Of a DNA stretch of 64,000 nt, positions 1 to 64,000 are shown piece by piece. A program made the position numbers and the translations under genes. The notes under the pieces were generated by a model. The model worked only from the letters and a program-made list of their open reading frames with translations, did no database searches and had not been told where the DNA came from. Position 1 is the first letter of the stretch, and the number at the start of each line of letters is the position of its first letter. The stretch spans positions 1-64,000 of the forward strand of contig JANXWB010000055.1 in assembly GCA_025351345.1 (NCBI GenBank), in the 5' to 3' direction. Source of the stretch: Synechococcales cyanobacterium GL140_1_metabat_312 (GTDB lineage Bacteria > Cyanobacteriota > Cyanobacteriia > Leptolyngbyales > Leptolyngbyaceae).

Positions 1-94
1 TTAAACTCGGCCCCGGCAATCCTGGCACTACTGCCCCCACAACCCCAACCAACATCACCGCGACCAAAATCCCATAAAGCCCTAACATTGCCAT
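1..94 (-). CDS. DUF456-like membrane protein, N-terminal part only (cut by window edge)
   Basis: Only the first 31 codons are inside the window. They encode a hydrophobic helix followed by the turn VVGAVVPGLPGPSL, which resembles the N-terminus of the DUF456 family of small bacterial membrane proteins of unknown function. The start at 94 is chosen because a strong ribosome binding site (AGGAGG, 7 bases upstream) precedes it; an upstream in-frame ATG at 142 has no such site. The family assignment rests on this short stretch and is tentative. Confidence 0.5.
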   Translation of the reverse strand, partial: MAMLGLYGILVAVMLVGVVGAVVPGLPGPSL

Positions 95-178
95 GAGCAA
101 GCCTCCTAAGAAACTAAAAGCTAAACGTCCTTTCGCGGGCATCAAAAGACCCGATCCCCTAATTTTTCAACCCTCCTC

Positions 179-1024
179 TTAGGAGCCTGACCGTGCGTAC
201 TGGGCAAACCGATCGCGACCCTCATCCAATGTCTTGGGCACACCGTTGGGATAGGTCTTAGCAATCAAGGCATTCAAGGTCTCAAAGCGATTTCCGGGAT
301 CGGGATGGCTCTTAAAAAATTCAGGTTGCCGACTGCCACCGCCCGCCGCTGCCAAAATTTTCATTACCTGCAAAATGCCGATCGGACTATAGCCCGCCTG
401 CGTCATGAACTGTAACCCTAACCGATCGCTTTCCGATTCATCCTTGCGACTGTAACGTAAATCGACAAGATGGTTGACCGCCCCCGCGATCGCAGCAGCC
501 CCCTGTCCTCCATCATTTCCACCACTAGAAATAATCCCCACGGCATTGACTAGCGACGCTCCTAGATTTTGTTTTGCTAAATGCTCGGCTCCATGTCGGC
601 CCACCACATGACCAATCTCATGGCCGAGAACCGCCGCAAGCTGAGCTTCCGAATCCAGTCGGCTTAGCAATGCAGCGGTAATGAACACCTGACCACCGGG
701 TAAGGCAAAGGCATTAATAGTTTTTGGATCTCTGAGCAGATGGAACTCAAAAGGATAGGGAGATTTTTGGGCCGTTGAATTTTTAATGACCCGATCGCCC
801 ACGATGTTGACATAGGCTTGAATCGATTCATTCGGATCAAGACCACCGTACTGCGCCGCCATTTTTTGACGACTTTGCAGCCCCAAAACGATTTCTTGGC
901 GAGGAGAAATCTGAATCCGCTGTTTTTCCCCCGTCACCGGATTTATATCTGTTTGCCCGTAATAGCTAAACAGACCGCCAATGATGAAGACCGCACCTAA
1001 CAGCAACCGAATTAAAAAAGACAT
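179..1024 (-). CDS. M48 family metalloprotease
   Basis: Zinc metallopeptidase of the M48 (Ste24/HtpX/BepA-like) family, 281 residues. An N-terminal hydrophobic segment (about residues 3-21) probably anchors it in or exports it across the inner membrane. The zinc motif HEIGH lies at residues 135-139, and the downstream SESDRLG motif supplies the expected glutamate ligand. Such proteins degrade or refold misfolded membrane and periplasmic proteins. It stands alone, with the DUF456-like gene 85 bp downstream on the same strand. The exact substrate cannot be inferred. Confidence 0.9.
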   Translation of the reverse strand: MSFLIRLLLGAVFIIGGLFSYYGQTDINPVTGEKQRIQISPRQEIVLGLQSRQKMAAQYGGLDPNESIQAYVNIVGDRVIKNSTAQKSPYPFEFHLLRDPKTINAFALPGGQVFITAALLSRLDSEAQLAAVLGHEIGHVVGRHGAEHLAKQNLGASLVNAVGIISSGGNDGGQGAAAIAGAVNHLVDLRYSRKDESESDRLGLQFMTQAGYSPIGILQVMKILAAAGGGSRQPEFFKSHPDPGNRFETLNALIAKTYPNGVPKTLDEGRDRFAQYARSGS

Positions 1025-1419
1025 AATATTAAAAAAGACATCGTTTCTGCGCCAATTCCAAACGAACGAACAGCATCAGCCTTGACTTGTCACTAATCCG
1101 CATCCGTCACAGTACGGTTAGGCTTCAATTGTGCAACGATCGTTTTGTCTTTAACGTGAACTTATTTTAAGAACTAACAACTCAAGCCCAAAACTCTTAG
1201 AAAGATGGCTTACCGCATAATTCAAACAATTACCGAATTAGTACTAGTATACTTATCGTCAATATTGTAATATGTAGTACCGATCGTTCTCCCGGTACTA
1301 TTATTCAAGATCACTTATTCAGGATCACTTATTCAGGATCACTACTATATTCTGACGTTAATGCATCCCTTAAAATTTGGTTGGCTATATTCAGTTGTCG
1401 ATCGGCAAACCAAATCAAA
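1025..1419. other. intergenic region with hairpin and short tandem repeat
   Basis: No credible gene. It holds a hairpin at 1275-1300 (TAGTACCG paired with CGGTACTA, 10-base loop) and, directly after it, three copies of a 14-bp unit at 1302-1343. It lies upstream of the M48 protease gene and downstream of the nuclease gene, both on the minus strand. The hairpin has no T-run and is not an obvious terminator. Confidence 0.6.
1302..1343. repeat. 14-bp tandem repeat, three copies
   Basis: The unit TATTCAGGATCACT occurs at 1302-1315 (one G-to-A difference), 1316-1329 and 1330-1343. It is noncoding and may be a variable-number tandem repeat. Confidence 0.8.
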
Positions 1420-2211
1420 TCACAAACTAAAGGCCAATTGAAGACTCGGTATTCTTGCACCCTGAGGTTCTGGCTGAGCCGACTTATTCACTGCTGTGCA
1501 ATATTGCGAATAAGAACAACCCTGACATTGGTTTCCTGGTTTCGCATCCCAAACTGAATCATGTCGCACTTGCCAAGCCAAATCTTTTAATACACGCATG
1601 ACCTGACGCTTGTGCCGATCGGTCGTCGCATACCTCACCTTCTCACCCGATCGTAAAAATAACAAACTCACATACTTCAAACTTTGACCATAGGTTTGCT
1701 CTAATGCCAAAGCATATAGTCCCAACTGCAATTCCATTTCAGAGGTTTTCGGAGATTGAATATTCTGAGTTGATTTGTAATCAATCAATTCCAAACCATC
1801 ATCCAAATAGTCAATCCGATCGTATCGCCCTGTCACTGAAAATTCTAAATTCTCATACTGAAGCGTCGCCTGAATTTTTCCCTCTATGGCCAAGGGTTGA
1901 CGAAACACTGATTCAGTCGCAATGAACTTCTGATAATAGTTCTCTAAAATCGATCGCCCCTCACGCACTTGTTTATTCGTCAACGTCGTCGCTGCCCGAG
2001 TCCAACAATCACTAATCCAGCCCCAATCCGGCACCCGATCGCCTTGAGTCCAGCCGCCATGACATTGGGCCAACGCATCATGCAATGCATTTCCCAAAAC
2101 CGCCGACCCAAACCCTTCAGTAACCGGAACGCGCTTCTCGTACTTCAAAAAATAAGCATAGGGACATCGCTGATAGGCATTCAGCTTTGTCGCAGAAATT
2201 GGATACACCAT
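1420..2211 (-). CDS. PD-(D/E)XK (RecB/Cas4-like) nuclease with Fe-S cysteines
   Basis: 263-residue protein of the PDDEXK_1 group. The N-terminus (SATKLNAYQRCPYAYFLKY) carries the first conserved cysteine. The nuclease core shows LELIDYKST (catalytic D and K) and a QLGLYALAL helix. The C-terminus has CQGCSYSQYC, giving the C-x2-C-x5-C part of a four-cysteine iron-sulfur cluster as in Cas4, AddB and RecB-like exonucleases. It probably acts on DNA ends in repair or recombination. It is a single gene; no cas genes or helicase are nearby, so a CRISPR role is unlikely. Confidence 0.85.
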   Translation of the reverse strand: MVYPISATKLNAYQRCPYAYFLKYEKRVPVTEGFGSAVLGNALHDALAQCHGGWTQGDRVPDWGWISDCWTRAATTLTNKQVREGRSILENYYQKFIATESVFRQPLAIEGKIQATLQYENLEFSVTGRYDRIDYLDDGLELIDYKSTQNIQSPKTSEMELQLGLYALALEQTYGQSLKYVSLLFLRSGEKVRYATTDRHKRQVMRVLKDLAWQVRHDSVWDAKPGNQCQGCSYSQYCTAVNKSAQPEPQGARIPSLQLAFSL

Positions 2212-2439
2212 AGCCGCAACTTATCAGGTGTTAAGGACAATATTGAAAGATTGAACAATTACCGATCGAAACCAAACAGCACGTAACTACTATCTGTGCA
2301 AACCCTTTCAAACAAAATCAAACAAATCTCAAATCAAACCTAAAGCCGATTAAATCCTCTACAGGTCGTGGTAGAAACCCATAGGGAAAATCAACCTCAA
2401 ATCCAAAATTCTCAATTCATCATTCTCAGTTCAAAATTC

Positions 2440-2667
2440 TCAAGAGGCTGCATCAGCTGGACGACGGAAAATTGAATCTAAATAAATGCGCGCTGTCTGA
2501 CGATCGTTGCCTTGTTCAGGGCTTCGGTTCTGGAGCAAAAATAATGAGATTGCTGCCGAAAAAACGCGATCTTGGTCCCAATCAGGACGGCCTTCTAAAA
2601 AGCCAACCAACGAACCATGTAGGGTTTCGGGAAGTTCGACAAGTAAGCTGATGGGAGTAGGGTTCAT
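2440..2667 (-). CDS. DUF2811 family small protein
   Basis: 75 residues from the ATG at 2667. The sequence contains ISLLVELPETLHGSL and the hallmark PDWDQDRVFSAAISLFLLQN, which matches the cyanobacterial DUF2811 family. Function is unknown. An in-frame start 20 codons upstream (2727) exists, but the extra residues do not look like the family, whose members begin just before the LEVELPE-type segment. It stands alone. Confidence 0.75.
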   Translation of the reverse strand: MNPTPISLLVELPETLHGSLVGFLEGRPDWDQDRVFSAAISLFLLQNRSPEQGNDRQTARIYLDSIFRRPADAAS

Positions 2668-3341
2668 GTGTTCTATACCTGTATCGATTGGGACAGAAAT
2701 CAGTACATTCATATTCATATGGATCACCTGTATGTCTTGTGGTATCAGGGATGCAGACGTTTTTTGAAAGCACTCGTTTCAAGGTCGTTTTATTTTGCTC
2801 GATCATCCCCATAAGGTCAACCTTGACGATGGTGAATTTAGGATTTTTACGATCGCTCAACTGACGAAGAAATGCGGGTTTCAAGCTTTTTTATCGGCTC
2901 ACTGGTTATCAGATCTGTGGAATTGAGACTAGGAGAACGATCGATCGATTCTTTTCCACAAAAAAACGTTCTCGTTGGACAATGGACCAAAGTCTTGGGG
3001 AAAAGCCTGGATTCTCTGGGGAAAACTTTGTCTGAAACTGTGGACAATTCCAAAATAGGCTGTGGAATATCTGGGGGATATAAAACAAGAACGATTCCTT
3101 CGGAAATACTCATTTTTTTGCTAAGAAATTCGATTTTTAGGAGGTGGAGTGAGCAATGGGACAAATGGGTGGGACTGAGTGGGACAAATCAGTCACTTCG
3201 CATGAAGAAACGTAAAAATTAGCCCCAAGATAAGGGGGTAATAAGGCGGAATTCGTCAGGTTATAATATTTGTTGAGAAACGGGAAGCTTGTACGGGTAA
3301 ATTTAAGGGATTAATTCCTTAGGATGTAAGGGAGATCAACC
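2668..3341. other. 674-bp intergenic region with DnaA-box-like motifs
   Basis: Open frames cross this region but none looks like a protein. It contains one TTTTCCACA (2952-2960), the DnaA-box form used in cyanobacteria, and three near matches in the opposite sense: TGTGGAATT (2916), TGTGGACAA (3039) and TGTGGAATA (3061). TGGGACAAAT occurs twice (3157 and 3180). A TATAAT box at 3262-3267 may be the -10 element for the gene starting at 3342. Confidence 0.5.
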
Positions 3342-4121
3342 TTGGACGACAATTACTCAGTCTATCTTCGTCGCATCATGCGATCGACTCTACCAGATAC
3401 CTACGAATCTCAAGTCCGCAACGTTCAGTCGTCGGGGAAATTTGAGCAGACGGATCCTGGAACCTGGATGCCTACATCATTTCCTGGCTATACGGTCGTG
3501 ACACCACCGGGGCGCGAAGATGCCGCCAATGAAAGCTTGTATGAGCGCTTAGCATCCTTCCAGCAGGAATTGTTAGGCACGTTGAGTTCGCAACTCTTTA
3601 TTCCGGTACCGCCGTCCAGCTTTCACTTGACCGTCGCTGATTTGATTTGGAGCGATGCCTTGGACGATGCACTCAAAGCCGATCCGGATTTCGAGCAGAA
3701 ACTTTGTCTATCCGTTAAGGAAAGCTTCGAGCAAAGCAGTCACCTAAGTACTAACCAGCCAATTTCCTTTCGAGTAGTTGGGTTGATGGTCATGACGCGC
3801 TCCTTGACGTTGGCTTTGGCCGCGACGGATGAAACGGGTTACAACCAAATTCTCGAACTGCGCCGATCGATTTATCAAAGTCCTCGCTTAATGTCTATTG
3901 GTATTGATCAGCAATACCACTTCACGCCCCACATTACCTTGGGTTACTTTGGGGATCTAAGCACAATCGATCGATCGGCTTTGGCAATTCAGATCGATGA
4001 ACTAAATCAGCCTTGGGTGGGTTCTGAGGAGACCTTCTCGCTGAAAACTGCTCAACTGCGTCAATTCCCGGATATGTCGTCCTATGAACGATCGGACAAT
4101 TGGGCTAGTTTTACGTTTTAA
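3342..4121 (+). CDS. DUF1868 / 2H phosphoesterase-like protein
   Basis: 259 residues. Two H-x-T/S motifs typical of the 2H phosphoesterase (LigT/2'-5' RNA ligase-like) superfamily are visible: SFHLTVADL near residue 95 and PHITLGYFG near residue 197. The N-terminal FPGYTVVTPPG and the PVPPSSFHLTVADLIW segment fit the DUF1868 family. The TTG start is favoured because GGGAG lies about 8 bases upstream; the next ATG would remove conserved N-terminal sequence. The reaction is not known for this family; a cyclic phosphodiesterase activity is inferred from the fold. Confidence 0.75.
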   Translation: MDDNYSVYLRRIMRSTLPDTYESQVRNVQSSGKFEQTDPGTWMPTSFPGYTVVTPPGREDAANESLYERLASFQQELLGTLSSQLFIPVPPSSFHLTVADLIWSDALDDALKADPDFEQKLCLSVKESFEQSSHLSTNQPISFRVVGLMVMTRSLTLALAATDETGYNQILELRRSIYQSPRLMSIGIDQQYHFTPHITLGYFGDLSTIDRSALAIQIDELNQPWVGSEETFSLKTAQLRQFPDMSSYERSDNWASFTF

Positions 4122-4163
4122 GTAGTTTTGCTATTTTAAAATGGATTGCTAAAGCCCCAAATA

Positions 4164-4202
4164 AAAAGGGCGTGACTCTTAATAAGAATCGCGCCTTTTT
4201 TA
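4164..4202. terminator. bidirectional rho-independent terminator
   Basis: A-rich run, stem GGGCGTGACTCTTA paired with TAAGAATCGCGCC (few mismatches), then a T-run. It lies between convergent genes ending at 4121 and 4226 and can serve both. Confidence 0.8.
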
Positions 4203-4225
4203 AATCTTATTAGAACAAAGTGACT

Positions 4226-4606
4226 TTACTCTTCTTCAGAGCGATCGACTTGGACTAGCTGAATGTGTTTGTAACCCAATTTAATCAGAAACTGATCACC
4301 GGGTTTGAGTCCCATGCTAGAGGTGTAAGCAGCGCCAATAACAATTTGACCATTTTTATGAACGCTAACTCGGAAGGTTGGTTCGCGTCCACGTCCGTCT
4401 TTTGTGCTTTCTGGATCAAGTCCAAGTCCTTTAGCGACTAGAAGCGCATCATAAAAGTCAGTTACGGTAATGCGAGTTTTATTTTTCTTGCTGACGGTAT
4501 AATACCCACATTGCTTCGCCTGTTCACGACGAGCGAGATGGGAGAGTTCCTTAACTTTACTAAGGAGAGCCTTTCCAGTTAAGGGCGTTGTTGCTGCTTC
4601 AGGCAT
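4226..4606 (-). CDS. cyAbrB family transcriptional regulator
   Basis: 126-residue cyanobacterial AbrB-like protein. The N-terminal part (PLTGKALLSKVKELSHLARREQ) and the C-terminal swapped-hairpin-like DNA-binding segment (YTSSMGLKPGDQFLIKLG) match the cyAbrB family. In model cyanobacteria these proteins regulate carbon and nitrogen metabolism genes and are often essential. The paralogue (cyAbrB1 or cyAbrB2) cannot be decided here. It is a single gene with a terminator directly downstream. Confidence 0.9.
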   Translation of the reverse strand: MPEAATTPLTGKALLSKVKELSHLARREQAKQCGYYTVSKKNKTRITVTDFYDALLVAKGLGLDPESTKDGRGREPTFRVSVHKNGQIVIGAAYTSSMGLKPGDQFLIKLGYKHIQLVQVDRSEEE

Positions 4607-4827
4607 TCTTCAAACAGTTTCCTTATAAAAATTTAGTTTGTTCTGTCAATTCATACTCATTTAATATATCGTCAATGGATCCAATTTGAACAATTCTTCA
4701 AATATTTTTCTAGGTGATGAATTGGCAATCTAGATGTTATTGAAATCTAGATGTTTAGAGAAATCACCCGCAGGAGAATCGCACACAGGGTATCCTAGAT
4801 AAACTAAATCAATCTTTGATCATAACT

Positions 4828-5814
4828 ATGCAAGTCCAGTTTCAAATTCTCCGTCAACATCCGGGCGAATCTCCTCGCATTGAGCATTATGTGGTGGAAA
4901 CGGAGCCTGGAAACTCGATTTTGGATTGTTTGAATCAGATTAAATGGAGTCAAGACGGATCATTGACCTATCGTCGAAATTGCCGAAATATGATTTGTGG
5001 CAGCTGTGCGATGCGAATTAATGGCCGATCGACGTTGGCTTGTAAGGAGAATGTTGGTCAAGAGGTTGCGCGGTTTTGTCCTGATTTGAAACCAGGAGAA
5101 TTGCCGACCCTGACGATCGCACCTTTGAATAATCTGCCTGTTTTGAAAGATTTGGTGGTGGATATGAAACCATTCTGGGGAAAGCTAGATGCGGTGCAAC
5201 CCTATATTAGTAGTGCGGCGCGTCAGGTACCGGAACGAGAATTTTTGCAGACTCCTGAAGAACGATCGCGCTTGAATCAGGTGGGCAATTGCATCATGTG
5301 TGGAGCCTGTTATTCCGAGTGCAATGCAGCAACGGTGAACTCGGATTTTGTTGGACCTCACGCATTGGCGAAGGCATATCGGATGGTGGCGGATAATCGG
5401 GATGGGGAGACGGAATCTCGATTGGAGAAGTACAACGAGGGTACGGATGGAGTTTGGGGCTGTACGCGCTGTGGTCAATGTAATTCTGTTTGTCCAACGG
5501 AGGTGTTTCCCTTGGATCAGATTAGTAAGGTGAAGGGCGAGATTTTGGCGCGGGTTGATGACCAAAAAAGTCGGGCGGTGCGACATCGTAAGCAGTTGAT
5601 TGAGTTGGTGAAGGAAAGCGGTTGGATTGATGAGCGCAAGTTTGGGGTGAATGTAGTGGGGAATAAGGGGCGAGATTTGGCGGGAATGGCGAGTTTGGCT
5701 CCTTTGGGTTGGAGAATGTTGACGAAGGGCAAGTTTCCCATGGGGTTTGAGGCGAGTGAGGGGGCGAGTGAAGTGCGATCGTTGATTGAGGCGGTCCAAG
5801 ATTCGCAAAAGTGA
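4828..5814 (+). CDS. sdhB: succinate dehydrogenase/fumarate reductase iron-sulfur subunit
   Basis: 328 residues from the ATG at 4828; a TTG four codons upstream is less likely. It has an N-terminal 2Fe-2S ferredoxin domain (CRNMICGSCAMRINGR), then CIMCGACYSEC for the 4Fe-4S cluster and CTRCGQCNSVCP for the 3Fe-4S cluster. It carries electrons from the flavoprotein SdhA to quinone in the thylakoid or plasma membrane. As is common in cyanobacteria, sdhA is not adjacent. The C-terminus is about 80 residues longer than E. coli SdhB. Confidence 0.92.
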   Translation: MQVQFQILRQHPGESPRIEHYVVETEPGNSILDCLNQIKWSQDGSLTYRRNCRNMICGSCAMRINGRSTLACKENVGQEVARFCPDLKPGELPTLTIAPLNNLPVLKDLVVDMKPFWGKLDAVQPYISSAARQVPEREFLQTPEERSRLNQVGNCIMCGACYSECNAATVNSDFVGPHALAKAYRMVADNRDGETESRLEKYNEGTDGVWGCTRCGQCNSVCPTEVFPLDQISKVKGEILARVDDQKSRAVRHRKQLIELVKESGWIDERKFGVNVVGNKGRDLAGMASLAPLGWRMLTKGKFPMGFEASEGASEVRSLIEAVQDSQK

Positions 5815-5881
5815 CGGGTGAAGTGCGTGAAATGATCGGTTTTGAGAGATGATCATATAGGTTTTTATTGAAGGAGTTGTA

Positions 5882-6094
5882 ATGGCTGATAAATCAAAAA
5901 AAGTGTCTAAAACAGTAGATGTTAAGGCGGATGTTAAAAAAGACGCGATCGTAGACCCCGATGCACCGGGATTTGGTTGGTCTCGCTATGCTGAACAAAT
6001 TAATGGTCGATTTGCGATGATTGGATTTGTGGCGTTGTTGGCATTAGAAGTATTTACGCAACAGGATTTCTTTAGTTGGTTGGGGTTGCGGTAA
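5882..6094 (+). CDS. high-light-inducible protein (Hlip / small CAB-like protein)
   Basis: 70 residues with a lysine-rich N-terminus and one chlorophyll a/b-binding transmembrane helix, [19 protein letters not shown]. The E and N/R residues bind chlorophyll and form the helix pair in a dimer. Hlips bind chlorophyll and carotenoid, quench excess energy and help photosystem II assembly or chlorophyll recycling under stress. A good ribosome binding site (AAGGAG, 7 bases upstream) precedes the ATG. The pabB-like gene starts 2 bases after its stop codon, so the two are probably cotranscribed. Confidence 0.92.
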
Positions 6095-6096
6095 AT

Positions 6097-7551
6097 ATGA
6101 CGGCGGGAGGTATGACAGCAGTAGGTATGACGGCTCCTTGGTTTTGGCGATCGATCGCTCTGAATCAGCAAACGGGTTCGGAGGTTTTTAGTAAGCTGTT
6201 TGGGTCGGAGTCTATTGCAACCTTGCTAGAAAGCCCGTTTCCGCCGTCGCCGGATTATCCATATTTGGGACGATTTTCTATTTGTGCGGGCGGGCCACGT
6301 CAGTTGGGTGATGGATCTCTGGCGATGTGGACTCCGGAAGCTGGGGAGGTGTTGTCGTTTTTACGATCGCTCACTAGTTCTGATGCGCCTGACTTTGCAA
6401 ATGTGCCCCAAGATTTACCCTTTGTGGGCGGTTGGCTGGGGTGGTTGGGATATGATTTAGCTTGGGAAATTGAATCTCTGCCCATTCAAAACAAGGATGA
6501 ATTGCCGTTCCCAATCGCATTTTGGTATGAGCCGTCTTCGTTTGCGGTCTTAGATCACGAAGCTCAACTACTTTGGTTAGCGGTGAGTGATGAATCGGAT
6601 GCCCCTGATTTGCTCCATCGATTAACCCAAAATCTAACCCCTGAGCTAGCCAATCCTGAATCGATCGACAGCGCTTCAGATAGTGCAAAGGCGGTACGCA
6701 AGAGTAATGCGGTACGGTTTTTGACTGAACAATCAGAATATGAGGCGGCGATCGCAACTGCTAAGGAATATATTCGATGCGGTGATATTTTTCAAACCAA
6801 TATTTCGCTGCGATTTGAAACCGAAACAAGCCGATCGAGTTGGTCTATTTATCGGTCATTACAAGCCATTAATCCATCGCCTTTTGCAAGTTATTGGCGA
6901 TCGCCCTTTGGAGATGTGGTGAGCTGTTCGCCGGAACGATTGGTATCCTTGGATAACGATCGGATTGCGCAAACTAGACCCATTGCTGGAACCCGTCCGC
7001 GTGGTCAAACTATTGAAGAAGATTTGAGCTTGGCAACAGACTTACGATCGAATGAGAAGGAATGCGCTGAACACATTATGTTGGTGGATTTAGAGCGCAA
7101 TGATCTGGGTCGAGTGTGTAAATTTGGCTCGGTGATGGTTGATGAATTGCTAACGATCGAGCGCTATAGCCATGTAATGCATTTGGTTAGTAATGTTCGG
7201 GGGAAACTCCGATCGCAATTCGATGCAATTGATTTAATTCGGGCGACCTTTCCCGGTGGAACAATTACGGGATGTCCAAAGGTGCGTTGTATGGAAATCA
7301 TTGAAGAATTAGAACCTGTGCGGCGTAGTTTGTTTTATGGCTCTTGTGGCTATCTAGACTTGCGCGGGCGGTTAGATTTGAATATTTTAATTCGCACATT
7401 ATTGTATGTTTCTAATCAGTCAGGTTTAGCGCAAGTTTGGGGACAAGTTGGGGCAGGGATTGTGGCAGATAGTGTGCCAAGTCGAGAATGGCATGAGTCA
7501 TTGCAGAAAGCAACCGCACAGTTAAAAGCTCTGGGTGAAGATATTAGATGA
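6097..7551 (+). CDS. pabB: chorismate-binding enzyme: aminodeoxychorismate synthase component I (PabB) or anthranilate synthase component I
   Basis: About 484 residues. The chorismate-binding domain fills the C-terminal half: PIAGTRPRG, DLRSNEKECAEHIMLVDLERNDLG, ATFPGGTITGCPKVR and GCGYLDLRGRLDLNILIRT. GTRPRG and the FPGGTITGCPK segment favour PabB, the folate-pathway enzyme that makes 4-amino-4-deoxychorismate, over TrpE. No glutamine amidotransferase partner is adjacent. The start is uncertain: ATGs at 6097, 6112 and 6127 are all possible, and GGGAGG lies at 6104-6109. The stop of hlip is only 2 bp upstream of the first ATG, which suggests translational coupling. Confidence 0.8.
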   Translation: MTAGGMTAVGMTAPWFWRSIALNQQTGSEVFSKLFGSESIATLLESPFPPSPDYPYLGRFSICAGGPRQLGDGSLAMWTPEAGEVLSFLRSLTSSDAPDFANVPQDLPFVGGWLGWLGYDLAWEIESLPIQNKDELPFPIAFWYEPSSFAVLDHEAQLLWLAVSDESDAPDLLHRLTQNLTPELANPESIDSASDSAKAVRKSNAVRFLTEQSEYEAAIATAKEYIRCGDIFQTNISLRFETETSRSSWSIYRSLQAINPSPFASYWRSPFGDVVSCSPERLVSLDNDRIAQTRPIAGTRPRGQTIEEDLSLATDLRSNEKECAEHIMLVDLERNDLGRVCKFGSVMVDELLTIERYSHVMHLVSNVRGKLRSQFDAIDLIRATFPGGTITGCPKVRCMEIIEELEPVRRSLFYGSCGYLDLRGRLDLNILIRTLLYVSNQSGLAQVWGQVGAGIVADSVPSREWHESLQKATAQLKALGEDIR

Positions 7552-7762
7552 AGATCCTGGGTCAGGAGAGTGGAATTGTAAAAGAATCAAAAAGATGTAG
7601 ACGATCGCTATCAGTATGGGCACTATAGTTTTATGATTTGGTAGCTTAATTTGAATTGCATAACTCAACCAACATGAATTGTATCGTTTAATTCACGTAA
7701 TGCAGAAGCTACTCAATTAAGTTTCTACTCTATACATACTATAATATATTTCGGTGCTTTTC

Positions 7763-8707
7763 ATGAAAATTAGCGTCATTATCCCCTGCTTTAATGCAGG
7801 CGAAACACTTGCTGTTCAGTTAACGGCACTGACTAATCAGGTTTTGTTCAGACTTCAACCCTCTGATTGGGAAATCATTGTTTCTGATAATTTGTCCACG
7901 GACAACTCCTTGGATGTGGCTAAACAGTTTTTTAATCAAATTCCAAACTTAGTGATTTGTTCCGCCTCCGATCGTCAGGGTGTTGCCCATGCTCGAAATG
8001 TCGGAGCCAGAGTCGCCAAAGGAGAATTCTTAGCCTTCTGTGATGCTGATGATGTGGTCGCAGAAACTTGGGTAGAGGCGATGTTTGATGCACTTTCTTA
8101 CCATCGATTTGTCGCTAGCCGTTTTGATCATCAGAAGCTGAATGGTATGGATGATGGTGTTCAAACCAGCCATTTACAAGATATTAGTCCTCGTTTTTTA
8201 CAACATGCAGGCGGCTGTGGAATGGGCGTTCATGCCTCAATTCATCGGGCTGTAGGCGGATTTGATGAAGAGATTGCATGGCTTGAGGATATGGAATATA
8301 GCTTTAGAGTGCAGGTCTCTGGATGTTCTTTGTTTTTTGTCCCACAAGCCGTCATCCATGTCCGACATCGTGCCACAGCCGCACTTGGATTTAAGCAAGC
8401 TCAACGATGGGCTGAATTGTTTCCCTTAATCTGCAAACGATATCGATCATCTGGTCTTAAACGATCTTCAGTTTTGAAAATGGTGAAGACTTATTTAGGA
8501 ACTATTAAACGTGTAATTCAATGCGGCCTTAAAGGAGAACTTAAGCCTTGTCTTTGGGAATTAGGATGGCGTTGGGGATATATTATCGGCTGCATTCGCC
8601 ATCGATCGATTCCCTTTGTTGAACTCCGATCCTCTATGGCTAAATCCCGATCGCCTTTTCCTGAACCCGGATCGTCTTTTGCTGAATCCCGATCGAAGTT
8701 GGTTTAA
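7763..8707 (+). CDS. family 2 glycosyltransferase
   Basis: 314 residues from the ATG at 7763. It starts with the GT-A signature MKISVIIPCFNAGETL, followed by DWEIIVSDNLSTDNSL and the metal-binding AFCDADDVV (DxD-like). A later DEEIAWLEDMEYSFRV is the usual acceptor-side acidic motif. It probably adds a sugar to a cell-surface polysaccharide or glycolipid at the cytoplasmic face. The last 30 residues are a degenerate repeat (SRSPFPEPGSSFAESRS) partly built from CGATC-rich DNA. The PIG-L deacetylase gene follows 69 bp downstream and may act on the same glycoconjugate. Confidence 0.88.
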   Translation: MKISVIIPCFNAGETLAVQLTALTNQVLFRLQPSDWEIIVSDNLSTDNSLDVAKQFFNQIPNLVICSASDRQGVAHARNVGARVAKGEFLAFCDADDVVAETWVEAMFDALSYHRFVASRFDHQKLNGMDDGVQTSHLQDISPRFLQHAGGCGMGVHASIHRAVGGFDEEIAWLEDMEYSFRVQVSGCSLFFVPQAVIHVRHRATAALGFKQAQRWAELFPLICKRYRSSGLKRSSVLKMVKTYLGTIKRVIQCGLKGELKPCLWELGWRWGYIIGCIRHRSIPFVELRSSMAKSRSPFPEPGSSFAESRSKLV

Positions 8708-8776
8708 TTTCACTGTTTTAACAGACTGTATTCACGGAATCAACCATTTAATCATTTTGTCAAGCACGAGGTCATA

Positions 8777-9616
8777 ATGAGCGGAATTTCAGGACTATAT
8801 AAAAAATTTAAACATGCTATTGCTTGGCGAGTAATGGCTCAATCTAATTTTCTTTTAGCCTATATTCAACGCTGTCGATTTGATTGGTTCATTCGACCTA
8901 AAGCAATCCCAATAGAATCCTTAAACGGATCTGCTTTAGTATTTGCGCCCCATCAAGATGATGAAACTTTGGGTTGTGGTGGTTTGATTGCCCTGAAACG
9001 ACAGCAGCAGATTCCAGTTAATGTTGCATTTCTGACCGATGGCTCAGCTTGCTATGGTTCGATCGCTCTTGGGGGTGTCACCATAATGCCCACCGAGGAC
9101 ATAGTTGCAATACGGAAACAAGAAGCAATAGAAGCCTTAGGACGACTAGGGGTAAGTGCAAACTCAATTCATTTTTTAGATCAACCTGATCAATTTTTAG
9201 ACCATCAAGCATTAGAGCATGATGCCTTAATTAATAGTTTAGTGGACTTAATCAATGAGATAGCGCCACAGGATATTTATGTAACTTATCGGTATGATGT
9301 TCACGGCGATCATCAAGCGACCTATCGTCTAGTTCATGAAGCAATTGTCCGATCGGGACGACAAGCCCGATTGTGGGAATACCCAATTTGGAGCTTCTGG
9401 AGCCACAAGCACCTGTCGAGCCTAGTGCAAAACCAGCGGAACAATCTCTATCAGCTACCCATTCAAAGTGTTTTAGCTCAAAAGAAAACGGCACTAAAGT
9501 GCTATAAATCTCAATTCCAAACTGTTCCCGGCACCCTGAGTCCTGTTCTGTCAGCAGACTTTATGAACTATCTTTCATCTTCTACAACTGAAGTCTTTGT
9601 AATGACCCAGTTTTAG
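8777..9616 (+). CDS. PIG-L / LmbE family N-acetylglucosaminyl deacetylase-like protein
   Basis: 279 residues. The zinc-binding signature APHQDDETLGCGG (usually HPDDE) is near residue 57, and the second motif YDVHGDHQAT near residue 177 supplies further histidine and aspartate ligands. Family members remove acetyl groups from GlcNAc-containing substrates such as GlcNAc-inositol or nodulation-type sugars. The upstream gene is a glycosyltransferase, so a role in modifying surface sugar is likely. The substrate is unknown. Confidence 0.88.
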   Translation: MSGISGLYKKFKHAIAWRVMAQSNFLLAYIQRCRFDWFIRPKAIPIESLNGSALVFAPHQDDETLGCGGLIALKRQQQIPVNVAFLTDGSACYGSIALGGVTIMPTEDIVAIRKQEAIEALGRLGVSANSIHFLDQPDQFLDHQALEHDALINSLVDLINEIAPQDIYVTYRYDVHGDHQATYRLVHEAIVRSGRQARLWEYPIWSFWSHKHLSSLVQNQRNNLYQLPIQSVLAQKKTALKCYKSQFQTVPGTLSPVLSADFMNYLSSSTTEVFVMTQF

Positions 9617-9640
9617 AACTAGTCCTCAAATCGAACTAGG

Positions 9641-9687
9641 AGCCTCCGCACAGATATAGACAGATACAGAATCTACGGAGGCTTTCT
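9641..9687 (+). terminator. rho-independent terminator
   Basis: AGCCTCCG (9641-9648) pairs with CGGAGGCT (9676-9683), followed by a short T-run. It lies between the convergent deacetylase and CAP-domain genes. Confidence 0.7.
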
Positions 9688-9705
9688 AATTAATTCAACA
9701 AGCCA

Positions 9706-10239
9706 TTACTGTGCCGCACCAAACACTTGCGTCCAATAATGCCGATATTGATCCTTAGAGGGTGCATATCCCACTCCTAATTCACGAAATTTAGGATTCA
9801 GAATATTAGCGCGATGACCAGGGCTATTCATCCATTGGGTCATAGTCGCAGTTGCTGTGCTGCTTCCGGCGGCAATGTTCTCACCGATCGTAGAATAGAC
9901 GTATCCGGTGGCATTCACCCGAGAGACCATCGTCCCGCCACTGGGTGAAGTATGGCTGAAATAGCTTTTGCTCACCATGTCATTAGTATGATTTTGAGCG
10001 GCTTGGCTCAATTTACTATTCAACGTCAAGGGCTGAAGGTTTGCCTTTTTCCGTTCTACATTCACAAGAGCTAAGATCTGTTGCTGAACGCTATTATTCT
10101 GAGAAGGTTGAAGGGTTTGTTGAGTGGGTGCGGGGGCTGGTTTGGGTCTACGCCACAATTGGGCATTAGCTGGAGCGATCGAACTTGCTGTGATGCCGAT
10201 AACGGTTGAGACGATCGTGACAATTGGAATTAGTTTCAT
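9706..10239 (-). CDS. secreted CAP-domain (SCP/PR-1-like) protein
   Basis: 177 residues. An N-terminal signal peptide (residues 1 to about 27, ending ANA) is followed by a proline-rich linker and a CAP domain from about residue 52. It shows LVNVERKKANLQPLTLN, HTNDM, YFSHTSPSGGT, GENIAAGS and GHRANILNPKFRELGVG. Bacterial CAP proteins are secreted or periplasmic and their function is mostly unknown. It is a single gene with a terminator shared with the upstream convergent gene. Confidence 0.9.
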   Translation of the reverse strand: MKLIPIVTIVSTVIGITASSIAPANAQLWRRPKPAPAPTQQTLQPSQNNSVQQQILALVNVERKKANLQPLTLNSKLSQAAQNHTNDMVSKSYFSHTSPSGGTMVSRVNATGYVYSTIGENIAAGSSTATATMTQWMNSPGHRANILNPKFRELGVGYAPSKDQYRHYWTQVFGAAQ

Positions 10240-10517
10240 GGAAGCTCTAAGTTAATGTTAATTGCTTGATAGTAGTCATTCCCATAACTACCACGACGAT
10301 CGGTTAGTTTAAATAGTTCCCGATCGAAATTTGTGAGGCTGATTTATTTATTTGAGTGAAGTTCCCGATCAGAACACTAATCTAGTTTGACTGAATTTCT
10401 GACAAATTTCTGATTTTCTAGGTCACTGCATAATCTCTGTGATTTCTTAATCTTCTAGCCCATCGGTTTTGGCCTACGATATATTGCAAATTATTTCAAA
10501 TAAATTAGGTTTTCAAT

Positions 10518-11948
10518 ATGACCACGATCACCCCACCGCGCCTTCCCCCACTCCACGGACGCGAAGCCGAACTCCAGAATGTACTTCAAGTAGAAAATAG
10601 TGTTTTTTTGAATCGCAGCAATATTGACTTATCGCAAATCCGATCGGGCTTTGCTTGTGCATTACATATGCATCAACCGACCATTCCGGCGGGTCAAAAT
10701 GGTGAATTAATTAGTAATCTTCAGCATATGTTTGAGCATTCTGGCGAAGGCGACAATCACAATGCAGGCGTATTTGCTTGGTGTTATGAGCGGATGGGTG
10801 ACTTTATTCCAGAGTTAGTCGATCGCGGTCTCAATCCACGAATTATGCTTGACTATTCCGGCAACTTGCTCTGGGGACTTCAGCAAATGGGCCGCGATGA
10901 TATTTTAAATAAATTGAAAGTTTTAGCCTGTAACCCGCGCTATCAACCCCACGTCGAATGGCTCGGCACAATGTGGAGTCATGCGGTGGCCACGTCTACC
11001 CCCATTCCTGATTTGAAATTGCAAATTCGCGCTTGGCAACATCACTTTGCAGATATTTTTGGATTAGAAGCATTAGGCCGAGTCAAGGGATTCTCACCGC
11101 CCGAAATGCATTTACCCAATCATCCTGATACGTTGTATGAGTATCTCAAAGCACTGAAAGATTGCGGCTATCGTTGGCTATTGGTGCAAGAGCATTCCGT
11201 GGAAAATCTCGATGGTTCGCCATTAACTCAAACGCAAAAATATGGACCCACTCGATTAATAGCCCGGAACAGCAACGGTGAAACGGTTTCACTAACGGCA
11301 TTAATTAAAACCCAAGGTTCGGATACTAAACTTGTGGCTCAGATGCAGCCCTTTCATGAGGCAAAAAATCTGGGTCGAATTACGATCGGAACTCATTCCA
11401 TTCCATCACTGGTTAGTCAAATCGCTGACGGAGAAAATGGTGGCGTGATGATGAACGAATTTCCACGAGACTTCGGACCAACTTGGGACAAGGTTGCTGA
11501 AATCACCGATGTCACTGGATTTAATGGCACCGAATATCTCGAACTGATCGAGGCGGCGGGCGTGAACTCTGAGGATTATCCTGAAATTCAAGCCGTGCAG
11601 CAACACCGGATTTGGCAGCGGGTCAATGATGTCGTCACACCAGAGTCCGTGGCAACGGCTTTTCGGGATATCAAGGCAGAGGATCCGCAATTCTCGATGG
11701 AAGGTGCGTCTTGGACTAACGATCTCAGTTGGGTGCAGGGCTACGAAAATGTTCTGGAACCGATGAACGAACTCAGTGCTAAGTTCCATGCGCGTTTTCC
11801 AAATGGGGATCCCGGCAGCTCGAATTACTCAGAAGCCTTGCTCTATGTCATGCTGCTCGAAACCAGTTGCTTCCGCTATTGGGGTCAAGGCATTTGGACC
11901 GATTACGCCCGATCGCTCTACGATCGAGGTATGGCAGCGATCGGCTGA
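10518..11948 (+). CDS. glycoside hydrolase family 57 protein
   Basis: 476 residues. The GH57 pattern begins with ALHMHQPTIPAGQ (residues 48-60), followed by FEHSGEGDNHNAGVFAW and LDYSGNLLWGL. Glu196 in GFSPPEMHLP sits at the position of the GH57 catalytic nucleophile. GH57 enzymes act on alpha-glucans (alpha-amylase, 4-alpha-glucanotransferase, branching enzyme). The specificity cannot be told from sequence alone; a role in glycogen metabolism in the cytoplasm is inferred. There is no signal peptide, and it is not in an evident operon. Confidence 0.88.
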   Translation: MTTITPPRLPPLHGREAELQNVLQVENSVFLNRSNIDLSQIRSGFACALHMHQPTIPAGQNGELISNLQHMFEHSGEGDNHNAGVFAWCYERMGDFIPELVDRGLNPRIMLDYSGNLLWGLQQMGRDDILNKLKVLACNPRYQPHVEWLGTMWSHAVATSTPIPDLKLQIRAWQHHFADIFGLEALGRVKGFSPPEMHLPNHPDTLYEYLKALKDCGYRWLLVQEHSVENLDGSPLTQTQKYGPTRLIARNSNGETVSLTALIKTQGSDTKLVAQMQPFHEAKNLGRITIGTHSIPSLVSQIADGENGGVMMNEFPRDFGPTWDKVAEITDVTGFNGTEYLELIEAAGVNSEDYPEIQAVQQHRIWQRVNDVVTPESVATAFRDIKAEDPQFSMEGASWTNDLSWVQGYENVLEPMNELSAKFHARFPNGDPGSSNYSEALLYVMLLETSCFRYWGQGIWTDYARSLYDRGMAAIG

Positions 11949-12247
11949 GCTTAACTTAACTTTGAATGGGATCACTGATATTAGATTTAAATTTTGACGC
12001 GTAAAATACGGCTTTTGATGAGGTGGATACGATCGCCAAACCCATAGGATGGTATGCCCCACCCCGTCTTAGAGATTTCATCCAGTAAAATTTTGTCAAT
12101 GTTCGCTCTGAAGCGTTATTCTGTTCAGGGCGAAACTAAACAAAATTTAGCAATTTGTTTCCTTAGTTACATGCTTTTTTATAGAAAAACTGGCAGGCTT
12201 TGGATAGGTTTCAGTATCATTTTTGTGGGCGAATTGGAAGTTAACGT

Positions 12248-14113
12248 ATGAAGACTATTCATCATTCTATCTTGGTCAGCATCGGGTTCTTGTTGGCCCT
12301 TGGGTATAGCCCGATCGTTCAAGCGGCTCCCGGCAACTCCATTAAGTCGTCACCCGAACTCCATCCAATCGCCCAGCTAGAACCCAATGCAACAACGACT
12401 CCGGCGTCTCCGCTCCTTAGCGCCCCGATCGTTGCCCCTACGAACCCCATGCCAACAGGTTTAGGCAATGAATCCGTAAGTAAGGACACTGTGATTCCAG
12501 GCCAGAACACTGTTCCCTATGCAGTTCCCCAAGTTATACCGTCGCCCGATACAAAGCCCGATATAAAGAAAGCGGCTCCTCTTTCTACACCGATCGCGCC
12601 CTTGTCTGCTCCCACACCAATGCCACCTGCAACGCAGTTTCCTGTGTCAGCACCAGATTTTCTCACCACTCCAGCCAACCCACTTCTGTTCCCGACGAAA
12701 CCTGAAGAGGTAAAGCTACAAGGCGTACGGTCATTGACTCTCACAGAAGCCATCGAACTCGCCGAACGAAACAACCGAGACCTTGACGTCAGTCGTCTCC
12801 AAGTCCAGCAACAGCAAGCCGCTCTCCGAGAATCCCAAGCCACCCTTTATCCAACCCTTGACTTGCAAAGCAACGTGAACCGATCGCTTTCTGCAGGTGG
12901 GACAATAAGCATTAAAGCGGCTCAAGCCGATGCGATTACTCAATTTGGAAGTGAAGCCTCCGCCCGATCCTTAAGCCCTCAGTCCTTCCAACGCAACATT
13001 GCCGCCGAGTCCACCTCATGGGACACCAGCCTACAGCTCAACTATGATCTCTATACCTCTGGAGCAAACGCTGCACGACGCAGAATTGCCGCCGGAAATC
13101 TTCGTGCCGCAGAATTAGCAATGGAACGGGTCCGTGAGCAGCTGCGGTTAGATGTCACAGGTCAATATTACGACCTCCAAGATTCCAACGAACAGGTCAA
13201 TATCAACGAACAATCTGTCAGAAATTCTGAGCAGAGTTTAAAAGATGCCAGTGCCCAAGAACGCGCAGGCTTGGGGACAAGATTTGATGTGTTGCGATCG
13301 GAAGTGCAACTGGCCAATAACCAACAGCAGCTTACTAATTCCTTGGCCAATGAAGAAGTGAATCGGCGTAGAATTGCTCAGACTTTAAGCTTGCCAGAAT
13401 TTATCACCGTGAGTGCAGCGGATCCTATTCGCCCTGTCGGTAACTGGAAAATGAGCTTAGAGGAAACGATCGTTACCGCCTACAAAGAACGGGTCGAACT
13501 CGAAGAACAACTCGTCCAACGCGACATCAGCGAAGCCGGACGCCAGCAAGCCCTCTCGGCCCTCGGACCCAGAATTCAATTACAGGCTAAGTATGATTTG
13601 TTGAAAATTTTTGAACAGCCTGTCAGTGAGCCATCCTCTGGCTATTCGCTCGCAGCAGTGGCAACTTGGCGGCTTTTTGATGGTGGTACGGCCCGATCGC
13701 AAGCCCAACAGCAAAACATCAGTAAGCAAATTGCCGAAACCCGCTTTACCCAAAGCAGAAATAATATTCGGTTTCAAGTCGAGCAATCCTACGCAACTTT
13801 GACATCAAGCGGAAAGAATATTGAAACTACGACCAAAGCACTCGGACAAGCCTGTGAAGCTCGACGATTAGCAAAGCTTCGGTTTGATGCTGGGGTTGGC
13901 ACTCAGACCGATGTCCTCAACGCCGAAACGGATCTAACCCGATCGGCTGGTAGTCGCGTTACCGCTATTTTGAATTACAACCGATCGATCGCTCAACTAC
14001 TTAGAGCCGTCAGTAACGTCGATAAAAGCTCACTTGTTTCCACCAATCCCTATTCCCGAGCCAATAGTCAGAGACCTGACTTCTGTTCCCCCGCCTATAT
14101 AGACATTCGTTAG
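12248..14113 (+). CDS. TolC family outer membrane efflux protein
   Basis: 621 residues. The signal peptide ends near residue 27 (PIVQAAPG). A long proline-rich region (about 28-155) precedes two outer-membrane-efflux repeats, the first starting at SLTLTEAIELAERNNRDLDVS and the second containing LDVTGQYYDL and DAGVGTQTDVLNAETDLTRS. It would form a trimeric outer membrane and periplasm-spanning channel for type I secretion or drug efflux. The ribosome binding site is GGAAG 8 bases upstream. The next gene downstream encodes an M23 peptidase, another envelope protein. Confidence 0.92.
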   Translation: MKTIHHSILVSIGFLLALGYSPIVQAAPGNSIKSSPELHPIAQLEPNATTTPASPLLSAPIVAPTNPMPTGLGNESVSKDTVIPGQNTVPYAVPQVIPSPDTKPDIKKAAPLSTPIAPLSAPTPMPPATQFPVSAPDFLTTPANPLLFPTKPEEVKLQGVRSLTLTEAIELAERNNRDLDVSRLQVQQQQAALRESQATLYPTLDLQSNVNRSLSAGGTISIKAAQADAITQFGSEASARSLSPQSFQRNIAAESTSWDTSLQLNYDLYTSGANAARRRIAAGNLRAAELAMERVREQLRLDVTGQYYDLQDSNEQVNINEQSVRNSEQSLKDASAQERAGLGTRFDVLRSEVQLANNQQQLTNSLANEEVNRRRIAQTLSLPEFITVSAADPIRPVGNWKMSLEETIVTAYKERVELEEQLVQRDISEAGRQQALSALGPRIQLQAKYDLLKIFEQPVSEPSSGYSLAAVATWRLFDGGTARSQAQQQNISKQIAETRFTQSRNNIRFQVEQSYATLTSSGKNIETTTKALGQACEARRLAKLRFDAGVGTQTDVLNAETDLTRSAGSRVTAILNYNRSIAQLLRAVSNVDKSSLVSTNPYSRANSQRPDFCSPAYIDIR

Positions 14114-14188
14114 GGACAGAAACTCGTAAAACGTCCACCGCAATTCATCCTGTACTCAACATCTATTCCTCAACACTCACATTTTTAT

Positions 14189-15277
14189 ATGTCACCCACT
14201 AACCAAGCCTCAATGACTGTTAAAAGAAGTCTTCTAGCCCTTGCGACCTTCACGCTTAGTTCCGGCCTGAGTCTCCGTGCTGCTGTTGCGGTTAAACCTA
14301 CGCCTAGTGAGCCTCTGCCGCCCGCTGCACCCTTGCAAGTTGAGTCAGCTAATGTTTACAGCAACGATGTCCCAAAAGAATCCATTATCGACCGTACAGA
14401 TTACAGCATTGGGGCCACCGCACGGGACATGACGATCGACCCCTTGGCAGGTCCAAGTGAACAGGTGAATATTGACATCAGTAGCCGTGAACAAAAACCA
14501 GGTTTTTCGCCTGCTTCTGAAAGCGCCCCCAGAAATGCTCCGGCTCAGCTTAATCTTGGCGAGGGCATCGGAGGCTTAACGATTTCTTCAAACCAAGGCA
14601 TTAGCTGGACCCCTAGCGCCCCTAGTGAACAAAGCGTCATTACACCCTTGCCAGCCTATTTCAACCAAAAACTACTGCGCCCGTTCTCTCGCCTCGGACT
14701 CCAGAACGTCAAATTTATCTATCCCCTCGCAATTCCGTCCCCCATCAGTTCACTCTTCGGCTGGCGAATTCATCCCATCAGTGGTGCAAGCCGAATGCAC
14801 ACGGGAACGGACATTGCGGCCCCTGAAGGAACACCCGTTCTCGCGGCCATGTCGGGAAAGGTGCTGTTAGCGGATAATTTGGGCGGTTATGGTTTGACGA
14901 TCGCACTCGAACATAGCGACGGCACCCAACAAACTCTCTACGGACACCTTTCCGAGATTTTTGTCAAACCGGGTGAATTGATCCAACAGGGAGCCGTGAT
15001 TGGCCGGGTTGGTAGCACCGGAAATTCGACAGGTCCACACCTTCACTTAGAATTTCGTCAGCTTACGGATGCGGGATGGATGGCGATCGATCCGGGGACT
15101 CAGCTAGAAAGTTCCATGAACGATCTCGCCAAAGCGCTCAAAAATAGTCCAACCCCTCAACAGCAAGCCCTCAAATTACAACCTCAACCCCTCAACCAAC
15201 CCTCAAAATCTCTGAAATCCCAGTCCTTGAAGCTTGAGCTACCCAACATTTCTCTACCTTTAATTTCAGCTAATTAA
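14189..15277 (+). CDS. M23 family metallopeptidase (LytM domain)
   Basis: 362 residues with an N-terminal hydrophobic export signal (about residues 12-34; the true start may be Met9). A low-complexity region leads into a LytM/lysostaphin domain at about 185-300. Zinc ligands are His204 and Asp208 (MHTGTD) and His286 in PHLHLEF. It may cleave peptidoglycan cross-links, or act as a non-catalytic activator of amidases; the intact HxxxD and HxH residues favour an active enzyme. The C-terminal tail is rich in Q, P, S and L. It lies 75 bp downstream of the tolC-like gene. Confidence 0.9.
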   Translation: MSPTNQASMTVKRSLLALATFTLSSGLSLRAAVAVKPTPSEPLPPAAPLQVESANVYSNDVPKESIIDRTDYSIGATARDMTIDPLAGPSEQVNIDISSREQKPGFSPASESAPRNAPAQLNLGEGIGGLTISSNQGISWTPSAPSEQSVITPLPAYFNQKLLRPFSRLGLQNVKFIYPLAIPSPISSLFGWRIHPISGASRMHTGTDIAAPEGTPVLAAMSGKVLLADNLGGYGLTIALEHSDGTQQTLYGHLSEIFVKPGELIQQGAVIGRVGSTGNSTGPHLHLEFRQLTDAGWMAIDPGTQLESSMNDLAKALKNSPTPQQQALKLQPQPLNQPSKSLKSQSLKLELPNISLPLISAN

Positions 15278-15425
15278 TTTCGGTCCAGTAGACAAAATTG
15301 ACTCAACTCTATGGTGGCATACAACATTCGTTGCAAGCAGGGTTCTAGCTTGCGCGGTACAATGGCGCAGGGGATACTCAAAAAATCCTCTTGCACTATG
15401 ATAAACGTTGCCTAGAAACGCTTCT

Positions 15426-17021
15426 ATGGATTTCGCCACACTTCTAAGCCAGTTAAACACTGGTGCGATCGTGCCCGAGGGCATTGTTATTGCAACCATT
15501 CTTTTCGTTATGGTTTCCGATTTGATCGTCGGACGCACTCGTTCAGCTCGGTTTACGCCCTATGTGGCGATCGCTGGATTGCTGAGCGCTGTAGTTGCGT
15601 TGTATACCACTCAGTGGAACATCGAAAATCCGATCGCGTTCTTCGGGGAATTCAACAGTGATGCCCTAAGCGTTGCCTTCCGAGGCATCATTGCGCTGTC
15701 ATCCGTCGCGACGATTTTGATGTCCGTTCGTTACGTTGAACAATCCGGTACCCCCGTTTCAGAATTCATTAGCATCTTGCTAACTGCGACCTTAGGCGGA
15801 ATGTTTCTGTCTGGGGCCAATGAGTTGGTGATGATCTTTGTTTCCCTGGAAACACTAAGTATCTCGTCGTATTTACTCACGGGTTATACCAAACGTGATC
15901 CACGATCAAATGAAGCTGCATTGAAATATTTGCTCATCGGGGCATCCAGTGCAGCGATTTTCCTCTATGGATCGTCGTTGCTCTACGGATTATCGGGCGG
16001 GAAAACCGAACTCGGAGCGATCGCGGCGGCCATGAAAGATGCAAATCTTGGTTCGTCCATTGGCATTGTGATTGCGTTAGTGTTTGCGATCGCGGGGATT
16101 GCTTTCAAAATTGCGGCTGTGCCATTTCATCAATGGACTCCAGACGTTTATGAGGGATCGCCCACGCCTGTTGTTGCCTTTCTATCTGTTGGGTCTAAAA
16201 CGGCAGGATTTGCCTTGGCAATTCGATTGCTGGTCACGGTTTTCCCACTGGTAGATGAGCAATGGACGTTTGTGATGACCGCCTTGGCCATTCTCAGTAT
16301 GATTCTGGGGAACGTGGTTGCTCTGGCTCAAACCAGCATGAAGCGGCTGTTGGCGTATTCATCGATCGGGCAGGCTGGGTTCATCATGATTGGTCTAGTG
16401 ATCGGCAGCGATGCGGGTTATTCCAGCATGATTTTCTACTTGCTGGGCTATCTATTCATGAACCTCGGAGCCTTTAGCTGCGTCATTCTCTTCTCCCTCA
16501 GAACGGGAACTGACCAAATCAGTGAATACTCTGGTCTCTATCAAAAAGACCCGCTTCTCACCTTGGCGCTGTCGCTTTGCCTGTTGTCCCTCGGTGGGAT
16601 TCCGCCGTTGGTTGGGTTCTTTGGGAAGTTGTATATTTTCTGGGCGGGTTGGCAAGCGGGAGCCTATGGCTTGGTGCTGTTGGGTCTTGTTACCAGTGTG
16701 ATATCCATTTATTACTACATTCGTGTGGTGAAGATGATGGTGGTGAAGGAGCCGCAGGAAATGTCGGATTCTGTGAAAAATTATCCGTCTACCAGTTTTG
16801 ATGCGGTGGGTATGCGTCCGTTGCAAGTGGGTTTGATTAGCGCGTTGGTCGCAACTACGATCGCAGGTGTTCTTTCTAATCCATTGTTTACGTTTGCTAA
16901 TGCGGCGGTTGCAAAAACACCGATGCTTCATGCGGCAAAAGCTGTTGCTACGGGGACTAAAGCGATCGCTCAAACGCCTTCGCCGAAGCTTGTTAGTAGT
17001 GTTCTAAGTTCTAATTCATAA
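15426..17021 (+). CDS. ndhB: NAD(P)H-quinone oxidoreductase subunit 2
   Basis: 531 residues starting [13 protein letters not shown], the usual cyanobacterial NdhB start; a TTG six codons upstream is in frame but less likely. It is a polytopic antiporter-like subunit with about 14 transmembrane helices. Landmarks are [38 protein letters not shown] and [18 protein letters not shown]. It pumps protons in the NDH-1 complexes of the thylakoid membrane, serving respiration, cyclic electron flow and CO2 uptake. It is a single gene followed by a strong terminator. Confidence 0.96.
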
Positions 17022-17045
17022 CCTTTAGAGTTAGTAGTTCAATCA

Positions 17046-17081
17046 GCCGATCGTTTCTTTGTTGGGACGATCGGCCTTTTA
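17046..17081 (+). terminator. rho-independent terminator after ndhB
   Basis: GCCGATCGT (17046-17054) pairs with ACGATCGGC (17067-17075), followed by CTTTTA. The stem contains a CGATCG palindrome. Confidence 0.85.
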
Positions 17082-17137
17082 TTGGGAATGATTCAAGCTA
17101 GCTAAGATAGGATTGAGACCTTGCTGGGAGAACGCGT

Positions 17138-17317
17138 ATGAAGATCGCTGAAATTTATACTTTGGCTCAAGCGCTTGCTCAGGAGAAGGCGAGCCAGGTT
17201 TTAACCTTTGCGCAATCGATTCGGGGTGAGTTGGGGAGTAGTCGATCGGCTTATCTGCCGGAACGGCTATTGTTATTACAGGCTGGGGTTCTAGTTTTGC
17301 CTGGGGTTGTGGATTAG
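17138..17317 (+). CDS. small hypothetical protein, possibly a decayed DUF2281-type antitoxin
   Basis: 59 codons: the start MKIAEIYTLAQALAQEK and the following VLTFAQSIRG resemble the amphipathic helices of DUF2281-type antitoxins. The C-terminal half (LLLLQAGVLVLPGVV) looks frameshifted. The upstream context is CTGGGAGAACGCGT. No toxin gene follows on the same strand. It may be expressed or may be a remnant. Confidence 0.35.
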   Translation: MKIAEIYTLAQALAQEKASQVLTFAQSIRGELGSSRSAYLPERLLLLQAGVLVLPGVVD

Positions 17318-17391
17318 AGATTTGGGAAAGGGCGATCGACTCCGGGATTTTTTAGTTGAGTCGGGGGTAACGAGTACGGGTCTGAATATCA

Positions 17392-17658
17392 CTATTTTTC
17401 GTAGTGATATCGACAGGCGATGATCGTGAGTGTGGAACCATCGACTGCGTAAATCAGACGGTTTGTTTCATCAATGCGGCGTGACCAAAATCCAGACAGG
17501 TTTTCTTTTAGGGGTTCAGGTTGGCCTAAGCCTTCAAATGGATGACGTTGAGCATCAGTGATAAGTTTATTAATTCGTTTGAGCGTTTTCTTATCTTGTC
17601 CTTGCCAGTAAAGATAATCCGTCCAAGCGTCGTTTGTCCAAGCTAATACTTTAGTCAT
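17392..17658 (-). CDS. yoeB: YoeB-type mRNA interferase toxin
   Basis: 88 residues of the Txe/YoeB (RelE superfamily) type. WTDYLYWQGQDKKTLKRINKLI and HPFEGLGQPEPLKENLSGFWSRRI are diagnostic, as is the end CRYHYEK, which carries the catalytic histidine and tyrosine. YoeB cleaves mRNA at the ribosomal A site. It is encoded downstream of, and overlaps by 8 bp, the yefM antitoxin gene, so the two form a translationally coupled operon. Confidence 0.93.
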   Translation of the reverse strand: MTKVLAWTNDAWTDYLYWQGQDKKTLKRINKLITDAQRHPFEGLGQPEPLKENLSGFWSRRIDETNRLIYAVDGSTLTIIACRYHYEK

Positions 17659-17905
17659 CGGTTAGGTCGTGATGGACAACTTGGTTCGATCGATATTGGG
17701 CGATCGATTGGCTGAGATGGGCAGCATTCGCCGGACTCTTTAGAAGATATACCGTTTCCATTAAGCTATTGAAGTGGTCAAGTGACATCACGACGGCATC
17801 TTCAGCGTCTTGGCGAGAGATAATAGTGTAACTAGCGTCATCAACGACTTGATCCAGAATATTTTTTAATCGTGTCTCAGCGTCTAAGAAAGTAACAACT
17901 CTCAT
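17651..17905 (-). CDS. yefM: YefM-type antitoxin (Phd/YefM family)
   Basis: 84 residues. The N-terminal DNA-binding fold and the segments LDQVVDDASYTIISRQ and AEDAVVMSLDHFNSLMETVYLLKSP are typical of YefM. It neutralises YoeB and with it represses the shared promoter upstream of 17905. It is the first gene of the pair. Confidence 0.93.
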   Translation of the reverse strand: MRVVTFLDAETRLKNILDQVVDDASYTIISRQDAEDAVVMSLDHFNSLMETVYLLKSPANAAHLSQSIAQYRSNQVVHHDLTDD

Positions 17906-18357
17906 GGGCTAATCTCTGTTACGTCAGTATGGTAATTATAATCTGCTCCTAACGGCTTTACTGGACTCTGGATCGCCCAACTTCAAAAACTCGCCAAATC
18001 TTAGTGGAAGCGATCGGCTTGCTGAGGAAAAGGACGATCGATCCTCGTGGAAGTGCGCAGACGACATCAAGCGGATTTAATGCTGAGATTACCGATCCGC
18101 CAATAAACTGCTGATCAAATCCTGGTTTTAGTAATTCAGTTCAACAAGTTTTGAAACGTGGAGATATATTAGTAGACGTGATACACCCTGTAGTGGAAAC
18201 AATTGGTATTGTAAGCAGTATTTAGGGTGCTGGCTTCATCAAAGTCAACTCCAATTTAAGTAAGGGAAAAACTTATAGATAGATAGTATTACTCTAAAAT
18301 AAAATCTACCTATTAAGTCAAAATGCAAATTTGCAAAAAACCATATCGAAGTAGATT
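17906..18357. other. intergenic region with a short coding remnant
   Basis: This is the divergent region between yefM and the AT-rich gene at 18358. Near 18115-18225 on the plus strand a 36-codon stretch without start (containing QQVLKRGDILVDVIHPVVE) ends in a stop; it may be a gene remnant. Base composition falls sharply in G+C from about 18240 towards the next gene. Confidence 0.4.
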
Positions 18358-19332
18358 ATGAGAGACTTCAAAAAAATATTTAATACAATAAAGCGTGAAT
18401 CACGCATCAAAGAATGCTTTTTTAGTAATGACAATTGTTCTTCCAAAATAATTAAAGCTCATTCAATTCAAAATAATCGAATTCTTAATCAGCTCGCTGA
18501 AAATGGGCGTATCTTACAGCTTAAATTTTCAGATTCTAATGATCAATTTTTAATTATAGAAGAAGATGTTGGTAGAAAAATAGCCACAGTGTCTACAAAT
18601 TTTTGTGGGTTTCATGATTCAACTATCTTCAGTCCAGTTGAATCAAGAGATTATCGAAAAAATAATTGTGAACAAGAATTTCTGTTTGCTTATAGAGCTT
18701 TCGCAAAAGAATATCACGTAAAACGTGAATCCAAGAACTTCTATGAGGCTATGAGGCAATTCGACAATGGTAAATATGATCTACCTTCGATTGAGTATGT
18801 TCTCAAAGCAACTAATAATACCTTGAAGAAAATAGAAAAGGATAAAATAGGTTTCAACAAAGCCTTAATTGAATCAGATTTTGGAATAATAAGAACACAT
18901 ACCATAGAATTTTATGGATTTTATGGCGTGGCAGCTTCATCAACTTTTGCAATTGAATATGACCTTCGAGGAAATGAAATTAATAACTTATCAGATTTAG
19001 ATAAAGATTTAAAATTTGTTTTTTTAACTGTTATTCCACAAAAAAATAGGACATTTATCCTTATAAGTTTTCTGCGTAAAGACAAGAAGTTATTTTCTTT
19101 TATTCCCAATCAGATTATGAAGAAAAGTATTAAAGAACAAAAATTAATTATATCTAACCTACTTCTATCTCATGTTGAGAACTTAGTAATATCTCCAAAA
19201 TTGTGGAGAAAAATATTGCCAGAAGACCAAGATAAAATCAAGAATATGTTTCAGAGGAATGTCTATTCCTCCATGAATCATTTATCAAATATTAAAGAGA
19301 TTAATTTATTTATACAAATGAATGAAGATTGA
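18358..19332 (+). CDS. unknown protein with a Cys/His cluster, AT-rich, probably acquired
   Basis: 324 residues, no family recognised with certainty. The N-terminal 90 residues carry C20, C27, H35 (in IIKAHSIQNN), C83 and H86 (in NFCGFHDSTIF). This spacing suggests a zinc-binding treble-clef or HNH-like module. The rest is mixed alpha/beta with many K, N and I residues and no membrane segment. The gene is far richer in A+T than its neighbours and lacks CGATCG motifs, which points to horizontal transfer. It sits between YefM/YoeB and the MNT module in an accessory zone, so a defence or mobile-element role is possible but unproven. Confidence 0.6.
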   Translation: MRDFKKIFNTIKRESRIKECFFSNDNCSSKIIKAHSIQNNRILNQLAENGRILQLKFSDSNDQFLIIEEDVGRKIATVSTNFCGFHDSTIFSPVESRDYRKNNCEQEFLFAYRAFAKEYHVKRESKNFYEAMRQFDNGKYDLPSIEYVLKATNNTLKKIEKDKIGFNKALIESDFGIIRTHTIEFYGFYGVAASSTFAIEYDLRGNEINNLSDLDKDLKFVFLTVIPQKNRTFILISFLRKDKKLFSFIPNQIMKKSIKEQKLIISNLLLSHVENLVISPKLWRKILPEDQDKIKNMFQRNVYSSMNHLSNIKEINLFIQMNED

Positions 19333-19868
19333 TTCAGTATTACATTTCTGGTTTATGGCAGATCGCCTCTGCCCTCCACCTAAAAATCCTGATCTCAGCG
19401 ATCAATCACCTATTCCTGTAAAAATGCCTCACTTCAACTGAAGGAATCTTCAGCGATCGCCCTTGCCACGATCGAAGGCTGCGGAAGTTCTTCACTCATT
19501 ACTTGATATGTGATCGCCAGTGACTCTAATGCTTCAAGTCTATTCGTAACAGCTTCCTGCTAAATCTCTCTATAAAGTTTTAGCGTATCCCATGGGCTGA
19601 TGAGAGTTTTGCGATCGCCCTACCCTAAACCGCTGAGAGAATTCGACCGTCAGGTAGAGCGATCGGCTAATGGAGTTTTGCGATCGATTAGAGGAGTCGA
19701 TCGAAGCCACTAAACTCAAACAATCTGATTTGCTGAATGCTGTTATGTCGCGGGTGTAGCGATCACTATCAATCCAAGACCGATCGATCTAAGTAGTGTA
19801 AAAAGACTCACGCCAAAAGCTATTTAGGTAATACTAAAATCTAGGTGGCAATCCATTGAGGTGAAATC
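19333..19868. other. 536-bp region of gene debris
   Basis: No intact gene. It holds a minus-strand remnant at 19434-19614 and a plus-strand stretch ending near 19759 (LEESIEATKLKQSDLLNAV) that resembles the C-terminal helix of type I restriction specificity subunits but has no intact upstream part. It is rich in CGATCG palindromes, unlike the gene before it. Confidence 0.4.
19434..19614 (-). pseudogene. remnant of a small gene with internal stop
   Basis: A frame reading LISPWDTLKLYREI, then a TAG stop at 19560-19562, then QEAVTNRLEALESLAITYQV and further to a stop at 19434. The reading sense on both sides of the stop and the amphipathic pattern suggest a former antitoxin-like gene. Family unknown. 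Confidence 0.3.
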
Positions 19869-20162
19869 ATGACTCTTGACGACTTGACCCCAGCCATAGA
19901 AGAAGAAATTAAGACGATCGCTGCTCAACATGGTGCCTTTAATGTACGAGTATTCGGATCCGTTGCGAAAGGAGAAGCCACCCCAAATAGCAATCTAGAT
20001 CTACTCGTTGATTATGACTTAGACAAAATAAGTCCTTGGTTTCCGGTCCGACTGATTCGAGATATCGAAAACTTACTTAACATCAAAGTCGATATTGTAA
20101 CCAGTGAGGGACTAAAACCTAGAATTCGCAACGAGATTTTGCAGGAGGCTCGAACCTTGTGA
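19869..20162 (+). CDS. MNT-domain nucleotidyltransferase (MntA-type antitoxin)
   Basis: 97 residues of the minimal nucleotidyltransferase family. RVFGSVAKGEATPNSNLDLLVDY carries the GSx10(S/N)xLD motif; the usual SDLD is NLD here, with one aspartate retained before LLVD. In MntA/HepT modules the antitoxin AMPylates or otherwise blocks a HEPN ribonuclease toxin. The partner frame follows with a 4-bp overlap but is truncated, so the module is probably inactive or the antitoxin is orphaned. Confidence 0.88.
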   Translation: MTLDDLTPAIEEEIKTIAAQHGAFNVRVFGSVAKGEATPNSNLDLLVDYDLDKISPWFPVRLIRDIENLLNIKVDIVTSEGLKPRIRNEILQEARTL

Positions 20163-20293
20163 GAAACGATCGAGAAAGAATGCAAGACATCCAGGAAGCC
20201 ATCAATAAAATTGAAAAATATGCAATTCGAGGAAGAGAAGAATTCCTAGCCAACGAACTAATACAAAGTTGGATACTCCTGCAACGCCGCTAG
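20159..20293 (+). pseudogene. truncated HepT (HEPN, DUF86) toxin
   Basis: A GTG start overlaps the end of the MNT gene. The 44 codons (MRNDRERMQDIQEAINKIEK, then EEFLANELIQSWI) match the N-terminus of DUF86/HepT toxins, which are normally about 110-140 residues. The frame then ends at TAG after QRR, and the catalytic RxxxxxH region is absent. The downstream DNA does not continue the family in any frame I could read, so the 3' part is deleted. Confidence 0.75.
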
Positions 20294-20299
20294 CTGCTC

Positions 20300-20338
20300 T
20301 AGGAAAACCTCGATCGAGACTATGGTCGGGGCCGATCG
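20300..20338. repeat. short repeat, copy 1
   Basis: AGGAAAACCTCGATCGA followed after a short gap by GCCGATCG. A second copy lies at 21132-21170, on the other side of the two hypothetical genes 20352-21079. Confidence 0.5.
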
Positions 20339-20351
20339 TTATTGCTCCAAC

Positions 20352-20735
20352 TTATTCTGCAACTGCCACAACATAAGGCGATCGTAAATCAATCACCCAA
20401 TTTTCATCGACTACTTCCAGATCCTCATTCAAAACCAGCAGTAACTGACCAATACTTTCCTTTGAGCCGGAGTCAGTGATCGTCAATTCATACTTCAATT
20501 GGAGCCATCGACTTGCGGCGCTAGAATTCATCCCCAACGATCGACTAATCAATTCGGGCTGAGGTGCAGTTGTAAAGCGAATACTTTCGTAAGGGCGATC
20601 GTCCTCATCCCAATATCCCTGGATTTCAAAATCACAAGCAATCAAATGCGAGCGGGCTATTTCGTAGGGATCGATATGTTCTAACGCTTGGCTCACATTT
20701 TGCCAAACTGAATGGGCCTTAAGAGTGATCGTCAT
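20352..20735 (-). CDS. hypothetical protein
   Basis: 127 residues, soluble, no recognised domain. It starts MTITLKAHSVWQNVSQALEH and contains an acidic middle (YWDEDDRPYES). Translation looks protein-like through its length. It follows the gene at 20750 with a 14-bp gap and is probably cotranscribed with it. Its place in an accessory zone next to toxin-antitoxin remnants suggests an accessory gene. Confidence 0.6.
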   Translation of the reverse strand: MTITLKAHSVWQNVSQALEHIDPYEIARSHLIACDFEIQGYWDEDDRPYESIRFTTAPQPELISRSLGMNSSAASRWLQLKYELTITDSGSKESIGQLLLVLNEDLEVVDENWVIDLRSPYVVAVAE

Positions 20736-20749
20736 ACAATCTACCTCAC

Positions 20750-21079
20750 CTAGTGATTCGTCATCTTACCTGGAAACTCAAGCCTTCCTTCTACCATTGT
20801 GCCGTGAAATCGACGATCGCCCCCTTTCCCTAACACCTTAGATTTAAAATCATACCCAGGCTCTTCCGACGGTACGAGTCCAATGCTCCCCTTCGGCGAA
20901 ACAAACCCCTTACGAATTGCCCGAAGATGCTTTCCTAGAGGATCATAAAGAAGCCCAAGCCGAACCTGATTGTAGCGGAAGGAGACCCGTCCATTCCCCG
21001 AAAAAGAATAGATAATACCGTCATCAACCTCCTGCCAGCGAAGCGGCAAGTCTTGAGCTTCTGTAATTGATTTATCCAT
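20750..21079 (-). CDS. hypothetical protein
   Basis: 109 residues, no recognised family. Beta-rich, with GIIYSFSGNGRVSFRYNQVRLG and RAIRKGFVSPKGSIGLVPS. It lies immediately upstream of the gene at 20352 on the same strand; the two look like an operon of unknown role. Confidence 0.55.
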   Translation of the reverse strand: MDKSITEAQDLPLRWQEVDDGIIYSFSGNGRVSFRYNQVRLGLLYDPLGKHLRAIRKGFVSPKGSIGLVPSEEPGYDFKSKVLGKGGDRRFHGTMVEGRLEFPGKMTNH

Positions 21080-21131
21080 ATCGTCAACTTTCAGGATGAA
21101 TCACAGGATGAATCAATTGTATGGCTACTTC

Positions 21132-21170
21132 AGGAAAACCTCGATCGAAAATATTGGGCCGATCGATTCT
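21132..21170. repeat. short repeat, copy 2
   Basis: Same motif and orientation as 20300-20338, so the two hypothetical genes between them are flanked by short direct repeats. Confidence 0.5.
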
Positions 21171-21205
21171 TCATTCCAGAACAAACGGCCCTCATTGAAT
21201 CGCCC

Positions 21206-21421
21206 TCACCATCCCACCGGATCAAACACGATCGTACAATCCCAATCCGAATTCACTCGTTTCACCGATCGTACATACTCCTCCGCCTGATTACGTTTGC
21301 GAAATCTCGCCAGAACCGATCGCTGACAATCTGGCAACAATCGAATGACCGACCAAGGAAATAGCCTCGCACGATAGACTGAGCCTGCCGCATCCGGCAA
21401 CTCCGCTGGTATCATATCCAT
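21206..21421 (-). CDS. small hypothetical cyanobacterial protein
   Basis: 71 residues. WSVIRLLPDCQRSVLARF followed by RKRNQAEEYVRSVKR and CTIVFDP has the pattern of a compact alpha/beta domain seen in small uncharacterised cyanobacterial proteins. No function is known. Confidence 0.5.
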   Translation of the reverse strand: MDMIPAELPDAAGSVYRARLFPWSVIRLLPDCQRSVLARFRKRNQAEEYVRSVKRVNSDWDCTIVFDPVGW

Positions 21422-21501
21422 ACCTCATGAATTGTGGGGAACGATCGCCTTGATGTTTTCCAGGCAAGAGGCGATCGCAAAATTCAATGACAGATGTAGC
21501 T

Positions 21502-21552
21502 TGACTAGATCTAGTCACTCAATAACATTCATTAAATGACGAGATCTAGTCA
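21502..21552. promoter_or_regulatory. pair of palindromic operator candidates
   Basis: TGACTAGATCTAGTCA (21502-21517) is a perfect 16-bp palindrome. TGACGAGATCTAGTCA (21537-21552) is the same site with one mismatch, 35 bp away. The second ends 9 bp before the ATG of the XRE regulator at 21562. The arrangement is that of an autoregulatory operator pair; on length grounds the sites could also serve the divergent gene at 21421. Confidence 0.7.
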
Positions 21553-21561
21553 TTGTCAAGC

Positions 21562-21774
21562 ATGGGTTTAGTTCGGTTAAAAATTCGTGAGCTAGCAGAA
21601 CATCGGGGATGGAGCCTGCGGGAAGTATCCGATCGTTCTGGTGTTGTATACAGCACGTTACGAACCTATGCACGATCATCCGGTATGGCGATGGTCGATG
21701 CGACGGCATTGCTTAAATTGGCGCGGGCGTTTGAGGTGGCGATCGAGGATTTGATTGAAGTGGTTGAAGAGTAG
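21562..21774 (+). CDS. XRE/Cro-type helix-turn-helix regulator
   Basis: 70 residues, essentially one HTH_3/HTH_26-like domain: LAEHRGWSLREVSDRSGVVY forms the first helices and the recognition helix, then LKLARAFEVAIEDLIEV. The ATG at 21562 is preferred to a TTG three codons earlier. Two near-identical palindromes lie immediately upstream. It may be an orphan antitoxin or a phage-type regulator. Confidence 0.85.
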   Translation: MGLVRLKIRELAEHRGWSLREVSDRSGVVYSTLRTYARSSGMAMVDATALLKLARAFEVAIEDLIEVVEE

Positions 21775-21861
21775 AAGAGGGACGATCGGCTCCTGTAGAT
21801 TTACAGCGGAAACCGTAAACAACTTTTGTAAATAGATTATTCTAGAAAAATTTAGCGCTGA

Positions 21862-22488
21862 CTACACACCATCAAGTGAATTGCGTTTGGCCACGATCGC
21901 AACCCAAGATTGTTGGCTTTTTGGTAATCCTGGTGGACGATAGTAATGATGATCGACTGTAAAACCTACATTTTCAAGACAAGGCAACATTGTCTCGTAC
22001 TCCCAAAAAGAAGTATACCGATCGCCCGTCATCCTCGACTCAAACCCTTCCCCTGTGCCCCGTGCTAAGGACATCACGATCGCCCCACCCACCACTAAAC
22101 AATCATATAAATTCCGCAATACATTCACCATAGAAGCTTGCGGCACATGAATCAACGACGCATTCGCAAATACACCATCGAAATATTGATTTGGTAAATT
22201 CAAATTCAGAAAATTCTGTTGCCAAACCTCACAGCCTGTTATTTGTTTTGCCATTTCCACAAATGCCGGAGTCGCATCCAGTCCGATCGCCTCATACCCC
22301 AATGTTTTAAACGCCATCAGATCCCGCCCAGGCCCACAACCAAAGTCCAGAATGCGTCCGGGATTCTTTGGCATTGCAGAAATCAACGCATTGCGATTTT
22401 GAGAAACATCATGATTCCAAGTGCCAATGCGAAAGCTTTCTGCGGTGGCTTGGTATTCTGAAATAGTGATTTGTTCAAGAGATTGCAT
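21862..22488 (-). CDS. class I SAM-dependent methyltransferase
   Basis: 208 residues. Motif I is RILDFGCGPGRDLMAFKTLG, followed by AIGLDATPAFVEMAKQ and FDGVFANASLIHVP (motif post-II/III). It is a soluble, small-molecule-type methyltransferase (Methyltransf_11/25). The substrate is unknown. It lies 38 bp downstream of glyQ on the same strand. Confidence 0.88.
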   Translation of the reverse strand: MQSLEQITISEYQATAESFRIGTWNHDVSQNRNALISAMPKNPGRILDFGCGPGRDLMAFKTLGYEAIGLDATPAFVEMAKQITGCEVWQQNFLNLNLPNQYFDGVFANASLIHVPQASMVNVLRNLYDCLVVGGAIVMSLARGTGEGFESRMTGDRYTSFWEYETMLPCLENVGFTVDHHYYRPPGLPKSQQSWVAIVAKRNSLDGV

Positions 22489-22526
22489 AGCGCGATCGAT
22501 CCAAATGTATATTAATAATCAATTCA

Positions 22527-23405
22527 CTATTTAGCAACTTTATTCAACAATGGAAATCCCATCGCTTCCCGCTTTTTAAGATGCGCCGTAGCCACTTGTT
22601 TAGATAGATTTCGGGCACGGCCAATGTAGCGCGTCCGTTCTGTGACTGAAATTACGCCTCGGGCATCTAATAAATTGAAAGTATGAGAACATTTCAGCAC
22701 ATAGCCAAAGGCCGGAAGGACTAATTCACGCTCCATCAATCGCAGCGCTTCTTTTTCATATAAATCAAATAGATTAAACAACAATGCTGAATCTGAGGCT
22801 TCAAAGTTATAAGTACATTCTTCAATCTCACCTTGCAAATGAACATCACCGTAAGTCAATGCATCATTCCATTGAATATCAAAGATTGACTCCACACTTT
22901 GCAAATACATCGTCAGCCGTTCCAAACCATAGGTAATTTCCACAGATACAGGTTTGCAATCAATGCCGCCACACTGTTGAAAATAAGTGAACTGCGTCAC
23001 CTCCATGCCATCAAGCCAAACTTCCCAACCCACACCCCAAGCGCCCACAGCCGCATCTTCCCAGTTGTCTTCCACAAACCGAATATCATGATCCTCCGGT
23101 TGAATGCCCAAGGCTCGCAGTGAATCTAGGTAAGTTTCTTGAATATTTTCCGGCGACGGTTTGATTAAGACCTGATATTGATAGTAATGCTGGGTGCGGT
23201 TTGGGTTCTCACCGTAGCGCCCGTCTCCCGGACGACGACAAGGCTCAGGATAGGCAACAGACCAGGGTTCAGGACCGATCGCCCGTAGGAAAGTGTGGGG
23301 ACTCTTGGTGCCTGCGCCTTTTTCGGTATCGTAGGGCTGAACAATCAGACAGCCCCGATCGCTCCAAAATTGATTCAATGTGGCAATGACGGACTGAAAA
23401 TTCAC
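22527..23405 (-). CDS. glyQ: glycyl-tRNA synthetase alpha subunit
   Basis: 292 residues, the expected length for GlyQ. It begins [18 protein letters not shown] and carries [21 protein letters not shown] (class II motif 2 region) and [15 protein letters not shown]. With GlyS (not in the window) it forms the alpha2beta2 enzyme that charges tRNA-Gly. Genes for the two subunits are usually separate in cyanobacteria. Confidence 0.97.
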
Positions 23406-23719
23406 CGAAAAGCTCCCGAAGCACTACTGGAAATCTGTGTTTTCTCTATTGTGCGGCATAGCGGTGATGAATTAGAGCCGTTGTCAAAATTTGGTTGAGT
23501 GTAAACCTTAATAGTTCTTAAATCATTTTTCTAAGACAAAGCGCGCGCAGTACTAAGCTAAGATTTTCGTAACCTGCTCTACATGACCTGTCCATCGTTT
23601 TTGATAGTACTTGAATTATTTTTTTGATTCAGGGAACTATATTAATATTCGATCGTCGTAAGCTGTCTGAGCGGTCACCCAAGCCTGACATCATTCATTC
23701 AACATTTGAGAAGCATTTT
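23406..23719. other. divergent intergenic region glyQ / porin
   Basis: 314 bp that must hold promoters for both genes. The track-like open frame that extends the porin upstream to 23624 is not needed; the stretch reads as noncoding. No convincing Fur or other operator was identified. Confidence 0.5.
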
Positions 23720-25381
23720 ATGAACTCCCTATCTATCCATCCTTGGCGATGGGTTGTTTTGAGCAGCGTGCTCTTAACGGGCTATTTATCGATTCCAGCC
23801 CAAGCGAGCGAAATACCTCAAGACGGATTTCAGACAAACTCCGCTACAACTTTAGAGACGATCGCGAATCTTGAACCCGATCAGTCGATCGATACCGCCA
23901 CAATTGATGCTGTTACATCGGTATCTCAACTCTCAGATGTTAAGCCCACAGATTGGGCATTTCAAGCTCTTCAATCCCTAGTTGAGCGCTATGGTTGTAT
24001 CGCGGGCTACCCAGATAAAACCTTTCGGGGAAACCGGGCAATAACTCGCTATGAGTTTGCGGCAGGTCTGAATTCCTGTATGGATCGAATCAATGATTTG
24101 ATTTCCTCTACAACTGGCACGGCTAAAAAAGAAGATCTGGAAAGTTTACGAAAACTTCAAGAACAATTTTCCGCTGAACTCTCCACGTTGCGCGGTCGGG
24201 TTGATAATCTCGAAACTAAAACGGCAACTCTAGAAAAACAACAATTCTCCACGACGACTAAACTCAATGGTCAAGTGATTCTCGGATTGCAAGGGCGCTC
24301 TAGGAATAATGCGGCATTTTTCCCGACGAATGGTCCTGCAACGACTCCTGATCCGGGTACTAATGTGACCCTTGGCTATAGCTCCAATCTTAGTTTGACT
24401 ACCGCGTTTAGTCCGACTAGCCTCTTGCTTGTTGGGTTGCAAGCCGGGAATTTGACTACTGCTCCTTCTCTTAATAACGATGTGCGGTTGTCCTATGAAA
24501 GTAATACGGGCAACAATTTATTCATCAGTGATCTTACTTACCGCCAACTCTTAAGCCGTAACATTGCGGTTATTGTCGGGGCAGAAGGGTTGAATGCCAT
24601 TAATGTCTTCCGAGGGGCAAATCGGGTAGAAAGTGCGGGTGCGGGTCCAATTTCGGCCCTCGCACAACGTAATCCGATCGTCGGGATCGGGGCCGGAAGT
24701 GCGGGAGCTGGTTTTGACTGGCAAATTATGCCGCGTATTAGTTTGCAAGGGGTCTATTCAGCAGGTAATGCGAATTCTCCAAATTCCGGTGCTGGATTAT
24801 TCAATGGCCCTCACAGTATGGGCGCACAGCTTACTTTTGCTCCGACGCAATCAATCGATTTAGCATTGCAATATGTTAATGCCTACAGTCCGACGGGGGA
24901 CTTGGGCACGGGAATCGGGGATTCTCAAGTAGTAGGAGACGGTCCAATTAATACAAATGCCGTTGGACTATCAGCATCTTGGCGGATGAATCCCCGCGTG
25001 ACACTGGGCGGATGGACCGGGTTGACTCGATCGACGCTTCCTGGTGTTTCTGGCGGTGTTGATACGTTCAACTGGATGACCTATGTGAACTTGCCCGATT
25101 TTGGGGGCCGAGGCAACTTAGCAGGTCTCTATGTGGGTCAGCCCCCGCGCATTACCTCTAGTGATTTGCCTTCGGGACAAAATTTACCCGATTTATTGCG
25201 AGGCGGTCTTGGGTTGCCGGGTGGTCAAGAGAAGGCGACCACGCACATTGAGGCGTTTTATCGGATGCAGGTTAGCGATAATATTTCCGTTACTCCCGGT
25301 GTAATGGTGATCCTTAACCCTGCCAATTCTAATAGTGACACAATTACAGTTGGTGCAATCCGAACGACGTTTACGTTCTAG
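23720..25381 (+). CDS. SLH-domain iron uptake porin (OprB/So-type)
   Basis: 553 residues from the ATG at 23720. The signal peptide is MNSLSIHPWRWVVLSSVLLT, ending PAQASE. An SLH domain (VSQLSDVKPTDWAFQALQSL to ITRYEFAAGLNSCMDRI) binds the peptidoglycan-linked polymer. A coiled coil (EDLESLRKLQEQFSAEL) is followed by a beta-barrel ending in TIRTTFTF-like aromatic residues (GAIRTTFTF). This is the major cyanobacterial outer membrane porin architecture, used for uptake of iron and small inorganic ions. The downstream secreted protein gene starts 70 bp later. Confidence 0.92.
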   Translation: MNSLSIHPWRWVVLSSVLLTGYLSIPAQASEIPQDGFQTNSATTLETIANLEPDQSIDTATIDAVTSVSQLSDVKPTDWAFQALQSLVERYGCIAGYPDKTFRGNRAITRYEFAAGLNSCMDRINDLISSTTGTAKKEDLESLRKLQEQFSAELSTLRGRVDNLETKTATLEKQQFSTTTKLNGQVILGLQGRSRNNAAFFPTNGPATTPDPGTNVTLGYSSNLSLTTAFSPTSLLLVGLQAGNLTTAPSLNNDVRLSYESNTGNNLFISDLTYRQLLSRNIAVIVGAEGLNAINVFRGANRVESAGAGPISALAQRNPIVGIGAGSAGAGFDWQIMPRISLQGVYSAGNANSPNSGAGLFNGPHSMGAQLTFAPTQSIDLALQYVNAYSPTGDLGTGIGDSQVVGDGPINTNAVGLSASWRMNPRVTLGGWTGLTRSTLPGVSGGVDTFNWMTYVNLPDFGGRGNLAGLYVGQPPRITSSDLPSGQNLPDLLRGGLGLPGGQEKATTHIEAFYRMQVSDNISVTPGVMVILNPANSNSDTITVGAIRTTFTF

Positions 25382-25451
25382 CGCCTCTTATAGCGACTCA
25401 ATCTTATTGCATTACGTTGTTGTACTACTCATTTTTAGGAATAGAACTGAT

Positions 25452-26672
25452 ATGAAATTCTGGACTTTTGGAATAACTGCGTTCACGTTGCTTTTGGCAA
25501 GTGCGATCGCTCCCGCTGCACAAGCACAAGTTAAGATTACGGGTGGTAATGGCACGATCGTCAATGGCAACATTTTTGTGCCGACGACGGGACGGTTCAT
25601 CAGTCCGGCTGGTTCGCCCGATCGTGGCACTGTGGAAAAGAGCCTAGTCTATGGCGATAAGGCGGCATACGAAGGAGTTCTGATCAAGACGGAGTTGGGG
25701 AATCTTCCAACGAATCTCTTATTTCGGGCGAATCTAGTCCCGACTTTTGACACGACTGCTGGTCAGGCTCCGATCGTTGGAACTAAGGGAGAAGTGAATG
25801 GATTAGTTTCCTTTAAAGCACTCACCAAAAGCGGTCGTCCTGCCTTTTATAACAATATTCCAACAAAGCTCAATGTTGAACTGACCAACGTTCCCGCCTC
25901 TAGTAGTTCTGTTCTCACCACGGAATGGAATGCATTTGATTATCGCCTCACTGAAATTGGAGTGGGTTCGACGCCTTCTACCACAACGGTCGTAACTCGT
26001 GAAACTGATGTACGGCTCTTGCAATATCAAGACAAGGGGAAGAAGCCGATCGATCAGACGGTATTGGGGAATAGTATTCCAGCGAGTGCCTATGTTGTGA
26101 AGCGCGATGGCATAAGCTACAGCGGTGAAATTAAGTTTGACATTAATTCTGGAGTCTTTGGTGATGGCACTATCAGTAGTGCAAAACTTATAGAGGTCTT
26201 GACCAATCCAACAACCCCACCGACTAATCCAACAAATAATCCAACAACTCCACCCACTAATCCAACAAACAATCCCACTCCAAATCCCACAACCGAAACG
26301 CCGAGTACAAAGCCGATCGTTATCGGAGTCTTACCTGTAATTATCACGACTCCTAAAGGTGGTGATACGACTTGGTATACGATTCCTGTCACGGTTTATT
26401 CACCGATGTTAAAAAAGGATGTCAAGATCATTGTTCGCGGTAAAAAGGTCAAGCTAGACGATCGGGATTCTGACGATCGCAAGCCCAAAGATAAAAAGGT
26501 CAAAGATCAGAAATCTAAAGATAAGGAATCCGACGAAAAAATTGTTCTTGATCCAGAACAAGTGGTCTATGTCGATAATACGACGCAAAAAACCTACGTT
26601 ACCGTTGGTTTACCAAGTCGAGTCTTCCCAAATTTCATGGGGCTTGAAGAAGTTGATCTGAAGAAAGACTAA
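25452..26672 (+). CDS. secreted repeat-containing protein of unknown function
   Basis: 406 residues from the ATG at 25452 with a clear signal peptide (FTLLLASAIAPAAQAQ). A beta-rich domain (about 25-245) is followed by an asparagine/proline/threonine linker made of repeats of the type NPTTPPTNPTNNPTTPP, then a short beta domain and a lysine/aspartate-rich segment (KDKKVKDQKSKDKES). No family is recognised. It follows the porin gene and is probably cotranscribed, and a terminator lies directly downstream, so it may be an envelope partner of the porin. Confidence 0.7.
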   Translation: MKFWTFGITAFTLLLASAIAPAAQAQVKITGGNGTIVNGNIFVPTTGRFISPAGSPDRGTVEKSLVYGDKAAYEGVLIKTELGNLPTNLLFRANLVPTFDTTAGQAPIVGTKGEVNGLVSFKALTKSGRPAFYNNIPTKLNVELTNVPASSSSVLTTEWNAFDYRLTEIGVGSTPSTTTVVTRETDVRLLQYQDKGKKPIDQTVLGNSIPASAYVVKRDGISYSGEIKFDINSGVFGDGTISSAKLIEVLTNPTTPPTNPTNNPTTPPTNPTNNPTPNPTTETPSTKPIVIGVLPVIITTPKGGDTTWYTIPVTVYSPMLKKDVKIIVRGKKVKLDDRDSDDRKPKDKKVKDQKSKDKESDEKIVLDPEQVVYVDNTTQKTYVTVGLPSRVFPNFMGLEEVDLKKD

Positions 26673-26708
26673 TTCTTAAATTCTCGTCTACTCTTCACCA
26701 GAACATCA

Positions 26709-26749
26709 AGCCCGATCGCTCTCTAACCCAGTACGATCGGGCTTTTTTA
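26709..26749. terminator. bidirectional rho-independent terminator
   Basis: AGCCCGATCG (26709-26718) pairs with CGATCGGGCT (26734-26743), then six Ts. It separates convergent genes ending at 26672 and 26756. Confidence 0.85.
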
Positions 26750-26755
26750 TCAACT

Positions 26756-27328
26756 TCAACGTCCTGCATTTCGTTTTAATTGTTGTAACTCTTCTTCTGT
26801 TTCCCACAGCGCAAACTTCTTCTCTAACGGATCGCTCGGTGTTTTTGCCGTCGGATTCATATTTAGCCAAGAATTTGTGGCTGAACTACTAGAGCGGACA
26901 GTGGCACGCTCTGATCGGGCTTCTTCGAGTTTGACTTGTAATTCTTGACGACGGTGTTGAACTTGAAGGGCTAGTTTTTCAGCTTGGGGAATCCGATCGC
27001 GCAGGAGTTCCATTTGGCCCCATACCTGATTTCCCTCACGCAAAAGCTCCGATTCGTGAGCCTCAGCTAATACTACGAGATCATTTCGACCCGCTTTTCG
27101 AGCCTTTTCAATCCGAATATGCCAGCGTTTGATTTCTTCTCCGGTCTCTCGGATTTTGGATTCCACGGTTTGCAATCGAGATTTTAAATCTGACAACAGC
27201 CGATCGGACTCGCGTTGCTGTTCTGCCAGTTTTTCGTCTAGGGCTTGCAGTTCTAAATGAGGATTATTTTTTAGAAATTCATCAATCTGCGTCTCTAAAA
27301 ATTTACTGACATCATCAAAAAGTCCCAT
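26756..27328 (-). CDS. TIGR04376-like coiled-coil protein
   Basis: 190 residues. The start MGLFDDVSKFLETQIDEFLK and NNPHLELQALDEKLAEQQ match the cyanobacterial TIGR04376 family. The remainder is a long coiled coil (about 30-145) rich in E, R, K and L, with a short disordered tail. Function unknown; cytoplasmic. Confidence 0.8.
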   Translation of the reverse strand: MGLFDDVSKFLETQIDEFLKNNPHLELQALDEKLAEQQRESDRLLSDLKSRLQTVESKIRETGEEIKRWHIRIEKARKAGRNDLVVLAEAHESELLREGNQVWGQMELLRDRIPQAEKLALQVQHRRQELQVKLEEARSERATVRSSSSATNSWLNMNPTAKTPSDPLEKKFALWETEEELQQLKRNAGR

Positions 27329-27444
27329 AACTCGCCTGCTTAATAATCTTTTCGACTATTGTAAAGGCGATCGTCAATCTATGCGATAGGTCAAAAGATA
27401 GGATTTTGCGGTACGGTTATAAAAGTTTTTTGATGAGGATTGAA

Positions 27445-27543
27445 ATGAGCGGAAACTGGCAAGATTGGGTATTTACAGTGGGATATGTTTCGATATTGGG
27501 ATTTGTGATTTTTATGGTATTGCGACCGAGCAAAAATGAATAG
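27445..27543 (+). CDS. 32-residue single-helix membrane protein
   Basis: Small frame starting MSGNWQDWVFTVGYVSILGF, continuing VIFMVLRPSKNE to the stop. A ribosome binding site (GAGG, 7 bases upstream) precedes the ATG. It has one transmembrane helix with a positive C-terminus, like small subunits or regulators of thylakoid complexes. No specific family is recognised. It lies between two minus-strand genes. Confidence 0.55.
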   Translation: MSGNWQDWVFTVGYVSILGFVIFMVLRPSKNE

Positions 27544-27590
27544 CCTATGGAATCTATCAGAATAAATTGTATTGTTAGTCTTGAAAGCTA

Positions 27591-29492
27591 TTATCCCGCC
27601 GCCACTAAACGCGATCGGATTTCCAAATAGACTAATAAAGCATTCACATCAGCAGGATTCACACCCCCAATTCGCATAGCTTGACCAATGGTAAGAGGCT
27701 GCACTTTGGCGAGTTTTTCCCGAGCTTCTTTGGACAGGGTTTCGATCGCATGGTAGTTCAAATCGGCAGACAATTTACGATGTTCTTGTTTAGCTGTTTG
27801 AGCAATTTGATGGGTTTGTCGTTGAATGTATCCGGCATATTTAATATCAATTTCTGCACCTTCTCGCTCAGCCCGATCGAGGTTCACATCCCCTAATTCA
27901 AATTGTTCTAAATGAGTATAGTGGAATCCTGGTCTTTTGAGCAATTCGGCCAATGTTACCGATCCGTGAATAGCTTGCTGAGTTTGGGTTATAATTGCTT
28001 TCCCTGTTTCCTCATGTTCTTTGACACGTTGAGTATTAAGCCGTAGTTTTTCCTTAGCGATGTTGGCCATTTTAGTTTGAAATAGGTCCCAACGTCGATC
28101 GTCAATCAACCCAATTTCACGACCTAATGGGGTAAGTCGTTGATCGGCATTATCCGATCGTAGAATCAATCGATATTCCGATCGGGAGGTGAGCATTCTG
28201 TAAGGTTCGCGCAAATCTTTAGTACAAAGATCATCAATCAATGTTCCTAAATAACTACTTTCGCGAGTAAAGATAACCTCTTCACCGCCTTTTGCTAATT
28301 TAGCCGCATTAATTCCCGCAACCAACCCCTGCGCCGCCGCTTCTTCATAGCCTGTTGTTCCATTAATTTGCCCCGCACAAAACAATCCCGAAATCTTTTT
28401 AGTCATCAAAGTCGGGAAGCATTGAGTTGCGGGTAAATAGTCATATTCCACGGCATAGGCTGGACGGAGCATTACGCTCTTTTCCAATCCTGGCAACGTT
28501 CGCAACATTGCTAATTGCAATCGCTCGGGCAGTCCTGTGGAGAAGCCTTGCACATAGATTTCAGGCGTTTCACGACCTTCGGGTTCTAAGAAAATTTGAT
28601 GACTTTCTTTATCTGCAAATCGAACAATCTTGTCCTCAATACTCGGACAATAGCGTGGTCCTTTTGAATCGACCCAGCCGCCATATACGGGGGATAAATG
28701 TAAATTGTCTTTAATGATTTGGTGAGTTGCGAGTGTTGTTCGGGTCAAATAACAAGGCAATTGTTCGCGGGGTGTCCAAGCGTCTGGATCAAAGCTAAAC
28801 CATCGGACTTCTTCGTCTCCAGGCTGTTCTTCTAATACCGTAAAGTCTATCGATCGTTTGTCCACGCGTGCAGGAGTTCCAGTTTTCAATCGCCCAGTTT
28901 CAAAGCCCAAACGATTTAAGGTATCCGTTAATCCGATCGCCGCAAATTCCCCAGCCCGTCCTGCTTCCATAGAGCGATCGCCCACCCAAATTCGCCCACC
29001 GAGAAATGTCCCCGTTGTCAAGATCACGGCTTTACAAGCAAATCCAACCCCAAAGTAAGTCTCAACTCCAATCACTTCTTCATTAGCATTCAACACTAAA
29101 TCCGTGACCATTCCCTCACGAATGAACAGGTTCTCTTGATTCTCCACGACTTGACGCATGGTCATCGCATATTCGCGTTTGTCAGATTGGGCGCGCAATG
29201 CCCAAACAGCCGGACCACGGGATGCATTTAAAATTCGTTTTTGCAAATAGGTTCGATCACTAACCCGCCCCATTTCTCCGCCGATCGCATCGACTTCATG
29301 AACCAATTGAGATTTTGCCGGACCACCGATCGCAGGATTGCAAGGCTGCCAAGCAATTTTATCCAAATTAAGGGTGAGCAACATGGTCCGACATCCCAGC
29401 CGCGCACTCGCTAAAGCCGCCTCACAACCCGCATGGCCGCCCCCGACGACGACGACATCAAATTCATCCAAAAATTCCACTGCGCCGCTCAT
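27591..29492 (-). CDS. mnmG: tRNA uridine-5-carboxymethylaminomethyl modification enzyme, FAD subunit
   Basis: 633 residues from the ATG at 29492, which has GGGG 7-10 bases upstream; an ATG at 29525 adds 11 residues unlike the family. The FAD-binding [16 protein letters not shown] is at the N-terminus, with [20 protein letters not shown] and [16 protein letters not shown] later. With MnmE it modifies the wobble uridine of several tRNAs. It stands alone. Confidence 0.97.
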
Positions 29493-29578
29493 GCCTAATC
29501 CCCATTTCAACCGAAAACAATTCATTGCCGATCGTGCTAATTATTCTAGCATTTTCACTGACTTCAGATTATGCTGCC

Positions 29579-30196
29579 TCACCCATTTTTAATATATATA
29601 AATTCTTGTGCTTTAGAATTAATTGATTTAGTATTTGCGATCGTTTTTTGCAACTTAGGAACATCATAGTAACCTACACCAACAGACCAATCAGGTAACT
29701 CCAATTCTGTCGCAAAAGCTTGATGTCTGGTTATTTCTGACGGATATTTATTACGCAAAATCTTCTTCGTTTTTACTAAATCGAGATTTAATTTTAAGCA
29801 ATCTTTCAATTTTTCAGCCCGACTAATCTGATTTGTATCCATGTCCTTCATTTCATCATCGTCCTCCTCATTCAAATCTAAAAAGAACTTATTAAAATAA
29901 TCAGGTCTAGAATCATAAGCATCTACGATCGCTCCCTTCTCAAAAAGCCAATACCGCAAAATACGATCGTCATGATTCAGTACTGCTAATACAGGCACAT
30001 TCACCGATTCTGATAGCAACGTCCCAACTTGAATAATTGAGAACAATGCTTGACGATCGGTCTCCTCATCATAAACAACCACATAGCCCACTTGAGGCGG
30101 AGAGACGATCGCCACCCGTCCAGCATCGCGTAAAACTGTCGCCACCTGCTGCGAGTCCGATGATTTCACCGAGAAATTAACGTAAAACTTTCCCAT
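29579..30196 (-). CDS. hypothetical protein
   Basis: 205 residues, soluble. The N-terminal half has an alternating beta/alpha pattern (YVNFSVKSSDSQQVATVLR, VGYVVVYDEETDRQ) and ILRYWLFEKGAIVDAYDSRP, a pattern seen in uncharacterised cyanobacterial proteins. An acidic stretch (LNEEDDDEMKDMD) is at about 109-121. Function unknown; it is the last gene before mnmG on this strand but 53 bp away. Confidence 0.6.
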   Translation of the reverse strand: MGKFYVNFSVKSSDSQQVATVLRDAGRVAIVSPPQVGYVVVYDEETDRQALFSIIQVGTLLSESVNVPVLAVLNHDDRILRYWLFEKGAIVDAYDSRPDYFNKFFLDLNEEDDDEMKDMDTNQISRAEKLKDCLKLNLDLVKTKKILRNKYPSEITRHQAFATELELPDWSVGVGYYDVPKLQKTIANTKSINSKAQEFIYIKNG

Positions 30197-30339
30197 AGAT
30201 TCCAGGCATGAATGTGAATTTGATTATAGACGTAATAGGGAGTAGAAATTTAAATCGATCGTAGCGATGAATTGTATTTCCAGTTCTTGATAATCATTAA
30301 TAAAAAGATCTCTTTTTCAAAGATTAACAGATTGAATTT

Positions 30340-31839
30340 TTAGTGTCCATATTTAAGATACAAAGCATTTTGAAAGCGCTCATCAGGATCATATCTTCGT
30401 TTCAGCTTGAAAAAATACTTGGCTTGGGGGTAGGCGCGATGAAATTGATCAGGTGTTGCGTGAAGTCGATAGGGCAGATAGTAGCGGCCCTTCACCTCAA
30501 GTGCAGCGTTAATTAATTCTTGGGTTAATGCCTGCATTTTTACATCATCAGACGGACTGCGTTTTTGATGGAAAAGCATCACTAAACCAAACATTTCTCC
30601 ATTCGCATAGCGTAGAAAACTATCTCGATCTGGATAGACATTGCGGATAGTAATATTTAATAAATCAACCTTGTGTTTTGGGAAGATTTGACGACACTGC
30701 GTCAGAAATATCTCTAGTGATTCGGCTGGAATAAAGTATTCATGTAAAATCTCCGTCTCTGTTGGATTATTATTTTGAAATAATTTAGCCGATCGATTGA
30801 GGATTTCATTTCGTGAAACATTACTCCCAGCCTCTCCCCCATTCATTTTTTCCAATTGCCAACGTAGATTTTTTCCATAATCATTTCCAATACTTCCACG
30901 GAAAATAGTACGTGCGATTCCTGCATTAGAGGTGATTTTGAGCGGTAATTGCCGATCGCTAGAAACAGCATGATACGTTGTCAAAATGGCTTCTTTTAGA
31001 AAATTATCTGGAGCAACGGATAGTCTTCCATAGGCCATACCTGTGTTTGCTGAAACTTGCTCTCTATACTGTTGGATATAGTTCGTAATGGGAATTACCG
31101 ATCGTTCTGCGGTATAAAGTGCATTTGGAACAACCCGTAAATCCACATCTAAAATAATTCCAAAAAGTCCATATCCGCCTAAAACAAGTGAAAATAATTC
31201 TGTATTCTCTTGCCTAGAACATTGAACAATGGACCCATCGGCCAACATCAATCGGAAACGCTCAACGGTACTAGCAAACGGGGCATGATCATGTTGCCAT
31301 CCATGGGCATTTGCACTCATTGTCCCTCCGACTGTAAAATCATTATTGGATTGCATTACTGAAACCGAATATCCTTTTTCATTCAGATAGGGAATCACAT
31401 CTAACCAAGTAGCACCCGATTGAACCGTTAGAATGTCAGCTTTAGCATTCAATAACATTTGCTTAAACTGGCTCATATCCAATGAGATACCATTAGAGTA
31501 TGTAGTCTGTCCTCCCATTGTGTGACGTGCTCCTGCGATTGTCACCTTTTTACCTTGAATTTGGGCATTCTTTAAAGCATTCTGCAATTGAGTTTTTGCA
31601 GTCAGAAAATCATCTGAAATCTGCATAATATTCATAGGTGTTGAATTCAAACGACTAGCATCATCCACCATTCCGGCCAGTGAAGTTCTCATTTCAGACC
31701 GATCGTTCAGAGCCGTGAGAGTAAGATGAACTATAGGACGAGCGCTGATCACTACCGCAATTGAAAGTATTACGCAAAAACACAAAAACAGAGTCCTAGT
31801 TCGATGATGGCTTAGTCTTTTGTATGATTTACGAGGCAT
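30340..31839 (-). CDS. FAD-binding (PCMH-type) oxidoreductase, membrane-anchored or exported
   Basis: 499 residues. An N-terminal hydrophobic segment (about 13-33) is an anchor or signal. The VAO-type FAD domain shows AGARHTMGGQTTYSNGI, LTVQSGATWLDVIPYLNEKG and TVGGTMSANAHGWQ, and GGYGLFGIILDVDLRVVPN ends it. The C-terminal half is a substrate-binding domain ending RYDPDERFQNALYLKYG. It resembles sugar-lactone or alditol oxidases; substrate unknown. Confidence 0.82.
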   Translation of the reverse strand: MPRKSYKRLSHHRTRTLFLCFCVILSIAVVISARPIVHLTLTALNDRSEMRTSLAGMVDDASRLNSTPMNIMQISDDFLTAKTQLQNALKNAQIQGKKVTIAGARHTMGGQTTYSNGISLDMSQFKQMLLNAKADILTVQSGATWLDVIPYLNEKGYSVSVMQSNNDFTVGGTMSANAHGWQHDHAPFASTVERFRLMLADGSIVQCSRQENTELFSLVLGGYGLFGIILDVDLRVVPNALYTAERSVIPITNYIQQYREQVSANTGMAYGRLSVAPDNFLKEAILTTYHAVSSDRQLPLKITSNAGIARTIFRGSIGNDYGKNLRWQLEKMNGGEAGSNVSRNEILNRSAKLFQNNNPTETEILHEYFIPAESLEIFLTQCRQIFPKHKVDLLNITIRNVYPDRDSFLRYANGEMFGLVMLFHQKRSPSDDVKMQALTQELINAALEVKGRYYLPYRLHATPDQFHRAYPQAKYFFKLKRRYDPDERFQNALYLKYGH

Positions 31840-32385
31840 GGGAATATATTAATAGTCTTTCTATTGTCTCGAAGATTAATCATGCTAATCACACACATGG
31901 TGCCACTGTATCAAGTGTCAATTCCATGAAATTCTACTCCACGGCCTCACATTGTTTCGCTCTTGCCCACAAACTCAGCTCACAAACAGCGCAAGATCCC
32001 ACCGCACCAACGAACCCTCCAAAAATCTGCTATCGATCGTACCGCTAACTGAAAATTTTCCTCCGGTACCTCCGTCTTTTGCTTGATGTCTGCTGACGGC
32101 TCCGTCCGAGCCTGCCCATCTGACCAACCCAATTGCGATGTAAGTGGTGCCCAAACTTCCGGCGACTGGCTCAATTTTTCATACTCTAGTTCAACACCTC
32201 GCAGCACTATCGCCATTAACTGCGATCGATAGCCAAATCGATCCTGACTATAATCAGGGGAAAACTGGACTAACTCCAGTGATGAAATTTCAGTGGGTGC
32301 TCAAAAAAATAGTAGATATACTCAGACTTCCCCTACAATCGAATTCGGTAACTAAAAAGACCCGTAAAATATTAGAGAAGTACGC
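31840..32385. other. 546-bp intergenic region
   Basis: Divergent region upstream of the FAD oxidase (minus) and ppa (plus). A minus-strand frame at 31980-32216 (78 codons, starting MAIVLRGVELEYEKLSQ) could be a small gene but has no recognised family and a weak start. TACAAT at 32334-32339 is a possible -10 box for ppa. Nothing else is evident. Confidence 0.35.
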
Positions 32386-32898
32386 ATGGTAGACCTGACT
32401 CGTATTCCCGCCCAGCCAAAACCCGGCTTACTCAACGTGCTGATCGAAATCGCAGCCGGAAGTAAGAACAAGTATGAATTTGACAAAGACCTCGGCGCAC
32501 TAGCCCTCGATCGTGTCCTGTCATCTAGCGTCATGTATCCCTACGACTACGGCTTCATTCCCAACACCTTAGCAGACGATGGCGACCCACTCGATGGCAT
32601 GGTGATCATGGACGAACCGACCTTTCCCGGTTGTGTCATCGCAGCGCGCCCCATTGGCATGATGGAAATGATTGACGGCGGCGATCGGGATGAGAAAATC
32701 CTCTGCGTCCCCGACAAAGATCCTCGCTATGCCCATGTCAAGTCCCTCAAAGACATCCCCCAACATCGTCTTGACGAAATTTCTGAGTTCTTTAAGACCT
32801 ACAAGAATCTAGAGAAAAAAGCCGTTGAAGTCTTGGGCTGGAAAGATGTCGATGCAGTGCTGCCTCTAGTCGAGAAATGCATTAAAGCTGCTCAGTAG
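32386..32898 (+). CDS. ppa: inorganic pyrophosphatase, family I
   Basis: 170 residues. [22 protein letters not shown] holds the catalytic DGDPLD aspartates, preceded by the substrate-binding KYEFDKD. It hydrolyses pyrophosphate to phosphate in the cytoplasm and drives biosynthetic reactions. It is a single gene with a downstream terminator. Confidence 0.97.
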
Positions 32899-33213
32899 AT
32901 CAGAAAGTAGACCAATTCTATGGCCTCACTTGACTGAGATCACAGACGATCTGATCTAGAAGCAGCATAGTAGCTAAATCGATCGTGCTGCTTTTTGGTG
33001 CATGGTCACACTCTTAAACCGCTAGCGTTAGAATTGAGAATAATCCTGATTCGAGTAATTGACTCAGTATAAATTTCTATTACTAGGTCGCTAGAAATGG
33101 AAGAATACCCCCTAATCGTGGATTTTTCCTGAAAATGAGAGTGTGCCAGTTCACATGGGCATACTATAAGCTAGGTTCATTATTACTGCATTAAGCGGAT
33201 TAAGAGTCGGGAA
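32899..33213. other. intergenic region ppa / MBL hydrolase
   Basis: 315 bp containing the ppa terminator and the upstream region of the next gene. No further gene or structured RNA was recognised. Confidence 0.5.
32961..32997 (+). terminator. rho-independent terminator after ppa
   Basis: AGCAGCA (32961-32967) pairs with TGCTGCT (32986-32992), followed by TTTT. Confidence 0.7.
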
Positions 33214-34134
33214 ATGGTTCACTCAACAGAGTTTGCGGTTCAATTTTGGGGCGTTCGTGGAAGCGTCGCTACTCCAGGGCCATCCACGGTTCGATATGGG
33301 GGAAATACGTCCTGTGTCGAAATGCGGGTGGCTGGGAAACGTCTCATTTTTGATGGCGGGACAGGGTTGCGGGTTTTTGGTCAACGGCTTTTAAAAGAAG
33401 CCCCGATCGAGGGCCATTTATTCTTTAGCCATTCGCACTGGGACCATATTCAAGGGTTTCCATTTTTTCGACCCGCTTTTATGTCCACTAATCAATTTCA
33501 TATTTACGGCGGAGTAGCACCCAACGGAGCCACCATGGAGCAGCGGCTAAACGACCAAATGCTCCACCCAAACTTTCCCGTCCCTATGCAAGTCATGCAG
33601 GGAGATCTCCAGTTCCACGACGTGTTTCCCGGCCAAGTGATTGACCTGGGCAATGGGGTAACGGTGGAAATGGGTTCGCTCAATCATCCCAATACGGCTC
33701 TCGGCTATCGGGTGAGCTGTAATGGTCGTAGCGCAGTTTATGCGACAGATACTGAACACTATGGCGATCACTTAGATGAAAATCTTCTGTACTTGTGCCG
33801 TGATGCGGATGTCTTGATCTATGACGCGTGTTACACCGATGAGGAATATCACGACAAGATGTTCTCTAAACGCGGATGGGGACACTCCACTTGGCAAGAG
33901 GCATTACGTTTAGCTGAAGCGGCAAAGGTTAAGCATCCGATTATGTTCCACCATGATCCAGACCATGGGGATGAATTTCTCGATGTTGTGGAGATGCAAG
34001 TTAAGGGGGCTTATCCAGGGGCTTGTTTGGCTCGGGAAGGGATGGTTATCAATCTCTTGGGCAAAGAGCATACGGAAATTCTCTGGCATCCGCCTTTGGA
34101 GCTAGAACCAGATACGGAAATGATGGCACAATAG
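33214..34134 (+). CDS. metallo-beta-lactamase fold hydrolase
   Basis: 306 residues. FWGVRGSVATPGPSTVRYGG at the start is typical of a PhnP/ribonuclease-Z-like subgroup, and the metal site is FSHSHWDHIQGFPFF (HxHxDH). Further ligands are in MGSLNHPN, YATDTEH and FHHDPDHGD. It is probably a cytoplasmic phosphodiesterase; the substrate is unknown. Close homologues are annotated only as MBL-fold proteins. Confidence 0.9.
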   Translation: MVHSTEFAVQFWGVRGSVATPGPSTVRYGGNTSCVEMRVAGKRLIFDGGTGLRVFGQRLLKEAPIEGHLFFSHSHWDHIQGFPFFRPAFMSTNQFHIYGGVAPNGATMEQRLNDQMLHPNFPVPMQVMQGDLQFHDVFPGQVIDLGNGVTVEMGSLNHPNTALGYRVSCNGRSAVYATDTEHYGDHLDENLLYLCRDADVLIYDACYTDEEYHDKMFSKRGWGHSTWQEALRLAEAAKVKHPIMFHHDPDHGDEFLDVVEMQVKGAYPGACLAREGMVINLLGKEHTEILWHPPLELEPDTEMMAQ

Positions 34135-34257
34135 GAACGATCGATTCTAGGGATTCCAAATCCCTAAATGAACTCATTAGTCATCGGCAAAAGGCTTTTG
34201 GAGTCATTAACCGATCGTCCCTTTCTCAATTCAGTGTTCTTGATTCTTCCGATCGTT

Positions 34258-34485
34258 TTACAACCGATCGATCAATTCATCTACCGTCACCTGTGCTTGT
34301 TTTAGAATGCTATTCAATGTGCCGAGCTTCAATTAACGATGCATGGGAACTACACATCCGATCGTCTCGTTCTCATACTTCTTCTGCATCACAATATGAC
34401 TACCTGTTTGGCGTACTTTTTCAAATCCTAAGGTTGTCAATACTCGAATCACATCGCGACTGGAAATTCTAGGCAGCCTCGGCAT
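34258..34485 (-). pseudogene. hicA: hicA toxin gene with in-frame stop
   Basis: The ATG at 34485 overlaps the end of hicB by 17 bp. The frame reads MPRLPRISSRDVIRVLTTLG, FEKVRQTGSHIVMQKK and CVVPMHR, with the active-site GSH at residues 28-30. A TAA at 34333-34335 then interrupts it, after which the same frame continues LKLGTLNSILKQAQVTVDEL to a stop at 34258. A single base change (GAA to TAA) would explain it. The product is a 50-residue fragment that keeps the catalytic histidine but loses the C-terminal helix. Confidence 0.85.
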
Positions 34486-34687
34486 AGCTGACCTCAATAT
34501 TTGTCACAAATCGAGGTGATATGTCTGGCATTGGAAATGACTCTAGATATAACTGTGTTGCAGCTTTCAAACCCTCGATCGCAGCTTCAATAGTTTCCCC
34601 TTGATCCACAGTTCCGATTTCAGGACATTCTGCAATGTATACATTATCTTCCTGATAAACGATAATGGCTAATTTTCTTGTCTTCAT
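34469..34687 (-). CDS. hicB: HicB-type antitoxin
   Basis: 72 residues. LAIIVYQEDNVYIAECPEIG and TVDQGETIEAAIEGLKAATQ match the partly degraded RNase H fold of HicB. It normally neutralises HicA; the partner here carries a nonsense mutation. No C-terminal DNA-binding domain is visible. Confidence 0.87.
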   Translation of the reverse strand: MKTRKLAIIVYQEDNVYIAECPEIGTVDQGETIEAAIEGLKAATQLYLESFPMPDISPRFVTNIEVSYAEAA

Positions 34688-34794
34688 TATTTTTCAGCTC
34701 ATTAAGAGTCTTCGATGGAGAAAGGATATATCTTTGCCTAATTATAATGCGATCGTCCCTTTCTCAATTCAGTGTTCGTTATTCAGGGAGGCCC

Positions 34795-34974
34795 GATCCC
34801 CCTAACCCCCTTGAAAAGGGGGAACCGGAGATGGAGAGGGAATGATGGTTGGGGAATGAATTCAAATTCAAGCAGAACTAACAATATCAAAATCATTTCT
34901 TGTTCCCCTTTTTTCTTGTCCCCCCTTTTTTGTGGCGTAGCCTGCCCGGAGGGCGTAGGGGCTAGGGGGATCGA
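34795..34974. repeat. palindromic MITE-like element, copy 1 (upstream of DUF559 gene)
   Basis: Left end GATCCCCCTAACCCCC, right end GGGGCTAGGGGGATCG. The right arm additionally holds the module GTGGCGTAGCCTGCCCGG. The central 95 bp is nearly identical and in the same orientation as in copy 2 at 35430-35609. Confidence 0.8.
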
Positions 34975-35036
34975 GCTTCCTGCAACAAACGCAAGATTTC
35001 CGGGAAAACTAGGTTTGTGTTGTGAGGGAGTTGTTG

Positions 35037-35504
35037 ATGGGTCGATCGTATGGGTTGAATCATTCACCGTTATTTTTGGCTTACGATCGAGATCTAGTTC
35101 ACCGTGCGAAGGAGATGCGTAAGAAGCCGACTGCCGCAGAACGTAAGCTTTGGGAAAATTGTTTATCGAAGTTTCCCCATCGGGTTTTACGGCAGCGTCC
35201 TATTGATCATTTCATTGTGGATTTTTATTGTGCAGCGTTGCAGTTAGTGATTGAGGTGGATGGTGATGTGCATGAGTTTGAACAAGCGCAGGTTTACGAT
35301 GAAATTCGATCGAAGATTTTGCAGAGTTATGGTTTGCAAGTTTTGCGAGTAACGAATGCGGAGGTATTGGGGGAGTTTGAGAAAGTCTACGAACGGGTTT
35401 GGGCGTTTTTGGATTTGACGGATAGGTCCAATCCCCCTAACCCCTACGCCCTCCGGGCAGGCTACGCCACAAAAAAGGGGGAACCGGAGATAGAGGGGGA
35501 ATGA
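35037..35504 (+). CDS. DUF559 (Vsr/PDDEXK-like) endonuclease-domain protein
   Basis: 155 residues from the ATG at 35037 (GAGGGAG 6 bases upstream); a GTG at 35022 is in frame. AKEMRKKPTAAERKLWE, RQRPIDHFIVDFYC and LVIEVDGDVHE are the DUF559 hallmark, with D, E and Q-type catalytic residues of the very-short-patch-repair nuclease fold. The last 25 residues (NPPNPYALRAGYATKKG and on) are read from the downstream repeat, so the original C-terminus was altered by it. The gene lies between two copies of the palindromic element. Confidence 0.82.
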   Translation: MGRSYGLNHSPLFLAYDRDLVHRAKEMRKKPTAAERKLWENCLSKFPHRVLRQRPIDHFIVDFYCAALQLVIEVDGDVHEFEQAQVYDEIRSKILQSYGLQVLRVTNAEVLGEFEKVYERVWAFLDLTDRSNPPNPYALRAGYATKKGEPEIEGE

Positions 35505-35609
35505 TGGTTGGGGAATGAATTCAAATTCAAGCAAAACTAACAATATTAAAATCACTTCTTGTTCCCCTTTTTTTCTTGTTCCCCCTTTTTAAGGGGGTTA
35601 GGGGGATCG
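35430..35609. repeat. palindromic MITE-like element, copy 2 (overlaps end of DUF559 gene)
   Basis: Left end AATCCCCCTAACCCC with the module CTACGCCCTCCGGGCAGG, right end AAGGGGGTTAGGGGGATCG. The outer end is an inverted copy of the left end of copy 1 and the inner end is an inverted copy of the right end of copy 1. Confidence 0.8.
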
Positions 35610-35679
35610 AAATTATGTCGTAGGAAGTGAGGCTATAGCTTATTCTTATTTTCAGGCTGGAAAGCAGATATACTACAGT

Positions 35680-37770
35680 TTACATCATCGCTGCGCGAGA
35701 AAAGAGCAAATGACTACCGTCGCCCCCCCCCGCCCATGAGGGTAATTCTCCTCTCGGAGAAAGAGTAGATGAAAATTTGTATTCTTCGTAGCTCACCCAG
35801 TTATCGACACCTCGTCGCCATCCCACTGCTTCCATGAATTTCTTGTAGTCGTCATTGTATGACATTGGACTCCCGCATTTCTCCCAGATCTTTTTCTGCA
35901 CTGAGAACCCAAAATGGCCATTACTCGCTGTTACCCAGAGGTTATCGATCGCTCTTAAATCCTCATAAGGAAAGTTCTTTAAATCTTCTGGATCAAACCC
36001 TTGCCCTTCGTCCTTCCCAACCGTCGTAATCATTAATCGATAAGTCTCTTGGTCAGCCTCACGCCATTCACCCGCTTTAAGCAAGTCACGCAATTTGGTA
36101 TGGTCCACTCCTTTTTCAGATTTTAAAATAATTGCATCGATCGCAGAAACCACTTCAATATCATCATGTTCTACTTCAATCTCGATCGTTGGACAGTCCA
36201 GCCCACGCTTTAAAAAGGCAACGCCTCGATCGCTTACTCCCCACCCACTGATCAACTTACGCCAGTGTGGTAAATGGCCATCCACGGTATTAAGACTGAA
36301 ATTATAGAAATTCGCGTAATCTCTGCGCCAATCTACTAATTCATCAAATAATGGCCATACATCAGATTTCGACACTTCCAAATGTCCCAAATTTTGTGCA
36401 AAGAGTCTTCCTTGAATACCTAACCCAAACTTACCATCACTAGCTTGTGACCATAGACCATCGATCGTATTCAATTGATCTTGGGGAAATTGACGAATCA
36501 TCCAAGCATGTAAGTTCTCATCTGGCTTACGATTTGCCATTACTAAAAACAATCGTAATGTCTCATCATTAGCTTCTTTCCATTTGTGGAATTGTAGAAG
36601 CTCTTCTAGGCGATCGAACTCTACTATTACAGGCTCAACCTGAGGATCACTCGAAGGTAATGCCGCAAGAACTTCTGCTTCCACCACTGCAACATCTTCA
36701 TCCAAAAGTCCCAGAAGTTTTTTAATCTCCATCAGATTCTGAAGTTGGGTTTCATCAAATGGATATCCTTCCTGTTTGACTCCTTCAGTAAAAATTTCGC
36801 GATATTCACTAATCTTTTCCTTACGTAATCGAATGGGTTCTAAAACGCGATCTTTAATTTCCGCAACAGCAGAGTCTTCTAAATTCAACTGTCGTTGCAA
36901 TAATCTAAGTCTAGTAAGTCCAAAACCTCTAATCTCTTCCCCGAATTGCTGAACCAATTCCTCAAAAACAACTTCATACTTTCGTCTTGGATCTCCGATC
37001 GCCACCTTCGCAATCCGTAATCCCTGGCCTGCACCCTTCGCAAACCACTGCGGTACCATAGCCGGAGCCTCCGACTGCACTTTTTGGCTGACATATTGAT
37101 GCAACTCATCCAGCGTAATTTGATCACTTCCATGAGTTGCCGCTGCACCCGTTCTCAGCCCTTCCACTAAATAATGTCCATAGATTGATAACTCTCGCCC
37201 CTTTGATTCAAAGGCATAAGCCATCGAACTCGTCGCCGTCATCACTACCCGTCCCTCACCAAAAATCTCTTCTACAGCCATCGAACTCGTCACTACCCGT
37301 CCCTCACCAAAAATCTCTTCTACATCGATCGCGCCATCATCCATCGGCACGAGATCCCCAAATGCTCCACTAAAACAGCAATTCAAAATAACAGCTTGCC
37401 GCGTTGCCCGACATTTCCTCATCCATTCACTTAGATCATGTGCCGACATTGCAGTTGTCTTGACTAAGTTCTCACCTTTTTTTTGGGTATCTATCGTCGC
37501 AAAATGCAATTTACGATCGCCATCTTTTACGCCATGTCCTGCCAAAAACAACAGCGAAAAATCATCTCTGCTATGACCCAAATACCAAGTCTCAATCTTA
37601 GGCCGCAAGTTTGATGAGGGCAGATCTGTCAGAATCTCCACCTCAAATCCCCCAATCTCTGGATTTCTCAATAAATCTCCCAAAACCCGGACATCTTCCA
37701 GCGGAGATTTGAGTGGACCAAAATTATTTGAGTAAGTTCCTGTGCCGATCAATAAAGCCTTGCGTGCCAT
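35680..37770 (-). CDS. caspase-like (C14) protease with two GUN4 domains
   Basis: 696 residues. The N-terminal peptidase C14 domain (1 to about 250) starts ARKALLIGTGTYSN; the catalytic pair is His79 in LFLAGHGVKD and Cys132 in ILNCCFSGAFG. An in-frame duplication (VEEIFGEGRVV twice, 150-176) follows the active site. Residues 265-370 form an all-helical linker. Two GUN4 domains follow: a divergent one at about 387-503 (KWKEANDETLRLFLVM, LNTIDGLWSQASDGKFGLGI) and a canonical one at about 558-680 (LKAGEWREADQETYRLM, IDNLWVTASNGHFGFSVQK). GUN4 binds tetrapyrroles. The EACC1-like gene lies 5 bp upstream in the same operon, suggesting a two-component conflict or stress-response system. Confidence 0.88.
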   Translation of the reverse strand: MARKALLIGTGTYSNNFGPLKSPLEDVRVLGDLLRNPEIGGFEVEILTDLPSSNLRPKIETWYLGHSRDDFSLLFLAGHGVKDGDRKLHFATIDTQKKGENLVKTTAMSAHDLSEWMRKCRATRQAVILNCCFSGAFGDLVPMDDGAIDVEEIFGEGRVVTSSMAVEEIFGEGRVVMTATSSMAYAFESKGRELSIYGHYLVEGLRTGAAATHGSDQITLDELHQYVSQKVQSEAPAMVPQWFAKGAGQGLRIAKVAIGDPRRKYEVVFEELVQQFGEEIRGFGLTRLRLLQRQLNLEDSAVAEIKDRVLEPIRLRKEKISEYREIFTEGVKQEGYPFDETQLQNLMEIKKLLGLLDEDVAVVEAEVLAALPSSDPQVEPVIVEFDRLEELLQFHKWKEANDETLRLFLVMANRKPDENLHAWMIRQFPQDQLNTIDGLWSQASDGKFGLGIQGRLFAQNLGHLEVSKSDVWPLFDELVDWRRDYANFYNFSLNTVDGHLPHWRKLISGWGVSDRGVAFLKRGLDCPTIEIEVEHDDIEVVSAIDAIILKSEKGVDHTKLRDLLKAGEWREADQETYRLMITTVGKDEGQGFDPEDLKNFPYEDLRAIDNLWVTASNGHFGFSVQKKIWEKCGSPMSYNDDYKKFMEAVGWRRGVDNWVSYEEYKFSSTLSPRGELPSWAGGGDGSHLLFSRAAMM

Positions 37771-37775
37771 CGTTC

Positions 37776-38171
37776 TTACTTCGTTTGAATCAACTGGATC
37801 ATAAACGTATCAATTGTCTTAACCGCTTCGATTTGCTCCTTAAGCTGTGTCGAGTTTTGATACTCCAATACCACCTCACGGCCATCTTTCTTATACGTGA
37901 TCTTCTGAGCCGCATTCGGCTTCAAAGTCCACAGCCACTGAAGCACCTTCCCCACGTTTGCGATCGACACTTCAGCCTTCAGCACTCCCAAAACCAATGC
38001 AGCGGCTCCAGACATTGCGCTATCAGGAACACTCTCTTCCCGAACCAACCCAGCATCTTCCGCCAAATCACTTCGCAATTCTTCTACAAGCCGCAGACTA
38101 TAAGCCTCTAGCGCATCTGGCTCCAAATCCAATCCAGCATGATTTAGGTCAATAATCAGTTCAGACAACAT
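37776..38171 (-). CDS. EACC1-like accessory protein (effector-associated constant component)
   Basis: 131 residues from the ATG at 38171, which has GAGG 8 bases upstream. The layout is a short alpha/beta N-terminus (RLVEELRSDLAEDAG), a glycine/alanine-rich helix (AMSGAAALVLGVLKAEVS), a tryptophan-containing helix (VLQWLWTLKP) and a C-terminal beta pair (ITYKKDGREVVLEYQNS). This resembles the EACC1 family, which accompanies caspase, TIR or trypsin-like effectors in NTP-dependent conflict systems. It directly precedes the caspase-GUN4 gene. The assignment is by pattern only. Confidence 0.55.
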   Translation of the reverse strand: MLSELIIDLNHAGLDLEPDALEAYSLRLVEELRSDLAEDAGLVREESVPDSAMSGAAALVLGVLKAEVSIANVGKVLQWLWTLKPNAAQKITYKKDGREVVLEYQNSTQLKEQIEAVKTIDTFMIQLIQTK

Positions 38172-38384
38172 TATTGGCCTCAAAACTCTTTCTACAACTA
38201 CATCGTAACTATTCCCTAATTCTACACCCACCGAAAACTAAATTTCGGGGAAAAGCTACGATTTATTCTAAGGCGGCAAAAAAGCACCGATCGAGTTGAA
38301 TATTAAAATAAAAAAGCAGTAACTCCAAACAATGAAATTACTACCTTCTATGGTTAAAAGAATCGATCGAATTTGAATGCTTTT

Positions 38385-39218
38385 TTAGTCTTCGTGATGT
38401 GCAAAACGGTTGTAAAGGAAATCCAGGGCTTGATTTCGCAATTGAATATAGCGTGGGTCTTCCATCACCACCGCCCGATCGCGAGGTCGATCAAATGGGA
38501 TTTCTAAGATTTCTCCGATTTTTGCCGACGGTCCATTACTCATCATCACGAGTCGATCGCACAGGAAAAGCGCTTCATCAATGTCGTGGGTAATCATCAT
38601 CACGGTGATGCGATGTTCTTCCCAAATGTCGAGTAATTCTTCTTGGAGTTCTTCTTTAGTGATGGCATCCAATGCGCCAAAGGGTTCATCAAGAATTAGA
38701 ATCTCCGGTCGAATGGACAACGCACGGGCGATCGACACTCTTTGTTTCATCCCACCCGAGATTTGACCTGGCTTTTTATCGATCGCCTCATCTAGGCCCA
38801 CCATGTGGAGATTTGCCCGAACAATTTCATCCTTTTCTACTTTGCTTTTTTCAGGAAAAACGGCACTAACGGCTAGGTGAACATTTTCATAAACCGTTTT
38901 CCAAGGCAAAAGACAATAGTTTTGGAAGACGACCATCCGATCGGGACCGGGCGTGGTGATCGCTTTACCATTCAGTAAAACTTGGCCACTAGTCGGCGTA
39001 TTGAAACCGGAAACCATATCCAGCAAAGTGGATTTACCGCATCCTGAATGACCGATTACGCAGACAAATTCGCCTTCTTTTACGCTTAGGTCTATGCCAT
39101 CAAGAACAGTGTAGTCACCTGTTTTCGTCGGATAGACTTTGCTAACTTGATCAATCACTAAAAAAGGCTGATCTGTCGTTTTCTCTGTCGCTACGATCGG
39201 ACTAGTCAAGGTTTGCAT
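38385..39218 (-). CDS. nrtD: nitrate ABC transporter ATP-binding protein
   Basis: 277 residues. Walker A is GHSGCGKSTLLD, the signature is QISGGMKQRVSIARAL, Walker B is ILILDEPFGALD, and the switch histidine is in MMITHDIDEAL. It is the cytoplasmic ATPase partner of NrtC in the NrtABCD nitrate/nitrite importer and the last gene of the nrtABCD operon. Unlike NrtC it has no C-terminal substrate-binding domain. Confidence 0.96.
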   Translation of the reverse strand: MQTLTSPIVATEKTTDQPFLVIDQVSKVYPTKTGDYTVLDGIDLSVKEGEFVCVIGHSGCGKSTLLDMVSGFNTPTSGQVLLNGKAITTPGPDRMVVFQNYCLLPWKTVYENVHLAVSAVFPEKSKVEKDEIVRANLHMVGLDEAIDKKPGQISGGMKQRVSIARALSIRPEILILDEPFGALDAITKEELQEELLDIWEEHRITVMMITHDIDEALFLCDRLVMMSNGPSAKIGEILEIPFDRPRDRAVVMEDPRYIQLRNQALDFLYNRFAHHED

Positions 39219-39271
39219 GAATGGGTTGGGAATGAAGAATGGTGAATTGATGTGAACTGATAACGGTGAAT

Positions 39272-41323
39272 CTAAGCAGCAGTTTTTAGGCGGCTAGAGA
39301 TCCGTTTTAGAACGGGTTCGTCAAGTGGAATTTCTGTAATGGAAATGTCCCCGCAAATGGTCAGGCTACTTAGATAACTGATGGGATCGTCGGGATTGAA
39401 GACAACACCATCAAACAGCTTGATTACGGTCCGATCGTCCACGCCATCCTGTAATCCGAGTTCCCGAGCGGCTTGTCCGTAGGTATCACGGTAGTAGACT
39501 CGTTCTACGACTTCGCTCCAGTTTGATGGGAAGGGGGTGATGCCCCAGCGTGCCATTTGGGCGAGAATCCAGACGGCTTCCGATCGGCGGGCACAGGTCG
39601 ATCGTTCGACATAAAATTGATTGAATCGCACCAATAGTTCTGGGGCTTGATCCTGGTTGCGTTGGAACGGTTCGATGAAGCCGGGGCGGAGTTGGGCGGC
39701 AGGGATATCTAGATATTCTGGTTTAGCAAGCATCTGAACGATTTCTTCGCGGTTACGACGATCGTCACAGTATTGACAAGCTTCGATTAAGGCTTTGACG
39801 AGGGCGACGTGGGTTTTTGGGTTCTCCTGCGCCCAATTCTCGCGAACCCCTAAGACTTTATTTTGATGGCCGTCCCAAATTTCCAAATCAGTGGCGACGA
39901 CAAATCCTGTATTGTCCTTTACGGCTGCGCTGTTCCAGGGTTCAGAGGCTAGGTATCCATCAATGAATCCTTTGGAAAGTTGGTTTTTCATTTCTGCCGA
40001 GGACATCAGCGAGAGCGACAGATCGTGGTCAGGATCGATGCCACCGGAGGCCAGCCAATATCGCGTTAATAAGCTGCCCATGGAGACTTTATCGACTAGA
40101 CCAAAACTGTGGGGCAAATCGGGGGTCGCGGCGATCGCTTTTTTAAGTCCTTTCAAGTCCCGAACTCCATCGTCATAAAGCTTTTTACTTAGGGTAATGG
40201 CGTTGCCGTTGCGGGCGATGACCATGGCGGTGACGATGGGCGTAGGACGTTTACGATCGGCTCCAATAGTCATGGCTAGAGGCATTCCAGCCAAAAGCTG
40301 AGCGCAGTCGAGACGTTGATTCGCGAGACCATCGGCGATAGTCTGCCAGCTCGAATCCGCGATGAGTTCGACTTGCATCAGACCATGTTTTTTGAAAAAT
40401 CCTTTTTCTTTTGCCACAATCAGCGGGGCGGCGTCGGTGGTGGGCACGTAGCCTAGGGTAACGAGGGATTTTTCTACGGACTGAACGGCTGCGATCGCGG
40501 GGGTGGTCATTTTCTCGACTTCGACCTTACGTTTACGACGTTTGTCGCGTTTTTGTTGGTTGAGAAAACCAATAATTTCAGCTCGGTTTACGTAATATTT
40601 AGGGTCATTGACGACCTCCATTCGCTTCCGGGGACGCGTGAATTCGATGGTGAGAATTTGGCCGATGTGGGCTTCGGGCCCGTTGGTCAACATGATGACC
40701 CGATCGCTGAGCAACAAGGCTTCATCGACATCGTGCGTCACCATGACACAGGTGGTTTTGTATTCTTGGCAAATGGCCATCAGTTGTTCTTGCAAATTCC
40801 CACGAGTCAAGGCATCGAGCGCCCCAAAGGGTTCATCAAGGAGCAACACCTTGGGGCGAATTGCCAGGGCACGAGCGATCGCCGTTCGTTGTTTCATCCC
40901 GCCAGAGAGTTGACTAGGACGTTTGTCGGCAGCGGCCCGAAGTCCGACGAGATCAATGTGTTGTTCGATAATTTTCTTACGCTCATCAGCGGGCAGGTCT
41001 GTCATTACTTTATCTACTGCTAGGGCAATGTTCTGACGAACGGTGAGCCACGGGAGCAATGAATAATTTTGGAAGACCATCATCCGATCGGGACCGGGAG
41101 CAGTAATTTGTTTGCCAGAAAGTACGACTCCGCCAATACTGGCTTGTTCAAATCCCGCAATAATATTCAGTAAGGTGGACTTTCCACAACCAGAATGACC
41201 AATTAAGGAAACAAACTCACCTTGATTGATTTTAAGATCCACATTTCGTAATGCGACATATTCGCCGCCATTCTTGAGGGGATAGATTTTGTCAATGTGA
41301 TCAATGTCTACAAGAATTGTCAT
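39272..41323 (-). CDS. nrtC: nitrate ABC transporter ATP-binding protein with NrtA-like regulatory domain
   Basis: 683 residues from the ATG at 41323 (MTILVDIDHIDKIYPL); the frame continues 43 codons upstream into nrtB but that part is not family sequence. The N-terminal ATPase domain has GHSGCGKSTLLN, QLSGGMKQRTAIARAL and VLLLDEPFGALD. The C-terminal domain (from about 280) starts LVTLGYVPTTDAAPLIVAKE and is homologous to NrtA; in model species it makes transport ammonium-sensitive. It is coupled with NrtB and NrtD. Confidence 0.96.
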   Translation of the reverse strand: MTILVDIDHIDKIYPLKNGGEYVALRNVDLKINQGEFVSLIGHSGCGKSTLLNIIAGFEQASIGGVVLSGKQITAPGPDRMMVFQNYSLLPWLTVRQNIALAVDKVMTDLPADERKKIIEQHIDLVGLRAAADKRPSQLSGGMKQRTAIARALAIRPKVLLLDEPFGALDALTRGNLQEQLMAICQEYKTTCVMVTHDVDEALLLSDRVIMLTNGPEAHIGQILTIEFTRPRKRMEVVNDPKYYVNRAEIIGFLNQQKRDKRRKRKVEVEKMTTPAIAAVQSVEKSLVTLGYVPTTDAAPLIVAKEKGFFKKHGLMQVELIADSSWQTIADGLANQRLDCAQLLAGMPLAMTIGADRKRPTPIVTAMVIARNGNAITLSKKLYDDGVRDLKGLKKAIAATPDLPHSFGLVDKVSMGSLLTRYWLASGGIDPDHDLSLSLMSSAEMKNQLSKGFIDGYLASEPWNSAAVKDNTGFVVATDLEIWDGHQNKVLGVRENWAQENPKTHVALVKALIEACQYCDDRRNREEIVQMLAKPEYLDIPAAQLRPGFIEPFQRNQDQAPELLVRFNQFYVERSTCARRSEAVWILAQMARWGITPFPSNWSEVVERVYYRDTYGQAARELGLQDGVDDRTVIKLFDGVVFNPDDPISYLSSLTICGDISITEIPLDEPVLKRISSRLKTAA

Positions 41324-41421
41324 AGGAATAATGTCCAGGGTGTGAATAATATTTGCTGGGGATGCGGGGAAATGTAGTTCCTCGCTATTGAACAAGCCTA
41401 TTGAAGATTCCAGATATGAGC

Positions 41422-42243
41422 CTATTCTGCAACCACTAACGAACCCAACCAACCGACAATCCGATCGAGCACTAAGCCGACTAAACCGACACTAAACACG
41501 GCTAATACAATTTTGCTGATACTGTCATCTAGCATGGAGGTGTATTCATTCCAAATATAAGCACCAATTCCGCCAGCACCTGTGGAAAGCATTTCAGCCG
41601 CCACGATCGCGAGCCATGCTAAGCCGACTCCAATTCGTAATCCGGTGAAAATATAAGGAACTGTTGATGGGATCAGAATACTAAATAGAAAGTCTTTACC
41701 GGACAGTTTCAACACTTTCGCGACGTTAGTATAGTCCTTTGGGATTTGCTGAACTCCAACGGCGGTATTAATGATGATGGGCCAAATTGCGGTAATGAAA
41801 ATTAGGAATATTCCGGCATTTTCAGCAGGTTTTGACGTTTGCAAAAATAGAATAGTAGAAATCGGCAACCAAGCCAATGGAGGCACAGTTCTCAGGATTT
41901 GAATGAGTGGATCAAAGCCCTCGCGCAAAAATTTGTTAACTCCGATCGTAACTCCAATCGCAATCCCTAGAATTGAAGCAGCAACATATCCAATCCCAAC
42001 TCGGGTCAGGCTATTTAGAAGCTGCATCCAAATACCAGTTTCTGAAAACCCACCCGTAATGGTGCCAACGGTTTGGCTAATGACTTTAATCGGTCCTGGC
42101 ATTTTTGAATCGGCGCTTGAACATAGCAATTGCCAGATCAGAAGTGTTACGGAACTACAGACAACAGGTGGAATTAAACTTTGAAACGTCTCGATCATCT
42201 TTTCAGCGATCGGGCTTGCGGGACGGACAGAAGCGGTTGCCAT
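41422..42243 (-). CDS. nrtB: nitrate ABC transporter permease
   Basis: 273 residues with about six transmembrane helices and the BPD_transp_1 EAA-like loop (AKVLKLSGKDFLFSILIPSTVPYI; shortened here as KVLKLSGKDFLFSILIP). It forms the homodimeric channel of the NrtABCD importer in the plasma membrane. It lies between nrtA (146 bp away) and nrtC. The spacer to nrtA is filled by a palindromic repeat element. Confidence 0.96.
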   Translation of the reverse strand: MATASVRPASPIAEKMIETFQSLIPPVVCSSVTLLIWQLLCSSADSKMPGPIKVISQTVGTITGGFSETGIWMQLLNSLTRVGIGYVAASILGIAIGVTIGVNKFLREGFDPLIQILRTVPPLAWLPISTILFLQTSKPAENAGIFLIFITAIWPIIINTAVGVQQIPKDYTNVAKVLKLSGKDFLFSILIPSTVPYIFTGLRIGVGLAWLAIVAAEMLSTGAGGIGAYIWNEYTSMLDDSISKIVLAVFSVGLVGLVLDRIVGWLGSLVVAE

Positions 42244-42274
42244 GGTGGGATTGCCTTTAAGGTTAAGAATTAAG

Positions 42275-42391
42275 AGATCCCCCAGTCCCCTTGGTAAGAG
42301 AGGACCGGATAGGGCGAATATTTGACATCAATTCAACGTATTGCAATATTCTCCTAGGCCCCTTACCACGGGAGATTTAGAGGGATCGACT
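42275..42391. repeat. palindromic repeat element between nrtA and nrtB
   Basis: It starts GATCCCCCAGTCCCCTTGG and ends GAGATTTAGAGGGATCG. The two ends are imperfect inverted repeats of the same GATCCCCCTAA-type sequence seen at 34795 and 35609, so it seems to be a degenerate relative of those elements. Confidence 0.6.
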
Positions 42392-43697
42392 ATGCTTTTT
42401 TGATTTTCAAGCTAGCCAAATATGCTTTTGGATCGGCTGGATCAAAGGTCACGCCGTCAAAGAAGGTCTCCTTACCGCGAGAATCTTCTTTGGGAATCTG
42501 AGCATCAGGAATTTTAAGGGCTTTAGCCGCTTCACGCCAGATGTCCGATCGGTTGACGGTATCAACCATTGCAAGATCGGCTTCCGTGAACATCCCCCAA
42601 CGAGTATTTTCTGTGACGAACCATTTGTCGTGGCTCTTATAGGGGAATGATGCATTGTCACGCCAGAACTTCATCAGGAGCGGCGATTTCTCAAGCTTGC
42701 GACCATCACCGAAATCAAAGTCACCTTGCATCCGAGATAGAATGTCAGACGATGGTGCTTTGATGTATTGATCAGCTTCGGTCAGCTTGCACATCTCAGC
42801 CTTATTTTCGTCCTTGTCGCACCACATTTGAGCTTCCATTATCGCCATGAGGAGTGCTTTTGCAGCCTTGGGATTCTTGTCGGCCCAGTCTTTGCGGACG
42901 GTGAGAGATTTTTCGGGGTGGTCTTTCCAGAGTTGGCCAGTCGTGAGGGCGTTATAACCGAGTTGCTTAGTGACGAGACGCTGGTTCCAGGGTTCACCAA
43001 CGCAGAATGAATCCATGGATTTGGTTTCCATGTTAGCTACCATTTGGGCGGGTGGAATAACCTTAATGTCCACGTCTTCGTCAGGATTAACACCATTGGC
43101 AGCAAGCCAGTAGCGCGTCCAGAGGTCGTGGGTTCCCCCAGGAAAAGTCACGGCACATTGGAATTTTTTGCCCGCAGCCTTGATTTCATCAACCTTCGAC
43201 TTGAGCTTGTCCGCCTTAACCTCAAATTTCTGATCCGCATATTTACTAGAAATAGAGATGCCTTGACCATTTAGATTTAAACGGGCCAAGATGTACATGG
43301 GGATTTTGACATTTCCCTTGGTGATCTTGCCGGAGGTCAACATATAGGACATCGGAGTCAAGATGTGCGCGCCATCTAGACCGCCTTTATCGCCGCCGAG
43401 TTCTATATTGTCACGGGTATTAGCCCAAGATGTCTGTTTCTTAACCTCGGCGCCTTTTAGCCCATACTTCGCGAAAATACCTTTTTCCTTAGCAATCACC
43501 AAGGGTGCACAATCAGTGAGTGGAATGAAGCCCAGAGTGACTTTATCCGTTTCGGGACTGTCACCTGTACCACTGTTGACGGCTGGGACAGAGCTTGTAT
43601 TAGAACTGGTGCCGGAACTACAGCCATTGGCCAACATTGTTCCGGCTGCCGTTGCACCGACCGTTAGAAGAAATTTTCGTCTTGAAAAATTAGCCAT
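42390..43697 (-). CDS. nrtA: nitrate/nitrite-binding lipoprotein
   Basis: 435 residues from the ATG at 43697. The N-terminus has a twin-arginine motif (NFSRRKFLLTVGATAAG) and a lipobox (MLANGC), so it is an exported lipoprotein. The binding domain begins VTLGFIPLTDCAPLVIAKEK. It captures nitrate and nitrite in the periplasm and delivers them to NrtBCD. It is the first gene of the operon and has an NtcA-type promoter upstream. Confidence 0.96.
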   Translation of the reverse strand: MANFSRRKFLLTVGATAAGTMLANGCSSGTSSNTSSVPAVNSGTGDSPETDKVTLGFIPLTDCAPLVIAKEKGIFAKYGLKGAEVKKQTSWANTRDNIELGGDKGGLDGAHILTPMSYMLTSGKITKGNVKIPMYILARLNLNGQGISISSKYADQKFEVKADKLKSKVDEIKAAGKKFQCAVTFPGGTHDLWTRYWLAANGVNPDEDVDIKVIPPAQMVANMETKSMDSFCVGEPWNQRLVTKQLGYNALTTGQLWKDHPEKSLTVRKDWADKNPKAAKALLMAIMEAQMWCDKDENKAEMCKLTEADQYIKAPSSDILSRMQGDFDFGDGRKLEKSPLLMKFWRDNASFPYKSHDKWFVTENTRWGMFTEADLAMVDTVNRSDIWREAAKALKIPDAQIPKEDSRGKETFFDGVTFDPADPKAYLASLKIKKA

Positions 43698-44392
43698 GAG
43701 TCCGTATGTCCGATCGATGAGTATAAATTGAGAATTAGCTAGCGAAGAGCCTGCACTCTGGAAATTAACTAACAGTTTCAATAGTGAAAAGTTAATTTAA
43801 TTGAAGACTTTATTTTGTATGGAAAAGTACAAAAAACGACGCTAAATGCTTTTCTTAAATTCTACTAATCCATATATTGCAATTTGTATACTTTGTAACT
43901 TTTTAGTGAAAAGCTAACATAAAAACCTTGAGAATCCTTGCCACCAAGAGTTATAGAAGAAAGTATGAGAAATTAGTGATTTTGAGTAGAGGTTTTAAGA
44001 CAGACAGGTAGCCAGTAAAAATAGTAGATTTTTTAGTTTGTAAATGAGCAATGGATCTTTATCATAAGTTTTCTGTATCGTAATAAACAGTTTTAATTAT
44101 TAATTGGTTTCTAGATTCGATCGCATTTGTTCTAAATAAATCCAATAAATTGGATTTTGTTAAATCAGATACGGAATCTAGGAAGAATCCAGAGTGAGTT
44201 GATTAAATTAATAGGGTTATAAAAAACAAAAAATGGCCAAGAACTAGAAGATAATTTCCGGCCATTGTATTTTTAAAGATTTTAAGTTCTCAGTTCAGAG
44301 ATCGGTTCACTGTTTCTATTGTAGTAGGTACGATCGGGTGCAGATCCTTGTTGGATTACGACCATACCAAGCAGGACTATATTGAGTCATGG
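43698..44392. other. intergenic region upstream of nrtA
   Basis: About 700 AT-rich bases. It contains the NtcA promoter of nrtA (43789-43830). The remainder to 44392 shows no gene. A short inverted repeat with an A/T-rich flank near 44229-44275 (GGCCA and TGGCC) could be a weak terminator. Confidence 0.5.
43789..43830 (-). promoter_or_regulatory. NtcA-activated promoter of nrtABCD
   Basis: On the minus strand the sequence GTACTTTTCCATAC (43830-43817) is a perfect GTAN8TAC NtcA box. After exactly 22 bases comes TAACTT (43794-43789), a TAN3T -10 element. This is the canonical layout of NtcA class II promoters for nitrogen-assimilation genes, which fits activation of nitrate uptake when ammonium is absent. 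The leader to the nrtA ATG is about 85 bases. Confidence 0.88.
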
Positions 44393-44836
44393 CTACTGTC
44401 TTTCGATGAAAACTTCCTGATTTATCGTATCCAAAGCTTTTAAGCCTGCCTTAGCGATCCGAACATCTTCATTTCCATGTGCGCCTACTCCAATACCATC
44501 TACAGCAACATCATTGATATAGATAGGAACGCCACCATCCCTCACAAGTATATTTTCATCCAAATATCTGATGTCTTCCGGAATACTGCCGTCTTTGATC
44601 CCCTTAGCAATAACAGCCGTTTCTTTGTTCTGTGAATTGGCGGTGTAAGCTTTTTTATAACTGGCACGTATGGTATGGACGCCAGCTTGATGGTCCATCA
44701 AGACCGCTAAAGTTTGACCAGAACGATCGACCACCGTTATGCAGACAGCTAGTTGATCTTTTTGAGCTTCTACAGAGGCAGCATTTACAATGTTCCGCGC
44801 CATTTCACTAGACAGTAAAGGAATGTATTCTTTCAT
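44393..44836 (-). CDS. GlcG/HbpS family protein
   Basis: 147 residues from the ATG at 44836; a TTG 6 codons upstream is in frame. [27 protein letters not shown] and [20 protein letters not shown] are the DUF336 (GlcG/HbpS) pattern. HbpS-type proteins bind heme or act as small-molecule sensors; no signal peptide is present. It is a single gene upstream of the nrt operon region. Confidence 0.9.
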
Positions 44837-45009
44837 ATCACTTCTATCTATCAAAATATTATGAGCCGTTTCAAGAGATTTTAAACCAACTCTTTCTGCC
44901 TAATTCAGGTTTATTAGACCTTGGACTGATTCTTTCAGTGTATTGTCTAAAAGAGTCTCGATCGTTTGCTGCCATGGAGTATTAGCCCTCACCCAGTACA
45001 TCAGATTAC

Positions 45010-45651
45010 TTAGTAAGTCTTCAAAGTAATCTGCCAATCGCTATCCACCTCTTGTACATGGAGATTAAGAATAGTCTGAAGTAAATCAATTAATTTCATG
45101 TCAGGACATACACCTCTCATCACAGGCCGTATTGGCTGTCCATAATAGTCACGAAATTTTCTACTCAGTACTGCAATTGTCACACATTGTTTTGGATGAT
45201 TTACCATTAAGCTCTTAATGATTTCCATTAAAGCAATCTCCAAGTCATTTACTGATTTAATCTTAGGAACTAAGATCGGTCGATATTCTGAAATTCTTTG
45301 CGCTAGTCGAGCTGAAAGTTTTTCAGAACTCTCAGCCCCTGCTTGAGAATGGTAAGAACCAGGGACTGCTGCCTGGAAAAGGGCTACATAAAACTCTTGT
45401 GGTAGTGGAGTGCCGTAGATCGAGAAGCGCCTGCTACTTATGAAAAGACTTTTCAGACTATCGTTATAGCCTTGAACTTTTACCATTTCTTCAAGTGACA
45501 CTTTATATTTTTCATAAAATAACTCACTAAGCTTAGACACAGTAATCCAAGGATTACCGTTCCTGTTGGATTCAATAACTACAAAGTTTTCCAGATCTTC
45601 GAGTAACTGTTGAAGCAATGAGTACGAAGACAAATCTTGATAAGACTCCAT
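45010..45651 (-). CDS. two-repeat protein, possibly OST-HTH/LOTUS-like
   Basis: 213 residues made of two similar segments: about 13-95 (WITVSKLSELFYEKYKVSLE, then KSLFISSRRFSIYGTPLP) and about 128-210 (VTIAVLSRKFRDYYGQPIRP, then VQEVDSDWQITLK). The pattern of a short winged-helix with a xVxxLxxxFxxxYG core resembles the OST-HTH/LOTUS RNA-binding domain. If so it would bind RNA; this is a pattern-based guess. It is a single gene next to thrS. Confidence 0.5.
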   Translation of the reverse strand: MESYQDLSSYSLLQQLLEDLENFVVIESNRNGNPWITVSKLSELFYEKYKVSLEEMVKVQGYNDSLKSLFISSRRFSIYGTPLPQEFYVALFQAAVPGSYHSQAGAESSEKLSARLAQRISEYRPILVPKIKSVNDLEIALMEIIKSLMVNHPKQCVTIAVLSRKFRDYYGQPIRPVMRGVCPDMKLIDLLQTILNLHVQEVDSDWQITLKTY

Positions 45652-45896
45652 TTTTTAAATTTCATCCAACGGCTAACATGTGAGATCTAGCTACAGGTGC
45701 GTTACTGAGTATTTCATAATGCTATGAGTGCGGTTTCCCGAACCGTAAAAATCCTGAGTTTTTCAGCAAACTTCACAGTTAGTCAACTTTGGAGCCGAAC
45801 AGACTATTTTCAACTGCAACTCCTACCGATCGCAGATCTTAGACCGATAACTTATCTACATAAATACCAAATAAGTAGAGATCGCCCTTCAACCTC

Positions 45897-45972
45897 ACTC
45901 CAAACCCGATCGCACTCTCCTTACACCAAGATCCGTTGAAAGAGTTTTTCGAGTAACCCGCTGGTCCAACTC
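45897..45972 (-). pseudogene. fragment of narB 3' end, copy A
   Basis: Read on the minus strand it encodes [14 protein letters not shown] and a stop, matching the end of NarB ([16 protein letters not shown], 50547). The similarity continues into the noncoding DNA after the stop. Confidence 0.75.
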
Positions 45973-46062
45973 ATGCGATGCTAAAAATGAACCTCTGCTT
46001 TGTCAGGCTAATAATGAAGCGACTTTCAGCCTTTGAGTAAGATATCAAATAGATTCTATAAT

Positions 46063-46090
46063 AAAAAACCTCCTAAATTTAGAAGGTTTT
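46063..46090 (-). terminator. rho-independent terminator after thrS
   Basis: On the minus strand CCTTCTAAA pairs with TTTAGGAGG (one mismatch), followed by TTTTTT. Confidence 0.8.
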
Positions 46091-46120
46091 AATAGGATTT
46101 GAATTGATTTAAATCAAATG

Positions 46121-47923
46121 TTAGAAGTTACCATTGGTGGCATTTGCTTTAACTAGCCGATCGCTCACGGTAGCAATATCAATTGAACCCAATTCACCTT
46201 CAGCACGAGTGCGAATACTTAGGGAGTTAGATTCTATTTCCTTTGCCCCGACAACCGCCATAACAGGGATTTTGTCCTTTTCAGCATTACGAATCAGCTT
46301 ACCTAAACGATCGCCGCCTAAGTCCACTTCTGCTCGAATTCCGAGTAATAACATCGCCGCAACAGTATCCTTGGCAAATTGTACAAAATCATCGCCCACA
46401 GGAAGTAATCGAATCTGTACAGGAGCGAGCCAAGTCGGGAAATCGCCCGCATACTGTTCAATTAGGATGCCAATCAATCGCTCTAATGACCCAAATGGGG
46501 CGCGATGCAACATCACCGGACGTTTGCGGGTGCCGTCTTCTGCGACATATTCTAAATCAAACCGATCGGGCAAGTTGTAATCAACCTGAACCGTTCCCAA
46601 TTGCCATTCGCGTTCTAAAGCATCTTGGAAAATGAAGTCTAGTTTTGGTCCATAGAATGCCGCTTCACCAATGCCTTCAAAATGCGCCATGTCCACTTTT
46701 TCGACAGCATTACGAATGGCATTTTCGGCTTTATTCCAAGCCTCATCCGAACCCAAATATTTGCTGGGGTTTTCGGGATCGCGGAAACTCAGTCGAGCGC
46801 GGAAATTTGTTAATTGCAAACTCTTGAATACGCTGAGAATCAGTTCCACAACACTCATGAATTCTGCATCTAGTTGTTCCGGGGTCACAAACAAGTGAGA
46901 ATCATCAACGGTAAAGCCCCGAACACGAGTCAATCCGCCAAGTTCACCCGATTGTTCATAGCGATAGACCGTTCCAAATTCAGCCAATCGCATGGGCAAT
47001 TCGCGATACGATCGTAGTTCTGATTTGTAGATTTGAATGTGGAAGGGACAGTTCATCGGCTTCATTACAAAACCAATCTCTTTATCTTTCTCGTCCTGAC
47101 TTTCGGCCATCATTGGGAACATATCTTCAGAATATTTCTGCCAATGTCCCGATCGTTTGAATAAATCAACTTTTGCAATGTGGGGAGTGACTACCGGAAG
47201 ATAACCGCGTTTTGTTTGTTCTCGTTTCAAATAGTCTTCCAAAATCGATCGTAACAGTGTTCCCTTCGGTGTCCACAATGGCAATCCAGGACCAACATCT
47301 TCTGAGAAGATAAACAATCCCATTTCCTTACCAATCTTGCGATGGTCTCGGCGTTGGGCTTCTTCTTTCCGACGTTTGTACTCATCAAGTTGCTCAGGCG
47401 TTTGCCAAGCAGTGCCGTAAATACGTTGAAGTTGGGCTTTATTTTCATCCCCGCGCCAATAGGCTCCAGCTAGAGATTCGAGTTCGATCGCTTTTGGATC
47501 AAGGTCGCCCGTATTCTCAACATGGGGACCCGCGCAGAGATCCCACCATTGATCGCCTAAATGATATAGGGTAATTGGTTCTTGTAAGCCTTCGAGAATT
47601 TCGAGTTTGTAAGGTTCATTTTGAGCCGAGATTCGAGTCTGTGCGTCTTCGCGGGTGACTTCTTCGCGCTTGACGGGAAGTTTGCGATTGATGATTTTAA
47701 TCATCTCTTTTTTGATGGTCTTGAGATCCTTTTCAGTGAACGATTCAGGATTATCAAAGTCGTAGTAAAAACCATTTTCGATCCAAGGACCGATCGTTAC
47801 TTGAGCCTTCGGGAAAAGCTTTTGAACTGCCATCGCCATGACATGGGAGGTGGTGTGGCGAATTTTCTTGAGATCTTCGGATTCGCTAGTTTTTGGAAGA
47901 TGGATTTTTTCAGATTCAGACAT
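46121..47923 (-). CDS. thrS: threonyl-tRNA synthetase (no TGS domain)
   Basis: 600 residues from the ATG at 47923. The N-terminal TGS domain found in E. coli ThrRS is absent, as in many cyanobacterial forms. The editing domain starts directly with IRHTTSHVMAMAVQKLFPKA and has WDLCAGPHVENTG. The class II catalytic core shows MKPMNCPFHIQIY, GELGGLTRVRGFTVDDSH and MLHRAPFGSLERLIGILIE, and an anticodon-binding domain ends the protein. It charges tRNA-Thr and edits Ser-tRNA-Thr. An upstream in-frame ATG at 47962 is less likely. Confidence 0.96.
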   Translation of the reverse strand: MSESEKIHLPKTSESEDLKKIRHTTSHVMAMAVQKLFPKAQVTIGPWIENGFYYDFDNPESFTEKDLKTIKKEMIKIINRKLPVKREEVTREDAQTRISAQNEPYKLEILEGLQEPITLYHLGDQWWDLCAGPHVENTGDLDPKAIELESLAGAYWRGDENKAQLQRIYGTAWQTPEQLDEYKRRKEEAQRRDHRKIGKEMGLFIFSEDVGPGLPLWTPKGTLLRSILEDYLKREQTKRGYLPVVTPHIAKVDLFKRSGHWQKYSEDMFPMMAESQDEKDKEIGFVMKPMNCPFHIQIYKSELRSYRELPMRLAEFGTVYRYEQSGELGGLTRVRGFTVDDSHLFVTPEQLDAEFMSVVELILSVFKSLQLTNFRARLSFRDPENPSKYLGSDEAWNKAENAIRNAVEKVDMAHFEGIGEAAFYGPKLDFIFQDALEREWQLGTVQVDYNLPDRFDLEYVAEDGTRKRPVMLHRAPFGSLERLIGILIEQYAGDFPTWLAPVQIRLLPVGDDFVQFAKDTVAAMLLLGIRAEVDLGGDRLGKLIRNAEKDKIPVMAVVGAKEIESNSLSIRTRAEGELGSIDIATVSDRLVKANATNGNF

Positions 47924-48633
47924 TGTGTTCTCCAGAGAAGCGATTGGCGATACGATTGCCAATGCTTGTGTTTAAGCCCTTTAGTGTAGCGCTTATTGGG
48001 TCTGGGCAGATTTATAGCGTTGATTTTTGCTTTTTAATAGTTATCGTCCAGCCATTGGAATAGATCATAAATTTGTTTAAAGTTCAATACACAGGCTAAT
48101 AGCGCGATCGTGCAGTTAGATCGTTCACTATGAGGTAGTCCTAAAGATGTGAGGATATAAAAGAACAAAGAGTCAAAATACAGGCTAGATGCTGATTTGT
48201 CTTAATTGCCATTTAGAAAAATAGAGATAAGAAAGTGATTCTTGCACTGTACTCCCTAAAACAGGCTCGATCGTCTGCCTAAATCGTCTGCCTAAAATCC
48301 TCAACCTAGACAGACTAAAATCCTCATCCCAAGCCCGATCGCACCTACCATTACACAGGGGTCCGTTGAAAGAGTTCTTCGAGGAAGCCACTGCTCCAAC
48401 TGAGTTCTTTGGACGATCGAACGTGACCGCGACCACAAATACATCACAGATATTGAGTTTAAGCTGTTGTGATACATGTGATCGGTTCACCATAGAAATA
48501 GTGAACCGATCGATTCAATCTTTAAAATTTCCGATCGGTCTAACGTCTCTGGTCAGCGACTATAAGTAAATTTTGCCCCTGACCAGCGTACTTCAAAGTT
48601 CCAGTGCATTTCAGTTGTTAGCCCTTGTCTGCA
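47924..48633. other. intergenic region with narB 3'-end fragment
   Basis: About 700 bp between rnc and thrS. It holds narB tail copy B (48284-48410). A minus-strand frame at 48185-48493 crosses the fragment in a different reading frame and is not considered real. Confidence 0.6.
48284..48410 (-). pseudogene. fragment of narB 3' end, copy B
   Basis: Minus strand: KELSWSSGFLEELFQRTPV and stop, against [19 protein letters not shown] in the intact NarB. The match also covers about 70 bp downstream of the stop codon (compare 50481-50606). Confidence 0.8.
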
Positions 48634-49317
48634 TCATAGTAATCCTCGTTTTTTTAGCTTGGCCATAGCATCTTCAGCAGCTTGTTTTTCTGCATCTTTC
48701 TTACTACGGCCTTTACCTTCACCATAGAATTTACTATCCACATATACCCTAGAAAAGAACTCTGGAGCATGATCTGTACCACCTAATTTTTCTGTAATAT
48801 AGTTAGGCGGAACCTCTGCTCCATTCGCCTGTACGAATCCCTGAAACTTATTTTTTGAATCTATATTTGACCGAACTGCCATAACACCCTTAGGTACAGA
48901 GTCAAATAGTTCTTCTACTAAAGGACGCAGTATTTCAATGTCTTGCTTGTTATCTAAATAGTAAGCCCCAATGACAGATTCAAAAGTGCTGCTAAGAAGA
49001 TTTGGATTTTGATAACCGCCTTCACGGATTGCTCCTTGTCCCAGTCTCATTCTGAAATCCAATCCAACTTCAATAGCGAACCTAGCTAATTGTTTTTCAT
49101 CTACAAGTGCTGCTCGCCGTCGTGTCATTTCGTCTTCTCCTATTTCAGGATGAATCTGATAAAGGTACTCAGCACTGATGAAATTAAGGATTGAATCACC
49201 AAGAAACTCCAGTCGCTCATTATCTCCACATTCTCCAGGATTTTCATTGACATAGGAGCGATGAGTTAGGGATTGGCGTAGAAGCTTCTCATCATTAAAT
49301 ATCAAGAGTTTGTGCAT
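48634..49317 (-). CDS. rnc: ribonuclease III
   Basis: 227 residues. The RNase III signature is NERLEFLGDSILNFISAEYL; the catalytic domain ends near 150 with FESVIGAYYLDN. A C-terminal dsRNA-binding domain (about 157-225) holds KNKFQGFVQANG and GKGRSKKDAEKQAAEDAM. It processes rRNA and structured RNAs. It lies 64 bp downstream of the HEPN-like gene on the same strand, probably cotranscribed. It may be one of several RNase III paralogues, as cyanobacteria often have two or three. Confidence 0.95.
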   Translation of the reverse strand: MHKLLIFNDEKLLRQSLTHRSYVNENPGECGDNERLEFLGDSILNFISAEYLYQIHPEIGEDEMTRRRAALVDEKQLARFAIEVGLDFRMRLGQGAIREGGYQNPNLLSSTFESVIGAYYLDNKQDIEILRPLVEELFDSVPKGVMAVRSNIDSKNKFQGFVQANGAEVPPNYITEKLGGTDHAPEFFSRVYVDSKFYGEGKGRSKKDAEKQAAEDAMAKLKKRGLL

Positions 49318-49381
49318 TTTTTCTCACTCCATTAACTACAAATTGATTTAGGTACAAATGACCGCTGATGAATAGAAGCTA

Positions 49382-50041
49382 TTAGCACGAAAGTTGTTGC
49401 AATGCCTCAATCCAGACATTTAATTCTTGTCTAGCCATGTTTCTATCAGTTAATTCCTTTTCTTGGTGAGCAATATAGGTATTTCGGAATTTATTAATTC
49501 GATCGATGATTTCCAGAAGTTTATGTCCGCTTTGAATCCAAAATTGGTTACGCAGAGCTGTAAAAACACCGTCGATTTTTGTAGTGCAATTCAAAGAATA
49601 GTCTAGGCACGATCGCAATAACCCAATCGGTGATAACCCGTTATTAGACATCAATGTACGCTTCAGGCTTTTCGCCAGATCACGATACTTTCTCTGTAAT
49701 TTACGATTGACCCCATCCATATTTGGCTCAAACCAGTCTTTTTTACCATCTTTAGTAGTGGGCAACTCTGGCTGAAGAAGACGCATAATGTAGTCTTTTG
49801 CTGATTTATCGATCGCACCTAGCAAGGGTGTGAAGACTGATTCATAAGTCATGCCTTGATCTTCGCTACAGAAACCCAAGAGCTTTATAGATTGATCGGC
49901 GCGGCTGCGATAGTGAGGAGGAAGGGTATTCAGAATAGCTGGATCGATTAGGTTATTTACTGAGGCTTGCACCTTATCTGCCGAAACCAACTTGCGGCTC
50001 GATTGAGCTTTTTTAGAGGTTTTTTGTTTGGATGTCGTCAT
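49382..50041 (-). CDS. hypothetical protein with HEPN-like motif
   Basis: 219 residues, basic N-terminus (KQKTSKKAQSSRK), otherwise all-helical. Near the C-terminus RINKFRNTYIAHQEKELTD contains R186-x5-H192, the Rx4-6H motif of HEPN ribonucleases. It lies upstream of rnc on the same strand. HEPN domains occur in toxins, CRISPR Csm6/Cas13 and other RNA-targeting proteins. Here the family is not identified; a role in RNA metabolism or defence is inferred. Confidence 0.55.
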   Translation of the reverse strand: MTTSKQKTSKKAQSSRKLVSADKVQASVNNLIDPAILNTLPPHYRSRADQSIKLLGFCSEDQGMTYESVFTPLLGAIDKSAKDYIMRLLQPELPTTKDGKKDWFEPNMDGVNRKLQRKYRDLAKSLKRTLMSNNGLSPIGLLRSCLDYSLNCTTKIDGVFTALRNQFWIQSGHKLLEIIDRINKFRNTYIAHQEKELTDRNMARQELNVWIEALQQLSC

Positions 50042-50546
50042 ATATTGCTTTCGTTTGCTAAATAGTAATTAGCAGCGGAATATCAATAATAAGCAGCAGC
50101 AGCCCTTTCATGGAGAAACTACTAATTTATAGCCTACTGGTAAACGTCTCAAGCGCACTATCTTCAAGCCTCACACCAGTGCATATCTAGTATGCGGAAC
50201 CAGCGTGTACCCAAAATAAAACCTTTTATCTAAGATAAACGCTGAGCCAGAATACTGGATATGCATTGACCTGAGAATTAAAGATAGTACCCATGAGACG
50301 AACATCTAGGAATTGATATCCGTCTACATGCCCACACCATAACCTAGCTAATTCTGATCGTCAAGATCTAAAACTCAAGATTATTTTGCGCCCATATTTC
50401 TATTTCCCGATTTCGCTCTCACAGATAAATCCAAAGCCTAACAAGTACATAGACGGACAGTTTCCGCACAAGTACCCCGATCGCCTGCTTAAGATCCTCA
50501 ACCTAGACAGACTGAAATCCTGACCCCAAACCCGATCGCACTACCC
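50042..50546. other. intergenic region between narB and the HEPN-like gene
   Basis: 505 bp without a credible gene. Its right end (from 50481) is the segment shared with narB tail copies A and B. Confidence 0.5.
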
Positions 50547-52781
50547 TCACACAGGAGTCCGTTGAAAGAGTTTTTCGAGTAACCCGCTAGTCCAACTGAG
50601 TTCTTTAGCCAGAGCAGCAGTCCCAGAGACCGGAACTAAGCTAACCGCACAGGCTTTAAGTTCAGGCTGCTTAGACACTGGACAAGCGATCGGATGGGTC
50701 AACACATTCGCCTCAGCATTCTCCGCCCACAGCGCCCCCCAATGCATTGGCATAAAGACCGTTCCAGGTGAAATTCCCTTCGTCACGACCACCGGAAGCC
50801 GCACAAATCCGCGACGCGATCGGACTTCAACCCAATCTCCTTCCTCAACAGACAAAGCTTTTGCATCACGGGGATGAACCTCTAGAAAAGGCTTCGGATG
50901 CATTTTCATAATTTTTTCAATGCGGGCCGTGCGAGACATAGTGTGCCAATGGCCATACAGTCGCCCGGTGGTCAAAACATAGGGGAAATTGCGATCGGGA
51001 GGTTCGGCAAGTCCTTTAGAGTGGCAGGCGATGAACTTGGCACGGCGATCGGGAGTGTGGAATTTCAAATCCCCATAGAGACGATTCGACACCCCAACAG
51101 TTGGAAGATTGCCCTTAGGCGCAGGCCATTGCGTTGGACCATTTACCATCAAATAGTCGTGACTCAGCCCCGTCTGGTCGCAGGGTTGGCCTTTTGTCAA
51201 CCTCGCAAATTCGCTATACACTTCCGCTGAATCATTAAACGAAAACTCCCGAACAAATCCTAAGCGCTGGCCAACTTCGGCAAAAATCACCCAATCCGCT
51301 CGGGCTTCTCCTGGCGGCGTTCGGAATTTAGGACAAAGCGTAAGACGTCGCTCGGAGTTGGTCATCACGCCCGTTTTTTCACTCCATTGAGCCGCCGGGA
51401 GCAATACGTGAGAAAACTCCGCCATTTCCGTCGGGGAGTAGCATTCTTGATGGATCACAAAAGGACAATTGCGCAAAGCTTTTTTGACCCGATCGAGATC
51501 AGGCAAGCTAACCGCCGGATTCGTCGCAACCACCCAAAAAAGTCCAATGTCGCCCAATTCCATAGCCTTAATCATCTCCCACACCGTCAATCCAGGCTGA
51601 GCTGAGATTCGCCCCGGTGGAAGCTTCCAAAACTCTTCAACCTGCCGACGGGACTCTGCATTTGTGACGAATCGGTATCCCGGCAACAAATGCGCCAATC
51701 CCCCGGCTTCCCGTCCGCCCATGGCATTGGGTTGACCAGTCAGAGAAAAGGGTCCGGCACCAGGGCGACCGATTTGGCCAGTCAGCAAGTGAAGATTAAT
51801 CAGAGTTCGGGCTTTTGCCGTGCCTTCACTCGATTGGTTGATGCCCATGGACCACATGGAAAGGACATTTTTGGCTTTCCCCCAATAGCGGGCAGCTTGT
51901 TTGATTTCGGCGACGGTAATGCCACAGATTTCAGCGACTTTCTCGGGAGTATAGTCTTTAACGATCGCACGGTATTCTTCAAATCCATCGGTAAATTTTT
52001 CAATGAAATGCTGGGCAATGTATTGAGGCGATTGTTCACTCCATTGCAACAATAAATAAGCAATCCCATGCATCAGATCGATGTCGGTTCCAGGTTTGAT
52101 CGCGAGGTGGAGATCCGCATGTTTTGAGGTATCTGTTGCGCGAGGATCAACGACAATCAGTCGGGTTTGAGGATTTTTTTTATGGTTTTTTCGCAGGCGA
52201 TTAAAGATAATAGGATGACATTCAGCCGTATTAGTTCCAATTAAAAATGCGCAGTCTGTAATGTCAAGATCGTCATAGTTACAGGGTGGTCCATCGGCTC
52301 CAAAACTCTGCGCATAAGCTGATACGGCGGAAGACATGCAAAGGCGGGAGTTTGCATCAAAGTTGTTAGTACCCAAACAGCCTTTTAATAATTTTTGTGC
52401 GACGTAATAGTCCTCGGTTTGAAATTGGCCGGACCCGTACATAGCGATCGCATCTTGACCTTGAGTCGCGACTACTGTTTTAATTCTCTCCGCGATCGCA
52501 TCTAAGGCGACCTCCCAAGTAACCCGCTTGAAGGGGTGATCCAATGATTCGCGCATCATCGGGTATTTGAGTCGGTCTTTGTGAAGGGACTCTCCTATGG
52601 TGGCGCCTTTAACGCAAACTTGACCAAGGCTAGACGGATGAGTCCGATCGCCCCTCGCTTGCCAAATCGGAGTGCCATTAGAATCGCGCGTAATTTTTTT
52701 CCCTGGCATGGCCGGGGGTAAGACCTCTAATCCGCAGCCGACGCCACAGTAAGGACATTGAGTTTTAGCCGTTTCAGTCAT
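50547..52781 (-). CDS. narB: ferredoxin-nitrate reductase
   Basis: 744 residues from the ATG at 52781; the upstream extension of the frame is not family sequence. The N-terminal 4Fe-4S motif is [14 protein letters not shown]; the molybdopterin-binding core contains [16 protein letters not shown] and the domain ends with [16 protein letters not shown]-type and [16 protein letters not shown] sequences. It reduces nitrate to nitrite with electrons from ferredoxin and carries Mo-bis-MGD. It works with the nrtABCD importer about 7 kb away on the same strand; nirA is not in the window. Confidence 0.95.
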
Positions 52782-53306
52782 ACAAATCAGGCAATGGTAA
52801 ATCGACGTGCGAGGAACAACCACTATATAAGTTATATAAGTGCTTGGACGTAAGTAGCTGAGGGTATCAAGGGTAACCATTTCAAAATGTTACTCAAGAA
52901 CATTTCGGGGCGGAAAGGCTTGAAACGGTCTATTCAGGGGTATGAAGATTTGTCCTGGGCAGGATATTTTATTCTGATGGACAATTGGGTTGACGAATGG
53001 CCGTCCAGTCAGAGGTCTGCACTAAACAGCATACTAACTATGGTATTGAGGCATCAGCATTCTGTTGTTCTGCAACAGACAATTTGAAGTTATTACAAGA
53101 TAAAATGCAAGAATATCAACGGCTAGGAGTTAAGTTAGGAATATTGATCAATCCTAAAAACAAGCAAGTGGAAATCGATCGATCGGGACAAACAACAGAA
53201 CTACTAGAATAGAACTATTAGAATCCCCTGCTGCGATCGACTGTAATGAAGCAATGCCAGGATTTATGTTGAGTATGACTCGAATTTGGTAAATAGGATT
53301 TCACCC
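52782..53306. other. intergenic region narB / dusB with Uma2 remnant
   Basis: Contains the upstream region of narB and a Uma2-like remnant at 53083-53212. Open frames from 52887 and 52997 cover it but only the 3' part has protein-like sequence. Confidence 0.5.
53083..53212 (+). pseudogene. Uma2 (DUF820) family remnant, 5' truncated
   Basis: LKLLQDKMQEYQRLGVKLG and ILINPKNKQVEIDRSGQ match the C-terminal third of Uma2-type nuclease-fold proteins, abundant in cyanobacteria. The catalytic core upstream is missing. Confidence 0.65.
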
Positions 53307-54332
53307 ATGTCCCCAGCGCTCACCCAAAAGATCACCCGACCACTCATTTCTCCCCTCACGATCGGCCATGGAAAGAACGCCGTCACACTTCACAGTCGGG
53401 TTTTACAATCACCCTTATCAGGGGTAACAGATCTAGTATTTCGGCGGTTAGTGCGGCGGTATGCACCGGACTCGATGATGTATACAGAAATGGTACAGGC
53501 GGCGAGTTTACAGCATTTAAAAGAAACGCCAATCATTATGGATATTGATCCAGATGAACGACCCATTAGTATTCAATTATTTGATTGTCGTCCAGATTTT
53601 TTGGCATCAGCGGCGGTAAAAGCTGTGGCTCAGGGCGCAGATACGATCGATTTAAATATGGGTTGCCCTGTCAATAAAATCACAAAAAATGGCGGCGGAT
53701 CTTCTTTATTGCGTCAACCAGAATTGGCTGCGCAAATTGTGCGTGAAGTGGTAAATGCTGTCGATGTTCCCGTTACCGTTAAGACTCGCATTGGTTGGGA
53801 TGATAATGAAATCAATATTTTAGAATTTTCACGACGGTTACAAGACGCTGGCGCTGAAATGATTACGATTCATGCCAGAACTCGGGCACAAGCTTATAAC
53901 GGCCCTGCGGATTGGGAGTGGATTCGTCAGGTTAAAGAGCAATTAGATATTCCCGTGATTGCAAATGGCGATATTGATTCGGTAGAGTCTGCGGTGAGAT
54001 GTTTAGAAATCACGGGAGCTGATGGTGTGATGTGTTCGAGGGGAACGTTGGGCTATCCGTTTTTAGTCGGTGAGATCGATTACTATCTCAAATATGGAAT
54101 TGAAAAAACAAAACCAACTACGATCGAAATTCTGCAATGTGCCGCCGAACATTTGCAAATGCTAGCGGAATACAAAGGCGATCGAGGTATTTATCAATCT
54201 CGAAAACATATGACTTGGTATTGCAAAGGATTTACAGGAGCCAATGAATTACGAGCTAGTTTGAGCCAAATCCGATCGGTTGAAGAAGGCCAGGGGTTAA
54301 TCAATACCGCTATTCAAAAGTTGAAATCGTAA
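53307..54332 (+). CDS. dusB: tRNA-dihydrouridine synthase
   Basis: 341 residues from the ATG at 53307. SPLSGVTDLVFRRLVRRY begins the FMN-binding TIM barrel, followed by IDLNMGCPVNKITKNGGGS (with the catalytic cysteine) and ITIHARTRAQAYNGPADW. DusB-type enzymes reduce uridine in the D-loop of tRNA. It is a single gene. Confidence 0.94.
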   Translation: MSPALTQKITRPLISPLTIGHGKNAVTLHSRVLQSPLSGVTDLVFRRLVRRYAPDSMMYTEMVQAASLQHLKETPIIMDIDPDERPISIQLFDCRPDFLASAAVKAVAQGADTIDLNMGCPVNKITKNGGGSSLLRQPELAAQIVREVVNAVDVPVTVKTRIGWDDNEINILEFSRRLQDAGAEMITIHARTRAQAYNGPADWEWIRQVKEQLDIPVIANGDIDSVESAVRCLEITGADGVMCSRGTLGYPFLVGEIDYYLKYGIEKTKPTTIEILQCAAEHLQMLAEYKGDRGIYQSRKHMTWYCKGFTGANELRASLSQIRSVEEGQGLINTAIQKLKS

Positions 54333-54527
54333 CTAGAATAATGGCTATCAAATCATCACTAGCCAGACCACTACTATTATTATCTTCAATAGATCGCAAT
54401 TCATTGGGGTAGTCCGCTAGGATTTTAATACATTAAATTTCAATACATTAATCGGTCATGAGCTGTTGCAGGTTTTCATAAAACAAGTACCCTTAGTAAC
54501 AAACCATTTACTGCTCTGGGATTTCTT

Positions 54528-57221
54528 ATGACGACTCGCCGCGCTGCTTCAATTCTTTTGGGTTCACTTCTCACCCCGATCGCCGCAACCCTCACCCTGA
54601 CCGGAGTTGCCAGCGCTGAAATCATTGCAAGACCCGTCGAATTTCCAGCCGTCAGCCAATTAGTCCCAGACAGCATCGTCGGCATTGTATTCGTCAATCC
54701 CGAACCTCAGATCTGGCAAGACCTGACCAAATTCAACAGCTTCCCACAAGACTTCACCACTCCCGGCTGGATGTTCTCAACGCTAGCGTCCGGTCTGAAC
54801 TATCACGGCGACATTGCCCCCTGGGTTGGCGGACCTGTTGGCGCTGTCATCATGCTCAATCCAGACCAAACCAAAACCACTTACGCCACAATAGCCCCCG
54901 TCAAAGACCCCAGCCAAATGCCACGGTTCTTCGATCGGCTCAAACTCAGCAAGCAAAAACTCCCCACAACCCGCCTCTACAAGGGAACTAGTATCCTCTT
55001 CTGGGAACCCGAAAAAGTACCTGATTTCTTTTCCGAAGTCTTTGAACCTTCACCCCAAGAACCAGTCAAAGCTCCTACTCCTTCAAGTGTCAAAGATGTC
55101 AAAGCCCCGACATCAACCATCGCAACTCGCACCACACCGAAAAAAACGATCGAAGTCGGTGGATTTGCTGCCGCCTATTTAAAAAGCGGATTTGTCGTCA
55201 CCTCAGAAAGCATTAGCGCCGTCCAACAAATCATCGATGCCGAAGCCTCGCCCGATCGCCGTCTCTCCAGCGTCCCCGGCTTCCAACGCATGATCTCCGA
55301 CGATCGCTATCCCACTGCCCTAATCTCCGGTTATGCCAACCTCGGCAGCCTAGTTAAAAGCAATCAACTCAGCCTCCCCTCCTCCTTACAAGCATTTAAC
55401 AATTTCCCACTCTTCCAAAGCCAAACCCCCGAACAACTCAGTCAACTCATCAACAGCGGCTCCGACGGCTTAGACGGATTTGTCTGGGCCGTCCCCGAAG
55501 GCATCCAAGCCCAAGTCGGCGTTCATTTCAAATCCGCAATCCCCGATTCATTCATTCAAACCGTCAACAGCCCCAACGCCCTCATCTCAAGACTTCCCGC
55601 CGTCAACTACGGTATGAGCGGCAGCACAAACCTCGCATTCTTCTGGCGCGCCCTCACTACCGCTTTAGAAGCCAATCCAACGACTAAAAATGGACTGAAA
55701 AGCTTCCGAGACAGCAGCCAGAACTTCGTAGGCATTGACGATCGTGACATCTTTCCCTGGATGGACAAAGAATACGTTAGCTTCGCATTCCCCTCCAAAG
55801 GCAGTGTCCTAACCCAAATTGATCCTAAACTCGCGATCGGATTTGGCGCATTCTTCCAAACGAGCGATCGGCCCGCTGCAACGGCTGCATTCAAAAAAGT
55901 CGAAACTGCATTAATCAAACTATCTAAAGGTGAATTCAAAGTCGCGACCCGCACGATCGACGGCACAACGCTCACCAGTTGGGAAGTTGAAGGTCCGAGA
56001 AGACCCAACAAATCTACCAAATTTACTAAACCCACCAAACCCACTCCTAGCAAATTCGTCAGCATCTTCGCTTACCAATGGACAACCGACGACACCCTAA
56101 CCATTCTCAGTGGAGCCGATACTGCAAATAGTCTCCTGCCTAAACCCTGGCAACCCCTTGACCAATCCAAACATTTCCAAGACGCGATCGCACCCTTACC
56201 CAAACAAAACATGGGTTACGCCTACCTCAATCCGCCTGCGCTACTCGCCCTTAGTAATCAATTTGGGTTGTTCAAAATGCCCCCATCCAAAAATAGTAAA
56301 GACAATCTAGAACTAGATTTGAGTACTATGATCAGCAACATACTCAGCATCGCCGCCACCAGCGCAGTTCAACCCACCCAATTCACATCCGAAGGCTACG
56401 TTAAACTGGCAACCCGCCCAATTCCAAAACTCACCGCACAACAATTCATCGATCGGGCCAATTTAAAAGCCGAAATGTCTGACGAAGACTGGGCTATTGC
56501 AAACTATACCCGTGCTTTAAGTTTAGAACCAAATAATGCCGATGCTTACTACGGTCGTGCAACGGTTCAAACGAGTATAAAAAATTATTTAGGCGCAATT
56601 GAAGATTACGATCGCACTATTCAACTTGAACCGAACAAAGTAAATGCCTATCTCGATCGTTCCAAATCAAAACAACAGACCTACGACTATATCGGATCAC
56701 TTACCGATGCAAATAAAGCGATTGATTTAACCACCAAACCTGAACTAAAAGCTAATGCGTATGAATTGCGATCGGTTGCACAATTCAATCAAGGTAACTA
56801 CAAAGAAGCTCTGAATGATTTCAAAGAATCAACACTATTAAATCCATATCGTGATAGTCCAAGTTTTTCATGTTCTATAGAAGCCCGATCCGGCAACCCC
56901 AACGCACTTGAGATCTGTAATCAAGCTGTCAATGATCCTTCAGAAGGCGGTGAAATGAAGGAGCCGACCGCTGAACTCAGCGCTCATCTATGCTTAGCTC
57001 GCGCTCAGAAAAAGGATCCAGAAGCTTTTCAAGATTGCGGTAAAGCCATCACAAATGATCCAGAAAATCCGATCGTCTATGAGGTTCAAGGTCTGGCTCG
57101 ATTGGCGGCAGGCGATAAAAAAGGAGCCATGTTCTCTCTGGAAAAAGCGCTGAAATTGTATACAATCTTGGGCGATCGGACGGCGATCGATCGGGTGCAG
57201 GCAAAAATCAATCAAAACTAA
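54528..57221 (+). CDS. exported DUF3352 protein with C-terminal TPR repeats
   Basis: 897 residues. The signal peptide covers residues 1 to about 29 (LTGVASAE). The DUF3352 domain (about 35-630) shows VPDSIVGIVFVNPEPQIWQD and WVGGPVGAVIMLNPD. The C-terminal 200 residues form about four to five TPR units (WAIANYTRALSLEPNNADAY, AIEDYDRTIQLEPNKVNAYL). The function of DUF3352 is unknown; the TPRs suggest a scaffold in the periplasm. The DUF3352-TPR fusion makes it longer than usual family members. Confidence 0.85.
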   Translation: MTTRRAASILLGSLLTPIAATLTLTGVASAEIIARPVEFPAVSQLVPDSIVGIVFVNPEPQIWQDLTKFNSFPQDFTTPGWMFSTLASGLNYHGDIAPWVGGPVGAVIMLNPDQTKTTYATIAPVKDPSQMPRFFDRLKLSKQKLPTTRLYKGTSILFWEPEKVPDFFSEVFEPSPQEPVKAPTPSSVKDVKAPTSTIATRTTPKKTIEVGGFAAAYLKSGFVVTSESISAVQQIIDAEASPDRRLSSVPGFQRMISDDRYPTALISGYANLGSLVKSNQLSLPSSLQAFNNFPLFQSQTPEQLSQLINSGSDGLDGFVWAVPEGIQAQVGVHFKSAIPDSFIQTVNSPNALISRLPAVNYGMSGSTNLAFFWRALTTALEANPTTKNGLKSFRDSSQNFVGIDDRDIFPWMDKEYVSFAFPSKGSVLTQIDPKLAIGFGAFFQTSDRPAATAAFKKVETALIKLSKGEFKVATRTIDGTTLTSWEVEGPRRPNKSTKFTKPTKPTPSKFVSIFAYQWTTDDTLTILSGADTANSLLPKPWQPLDQSKHFQDAIAPLPKQNMGYAYLNPPALLALSNQFGLFKMPPSKNSKDNLELDLSTMISNILSIAATSAVQPTQFTSEGYVKLATRPIPKLTAQQFIDRANLKAEMSDEDWAIANYTRALSLEPNNADAYYGRATVQTSIKNYLGAIEDYDRTIQLEPNKVNAYLDRSKSKQQTYDYIGSLTDANKAIDLTTKPELKANAYELRSVAQFNQGNYKEALNDFKESTLLNPYRDSPSFSCSIEARSGNPNALEICNQAVNDPSEGGEMKEPTAELSAHLCLARAQKKDPEAFQDCGKAITNDPENPIVYEVQGLARLAAGDKKGAMFSLEKALKLYTILGDRTAIDRVQAKINQN

Positions 57222-57290
57222 CGATCGGGCATTGAGAATGGTGAAATAAATTTTCTTTATTCTCAATGCCGATCGGGAGAGGAAGGCTTC

Positions 57291-57352
57291 ACCGCCAGCC
57301 AGCCAATGCTCAACAACAGCAAAGACTAATGCACTTTGCCAAATGGGGGAAC
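57291..57352. repeat. cassette repeat, copy 1
   Basis: Contains AGCCAATGCTCAACAACAGC and AATGCACTTTGCC. It lies between the DUF3352 gene and XisH. See copies at 58203, 58291, 58841 and 59341. Confidence 0.75.
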
Positions 57353-57418
57353 GATCGTTTTTTTGCGGGACATGAGATCGTAAAGTACAACTAAGAAGTC
57401 CACAACCTTGAAAGATCC

Positions 57419-57838
57419 ATGCCCGCTAAAGATTTTTATCATGACACCGTTAAAACTGCGCTGATTAAAGACGGCTGGGTGGTTGCGGATAAATCACTGA
57501 CGTTTATGGTGGGGAAGCGATCGGCGATGATTGATATTGCGGCAGAGAAGGTTTTGATTGCGGAACGAAACACTCAGAAAATTGCGGTGGAGGTGAAAAG
57601 TTTTCTCAGTCCGTCGCCGATGAATGATTTGGAAAAGGCGTTGGGGCAATTTATGCTGTATTTCGATATCATAGCTGAACGGGATCCCGATCGCGTACTC
57701 TATCTAGCGGTTCCGCAGGCAACGTATAATGGGATTTTCTCGGAAGAGGTGGGGGAGTTACTCTTACGCAGAAGACCTGAACTGAATCTAGTTATCTTCG
57801 ATCCAAATCTTGAGGAGATTACACTATGGAAACACTAG
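57419..57838 (+). CDS. xisH: XisH family protein
   Basis: 139 residues. MPAKDFYHDTVKTALIKDGW, IDIAAEKVLIAERNTQKIAV and VEVKSFLSPSPMNDLEKALG define XisH, which has a PDDEXK-like nuclease core (D, E and VEVK). In Anabaena, XisH and XisI help control excision of the fdxN element; elsewhere the pair is mobile and of unknown role. The xisI gene overlaps its end by 13 bp. Confidence 0.93.
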   Translation: MPAKDFYHDTVKTALIKDGWVVADKSLTFMVGKRSAMIDIAAEKVLIAERNTQKIAVEVKSFLSPSPMNDLEKALGQFMLYFDIIAERDPDRVLYLAVPQATYNGIFSEEVGELLLRRRPELNLVIFDPNLEEITLWKH

Positions 57839-58185
57839 AGCGAAATTCTAATGTCACGATCGTGGACTTCTCTGCAACGCTAGAACGAATATTACGATCG
57901 TACATTGATGCTTTAGATTTAGGTTCTGAGGTTCGGGTTTATTTGGTCACAAGTGACGATCGACATCATTTTATGTTGATGCATGAGGGTTGGCAGGACG
58001 ATCGACGACTGTATGGGGCGATCGTTCATGGGGAGATTCGGGATGGGAAGATTTGGGTGCATTATGATGGGACGGAGGCGGGGATTACGGAGGAGTTGGT
58101 GATGGCGGGGGTGTTACCTGAACAGATTGTTTTGGCGTTCCAGCCTCCCTATGCGCGGAAGCACACGGGATATGCGATCGGTTAA
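57826..58185 (+). CDS. xisI: XisI family protein
   Basis: 119 residues. LMHEGWQDDRRLYGAIVHGE and KIWVHYDGTEAGITEELV followed by GVLPEQIVLAFQPPYAR match the family. It is coupled to xisH and probably acts as its partner. No fdxN element or recombinase is present here. Confidence 0.93.
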   Translation: METLERNSNVTIVDFSATLERILRSYIDALDLGSEVRVYLVTSDDRHHFMLMHEGWQDDRRLYGAIVHGEIRDGKIWVHYDGTEAGITEELVMAGVLPEQIVLAFQPPYARKHTGYAIG

Positions 58186-58202
58186 TGGACTGGGACGACC
58201 TC

Positions 58203-58290
58203 CCTATTCTCACTTCTTCATTCTGAGCAGGAGCCTAGGGTTTCATCGTAGTCCAGCCAATGCCTAACAACAGAAGAACTAATGCACTTC
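58203..58290. repeat. cassette repeat, copy 2
   Basis: Contains CATTCTGAGCAGGAGCCTAG and CCAGCCAATGCCTAACAACA. Lies between xisI and hicA. Confidence 0.75.
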
Positions 58291-58334
58291 ACCATTCTGA
58301 GCAGGAGCCTGGGATTTCATGGCAGTCCAACCAG
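58291..58334. repeat. cassette repeat, copy 3 (partial)
   Basis: Follows copy 2 directly: CCATTCTGAGCAGGAGCCTG and TTCATGGCAGTCCAACCAG, cut off after about 44 bp. Confidence 0.7.
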
Positions 58335-58369
58335 TTTATACTTGAGAAAGTTGGGATTGGGGCTAGGTG

Positions 58370-58600
58370 ATGCCGAAGAAGATTCGGGAGGTGAAGGCGG
58401 CTCTGAGGAAAGCGGGGTTCAGTAGTAAGCCTGCAAAGGGAAGTCATGAGAAGTGGAAACATGAACTGCTTTCTCAGAAGATTATCATTGCTGGAAAAGA
58501 TGACAGTGATGCAAAGCCCTATTTGGAAGAACAAGTCCGCGAGGCGTTAGAACTGCTTGAAAAGATAAACAACGATCGTTCCCAGGAGGACAAGCTATGA
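58370..58600 (+). CDS. hicA: HicA-type toxin
   Basis: 76 residues from the ATG at 58370 (a GTG directly before is possible). REVKAALRKAGFSSKPAKGS followed by HEKWKH holds the GSH active-site histidine of the dsRBD-like HicA fold. It is an mRNA interferase. Its stop overlaps the start of hicB (ATGA). Gene order is toxin first, the reverse of the hicB-hicA pair at 34.5 kb. Confidence 0.87.
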   Translation: MPKKIREVKAALRKAGFSSKPAKGSHEKWKHELLSQKIIIAGKDDSDAKPYLEEQVREALELLEKINNDRSQEDKL

Positions 58601-58836
58601 AATCTCCCTATACTGTGGTTATTCAATGGTCTGAGGACGATCGCTGTTTTGTGGTGTTTTTGCCGGAATTTGCTGGACGGGTGATGCAGCCTGTGACCTA
58701 TGGGGACAGCTATGAAGAGGCGTTGAGTCATGCTCAAGAAGTGTTGGAGTTATTGATCGAGGATGCGATCGAAGAAGGAATCGCATTACCGTCACCGATC
58801 GCATTCATCGATCGATCGTTTTTCAAAGTTGCCTGA
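58597..58836 (+). CDS. hicB: HicB-type antitoxin
   Basis: 79 residues. YTVVIQWSEDDRCFVVFLPE and GDSYEEALSHAQEVLELLIE match HicB. A strong AGGAGG lies 8 bases upstream, within hicA. It should neutralise the HicA encoded just before it. Confidence 0.9.
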   Translation: MKSPYTVVIQWSEDDRCFVVFLPEFAGRVMQPVTYGDSYEEALSHAQEVLELLIEDAIEEGIALPSPIAFIDRSFFKVA

Positions 58837-58840
58837 GCGA

Positions 58841-58930
58841 TCTCCCCTTCTCACTTCTGCATTCTGAGCGGGAGCATGGGGTTTTATGGCAGTCCAGCCA
58901 ATGCCCAACAACAGCAAAGACGATCGCACT
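58841..58930. repeat. cassette repeat, copy 4
   Basis: Contains CATTCTGAGCGGGAGCATGG and CCAGCCAATGCCCAACAACA. Lies between hicB and the DUF5615 remnant. Confidence 0.75.
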
Positions 58931-58931
58931 A

Positions 58932-59033
58932 TTATTGATGAAGAACGATCGAGGTTTGATTAATTTCGATGTAGCTGTGGTGGGTTAGAAGTTTGATAAT
59001 TTGGGGGAGTTGAGCATCGACAATGAATTTCAT
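58932..59033 (-). pseudogene. DUF5615 (PIN-like) toxin with internal deletion
   Basis: The ATG at 59033 overlaps the stop of the DUF433 gene. The 33-codon frame joins the family's N-terminus (MKFIVDAQLPQ) to its C-terminus (SYIEINQTSIVLH) in frame; about 70 central residues with catalytic acids are absent. It is therefore probably inactive. Confidence 0.7.
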
Positions 59034-59266
59034 GCAGCGAGTTTGTGGATGCTTTTGACGTGGCTAAGACGGGCGGCGAAGAGGAGGACGGCGTAGAGGT
59101 CTTCGGGTTCTAGGTCTTCGTAGTCTTCTAATATTTCGGCGTGGGTCATGCCGGATCTGAGGAGTTCGAGGATGAATTCGATCGGATACCGAAGTCCCCG
59201 AATACAGGGTTTTCCGTGGCAGAGGTCGGGGTTGTGGGTGATGCGATCAAGGAGGTTCGGAGTCAT
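59030..59266 (-). CDS. DUF433 domain protein (VapB-like antitoxin)
   Basis: 78 residues. LDRITHNPDLCHGKPCIRGL and EILEDYEDLEPEDLYAVLLF are the DUF433 signature. DUF433 is a winged-helix antitoxin-type domain usually encoded before a DUF5615 PIN-like toxin. That partner follows with a 4-bp overlap but has lost its middle. Confidence 0.92.
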   Translation of the reverse strand: MTPNLLDRITHNPDLCHGKPCIRGLRYPIEFILELLRSGMTHAEILEDYEDLEPEDLYAVLLFAARLSHVKSIHKLAA

Positions 59267-59340
59267 GACACTTGAGGCGATCGGTGATTGGTTCCATCAT
59301 ATCGCACCCCAAAACCGATCGTGAGGTAATCGCCCCTCTA

Positions 59341-59455
59341 CCCCTTCTCACTTCACTTGTCTCACTTCACCATTCTGCGGCGCAGGAGCATGGGGTTTCA
59401 TGGCAGTCCAACCAATGCCGAGCAACAGAAGAACTAATGCACTTTGCTAAAGGGG
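59341..59455. repeat. cassette repeat, copy 5
   Basis: Contains CAGGAGCATGGGGTTTCATG and CCAACCAATGCCGAGCAACA. It abuts and slightly overlaps the 3' end of the TPR gene. On the minus strand the repeat reads as a hydrophobic peptide (VLLLLGIGWTAMKPHAP). Confidence 0.75.
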
Positions 59456-60841
59456 AAACTGTGGCTTTTTATTGGGGAGAGTTCGATCGTTACCAATTTT
59501 GGGTGCGACAGAACCCCGAGGATTTATGGGTAATTGATTGAGATTTCTAAGTTTGTTTTTACAAAGTTCAATTCCTGCTTCTAAATCGATTTCTTCAAAG
59601 TATTGAAGTGCTTTTTCATAAGCTTCTTTTGCTTGGTAAGATTGACCGAGTTTGATATAAGCAGGTGCGAAAGAAGTCGCTAAAATCCGTGCTTGACTAT
59701 ATTGATCGCCGACTTCTTGATAAATTTGCATTGCTTGATCAAATCGTTTTAGTCCATTTTTTGGATCTTTTTCTAAATCGCCGATCGCTATTAACGTATT
59801 CGCTTCTCCCAGGCGAGCGCCCACTTGACGATAGATTTCAATCGCCGTTTCATATCGATTTAACGCGTCCTGACTTTGCTTAAGGAATTGCAGCACATCC
59901 CCGATCGCTTTTAACGTATTCGCTTCTCCCAGTCGATTTTTTGAAGATTGATACAAAACAAGAGCTTGATCATAATTCTCAAGCGCATCTTGATGCCGAT
60001 CGTCTAACCGATAATATAGTCTTCCTACTTTAAACAATCCATTCGCCTGAGCATTCTCATCCCCAACTGCCTGAGCTAAAGCAAAAAACTGCTGATAATA
60101 CTTGCTTGCTTGCCTCATATCCGAAATACTATCAAACGCATCTCCCAACTCCTCCAATACCTCTAACCTAGCCGTTGCATTCAGAAGCTGATCTTCACTC
60201 ACCAAGGGACGATACTCTTCCAAAAGACGCAACAGTAACTCCAGCCGCTCCTGCTTCACCGGAAGTCGATCACTGCTATAGATCCGACCACTCTCAAAAC
60301 AATCACTCCTCGCCTGACTTACCGAACCCGCCGCCGACTGAAATCGCACAATCGCCGAAGCCCAAGCCCAAAAATCCCTAGCCCCAACCGCCAACCGCTG
60401 CACCGCAAATCTTGGCAACACCACCACCATCGGATAGGGAACCTGCAATCGAAACTGCTCCCGCGTGTAGTTCAGATTCCGCAACACCTTCACCGACAGA
60501 TCACCCGTAATGCCAATCGACTGCTCTAGCCCCCGCAACACCAACACAGGCTTCAAGCCATCTCTAATCGTTAATTGTTCCAGCTTCCTCGTCACGGCAT
60601 CCAACACAAACTCCAAATTCGGATCATCCAACACAATCTCAACCAGATCCACATCCTGCGTCCTCGGATGATTCCGCACCGCCTCCATCACCCGATCGGC
60701 ATCCCCCGAAAAATTAATCTCCGCGATCGCAATCGTAAACCCCTCCGAAAAATCCACAAACGCAATCAATTCCGCAAGGGCTTCAAAATTAAACCCCAAA
60801 AACGCAGCCCCCGAATCCTCCAGCGGAACCTCATTCAACAT
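59447..60841 (-). CDS. TPR protein with inactive-ATPase-like N-terminal domain
   Basis: 464 residues. The N-terminal 180 residues have an alpha/beta pattern (EGFTIAIAEINFSGDADRVM, KPVLVLRGLEQSIGI, PYPMVVVLPRFAVQRL) like an ATPase domain without a Walker A lysine, as in inactive STAND-type domains. Residues 225-450 are TPRs (DALENYDQALVLYQSSKNRL, ALNRYETAIEIYRQVGARLG). It is 18 bp downstream of the ATPase gene, so the products probably form a complex. Role unknown; signalling or conflict is inferred from architecture. Confidence 0.65.
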   Translation of the reverse strand: MLNEVPLEDSGAAFLGFNFEALAELIAFVDFSEGFTIAIAEINFSGDADRVMEAVRNHPRTQDVDLVEIVLDDPNLEFVLDAVTRKLEQLTIRDGLKPVLVLRGLEQSIGITGDLSVKVLRNLNYTREQFRLQVPYPMVVVLPRFAVQRLAVGARDFWAWASAIVRFQSAAGSVSQARSDCFESGRIYSSDRLPVKQERLELLLRLLEEYRPLVSEDQLLNATARLEVLEELGDAFDSISDMRQASKYYQQFFALAQAVGDENAQANGLFKVGRLYYRLDDRHQDALENYDQALVLYQSSKNRLGEANTLKAIGDVLQFLKQSQDALNRYETAIEIYRQVGARLGEANTLIAIGDLEKDPKNGLKRFDQAMQIYQEVGDQYSQARILATSFAPAYIKLGQSYQAKEAYEKALQYFEEIDLEAGIELCKNKLRNLNQLPINPRGSVAPKIGNDRTLPNKKPQFPL

Positions 60842-60859
60842 AGTCCTAACTCCCCATTC

Positions 60860-62185
60860 TCAAATCTCCACCGCTTGCTTAAACAAATCACTCCGCCTGA
60901 CTAAAGGATTCGGATAGGCCCACCGCCGATCGCCGTTATATTCCAACACCGCAGTACTAAACAATAACTCAGACAATACATCATCATTATTCAATTCTTT
61001 CGTCCGTGCGATCGTTGCCAACACCGGATAAGCCTTCGGCACCAAAACCAACTCCCGCTCAAACCGAAATTGCAATTGATTAATCGCATAAACAATATCT
61101 TCATCCTGCAACTTCCGATGAGCGCGACCACTTCCCGTCAAACAAGCAGTCCGCATCATTTGCATTAAAAACCGTGGATGTCCTCCGCAAGCCCGACACA
61201 AATCCAAAAGATTTGATTCCGATTCAAAAATCTTATCCACTTCTACACGAGATTCAATTAATTGCCTCATCGCTGCTAACCCTTCATCAGAATCCTCCAA
61301 TTCCAACCGATCGCGTTCATATTCATAAACCTTGACCATCGGCACAATCGTCATATCCTCAAACGATTTACTAATTCCACGCGGCGTATACAAAGACCCG
61401 ATCGGCACCGTATAGATCATCACACAATTCAAATCTTGTAATTGCGACGCATAATCCGTAAAAAGCCGCTGCGCTACATCCTTCGGCGCTTTATCCAAAT
61501 CATCCAAAATCACCAAAATCCCTTTCTTATTCGGAAACTTAACCCGCAGCTTCTTCATCCCATCATCCAACAACAGATTAATATCCGTTTTCAACCTCGA
61601 CACATCTTGCCGCAACACCTCTCGAATCGTTCGTTTATCCTTAGATCCAGCCTTAATATTCGCCACCAACTTAAACAAAAGTTTCGCCAAAAACGGCGCT
61701 TCACCACCCAAACTCGTCTCAGCCTCAACATTAATCGATCGTTCTAGGGTCTCCTCAGTTTCATTCGTCACCTCTCGAAACCAACCCTCAAAACTCGTCA
61801 ACAAATCACTCCGAAACGAAATACCATGCTGTCTGAGTGCGACTTCAACTTGCTTAATAATCAATAAGTACAAATCAGTATATTCAACATCATTAATATC
61901 AATCACATCCTGGGTTGTAACAAAAATCACCTCATACTCATTTTCCCAATATTTACCCACCCGAATCAATTCGGAACTCTTCCCACTTCCAATATGTCCC
62001 GTAAACAAAATCGCTTTCGATTCCCCAAGCTCCACAAAATCCAAAACGCTATTAAGCCGAGCAATCACATCATTCCGAGCTTCTAACGGAACATAGTACT
62101 TTTGATCCGCTTCCGTCAAAGGAGTCACATCACAAATACGATAAGCTTCCTTCAAAGTTTTGGCTTTTTGAGATGGTAAAGACAT
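60860..62185 (-). CDS. AAA/STAND-type P-loop ATPase
   Basis: 441 residues. Walker A is GHIGSGKSS (residues 63-71), Walker B is ILVILDDLD (about 223-231). An arginine-finger-like helix region and a C-terminal winged helix (LVLVPKAYPVLATIARTKEL) follow. It is related to ORC/Cdc6- or STAND-like ATPases in bacterial conflict and signalling systems. It is upstream of the TPR gene and 76 bp downstream of the mini-DUF2126 gene, all on one strand. Confidence 0.82.
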   Translation of the reverse strand: MSLPSQKAKTLKEAYRICDVTPLTEADQKYYVPLEARNDVIARLNSVLDFVELGESKAILFTGHIGSGKSSELIRVGKYWENEYEVIFVTTQDVIDINDVEYTDLYLLIIKQVEVALRQHGISFRSDLLTSFEGWFREVTNETEETLERSINVEAETSLGGEAPFLAKLLFKLVANIKAGSKDKRTIREVLRQDVSRLKTDINLLLDDGMKKLRVKFPNKKGILVILDDLDKAPKDVAQRLFTDYASQLQDLNCVMIYTVPIGSLYTPRGISKSFEDMTIVPMVKVYEYERDRLELEDSDEGLAAMRQLIESRVEVDKIFESESNLLDLCRACGGHPRFLMQMMRTACLTGSGRAHRKLQDEDIVYAINQLQFRFERELVLVPKAYPVLATIARTKELNNDDVLSELLFSTAVLEYNGDRRWAYPNPLVRRSDLFKQAVEI

Positions 62186-62261
62186 ACAGGATCAGCAAAA
62201 TAGGGCAATTCCATAATATTTTACTCGGAACTGCCCAGCCCGATCGATCGTAAATTCACTT

Positions 62262-63059
62262 TTAAGCCGTAACTGCATCTTGGAGCGATCGCACAAATAC
62301 ACTAGAGGGAAAACTAGTCCGAGCAACATCTTCAATTGGCTCCAAACATCGGCCATCCCAAGAAAACTGCATTTTAAATCCAACCGCGATTGCCGATCGT
62401 TCCAAAATAGAATTAAACACTAGCAATTGAGGCCAAGGTTGAACCGGATGAATATTAACTTCAGAAACATCCAAACCGGGCATGATCTCAAACCCACAAA
62501 TGATATCCCCAACAGGTGGACCAAACCCTTCCAGTCGCACAGGCATCATCATAAATGCGGCTATTCGCTCAATGGCATGAACCACTTTTAAAAACAGAAG
62601 CTCACAAACGATCGGCGGCAAAAATACATACAGCGTGCCATTACGAACGGTCACCGTCAAATCAGAACTCATAAAATCAGAATTGATCCCCAACAACAGC
62701 ACCAACCGATCGGCAAACTCCTGTCCCGACTCAATAGATGTAATTCCCCGATCGTTTGCTATCAACAGCGGATCACACCAAATCGGCAACCCATCCGCCC
62801 GCCAAAAATATCCAATAGTCCAGGAAGAATCTTCAAACCCAGCATCCATACCATAGTGCATCACGCCGCCCACCCCAATCAGTGGTTCAGACAACCCATA
62901 CCGATCGAGTTCCACAGGATTCCGATAGTTATGAATCACACGATGCAGTAGACGCTCAGCCCGACGACGGTCTACGCCTAATTCCATACCTAGAGCTGCA
63001 ACTTTTGCGGTCCAAGATTTCTCAATTTCTGTTCGTTGCGATCGGTGTAGATGTTGCAA
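62262..63059 (-). CDS. miniature DUF2126-like protein
   Basis: 265 residues. Two parts resemble the DUF2126 C-terminal region of transglutaminase-associated proteins: SSWTIGYFWRADGLPIWCDP (compare the WRKDGxPxWRDP pattern) and GTLYVFLPPIVCELL ... MPVRLEGFGPP ... VSEVNIHPVQPWPQL (compare LYVFMPP, MPVxxEGYxPP and EVNIHP). Full-length relatives have about 1000 residues or more; here the transglutaminase domain and the long middle are missing. It may bind or modify a peptide or amine substrate, but this is speculation. Confidence 0.55.
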   Translation of the reverse strand: MQHLHRSQRTEIEKSWTAKVAALGMELGVDRRRAERLLHRVIHNYRNPVELDRYGLSEPLIGVGGVMHYGMDAGFEDSSWTIGYFWRADGLPIWCDPLLIANDRGITSIESGQEFADRLVLLLGINSDFMSSDLTVTVRNGTLYVFLPPIVCELLFLKVVHAIERIAAFMMMPVRLEGFGPPVGDIICGFEIMPGLDVSEVNIHPVQPWPQLLVFNSILERSAIAVGFKMQFSWDGRCLEPIEDVARTSFPSSVFVRSLQDAVTA

Positions 63060-63133
63060 ACTAAACTCCTGTGGCCAACTGGCCTAATAATTTAAATCCT
63101 AGAAATCACTATCTAACGCATCTAACGCAATAG

Positions 63134-63811
63134 TTAGCGCAACGAATGTCCGCAGCTCGAACAAAACCGATCGTCCACTTTCACGCCCGTCCCACACTGA
63201 CTACAGAATTTCACATTGTCAGATTTCATATTGCCAGACGCCTTTCCTGGACTATCTTGTGAAGGGCTATCTCGTGAAAGACTTGCTCCGCCATTCACAC
63301 CAGAATTACCGCTAGAACTTACACGACTACTCGCTTGGCTAGCCGATGATCCACCCATACTCATCCCCATATTCCCCATCTGCATTTGCATAGGATTCAT
63401 ACTCATCCCCATCGGCAGCATCGGGTTCATCGGCGGCATAGATTGCATGGGCGGCATTGAGAATAAACTGCTTGCCACATTTGGCATCTCAGACCGCGCA
63501 GTTAATCCCATCACTTGATGACCTCCAGTCGATCGAACAGCATCGCCCATCTCCACCACGCCGGACTGCACCGACAAACTCATCCCCTGAACCATCAGAG
63601 ACCAGACTCCCGTCGAGGTTGTCACGCGCACAACAGCCCCACCACCCATCACAAAGACCTCCGGCGCAATCTGCCAAGTTCCAGTCATAACGCTGCTACC
63701 AGACTGCTGCTGTTGCCCCGATTGCTTCATCAACACCGTTGCATTGGTCATATCACCTTGGTTTTCTAGATAAAGCGTTTGGCCACTTGGCAGATCACAG
63801 CTATAGATCAC
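63134..63811 (-). CDS. methionine-rich protein with C-terminal zinc ribbon
   Basis: 225 residues. The N-terminal 90 residues are beta-rich (WQIAPEVFVMGGGAVVRVTT). The centre is a low-complexity Met/Pro/Asn segment (MPPMNPMLPMGMSMNPMQMQ). The C-terminus is a zinc ribbon with FCSQCGTGVKVDDRFCSSCG (two CxxC pairs). It is the first gene of the minus-strand cluster reaching to 59447. Function unknown; the zinc ribbon suggests a protein-interaction or adaptor role. Confidence 0.7.
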   Translation of the reverse strand: MIYSCDLPSGQTLYLENQGDMTNATVLMKQSGQQQQSGSSVMTGTWQIAPEVFVMGGGAVVRVTTSTGVWSLMVQGMSLSVQSGVVEMGDAVRSTGGHQVMGLTARSEMPNVASSLFSMPPMQSMPPMNPMLPMGMSMNPMQMQMGNMGMSMGGSSASQASSRVSSSGNSGVNGGASLSRDSPSQDSPGKASGNMKSDNVKFCSQCGTGVKVDDRFCSSCGHSLR

Positions 63812-64000
63812 AGCAACATCCTTTTAATAAAAATAGAGCTAAATTTCGATCGACCCATCAAACCGAGACAACAATAGAAAATCAGCAAGAAAACATTAAG
63901 TTAGCTGGATCCATAAATCGGGTAGATTTCGAGTAGTTCGCTTTATTATAATTTCTACTCCTTTACAAATTTTTACTGAACTATGAATTAGAACTTAACT

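Follow-up and report, generated by a model that had tools for sequence, protein, structure and literature searches.

Organization of the DUF559 locus

The window, a 64,000-nt stretch of cyanobacterial DNA that represents contig 77 of a 3.85-Mb genome (G000), carries a gene for a DUF559 nuclease framed by two elements in direct orientation. The original prediction gave these elements a length of about 180 bp, and each was found to span about 178 bp. The features of the locus are listed below, with the basis of each assignment in parentheses.

34795..34972 (+): element 1, REPIN-like, built of a pair of inverted triplex-type REPs around a ~100-nt middle (repeated directly as element 2)
34795..34822 (-): left-hand outer REP, comprising the third arm GATCCCCC, a TAA loop and the hairpin CCCCC-TTGAAAA-GGGGG (minus-strand match to the type-A motif AAGGGGGTTAGGGGGATC)
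34920..34972 (+): inner-end REP of element 1, whose loop contains the module and is thereby enlarged, ending GGGGCTAGGGGGATC toward the gene (sequence and repeat comparison)
34932..34957 (+): palindromic module GTGGCGTAGCCTGCCCGGAGGGCGTA, nested within the loop of this REP (sequence)
34958..34974 (+): 17-nt element end, proposed recombination site (joined to 35594-35610, gives the sequence of the genome G006)
35037..35504 (+): DUF559 nuclease gene, 155 aa, ATG start (Pfam PF04480, 5e-25)
35094..35411 (+): DUF559 catalytic domain (D43, E54, D56 and H60 in domain numbering, identical in all of 24 relatives)
35424..35504 (+): nuclease C-terminus, encoded by element 2 and ending ..NPPNPYALRAGYATKKGEPEIEGE (sequence and translation)
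35431..35608 (+): element 2, REPIN-like, repeating element 1 directly but carrying the module at the inner end on its left (repeat comparison)
35445..35470 (-): inverted copy of the nested module (sequence and repeat comparison)
35581..35608 (+): right-hand outer REP in the textbook form of an intrastrand triplex, CCCCC-TTTTTAA-GGGGG-TTA-GGGGG(ATC) (sequence)
35594..35610 (+): 17-nt element end, second copy (direct-repeat family with 34958-34974)

Each element consists of two inverted short palindromes flanking a middle of ~100 nt, which is the layout of a REPIN. The two share a direct repeat of 118 nt (34814-34931 and 35473-35590) with an identity of 90% by the repeat finder and 94% by BLAST, and the 17-nt direct repeat that forms their ends is 94% identical. 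As predicted, the outer ends are nearly perfect inverted repeats, measured at 32 nt and 97% (34794-34825 and 35578-35609) for an expected length of about 30 bp. Inverted inner ends are likewise present, but they extend over 67 nt at 88% identity (34905-34971 and 35431-35497) rather than the 53 bp or so originally proposed. The “exchanged arms” of the two elements arise because the ~26-nt palindromic module resides in the hairpin loop of both inner ends and is missing from both outer ends. Inverted flanks with a score of at least 30 were found in 0 of 1563 random intervals, placing the arrangement in the window far above chance.

The window genome contains one DUF559 gene and about twenty copies of the palindrome, approximately ten of which are paired GATCCCCC..GGGGGATC elements, 40-180 bp long. 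The stretch around the module (approximately 34913-34973) has many matches of about 90% or more in two further genomes, G006 and G007. At three other loci (L020, L021 and L023) different short inserts occupy the same position in the REP loop, so that the loop looks like a place where smaller repeats land. Upstream of the elements, a short ORF at 34469-34687 (-) resembles a HicB antitoxin by eye, with no Pfam match, and the G006 sequence differs at this spot. Downstream, 35680-37770 (-) encodes a caspase-domain protein with two GUN4 domains and adjoins an EACC1-like short ORF (37776-38231); DNA matching the caspase/GUN4 gene is present at the same locus in G006 and absent there in the genome G005.

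The encoded nuclease

The ATG at 35037 is preceded by GAGGGA and opens with an MGR(S) start also found in L024 and L025, while an alternative GTG start at 35022 would give 160 aa; the coding sequence is likely 35037-35504. Membership in DUF559 is clear, with a PF04480 profile score of 87.9 bits against a curated cut-off of 20.6. The prediction that the C-terminus is read from an element was borne out, as the last ~25 residues are encoded by element 2. In an alignment of 24 DUF559 domains, D43, E54, D56, H60 and further residues are invariant. The solved endonuclease-like protein PDB 3hrl was matched by the window gene (2.4e-12) and by the DUF559 alignment (2.5e-30), and the alignment also matched PDB 3r3p, a mobile intron protein (1.5e-6), which we take to be the EDxHD homing endonuclease I-Bth0305I. 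EDxHD nucleases, I-Bth0305I among them, spread their own genes from introns (PMC3943268). The window protein is a PD-(D/E)XK nuclease of the Vsr/EDxHD type, in agreement with the Vsr/PDDEXK placement put forward originally, and YcjD had earlier been assigned to this fold, with Vsr among its relatives (PMC1189080).

Among related proteins, the Caulobacter DUF559 protein VsrA is active in vivo, leads to SOS induction upon methylation loss and has been proposed as a mismatch-repair nuclease (PMC12907096), and a DUF559 protein of Thermosynechococcus has been termed an EDxHD intein nuclease (PMC9403480). In one locus of the present set (L129, G024:C1:639000-649000), the C-terminal stretch behind a DUF559 domain resembles an intein and ends ..EICAIHN, which suggests that the same type of nuclease also serves inteins. 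PADLOC returned a weak match to a methyl-directed restriction enzyme and nothing else. No cytosine methyltransferase gene, the linkage expected of a Vsr protein, was recognised among the ORFs adjoining the window gene.

Repeats are enriched beside DUF559 genes

DUF559 domains are present in 37 of the 42 genomes of the window's family, and nearly all of the canonical DUF559 genes are surrounded by G/C-run palindromes of several sequence types. When a hairpin-plus-tag motif, defined after viewing the loci, was counted within 350 bp of each gene, canonical DUF559 genes of the family had a repeat on any side in 32/32 cases and on both sides in 24/32. The corresponding values were 0/29 and 0/29 for control Uma2 nucleases, 2/29 and 0/29 for control Y1 transposases, and 1/5 and 0/5 for divergent or helicase-fused DUF559 genes. 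For repeats on both sides, the difference between canonical DUF559 genes and the two control families (0/58) is highly significant (Fisher, 2e-15). The enrichment of elements beside DUF559 genes that the original prediction called for is thus strong within the family. Across phyla, repeats were found on any side of 45/68 DUF559 genes and on both sides of 26/68, compared to 24/1178 and 0/1178 random intervals (Fisher for both sides, 8e-36); about a third of these loci have no repeat by the criteria used.

As the hairpin-plus-tag motif was designed after viewing the loci, a stricter, motif-free test was also conducted, in which the best inverted or direct alignment between the 350 bp upstream and the 350 bp downstream of a gene was scored. 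A score of at least 30 was reached by 35 of 66 loci from many phyla and by 28 of 1563 random intervals from the same contigs, and with inverted orientation alone by 24/66 and 0/1563, respectively. For the cross-phylum set, the motif-free inverted-flank test yielded 29/68 against 7/1178.

Clear cases were detected in Cyanobacteria, Bacteroidota (including MAGs), Chloroflexi, Acidobacteria, Hydrogenedentes, Uhrbacteria, Pseudomonadota and Deinococcota, so that the association between DUF559 and the repeats spans at least eight phyla, from cyanobacteria to E. coli. Annotated records with repeats beside DUF559 include those of Sphingomonas, Neisseria, Azospirillum, E. coli, Photobacterium, Sinorhizobium and Deinococcus. 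In the E. coli record, 3 of the 19 motif sites in the whole genome lie within 300 bp of the DUF559 gene ycjD, between sapF and fabI, and here the repeats are confined to a single side. The E. coli gene looks stably inherited, and ycjD has been described as conserved in phylogroups A, B1 and C (PMC12817139).

Several of these records have further features of their own. Between sapF and fabI, ycjD with its repeats (L257 and L259) and the eefRABCD efflux operon (L258) alternate, and the ycjD stretch is present in 3334 of 5426 E. coli genomes. In N. gonorrhoeae NZ_CP119142.1 (L246, ~48728-49395), a tandem repeat array with a period of ~281 bp adjoins the DUF559 gene, and similar arrays are found elsewhere in that genome. 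On a plasmid of Synechocystis sp. B12 (L253), a DUF559 gene with its own annotation lies directly upstream of a BREX PglX fragment; here PglX has probably received the insertion and been annotated as two genes.

The repeats carry a triplex code and match the nuclease clade

Past its hairpin, each repeat has a third G-rich arm that follows a loop of ~3 nt (TTA, CTA, TTT, TTG, CTG or CCG). In order to read the code of this arm, 101 non-redundant repeats adjacent to DUF559 were examined by comparing the 3' arm of each hairpin with its mirrored third arm, with selection positions excluded. A stem G was opposite G 326 times and opposite A or T 28 times, and a stem A was opposite A or T 163 times and opposite G 16 times. 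The resulting odds ratio of 119 (P=1.8e-86) is abolished by a register shift of -1, +1 or +2, although this P value is nominal because the repeats are not independent, a flaw that the register controls share. Pairing of G to G and of A to A or T is the code of a purine-motif triplex. The repeats therefore follow the base code of an intrastrand triplex, into which they are predicted to fold from their sequence. The C-run, loop, G-rich arm, short loop and mirrored third arm of the BoxC/PIT/TM motif are all found at 35581-35605, and for the E. coli TM motif triplex formation has been shown in vitro (PMC4666352). This third, triplex-forming arm, and the extension of the DUF559-repeat association well past cyanobacteria, were overlooked in the original prediction.

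Four repeat types (A-D) were assigned by simple motifs, and most loci have a single type. On a DUF559 tree of 80 loci, built from ~110 columns and with many weak forks, repeat type changes 9 times, compared to a minimum of 3 and a mean of 40 after shuffling, and 0 of 200 shuffled sets were as low. In G015 and G032, which have several DUF559 genes, every nuclease clade has a repeat type of its own at its flanks, and the match between repeat and clade is therefore more than genome background. Strict type-A repeats are commoner in genomes with a type-A DUF559 gene (7/10 versus 5/32, P=0.002, ignoring relatedness), a modest correlation.

Filled, repeat-only and empty sites

G006 is a genome of the same genus as the window genome, is 99% complete and has no DUF559 gene. 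At the window locus, both flanks are conserved in G006 and exactly one element is present (L111:2127-2351), with 96% identity to element 1. Recombination of the two 17-nt element ends, which joins window position 34957 to 35594, reproduces the G006 junction exactly. G007 has the DUF559 gene together with the same short right-hand flank as the window. Because recombination at the 17-nt ends yields the G006 sequence and G007 holds DUF559 with this flank, the direction of change is ambiguous, and loss of DUF559 in G006 is no less probable than its acquisition by the window genome. G005 was no help in polarising the site, as it lacks element 1, the caspase gene and all that lies between them. A simple tandem duplication of the G006 element was rejected, since it does not account for the left-end position of the module in copy 2; our guess is that the module arrived there through inversion or gene conversion between inverted arms. 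G006 contains many repeats and no DUF559, and the repeats therefore persist without the nuclease gene.

Nine units lie in frame within larger genes, eight of which are DNA methyltransferase or restriction-type genes; L122 lies within an unrelated protein. For five methyltransferase hosts of a REP-DUF559-REP unit, homologs were searched and their junctions read. Homologs with neither repeat nor gene exist for all five, and two hosts also have homologs with repeats only at the same spot, namely one REPIN of 90 nt (L159) and two tandem REPINs totalling 276 nt (L149). Inserts at the filled sites are repeat-flanked and 516-696 nt long, with all lengths being multiples of three; they replace approximately 6-45 nt of target, and the insertion points differ. 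In addition, a CobN-like gene contains a plain REPIN in frame in the window genome (L223, G000:C28:29276-29386) that is absent in G006 (L238). Other REPINs are common to both genomes, and REPINs themselves thus come and go.

Pairs of filled and empty sites, which were to be looked for, thus exist at the window locus and at five methyltransferase sites. Neither of the two outcomes named as speaking against the prediction, a lack of enrichment and an absence of such pairs, was therefore obtained. Target duplications were sought as well, and none was evident at the five host insertions or the one REPIN, at a resolution limited by the divergence of the pairs. The idea of a composite mobile unit with a nuclease inside is therefore upheld in part: the association, the filled and empty pairs and the mobile appearance favor it, while the lack of evident target duplication and the possible gene loss behind the window pair do not, and the nuclease is a candidate agent of the spread, as the original prediction suggested.

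Proposed mechanism and alternative explanations

With slightly better than even confidence, we favor a widespread two-part system, of which the window locus would be one copy, in which a Vsr/EDxHD-type nuclease of the DUF559/YcjD family and its cognate triplex-forming palindromes, usually REPINs, would spread together in a homing-like manner. The genomes show directly that repeats and nuclease genes are associated, that repeat type matches clade, that the repeats follow the triplex code and that units sit in frame inside genes, with sites occurring in empty, repeat-only and filled form; from this we infer cleavage of the repeats, movement, the repair route and the nuclease as the agent. The nuclease would recognise its cognate repeat, possibly in the folded form, and break the DNA there. 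Repair through homologous or annealing repeat arms would then copy a REPIN, or a REPIN-DUF559-REPIN unit, into or beside the break, and the same recombination between repeat arms could remove the gene and leave a single REPIN as a scar. Such breakage and repeat-mediated repair would explain why the flanks are of a matched repeat type, why direct and inverted copies occur, why repeat-only states exist at the same sites and why a REPIN remains after loss. The homology to 3r3p, the intein-like C-terminus at L129 and the intein-associated DUF559 of Thermosynechococcus (PMC9403480) count for the homing-like reading. Counting against it are the lack of evident target duplication, the possible gene loss behind the window pair, the repeats of G006 without DUF559, the DUF559 loci at which no repeat was scored, the definition of the hairpin-plus-tag motif after viewing the loci, the mismatch-repair proposal for VsrA (PMC12907096) and the stability of ycjD with its one-sided repeats. 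A wider claim, that DUF559/YcjD and the BoxC-type triplex repeats form a single ancient class of mobile element, unrelated to known transposases, whose spread in many phyla is driven by a sequence- or structure-specific nuclease recognising the folded triplex, is plausible but falls a little short of an even chance.

The main rival, which we regard as rather unlikely, would make DUF559 a RAYT-like, transposase-like enzyme that excises and inserts REPINs, the gene-carrying form being autonomous and plain REPINs non-autonomous. It fits the placement of the gene between inverted REPs, the many copies elsewhere that have no gene, the clean gain or loss of a plain REPIN in the CobN-like gene and the co-variation of repeat type and nuclease clade; DUF559, however, offers a nuclease fold alone without known transposase chemistry, and the small target losses at insertions, with no target duplication, resemble break repair. 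Mobilization of the repeats by RAYT proteins was rejected, as Y1 genes of the family had repeats on both sides in 0/29 cases. Unlikely, too, is a housekeeping role in which DUF559 guards the genome by cutting or resolving triplex repeats, or by mismatch repair, with selection linking the two and the repeats spreading otherwise, for example by replication slippage at the triplex. The tie between triplex motifs and instability in E. coli (PMC4666352), the SOS phenotype and proposed repair function of the Caulobacter protein (PMC12907096) and the conservation of ycjD in phylogroups A, B1 and C (PMC12817139) would all suit such an enzyme, but it needs no linkage in cis, and in-frame insertions in many genes and clade-specific repeat types within one genome fit a mobile unit better.

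Two further readings have very little probability. If DUF559 were the nuclease domain of methyltransferase or restriction proteins and the repeats incidental linkers, the 8/9 in-frame cases in genes of these kinds and the weak PADLOC match would be expected; this restriction-module reading is disfavored by common empty homologs and variable insertion points, and most copies, including that of the window, stand alone, with L122 lying in an unrelated protein. That the repeats are transcription terminators or common landing spots, with DUF559 one of many genes there, would agree with the many DUF559 stop codons located within a repeat. The control small genes (0/58 on both sides) and the random intervals (0/1178) led to rejection of this passive reading; moreover, the repeats stand on both sides and match the nuclease clade, and BoxC/PIT repeats have been reported to lack terminator activity (PMC4666352).

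If the two-part, homing-like system is correct, it has consequences on both sides of the pair. Neither a function nor a mode of spread has been established for the triplex-forming BoxC/PIT repeats since they became known in the 1990s, and DUF559, including E. coli YcjD, is one of many small nucleases without an assigned role; the link, if true, would explain both. The orphan repeats would gain a likely partner enzyme, the old question of how they spread would become testable, and a directly testable enzyme-substrate pair would be available in laboratory strains of E. coli and Synechocystis. A nuclease with a triplex repeat would further constitute a mobile-element principle distinct from transposase/REP systems, and the odd in-frame inserts and low-complexity tails of many annotated cyanobacterial proteins would be explained.

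Comparison with known systems

By sequence, the repeats match the known but ownerless BoxC/PIT/TM motif, including the copies beside E. coli ycjD. This intrastrand-triplex motif was described in earlier studies and by Holder et al. 2015 (PMC4666352), who cite them and reported no mobility genes near it and did not mention DUF559. It shares with the repeats described here the hairpin and mirrored G-rich third arm, the 3-nt loop (TTA or CCG types) and the frequent occurrence as inverted pairs of type A and type B; the repeats beside DUF559 obey the same code, and the motif is abundant in cyanobacteria, Neisseria and E. coli. Unlike in that description, the repeats have a nuclease partner, a match between repeat and nuclease, and distinct insertion states. 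Rickettsia palindromic elements are similar in placing palindromic repeats in frame within protein genes, but their sequence differs, and we know of no partner nuclease for them.

REPIN-RAYT systems comprise short palindromes in inverted pairs, many copies of which have no gene, and a gene of low copy number that lies between repeats of its own type. REPINs have been described previously (PMC3116915), and the layout of the DUF559 locus resembles that of their loci, with inverted REP pairs also dispersed gene-free (~10 in the window genome). Here, however, the enzyme is a PD-(D/E)XK nuclease and not a Y1 tyrosine transposase, the repeats bear a triplex arm and not a GTAG tag, and these repeats do not flank the Y1 genes of the same genomes. 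The DUF559-repeat system is thus not a REPIN-RAYT, though it looks similarly built.

EDxHD/Vsr homing endonucleases (I-Bth0305I, 3r3p) are related by profile similarity (1.5e-6), by filled and empty alleles at the same site and by the presence of DUF559 in an intein (PMC9403480). They differ in that most DUF559 loci have no intron or intein, the gene lies amid multicopy repeats and not at one unique homing site, and DUF559 proteins, at ~120-160 aa, are without a long DNA-binding extension. No paper linking DUF559 or YcjD to repeats was found in the literature searched, which left subscription journals and most preprints outside its scope. The filled and empty alleles and the kinship of the enzyme would fit a homing element, and there is a real chance that DUF559 and its repeats represent a new class.

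Follow-up and report, generated by a model that had tools for sequence, protein, structure and literature searches.

EACC1-caspase conflict systems, as presented in the sections of Kaur et al. (2020, PMC7159879) on which we draw, are widespread among actinobacteria and scattered in proteobacteria, and they share a constant-plus-variable layout in which the variable part was read as the effector; the same sections predict one conserved transmembrane helix in the EACC1 protein. Acaryochloris marina and one or more further cyanobacteria have fusions of a caspase to GUN4, according to the portion of Jiang et al. (2010, PMC2853523) available to us. For GUN4 itself, the part of Rockwell and Lagarias (2023, PMC10156173) used here places the LxNxLR motif of the Synechocystis protein at residues 209-214, with Asn211 close to the bilin, and records that the N219G mutation of CrGUN4, at the Asn211 equivalent, abolishes bilin binding and keeps porphyrin binding. 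The arginine equivalent to Synechocystis Arg214 supports porphyrin binding and affinity (PMC8967248). FGE and CLec domains, in turn, are diversified by DGRs, and Dore et al. (2024, PMC10907252) interpret them as sensors of antigens within conflict systems.

The window (the whole 64,000-nucleotide stretch of DNA that was analysed) carries on its minus strand two adjacent genes, P0002 and P0001, that we compared with these systems. At a probability of about 0.5, we read them as a two-gene conflict or stress module in which the caspase is triggered by a hypervariable GUN4-fold sensor, with an EACC1 partner. The features on which this reading draws are listed below.

37776..38171, minus strand: P0002, the EACC1-like protein, 131 aa (Pfam EACC1, AlphaFold model)
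35680..37770, minus strand: P0001, the caspase-linker-GUN4-GUN4 protein, 696 aa (Pfam, AlphaFold, Foldseek)
37042..37764, minus strand: Peptidase_C14 (caspase) domain, residues 3-243 (Pfam E 1.1e-12)
37534-37536, minus strand: codon of His79
37375-37377, minus strand: codon of Cys132
37219..37323, minus strand: tandem duplication inside the caspase domain, residues 150-165 and 166-184 (the sister gene is without it)
36661..36990, minus strand: helical linker, residues about 261-370 (common to the caspase family)
36268..36624, minus strand: GUN4 domain 1, residues 383-501, divergent, without LxNxLR (126 bits)
35740..36120, minus strand: GUN4 domain 2, residues 551-677, with GELP at its end (Pfam, 123.6 bits)
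35707..35739, minus strand: hypervariable segment with a nine-G run, coding for SWAGGGDGSHL (differs from the sister gene)
35609..35706, minus strand: conserved 3' DNA element (model R1, positions 3-98; 25.6 bits, E 6.5e-7)

P0002 lies upstream of P0001 on the same strand with a spacer of 5 bases (37771-37775), exactly as the initial annotation had described, and an alternative GTG start at 38231 would lengthen it to 151 aa. P0001 opens with the Peptidase_C14 domain, which is followed by the helical linker and then by the two GUN4 domains, and a Foldseek search with its AlphaFold model returned the MALT1 paracaspase at E 2.5e-9. The dyad singled out in the initial annotation is intact, His79 being kept in 73 of 74 relatives and Cys132 in all 74; by this dyad and by its modelled fold P0001 is a C14 caspase with predicted protease activity. 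It scores 130.1 bits against the NCBIfam model NF047832 (caspase_w_EACC1; cut-off 140), which each of the 74 relatives matches with E <= 1e-3 (best 3.8e-54). The helical linker, which is reminiscent of TerB-like helical domains, is repeated several times at locus L040 (2343-5270), and one relative matches Pfam Tic110 at E 1.7e-4.

Against Pfam EACC1 (PF19953) P0002 reaches 21.7 bits (E 2e-4; curated cut-off 23.6), and its 94% identical orthologue in the sister genome G006 scores 25.8 bits, above the cut-off. The resemblance to EACC1 that had first been noticed in P0002 therefore holds at family level, whereas the "Gly/Ala helix" once taken as part of its layout is modelled as a beta strand (residues 59-69) within a soluble alpha/beta fold (AlphaFold pLDDT 85). 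When the family of the small protein was compared by hhalign with a single bona fide EACC1 of cyanobacteria, the relationship was not supported, and the predicted conserved transmembrane helix was not found in the cyanobacterial family, where the top 19-residue hydropathy is 0.6-1.8 and mostly below 1.6 and the segment at the predicted transmembrane site contains charged residues. For both reasons we name P0002 EACC1-like rather than file it as a member, and the cyanobacterial protein is, as far as composition and model indicate, without a transmembrane helix. A fold search with P0002 found no PDB match at E <= 0.001 and returned weak ubiquitin-like matches only. Proteins of about 298 aa in which an EACC1-like domain is joined to TIR occur at L040 (6049-6942), L042 (5633-6529) and L043 (6271-7170), and the one at L040 lies upstream of a caspase gene, the one such case.

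Of 101 EACC1-like genes at the cyanobacterial loci examined, nearly all of these loci having been selected through the EACC1-like gene rather than through the caspase, 88 are followed by a same-strand caspase gene, and in 79 of these pairs the gap is between -25 and 60 nt. Some of the unpaired EACC1-like genes belong to EACC1-TIR fusions or stand where a contig ends. The pairing, for which the initial annotation had looked to the genome neighbourhoods of other cyanobacteria, is thus real and far above chance. When 390 genomes of the class were searched with the small-protein profile, 164 of them had matches, part of which are TIR hits; the profile includes a TIR part, and matches at columns about 98-194 are TIR and were discarded. 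The domain that follows the caspase is exchangeable, being FGE (FGE-sulfatase) in 27 of the 74 relatives, GUN4 in 12, a periplasmic-binding type in 5 and EAL in 2, with each further type seen once. An exchangeable domain after a constant caspase places these genes in a cyanobacterial branch of the known EACC1-caspase conflict systems, and the module in the window is a GUN4-bearing variant of that two-gene system. Elsewhere in the survey, L138, L144 and L145 are EACC1-caspase-FGE orthologues that differ mainly in the C-terminal FGE, as DGR targets would. On the same strand as the pair, window positions 38385-43781 hold a look-alike of a nitrate/nitrite-type ABC transport operon (two ATPases, permease, binding protein), and the surroundings look like a transport operon and not like a defence island.

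Both GUN4 domains of P0001 are recognisable. Pfam GUN4 matches in two stretches at E 1.1e-57 in total, the best at residues 551-679, and a GUN4 model built in this analysis gives 126 bits for residues 383-501 and 174 bits for 551-677. Domain 1, of low AlphaFold confidence and recognised by sequence alone, finds solved GUN4 structures at E 1.7e-6, and Foldseek aligns the P0001 model with porphyrin-bound Synechocystis GUN4 (4xkc) at an rmsd of 1.9 over 151 columns. The initial view of one divergent and one canonical GUN4 domain is therefore upheld by Pfam, by our own model and by Foldseek, domain 1 by sequence; neither a GUN4 mismatch nor a lack of pairing in other cyanobacteria was found, and the likeness of P0002 to EACC1 stands at family level.

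The C-terminal end of the protein adds two features to the initial annotation, a tail cassette and a conserved 3' element, and the cassette appears to us the part of the whole module most worth following. In the last GUN4 domain of P0001 the variable segment sits exactly at the LxNxLR position. Cassette-bearing GUN4 domains continue after GHLP (Synechocystis residues 205-208) with a segment of 12-157 nt, composed of G 0.47, T 0.32, A 0.12 and C 0.09, and then with a conserved DNA element of ~125 nt that begins TCTCTTCTCTCGC and extends beyond the stop codon; in the window the element covers the last P0001 codons and continues beyond the stop. Its reading phase is evenly distributed (17, 17, 15), and its translations in the three frames (LLSRRDL, SSLAQRLVNCSTSQS and LFSRAETCEL) each end in a stop. 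The element is present in 42 of 116 genomes, with 55 of its 62 copies directly after a GUN4 domain, and the window copy, at 25.6 bits, is eroded. Compared with the sister gene the window segment is 41-42% identical, against about 90% for the body; across six orthologue pairs the identities are 0.15-0.60 for the segment, 0.82-0.89 for the body and 69-94% for the element. With an unrelated-gene baseline of 0.41 +/- 0.10, the segment is as divergent between close orthologues as between unrelated genes, and within one genus orthologous flanks surround wholly different segments. The 48 cassette-bearing GUN4 proteins carry NACHT (18), caspase (10), TIR (6), FGE (5) and kinase (3) domains, counts that are minima because some loci reach just 1500 bases upstream; these partner domains are the usual parts of bacterial conflict proteins. 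In the same genome as the window, a GUN4 protein of NACHT type encoded at locus L239 (G000:C38:74000-84000) bears the cassette and terminates in SLFSRKDL. At L232 (G062:C1:2030000-2049999), where GUN4 proteins are clustered, 8 kb hold 4 element copies, and one of the proteins is a kinase with two GUN4 stretches, and element copies at about 1498 in both L165 and L182 have no recognisable upstream GUN4 and are solo elements or remnants.

The variability of the tail may have no function, the segment being an unconstrained, G-rich and slippage-prone 3' end of paralogous GUN4 domains that no longer bind tetrapyrrole, with the caspase gated otherwise; this we consider possible but doubtful. Homopolymer runs are modestly in excess in the segments (116 compared with 86 in shuffles, a weak slippage signal), the window segment has its nine-G run, all three frames are tolerated, and intergenic DNA 130-330 nt downstream is likewise poorly conserved (0.44-0.61). 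However, the element directly after the segment stays 69-94% identical, the segment is strongly biased towards G/T on one strand and shows no tandem periodicity, third positions of the body are 0.65-0.83 identical, the variable position coincides with the ligand cleft, and the segment occurs on proteins of immune type. Segment turnover above the neutral rate is likely, though the poor conservation of the downstream intergenic DNA leaves it short of proven.

In a second alternative, the one put forward in the initial annotation, a tetrapyrrole bound by the GUN4 domains would turn the protease on or off in response to photosynthetic state or damage. The GUN4 fold is genuine, the consulted sections of Kaur et al. 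(PMC7159879) propose the same for GUN4 fusions in general, and CrGUN4 without Asn219 still binds porphyrin, not bilin, by the account drawn from PMC10156173. Alignment nevertheless showed that LxNxLR, with Asn211 and Arg214, is absent from both P0001 domains, from all caspase-fused GUN4 domains aligned and from all 47 of the cassette-bearing GUN4 proteins compared, while the GUN4 orthologue of the same genome retains the bilin motif as LTNQLR. The Arg214 equivalent matters for porphyrin affinity (PMC8967248), and the variable tail stands in for the ligand end. Given the lost motif, control of P0001 by a bilin is unlikely; since the CrGUN4 asparagine mutant lost bilin but not porphyrin binding, control by a porphyrin, though weakened as a hypothesis, may still apply. 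The tetrapyrrole switch as a whole seems to us improbable and, as stated, is not supported.

A further and quite improbable explanation is that the gene in the window is decaying and non-functional. Relative to the 680-aa sister protein the window copy has the extra tandem duplication (residues 150-184) just after Cys132, beside the active site, which it alone shows among the 74 relatives; its Cys132-Tyr197 spacing of 66 residues is the maximum of the 74, the rest having 43-60, and AlphaFold confidence is low at the duplication. The C-terminal end is also altered, AAMM replacing the DL-type ending of the sister, and with the insertion and the eroded 3' element the window copy may be impaired. 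Decay is opposed by two intact reading frames, by the kept dyad and by an identity of about 95% to a sister gene that has no duplication; the duplication and the altered end are either genuine biology or an assembly fault. Just past the 3' element, at about 35420-35620, the window contains a C/G-rich, MITE-like repeated stretch (CCCCTAACCCC...AAAGGGGGAAC), and a comparable stretch lies downstream of the sister gene L030.

Several causes of the tail variation were considered and rejected. A tandem-repeat origin was dropped for absent periodicity, G-quadruplex-driven instability for a match in 11 of 48 segments against a shuffle mean of 7.75 and maximum of 13, and an RNA element for the absence of an Rfam match and of conserved pairing in the 3' element. 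Searches for mobile spread gave no exact match in viral contigs and no match in plasmids. That the segment is a DGR variable region, or is swapped with silent donor cassettes, is very improbable: the conserved DNA 3' of the segment resembles a DGR target layout and FGE domains of proteins of this kind are DGR targets (PMC7517822; PMC10907252), but segment lengths and phases vary, unlike those of DGR targets, RVT_1 reverse transcriptase was undetected in two near-complete element-bearing genomes and no copy of the element was found at the RT or FGE loci examined, so that a DGR was rejected, as was gene conversion from donor cassettes, the window and G220 segments each being unique in their own genome.

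In the sensor-caspase module that we favour, the EACC1-like protein would be a soluble constant partner, the caspase the effector and output, and the C-terminal module, in P0001 the two GUN4-fold domains, the sensor and input. In the last GUN4 domain the LxNxLR segment, which in true GUN4 covers the tetrapyrrole cleft, has given way to a hypervariable G/T-coded tail whose conserved end offers a stop in each of the three frames. We infer that the GUN4/tail module would bind a ligand that varies, namely an invader- or damage-derived molecule, and that the signal would pass via the helical linker and EACC1 to release the caspase, which would cut cell proteins and arrest or kill the cell; a cell-suicide or antiviral role would fit the domain company. 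The direction of signalling draws on the FGE examples, which, by analogy, point to the C-terminal domain as sensor, opposite to the effector reading of Kaur et al. Weighing against the sensor-caspase module are its transport-operon surroundings instead of a defence island, the insertion beside the active site and eroded element of the window copy, and the score of P0002 itself below the EACC1 cut-off. More broadly, and only tentatively, the tail may be a hypervariable sensor cassette independent of reverse transcriptase, in which a GUN4 fold would have its ligand-cleft segment replaced by a G/T-rich stretch, variable in length and phase and positioned by the conserved ~125-nt element with stops in all frames, and would serve as an antibody-like recognition end on caspase, NACHT, TIR and kinase effectors, diversified by a mutagenic mechanism. 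With these results, sizeable numbers of cyanobacterial cases join the EACC1-caspase conflict systems, and two assumptions come into question, namely the membrane location of EACC1 and the sensing of tetrapyrroles by GUN4 fusions; a rapidly changing segment between conserved flanks at the ligand position of a known fold is a candidate second route, beside DGRs, to hypervariable immune-type receptors.

Compared with known systems, the module is like the EACC1-caspase system (PMC7159879, NF047832, PF19953), in the parts of that description used here, in having a small 5' gene, a 3' caspase gene and an exchangeable C-terminal domain; it is unlike it in that the cyanobacterial small protein scores around the cut-off and has no transmembrane helix, and GUN4 is absent from the C-terminal domains given in the sections of Kaur et al. 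to which we refer. It resembles the cyanobacterial orthocaspase-GUN4 fusions of Jiang et al. in joining caspase and GUN4 in one protein, although the EACC1-like partner, the motif loss and the variable tail are not described in the portion of that paper cited here. Asn211/Asn219 is missing in P0001 as in the GUN4 paralogues of Rockwell and Lagarias, in whose paper, as far as the cited part goes, neither a hypervariable tail nor a conserved 3' element appears. The PADLOC model of the PD-T4-6 kinase defence (PDLC04062) matches the GUN4 part of P0001, which, unlike PD-T4-6, is without a Ser/Thr kinase domain by Pfam. With the DGR-diversified CLec/FGE sensors (PMC10907252) the module shares a hypervariable C-terminal domain on NTPase or protease conflict proteins, but it differs in its GUN4 scaffold, in a segment whose length and phase are not fixed, and in having no reverse transcriptase linked to that segment.
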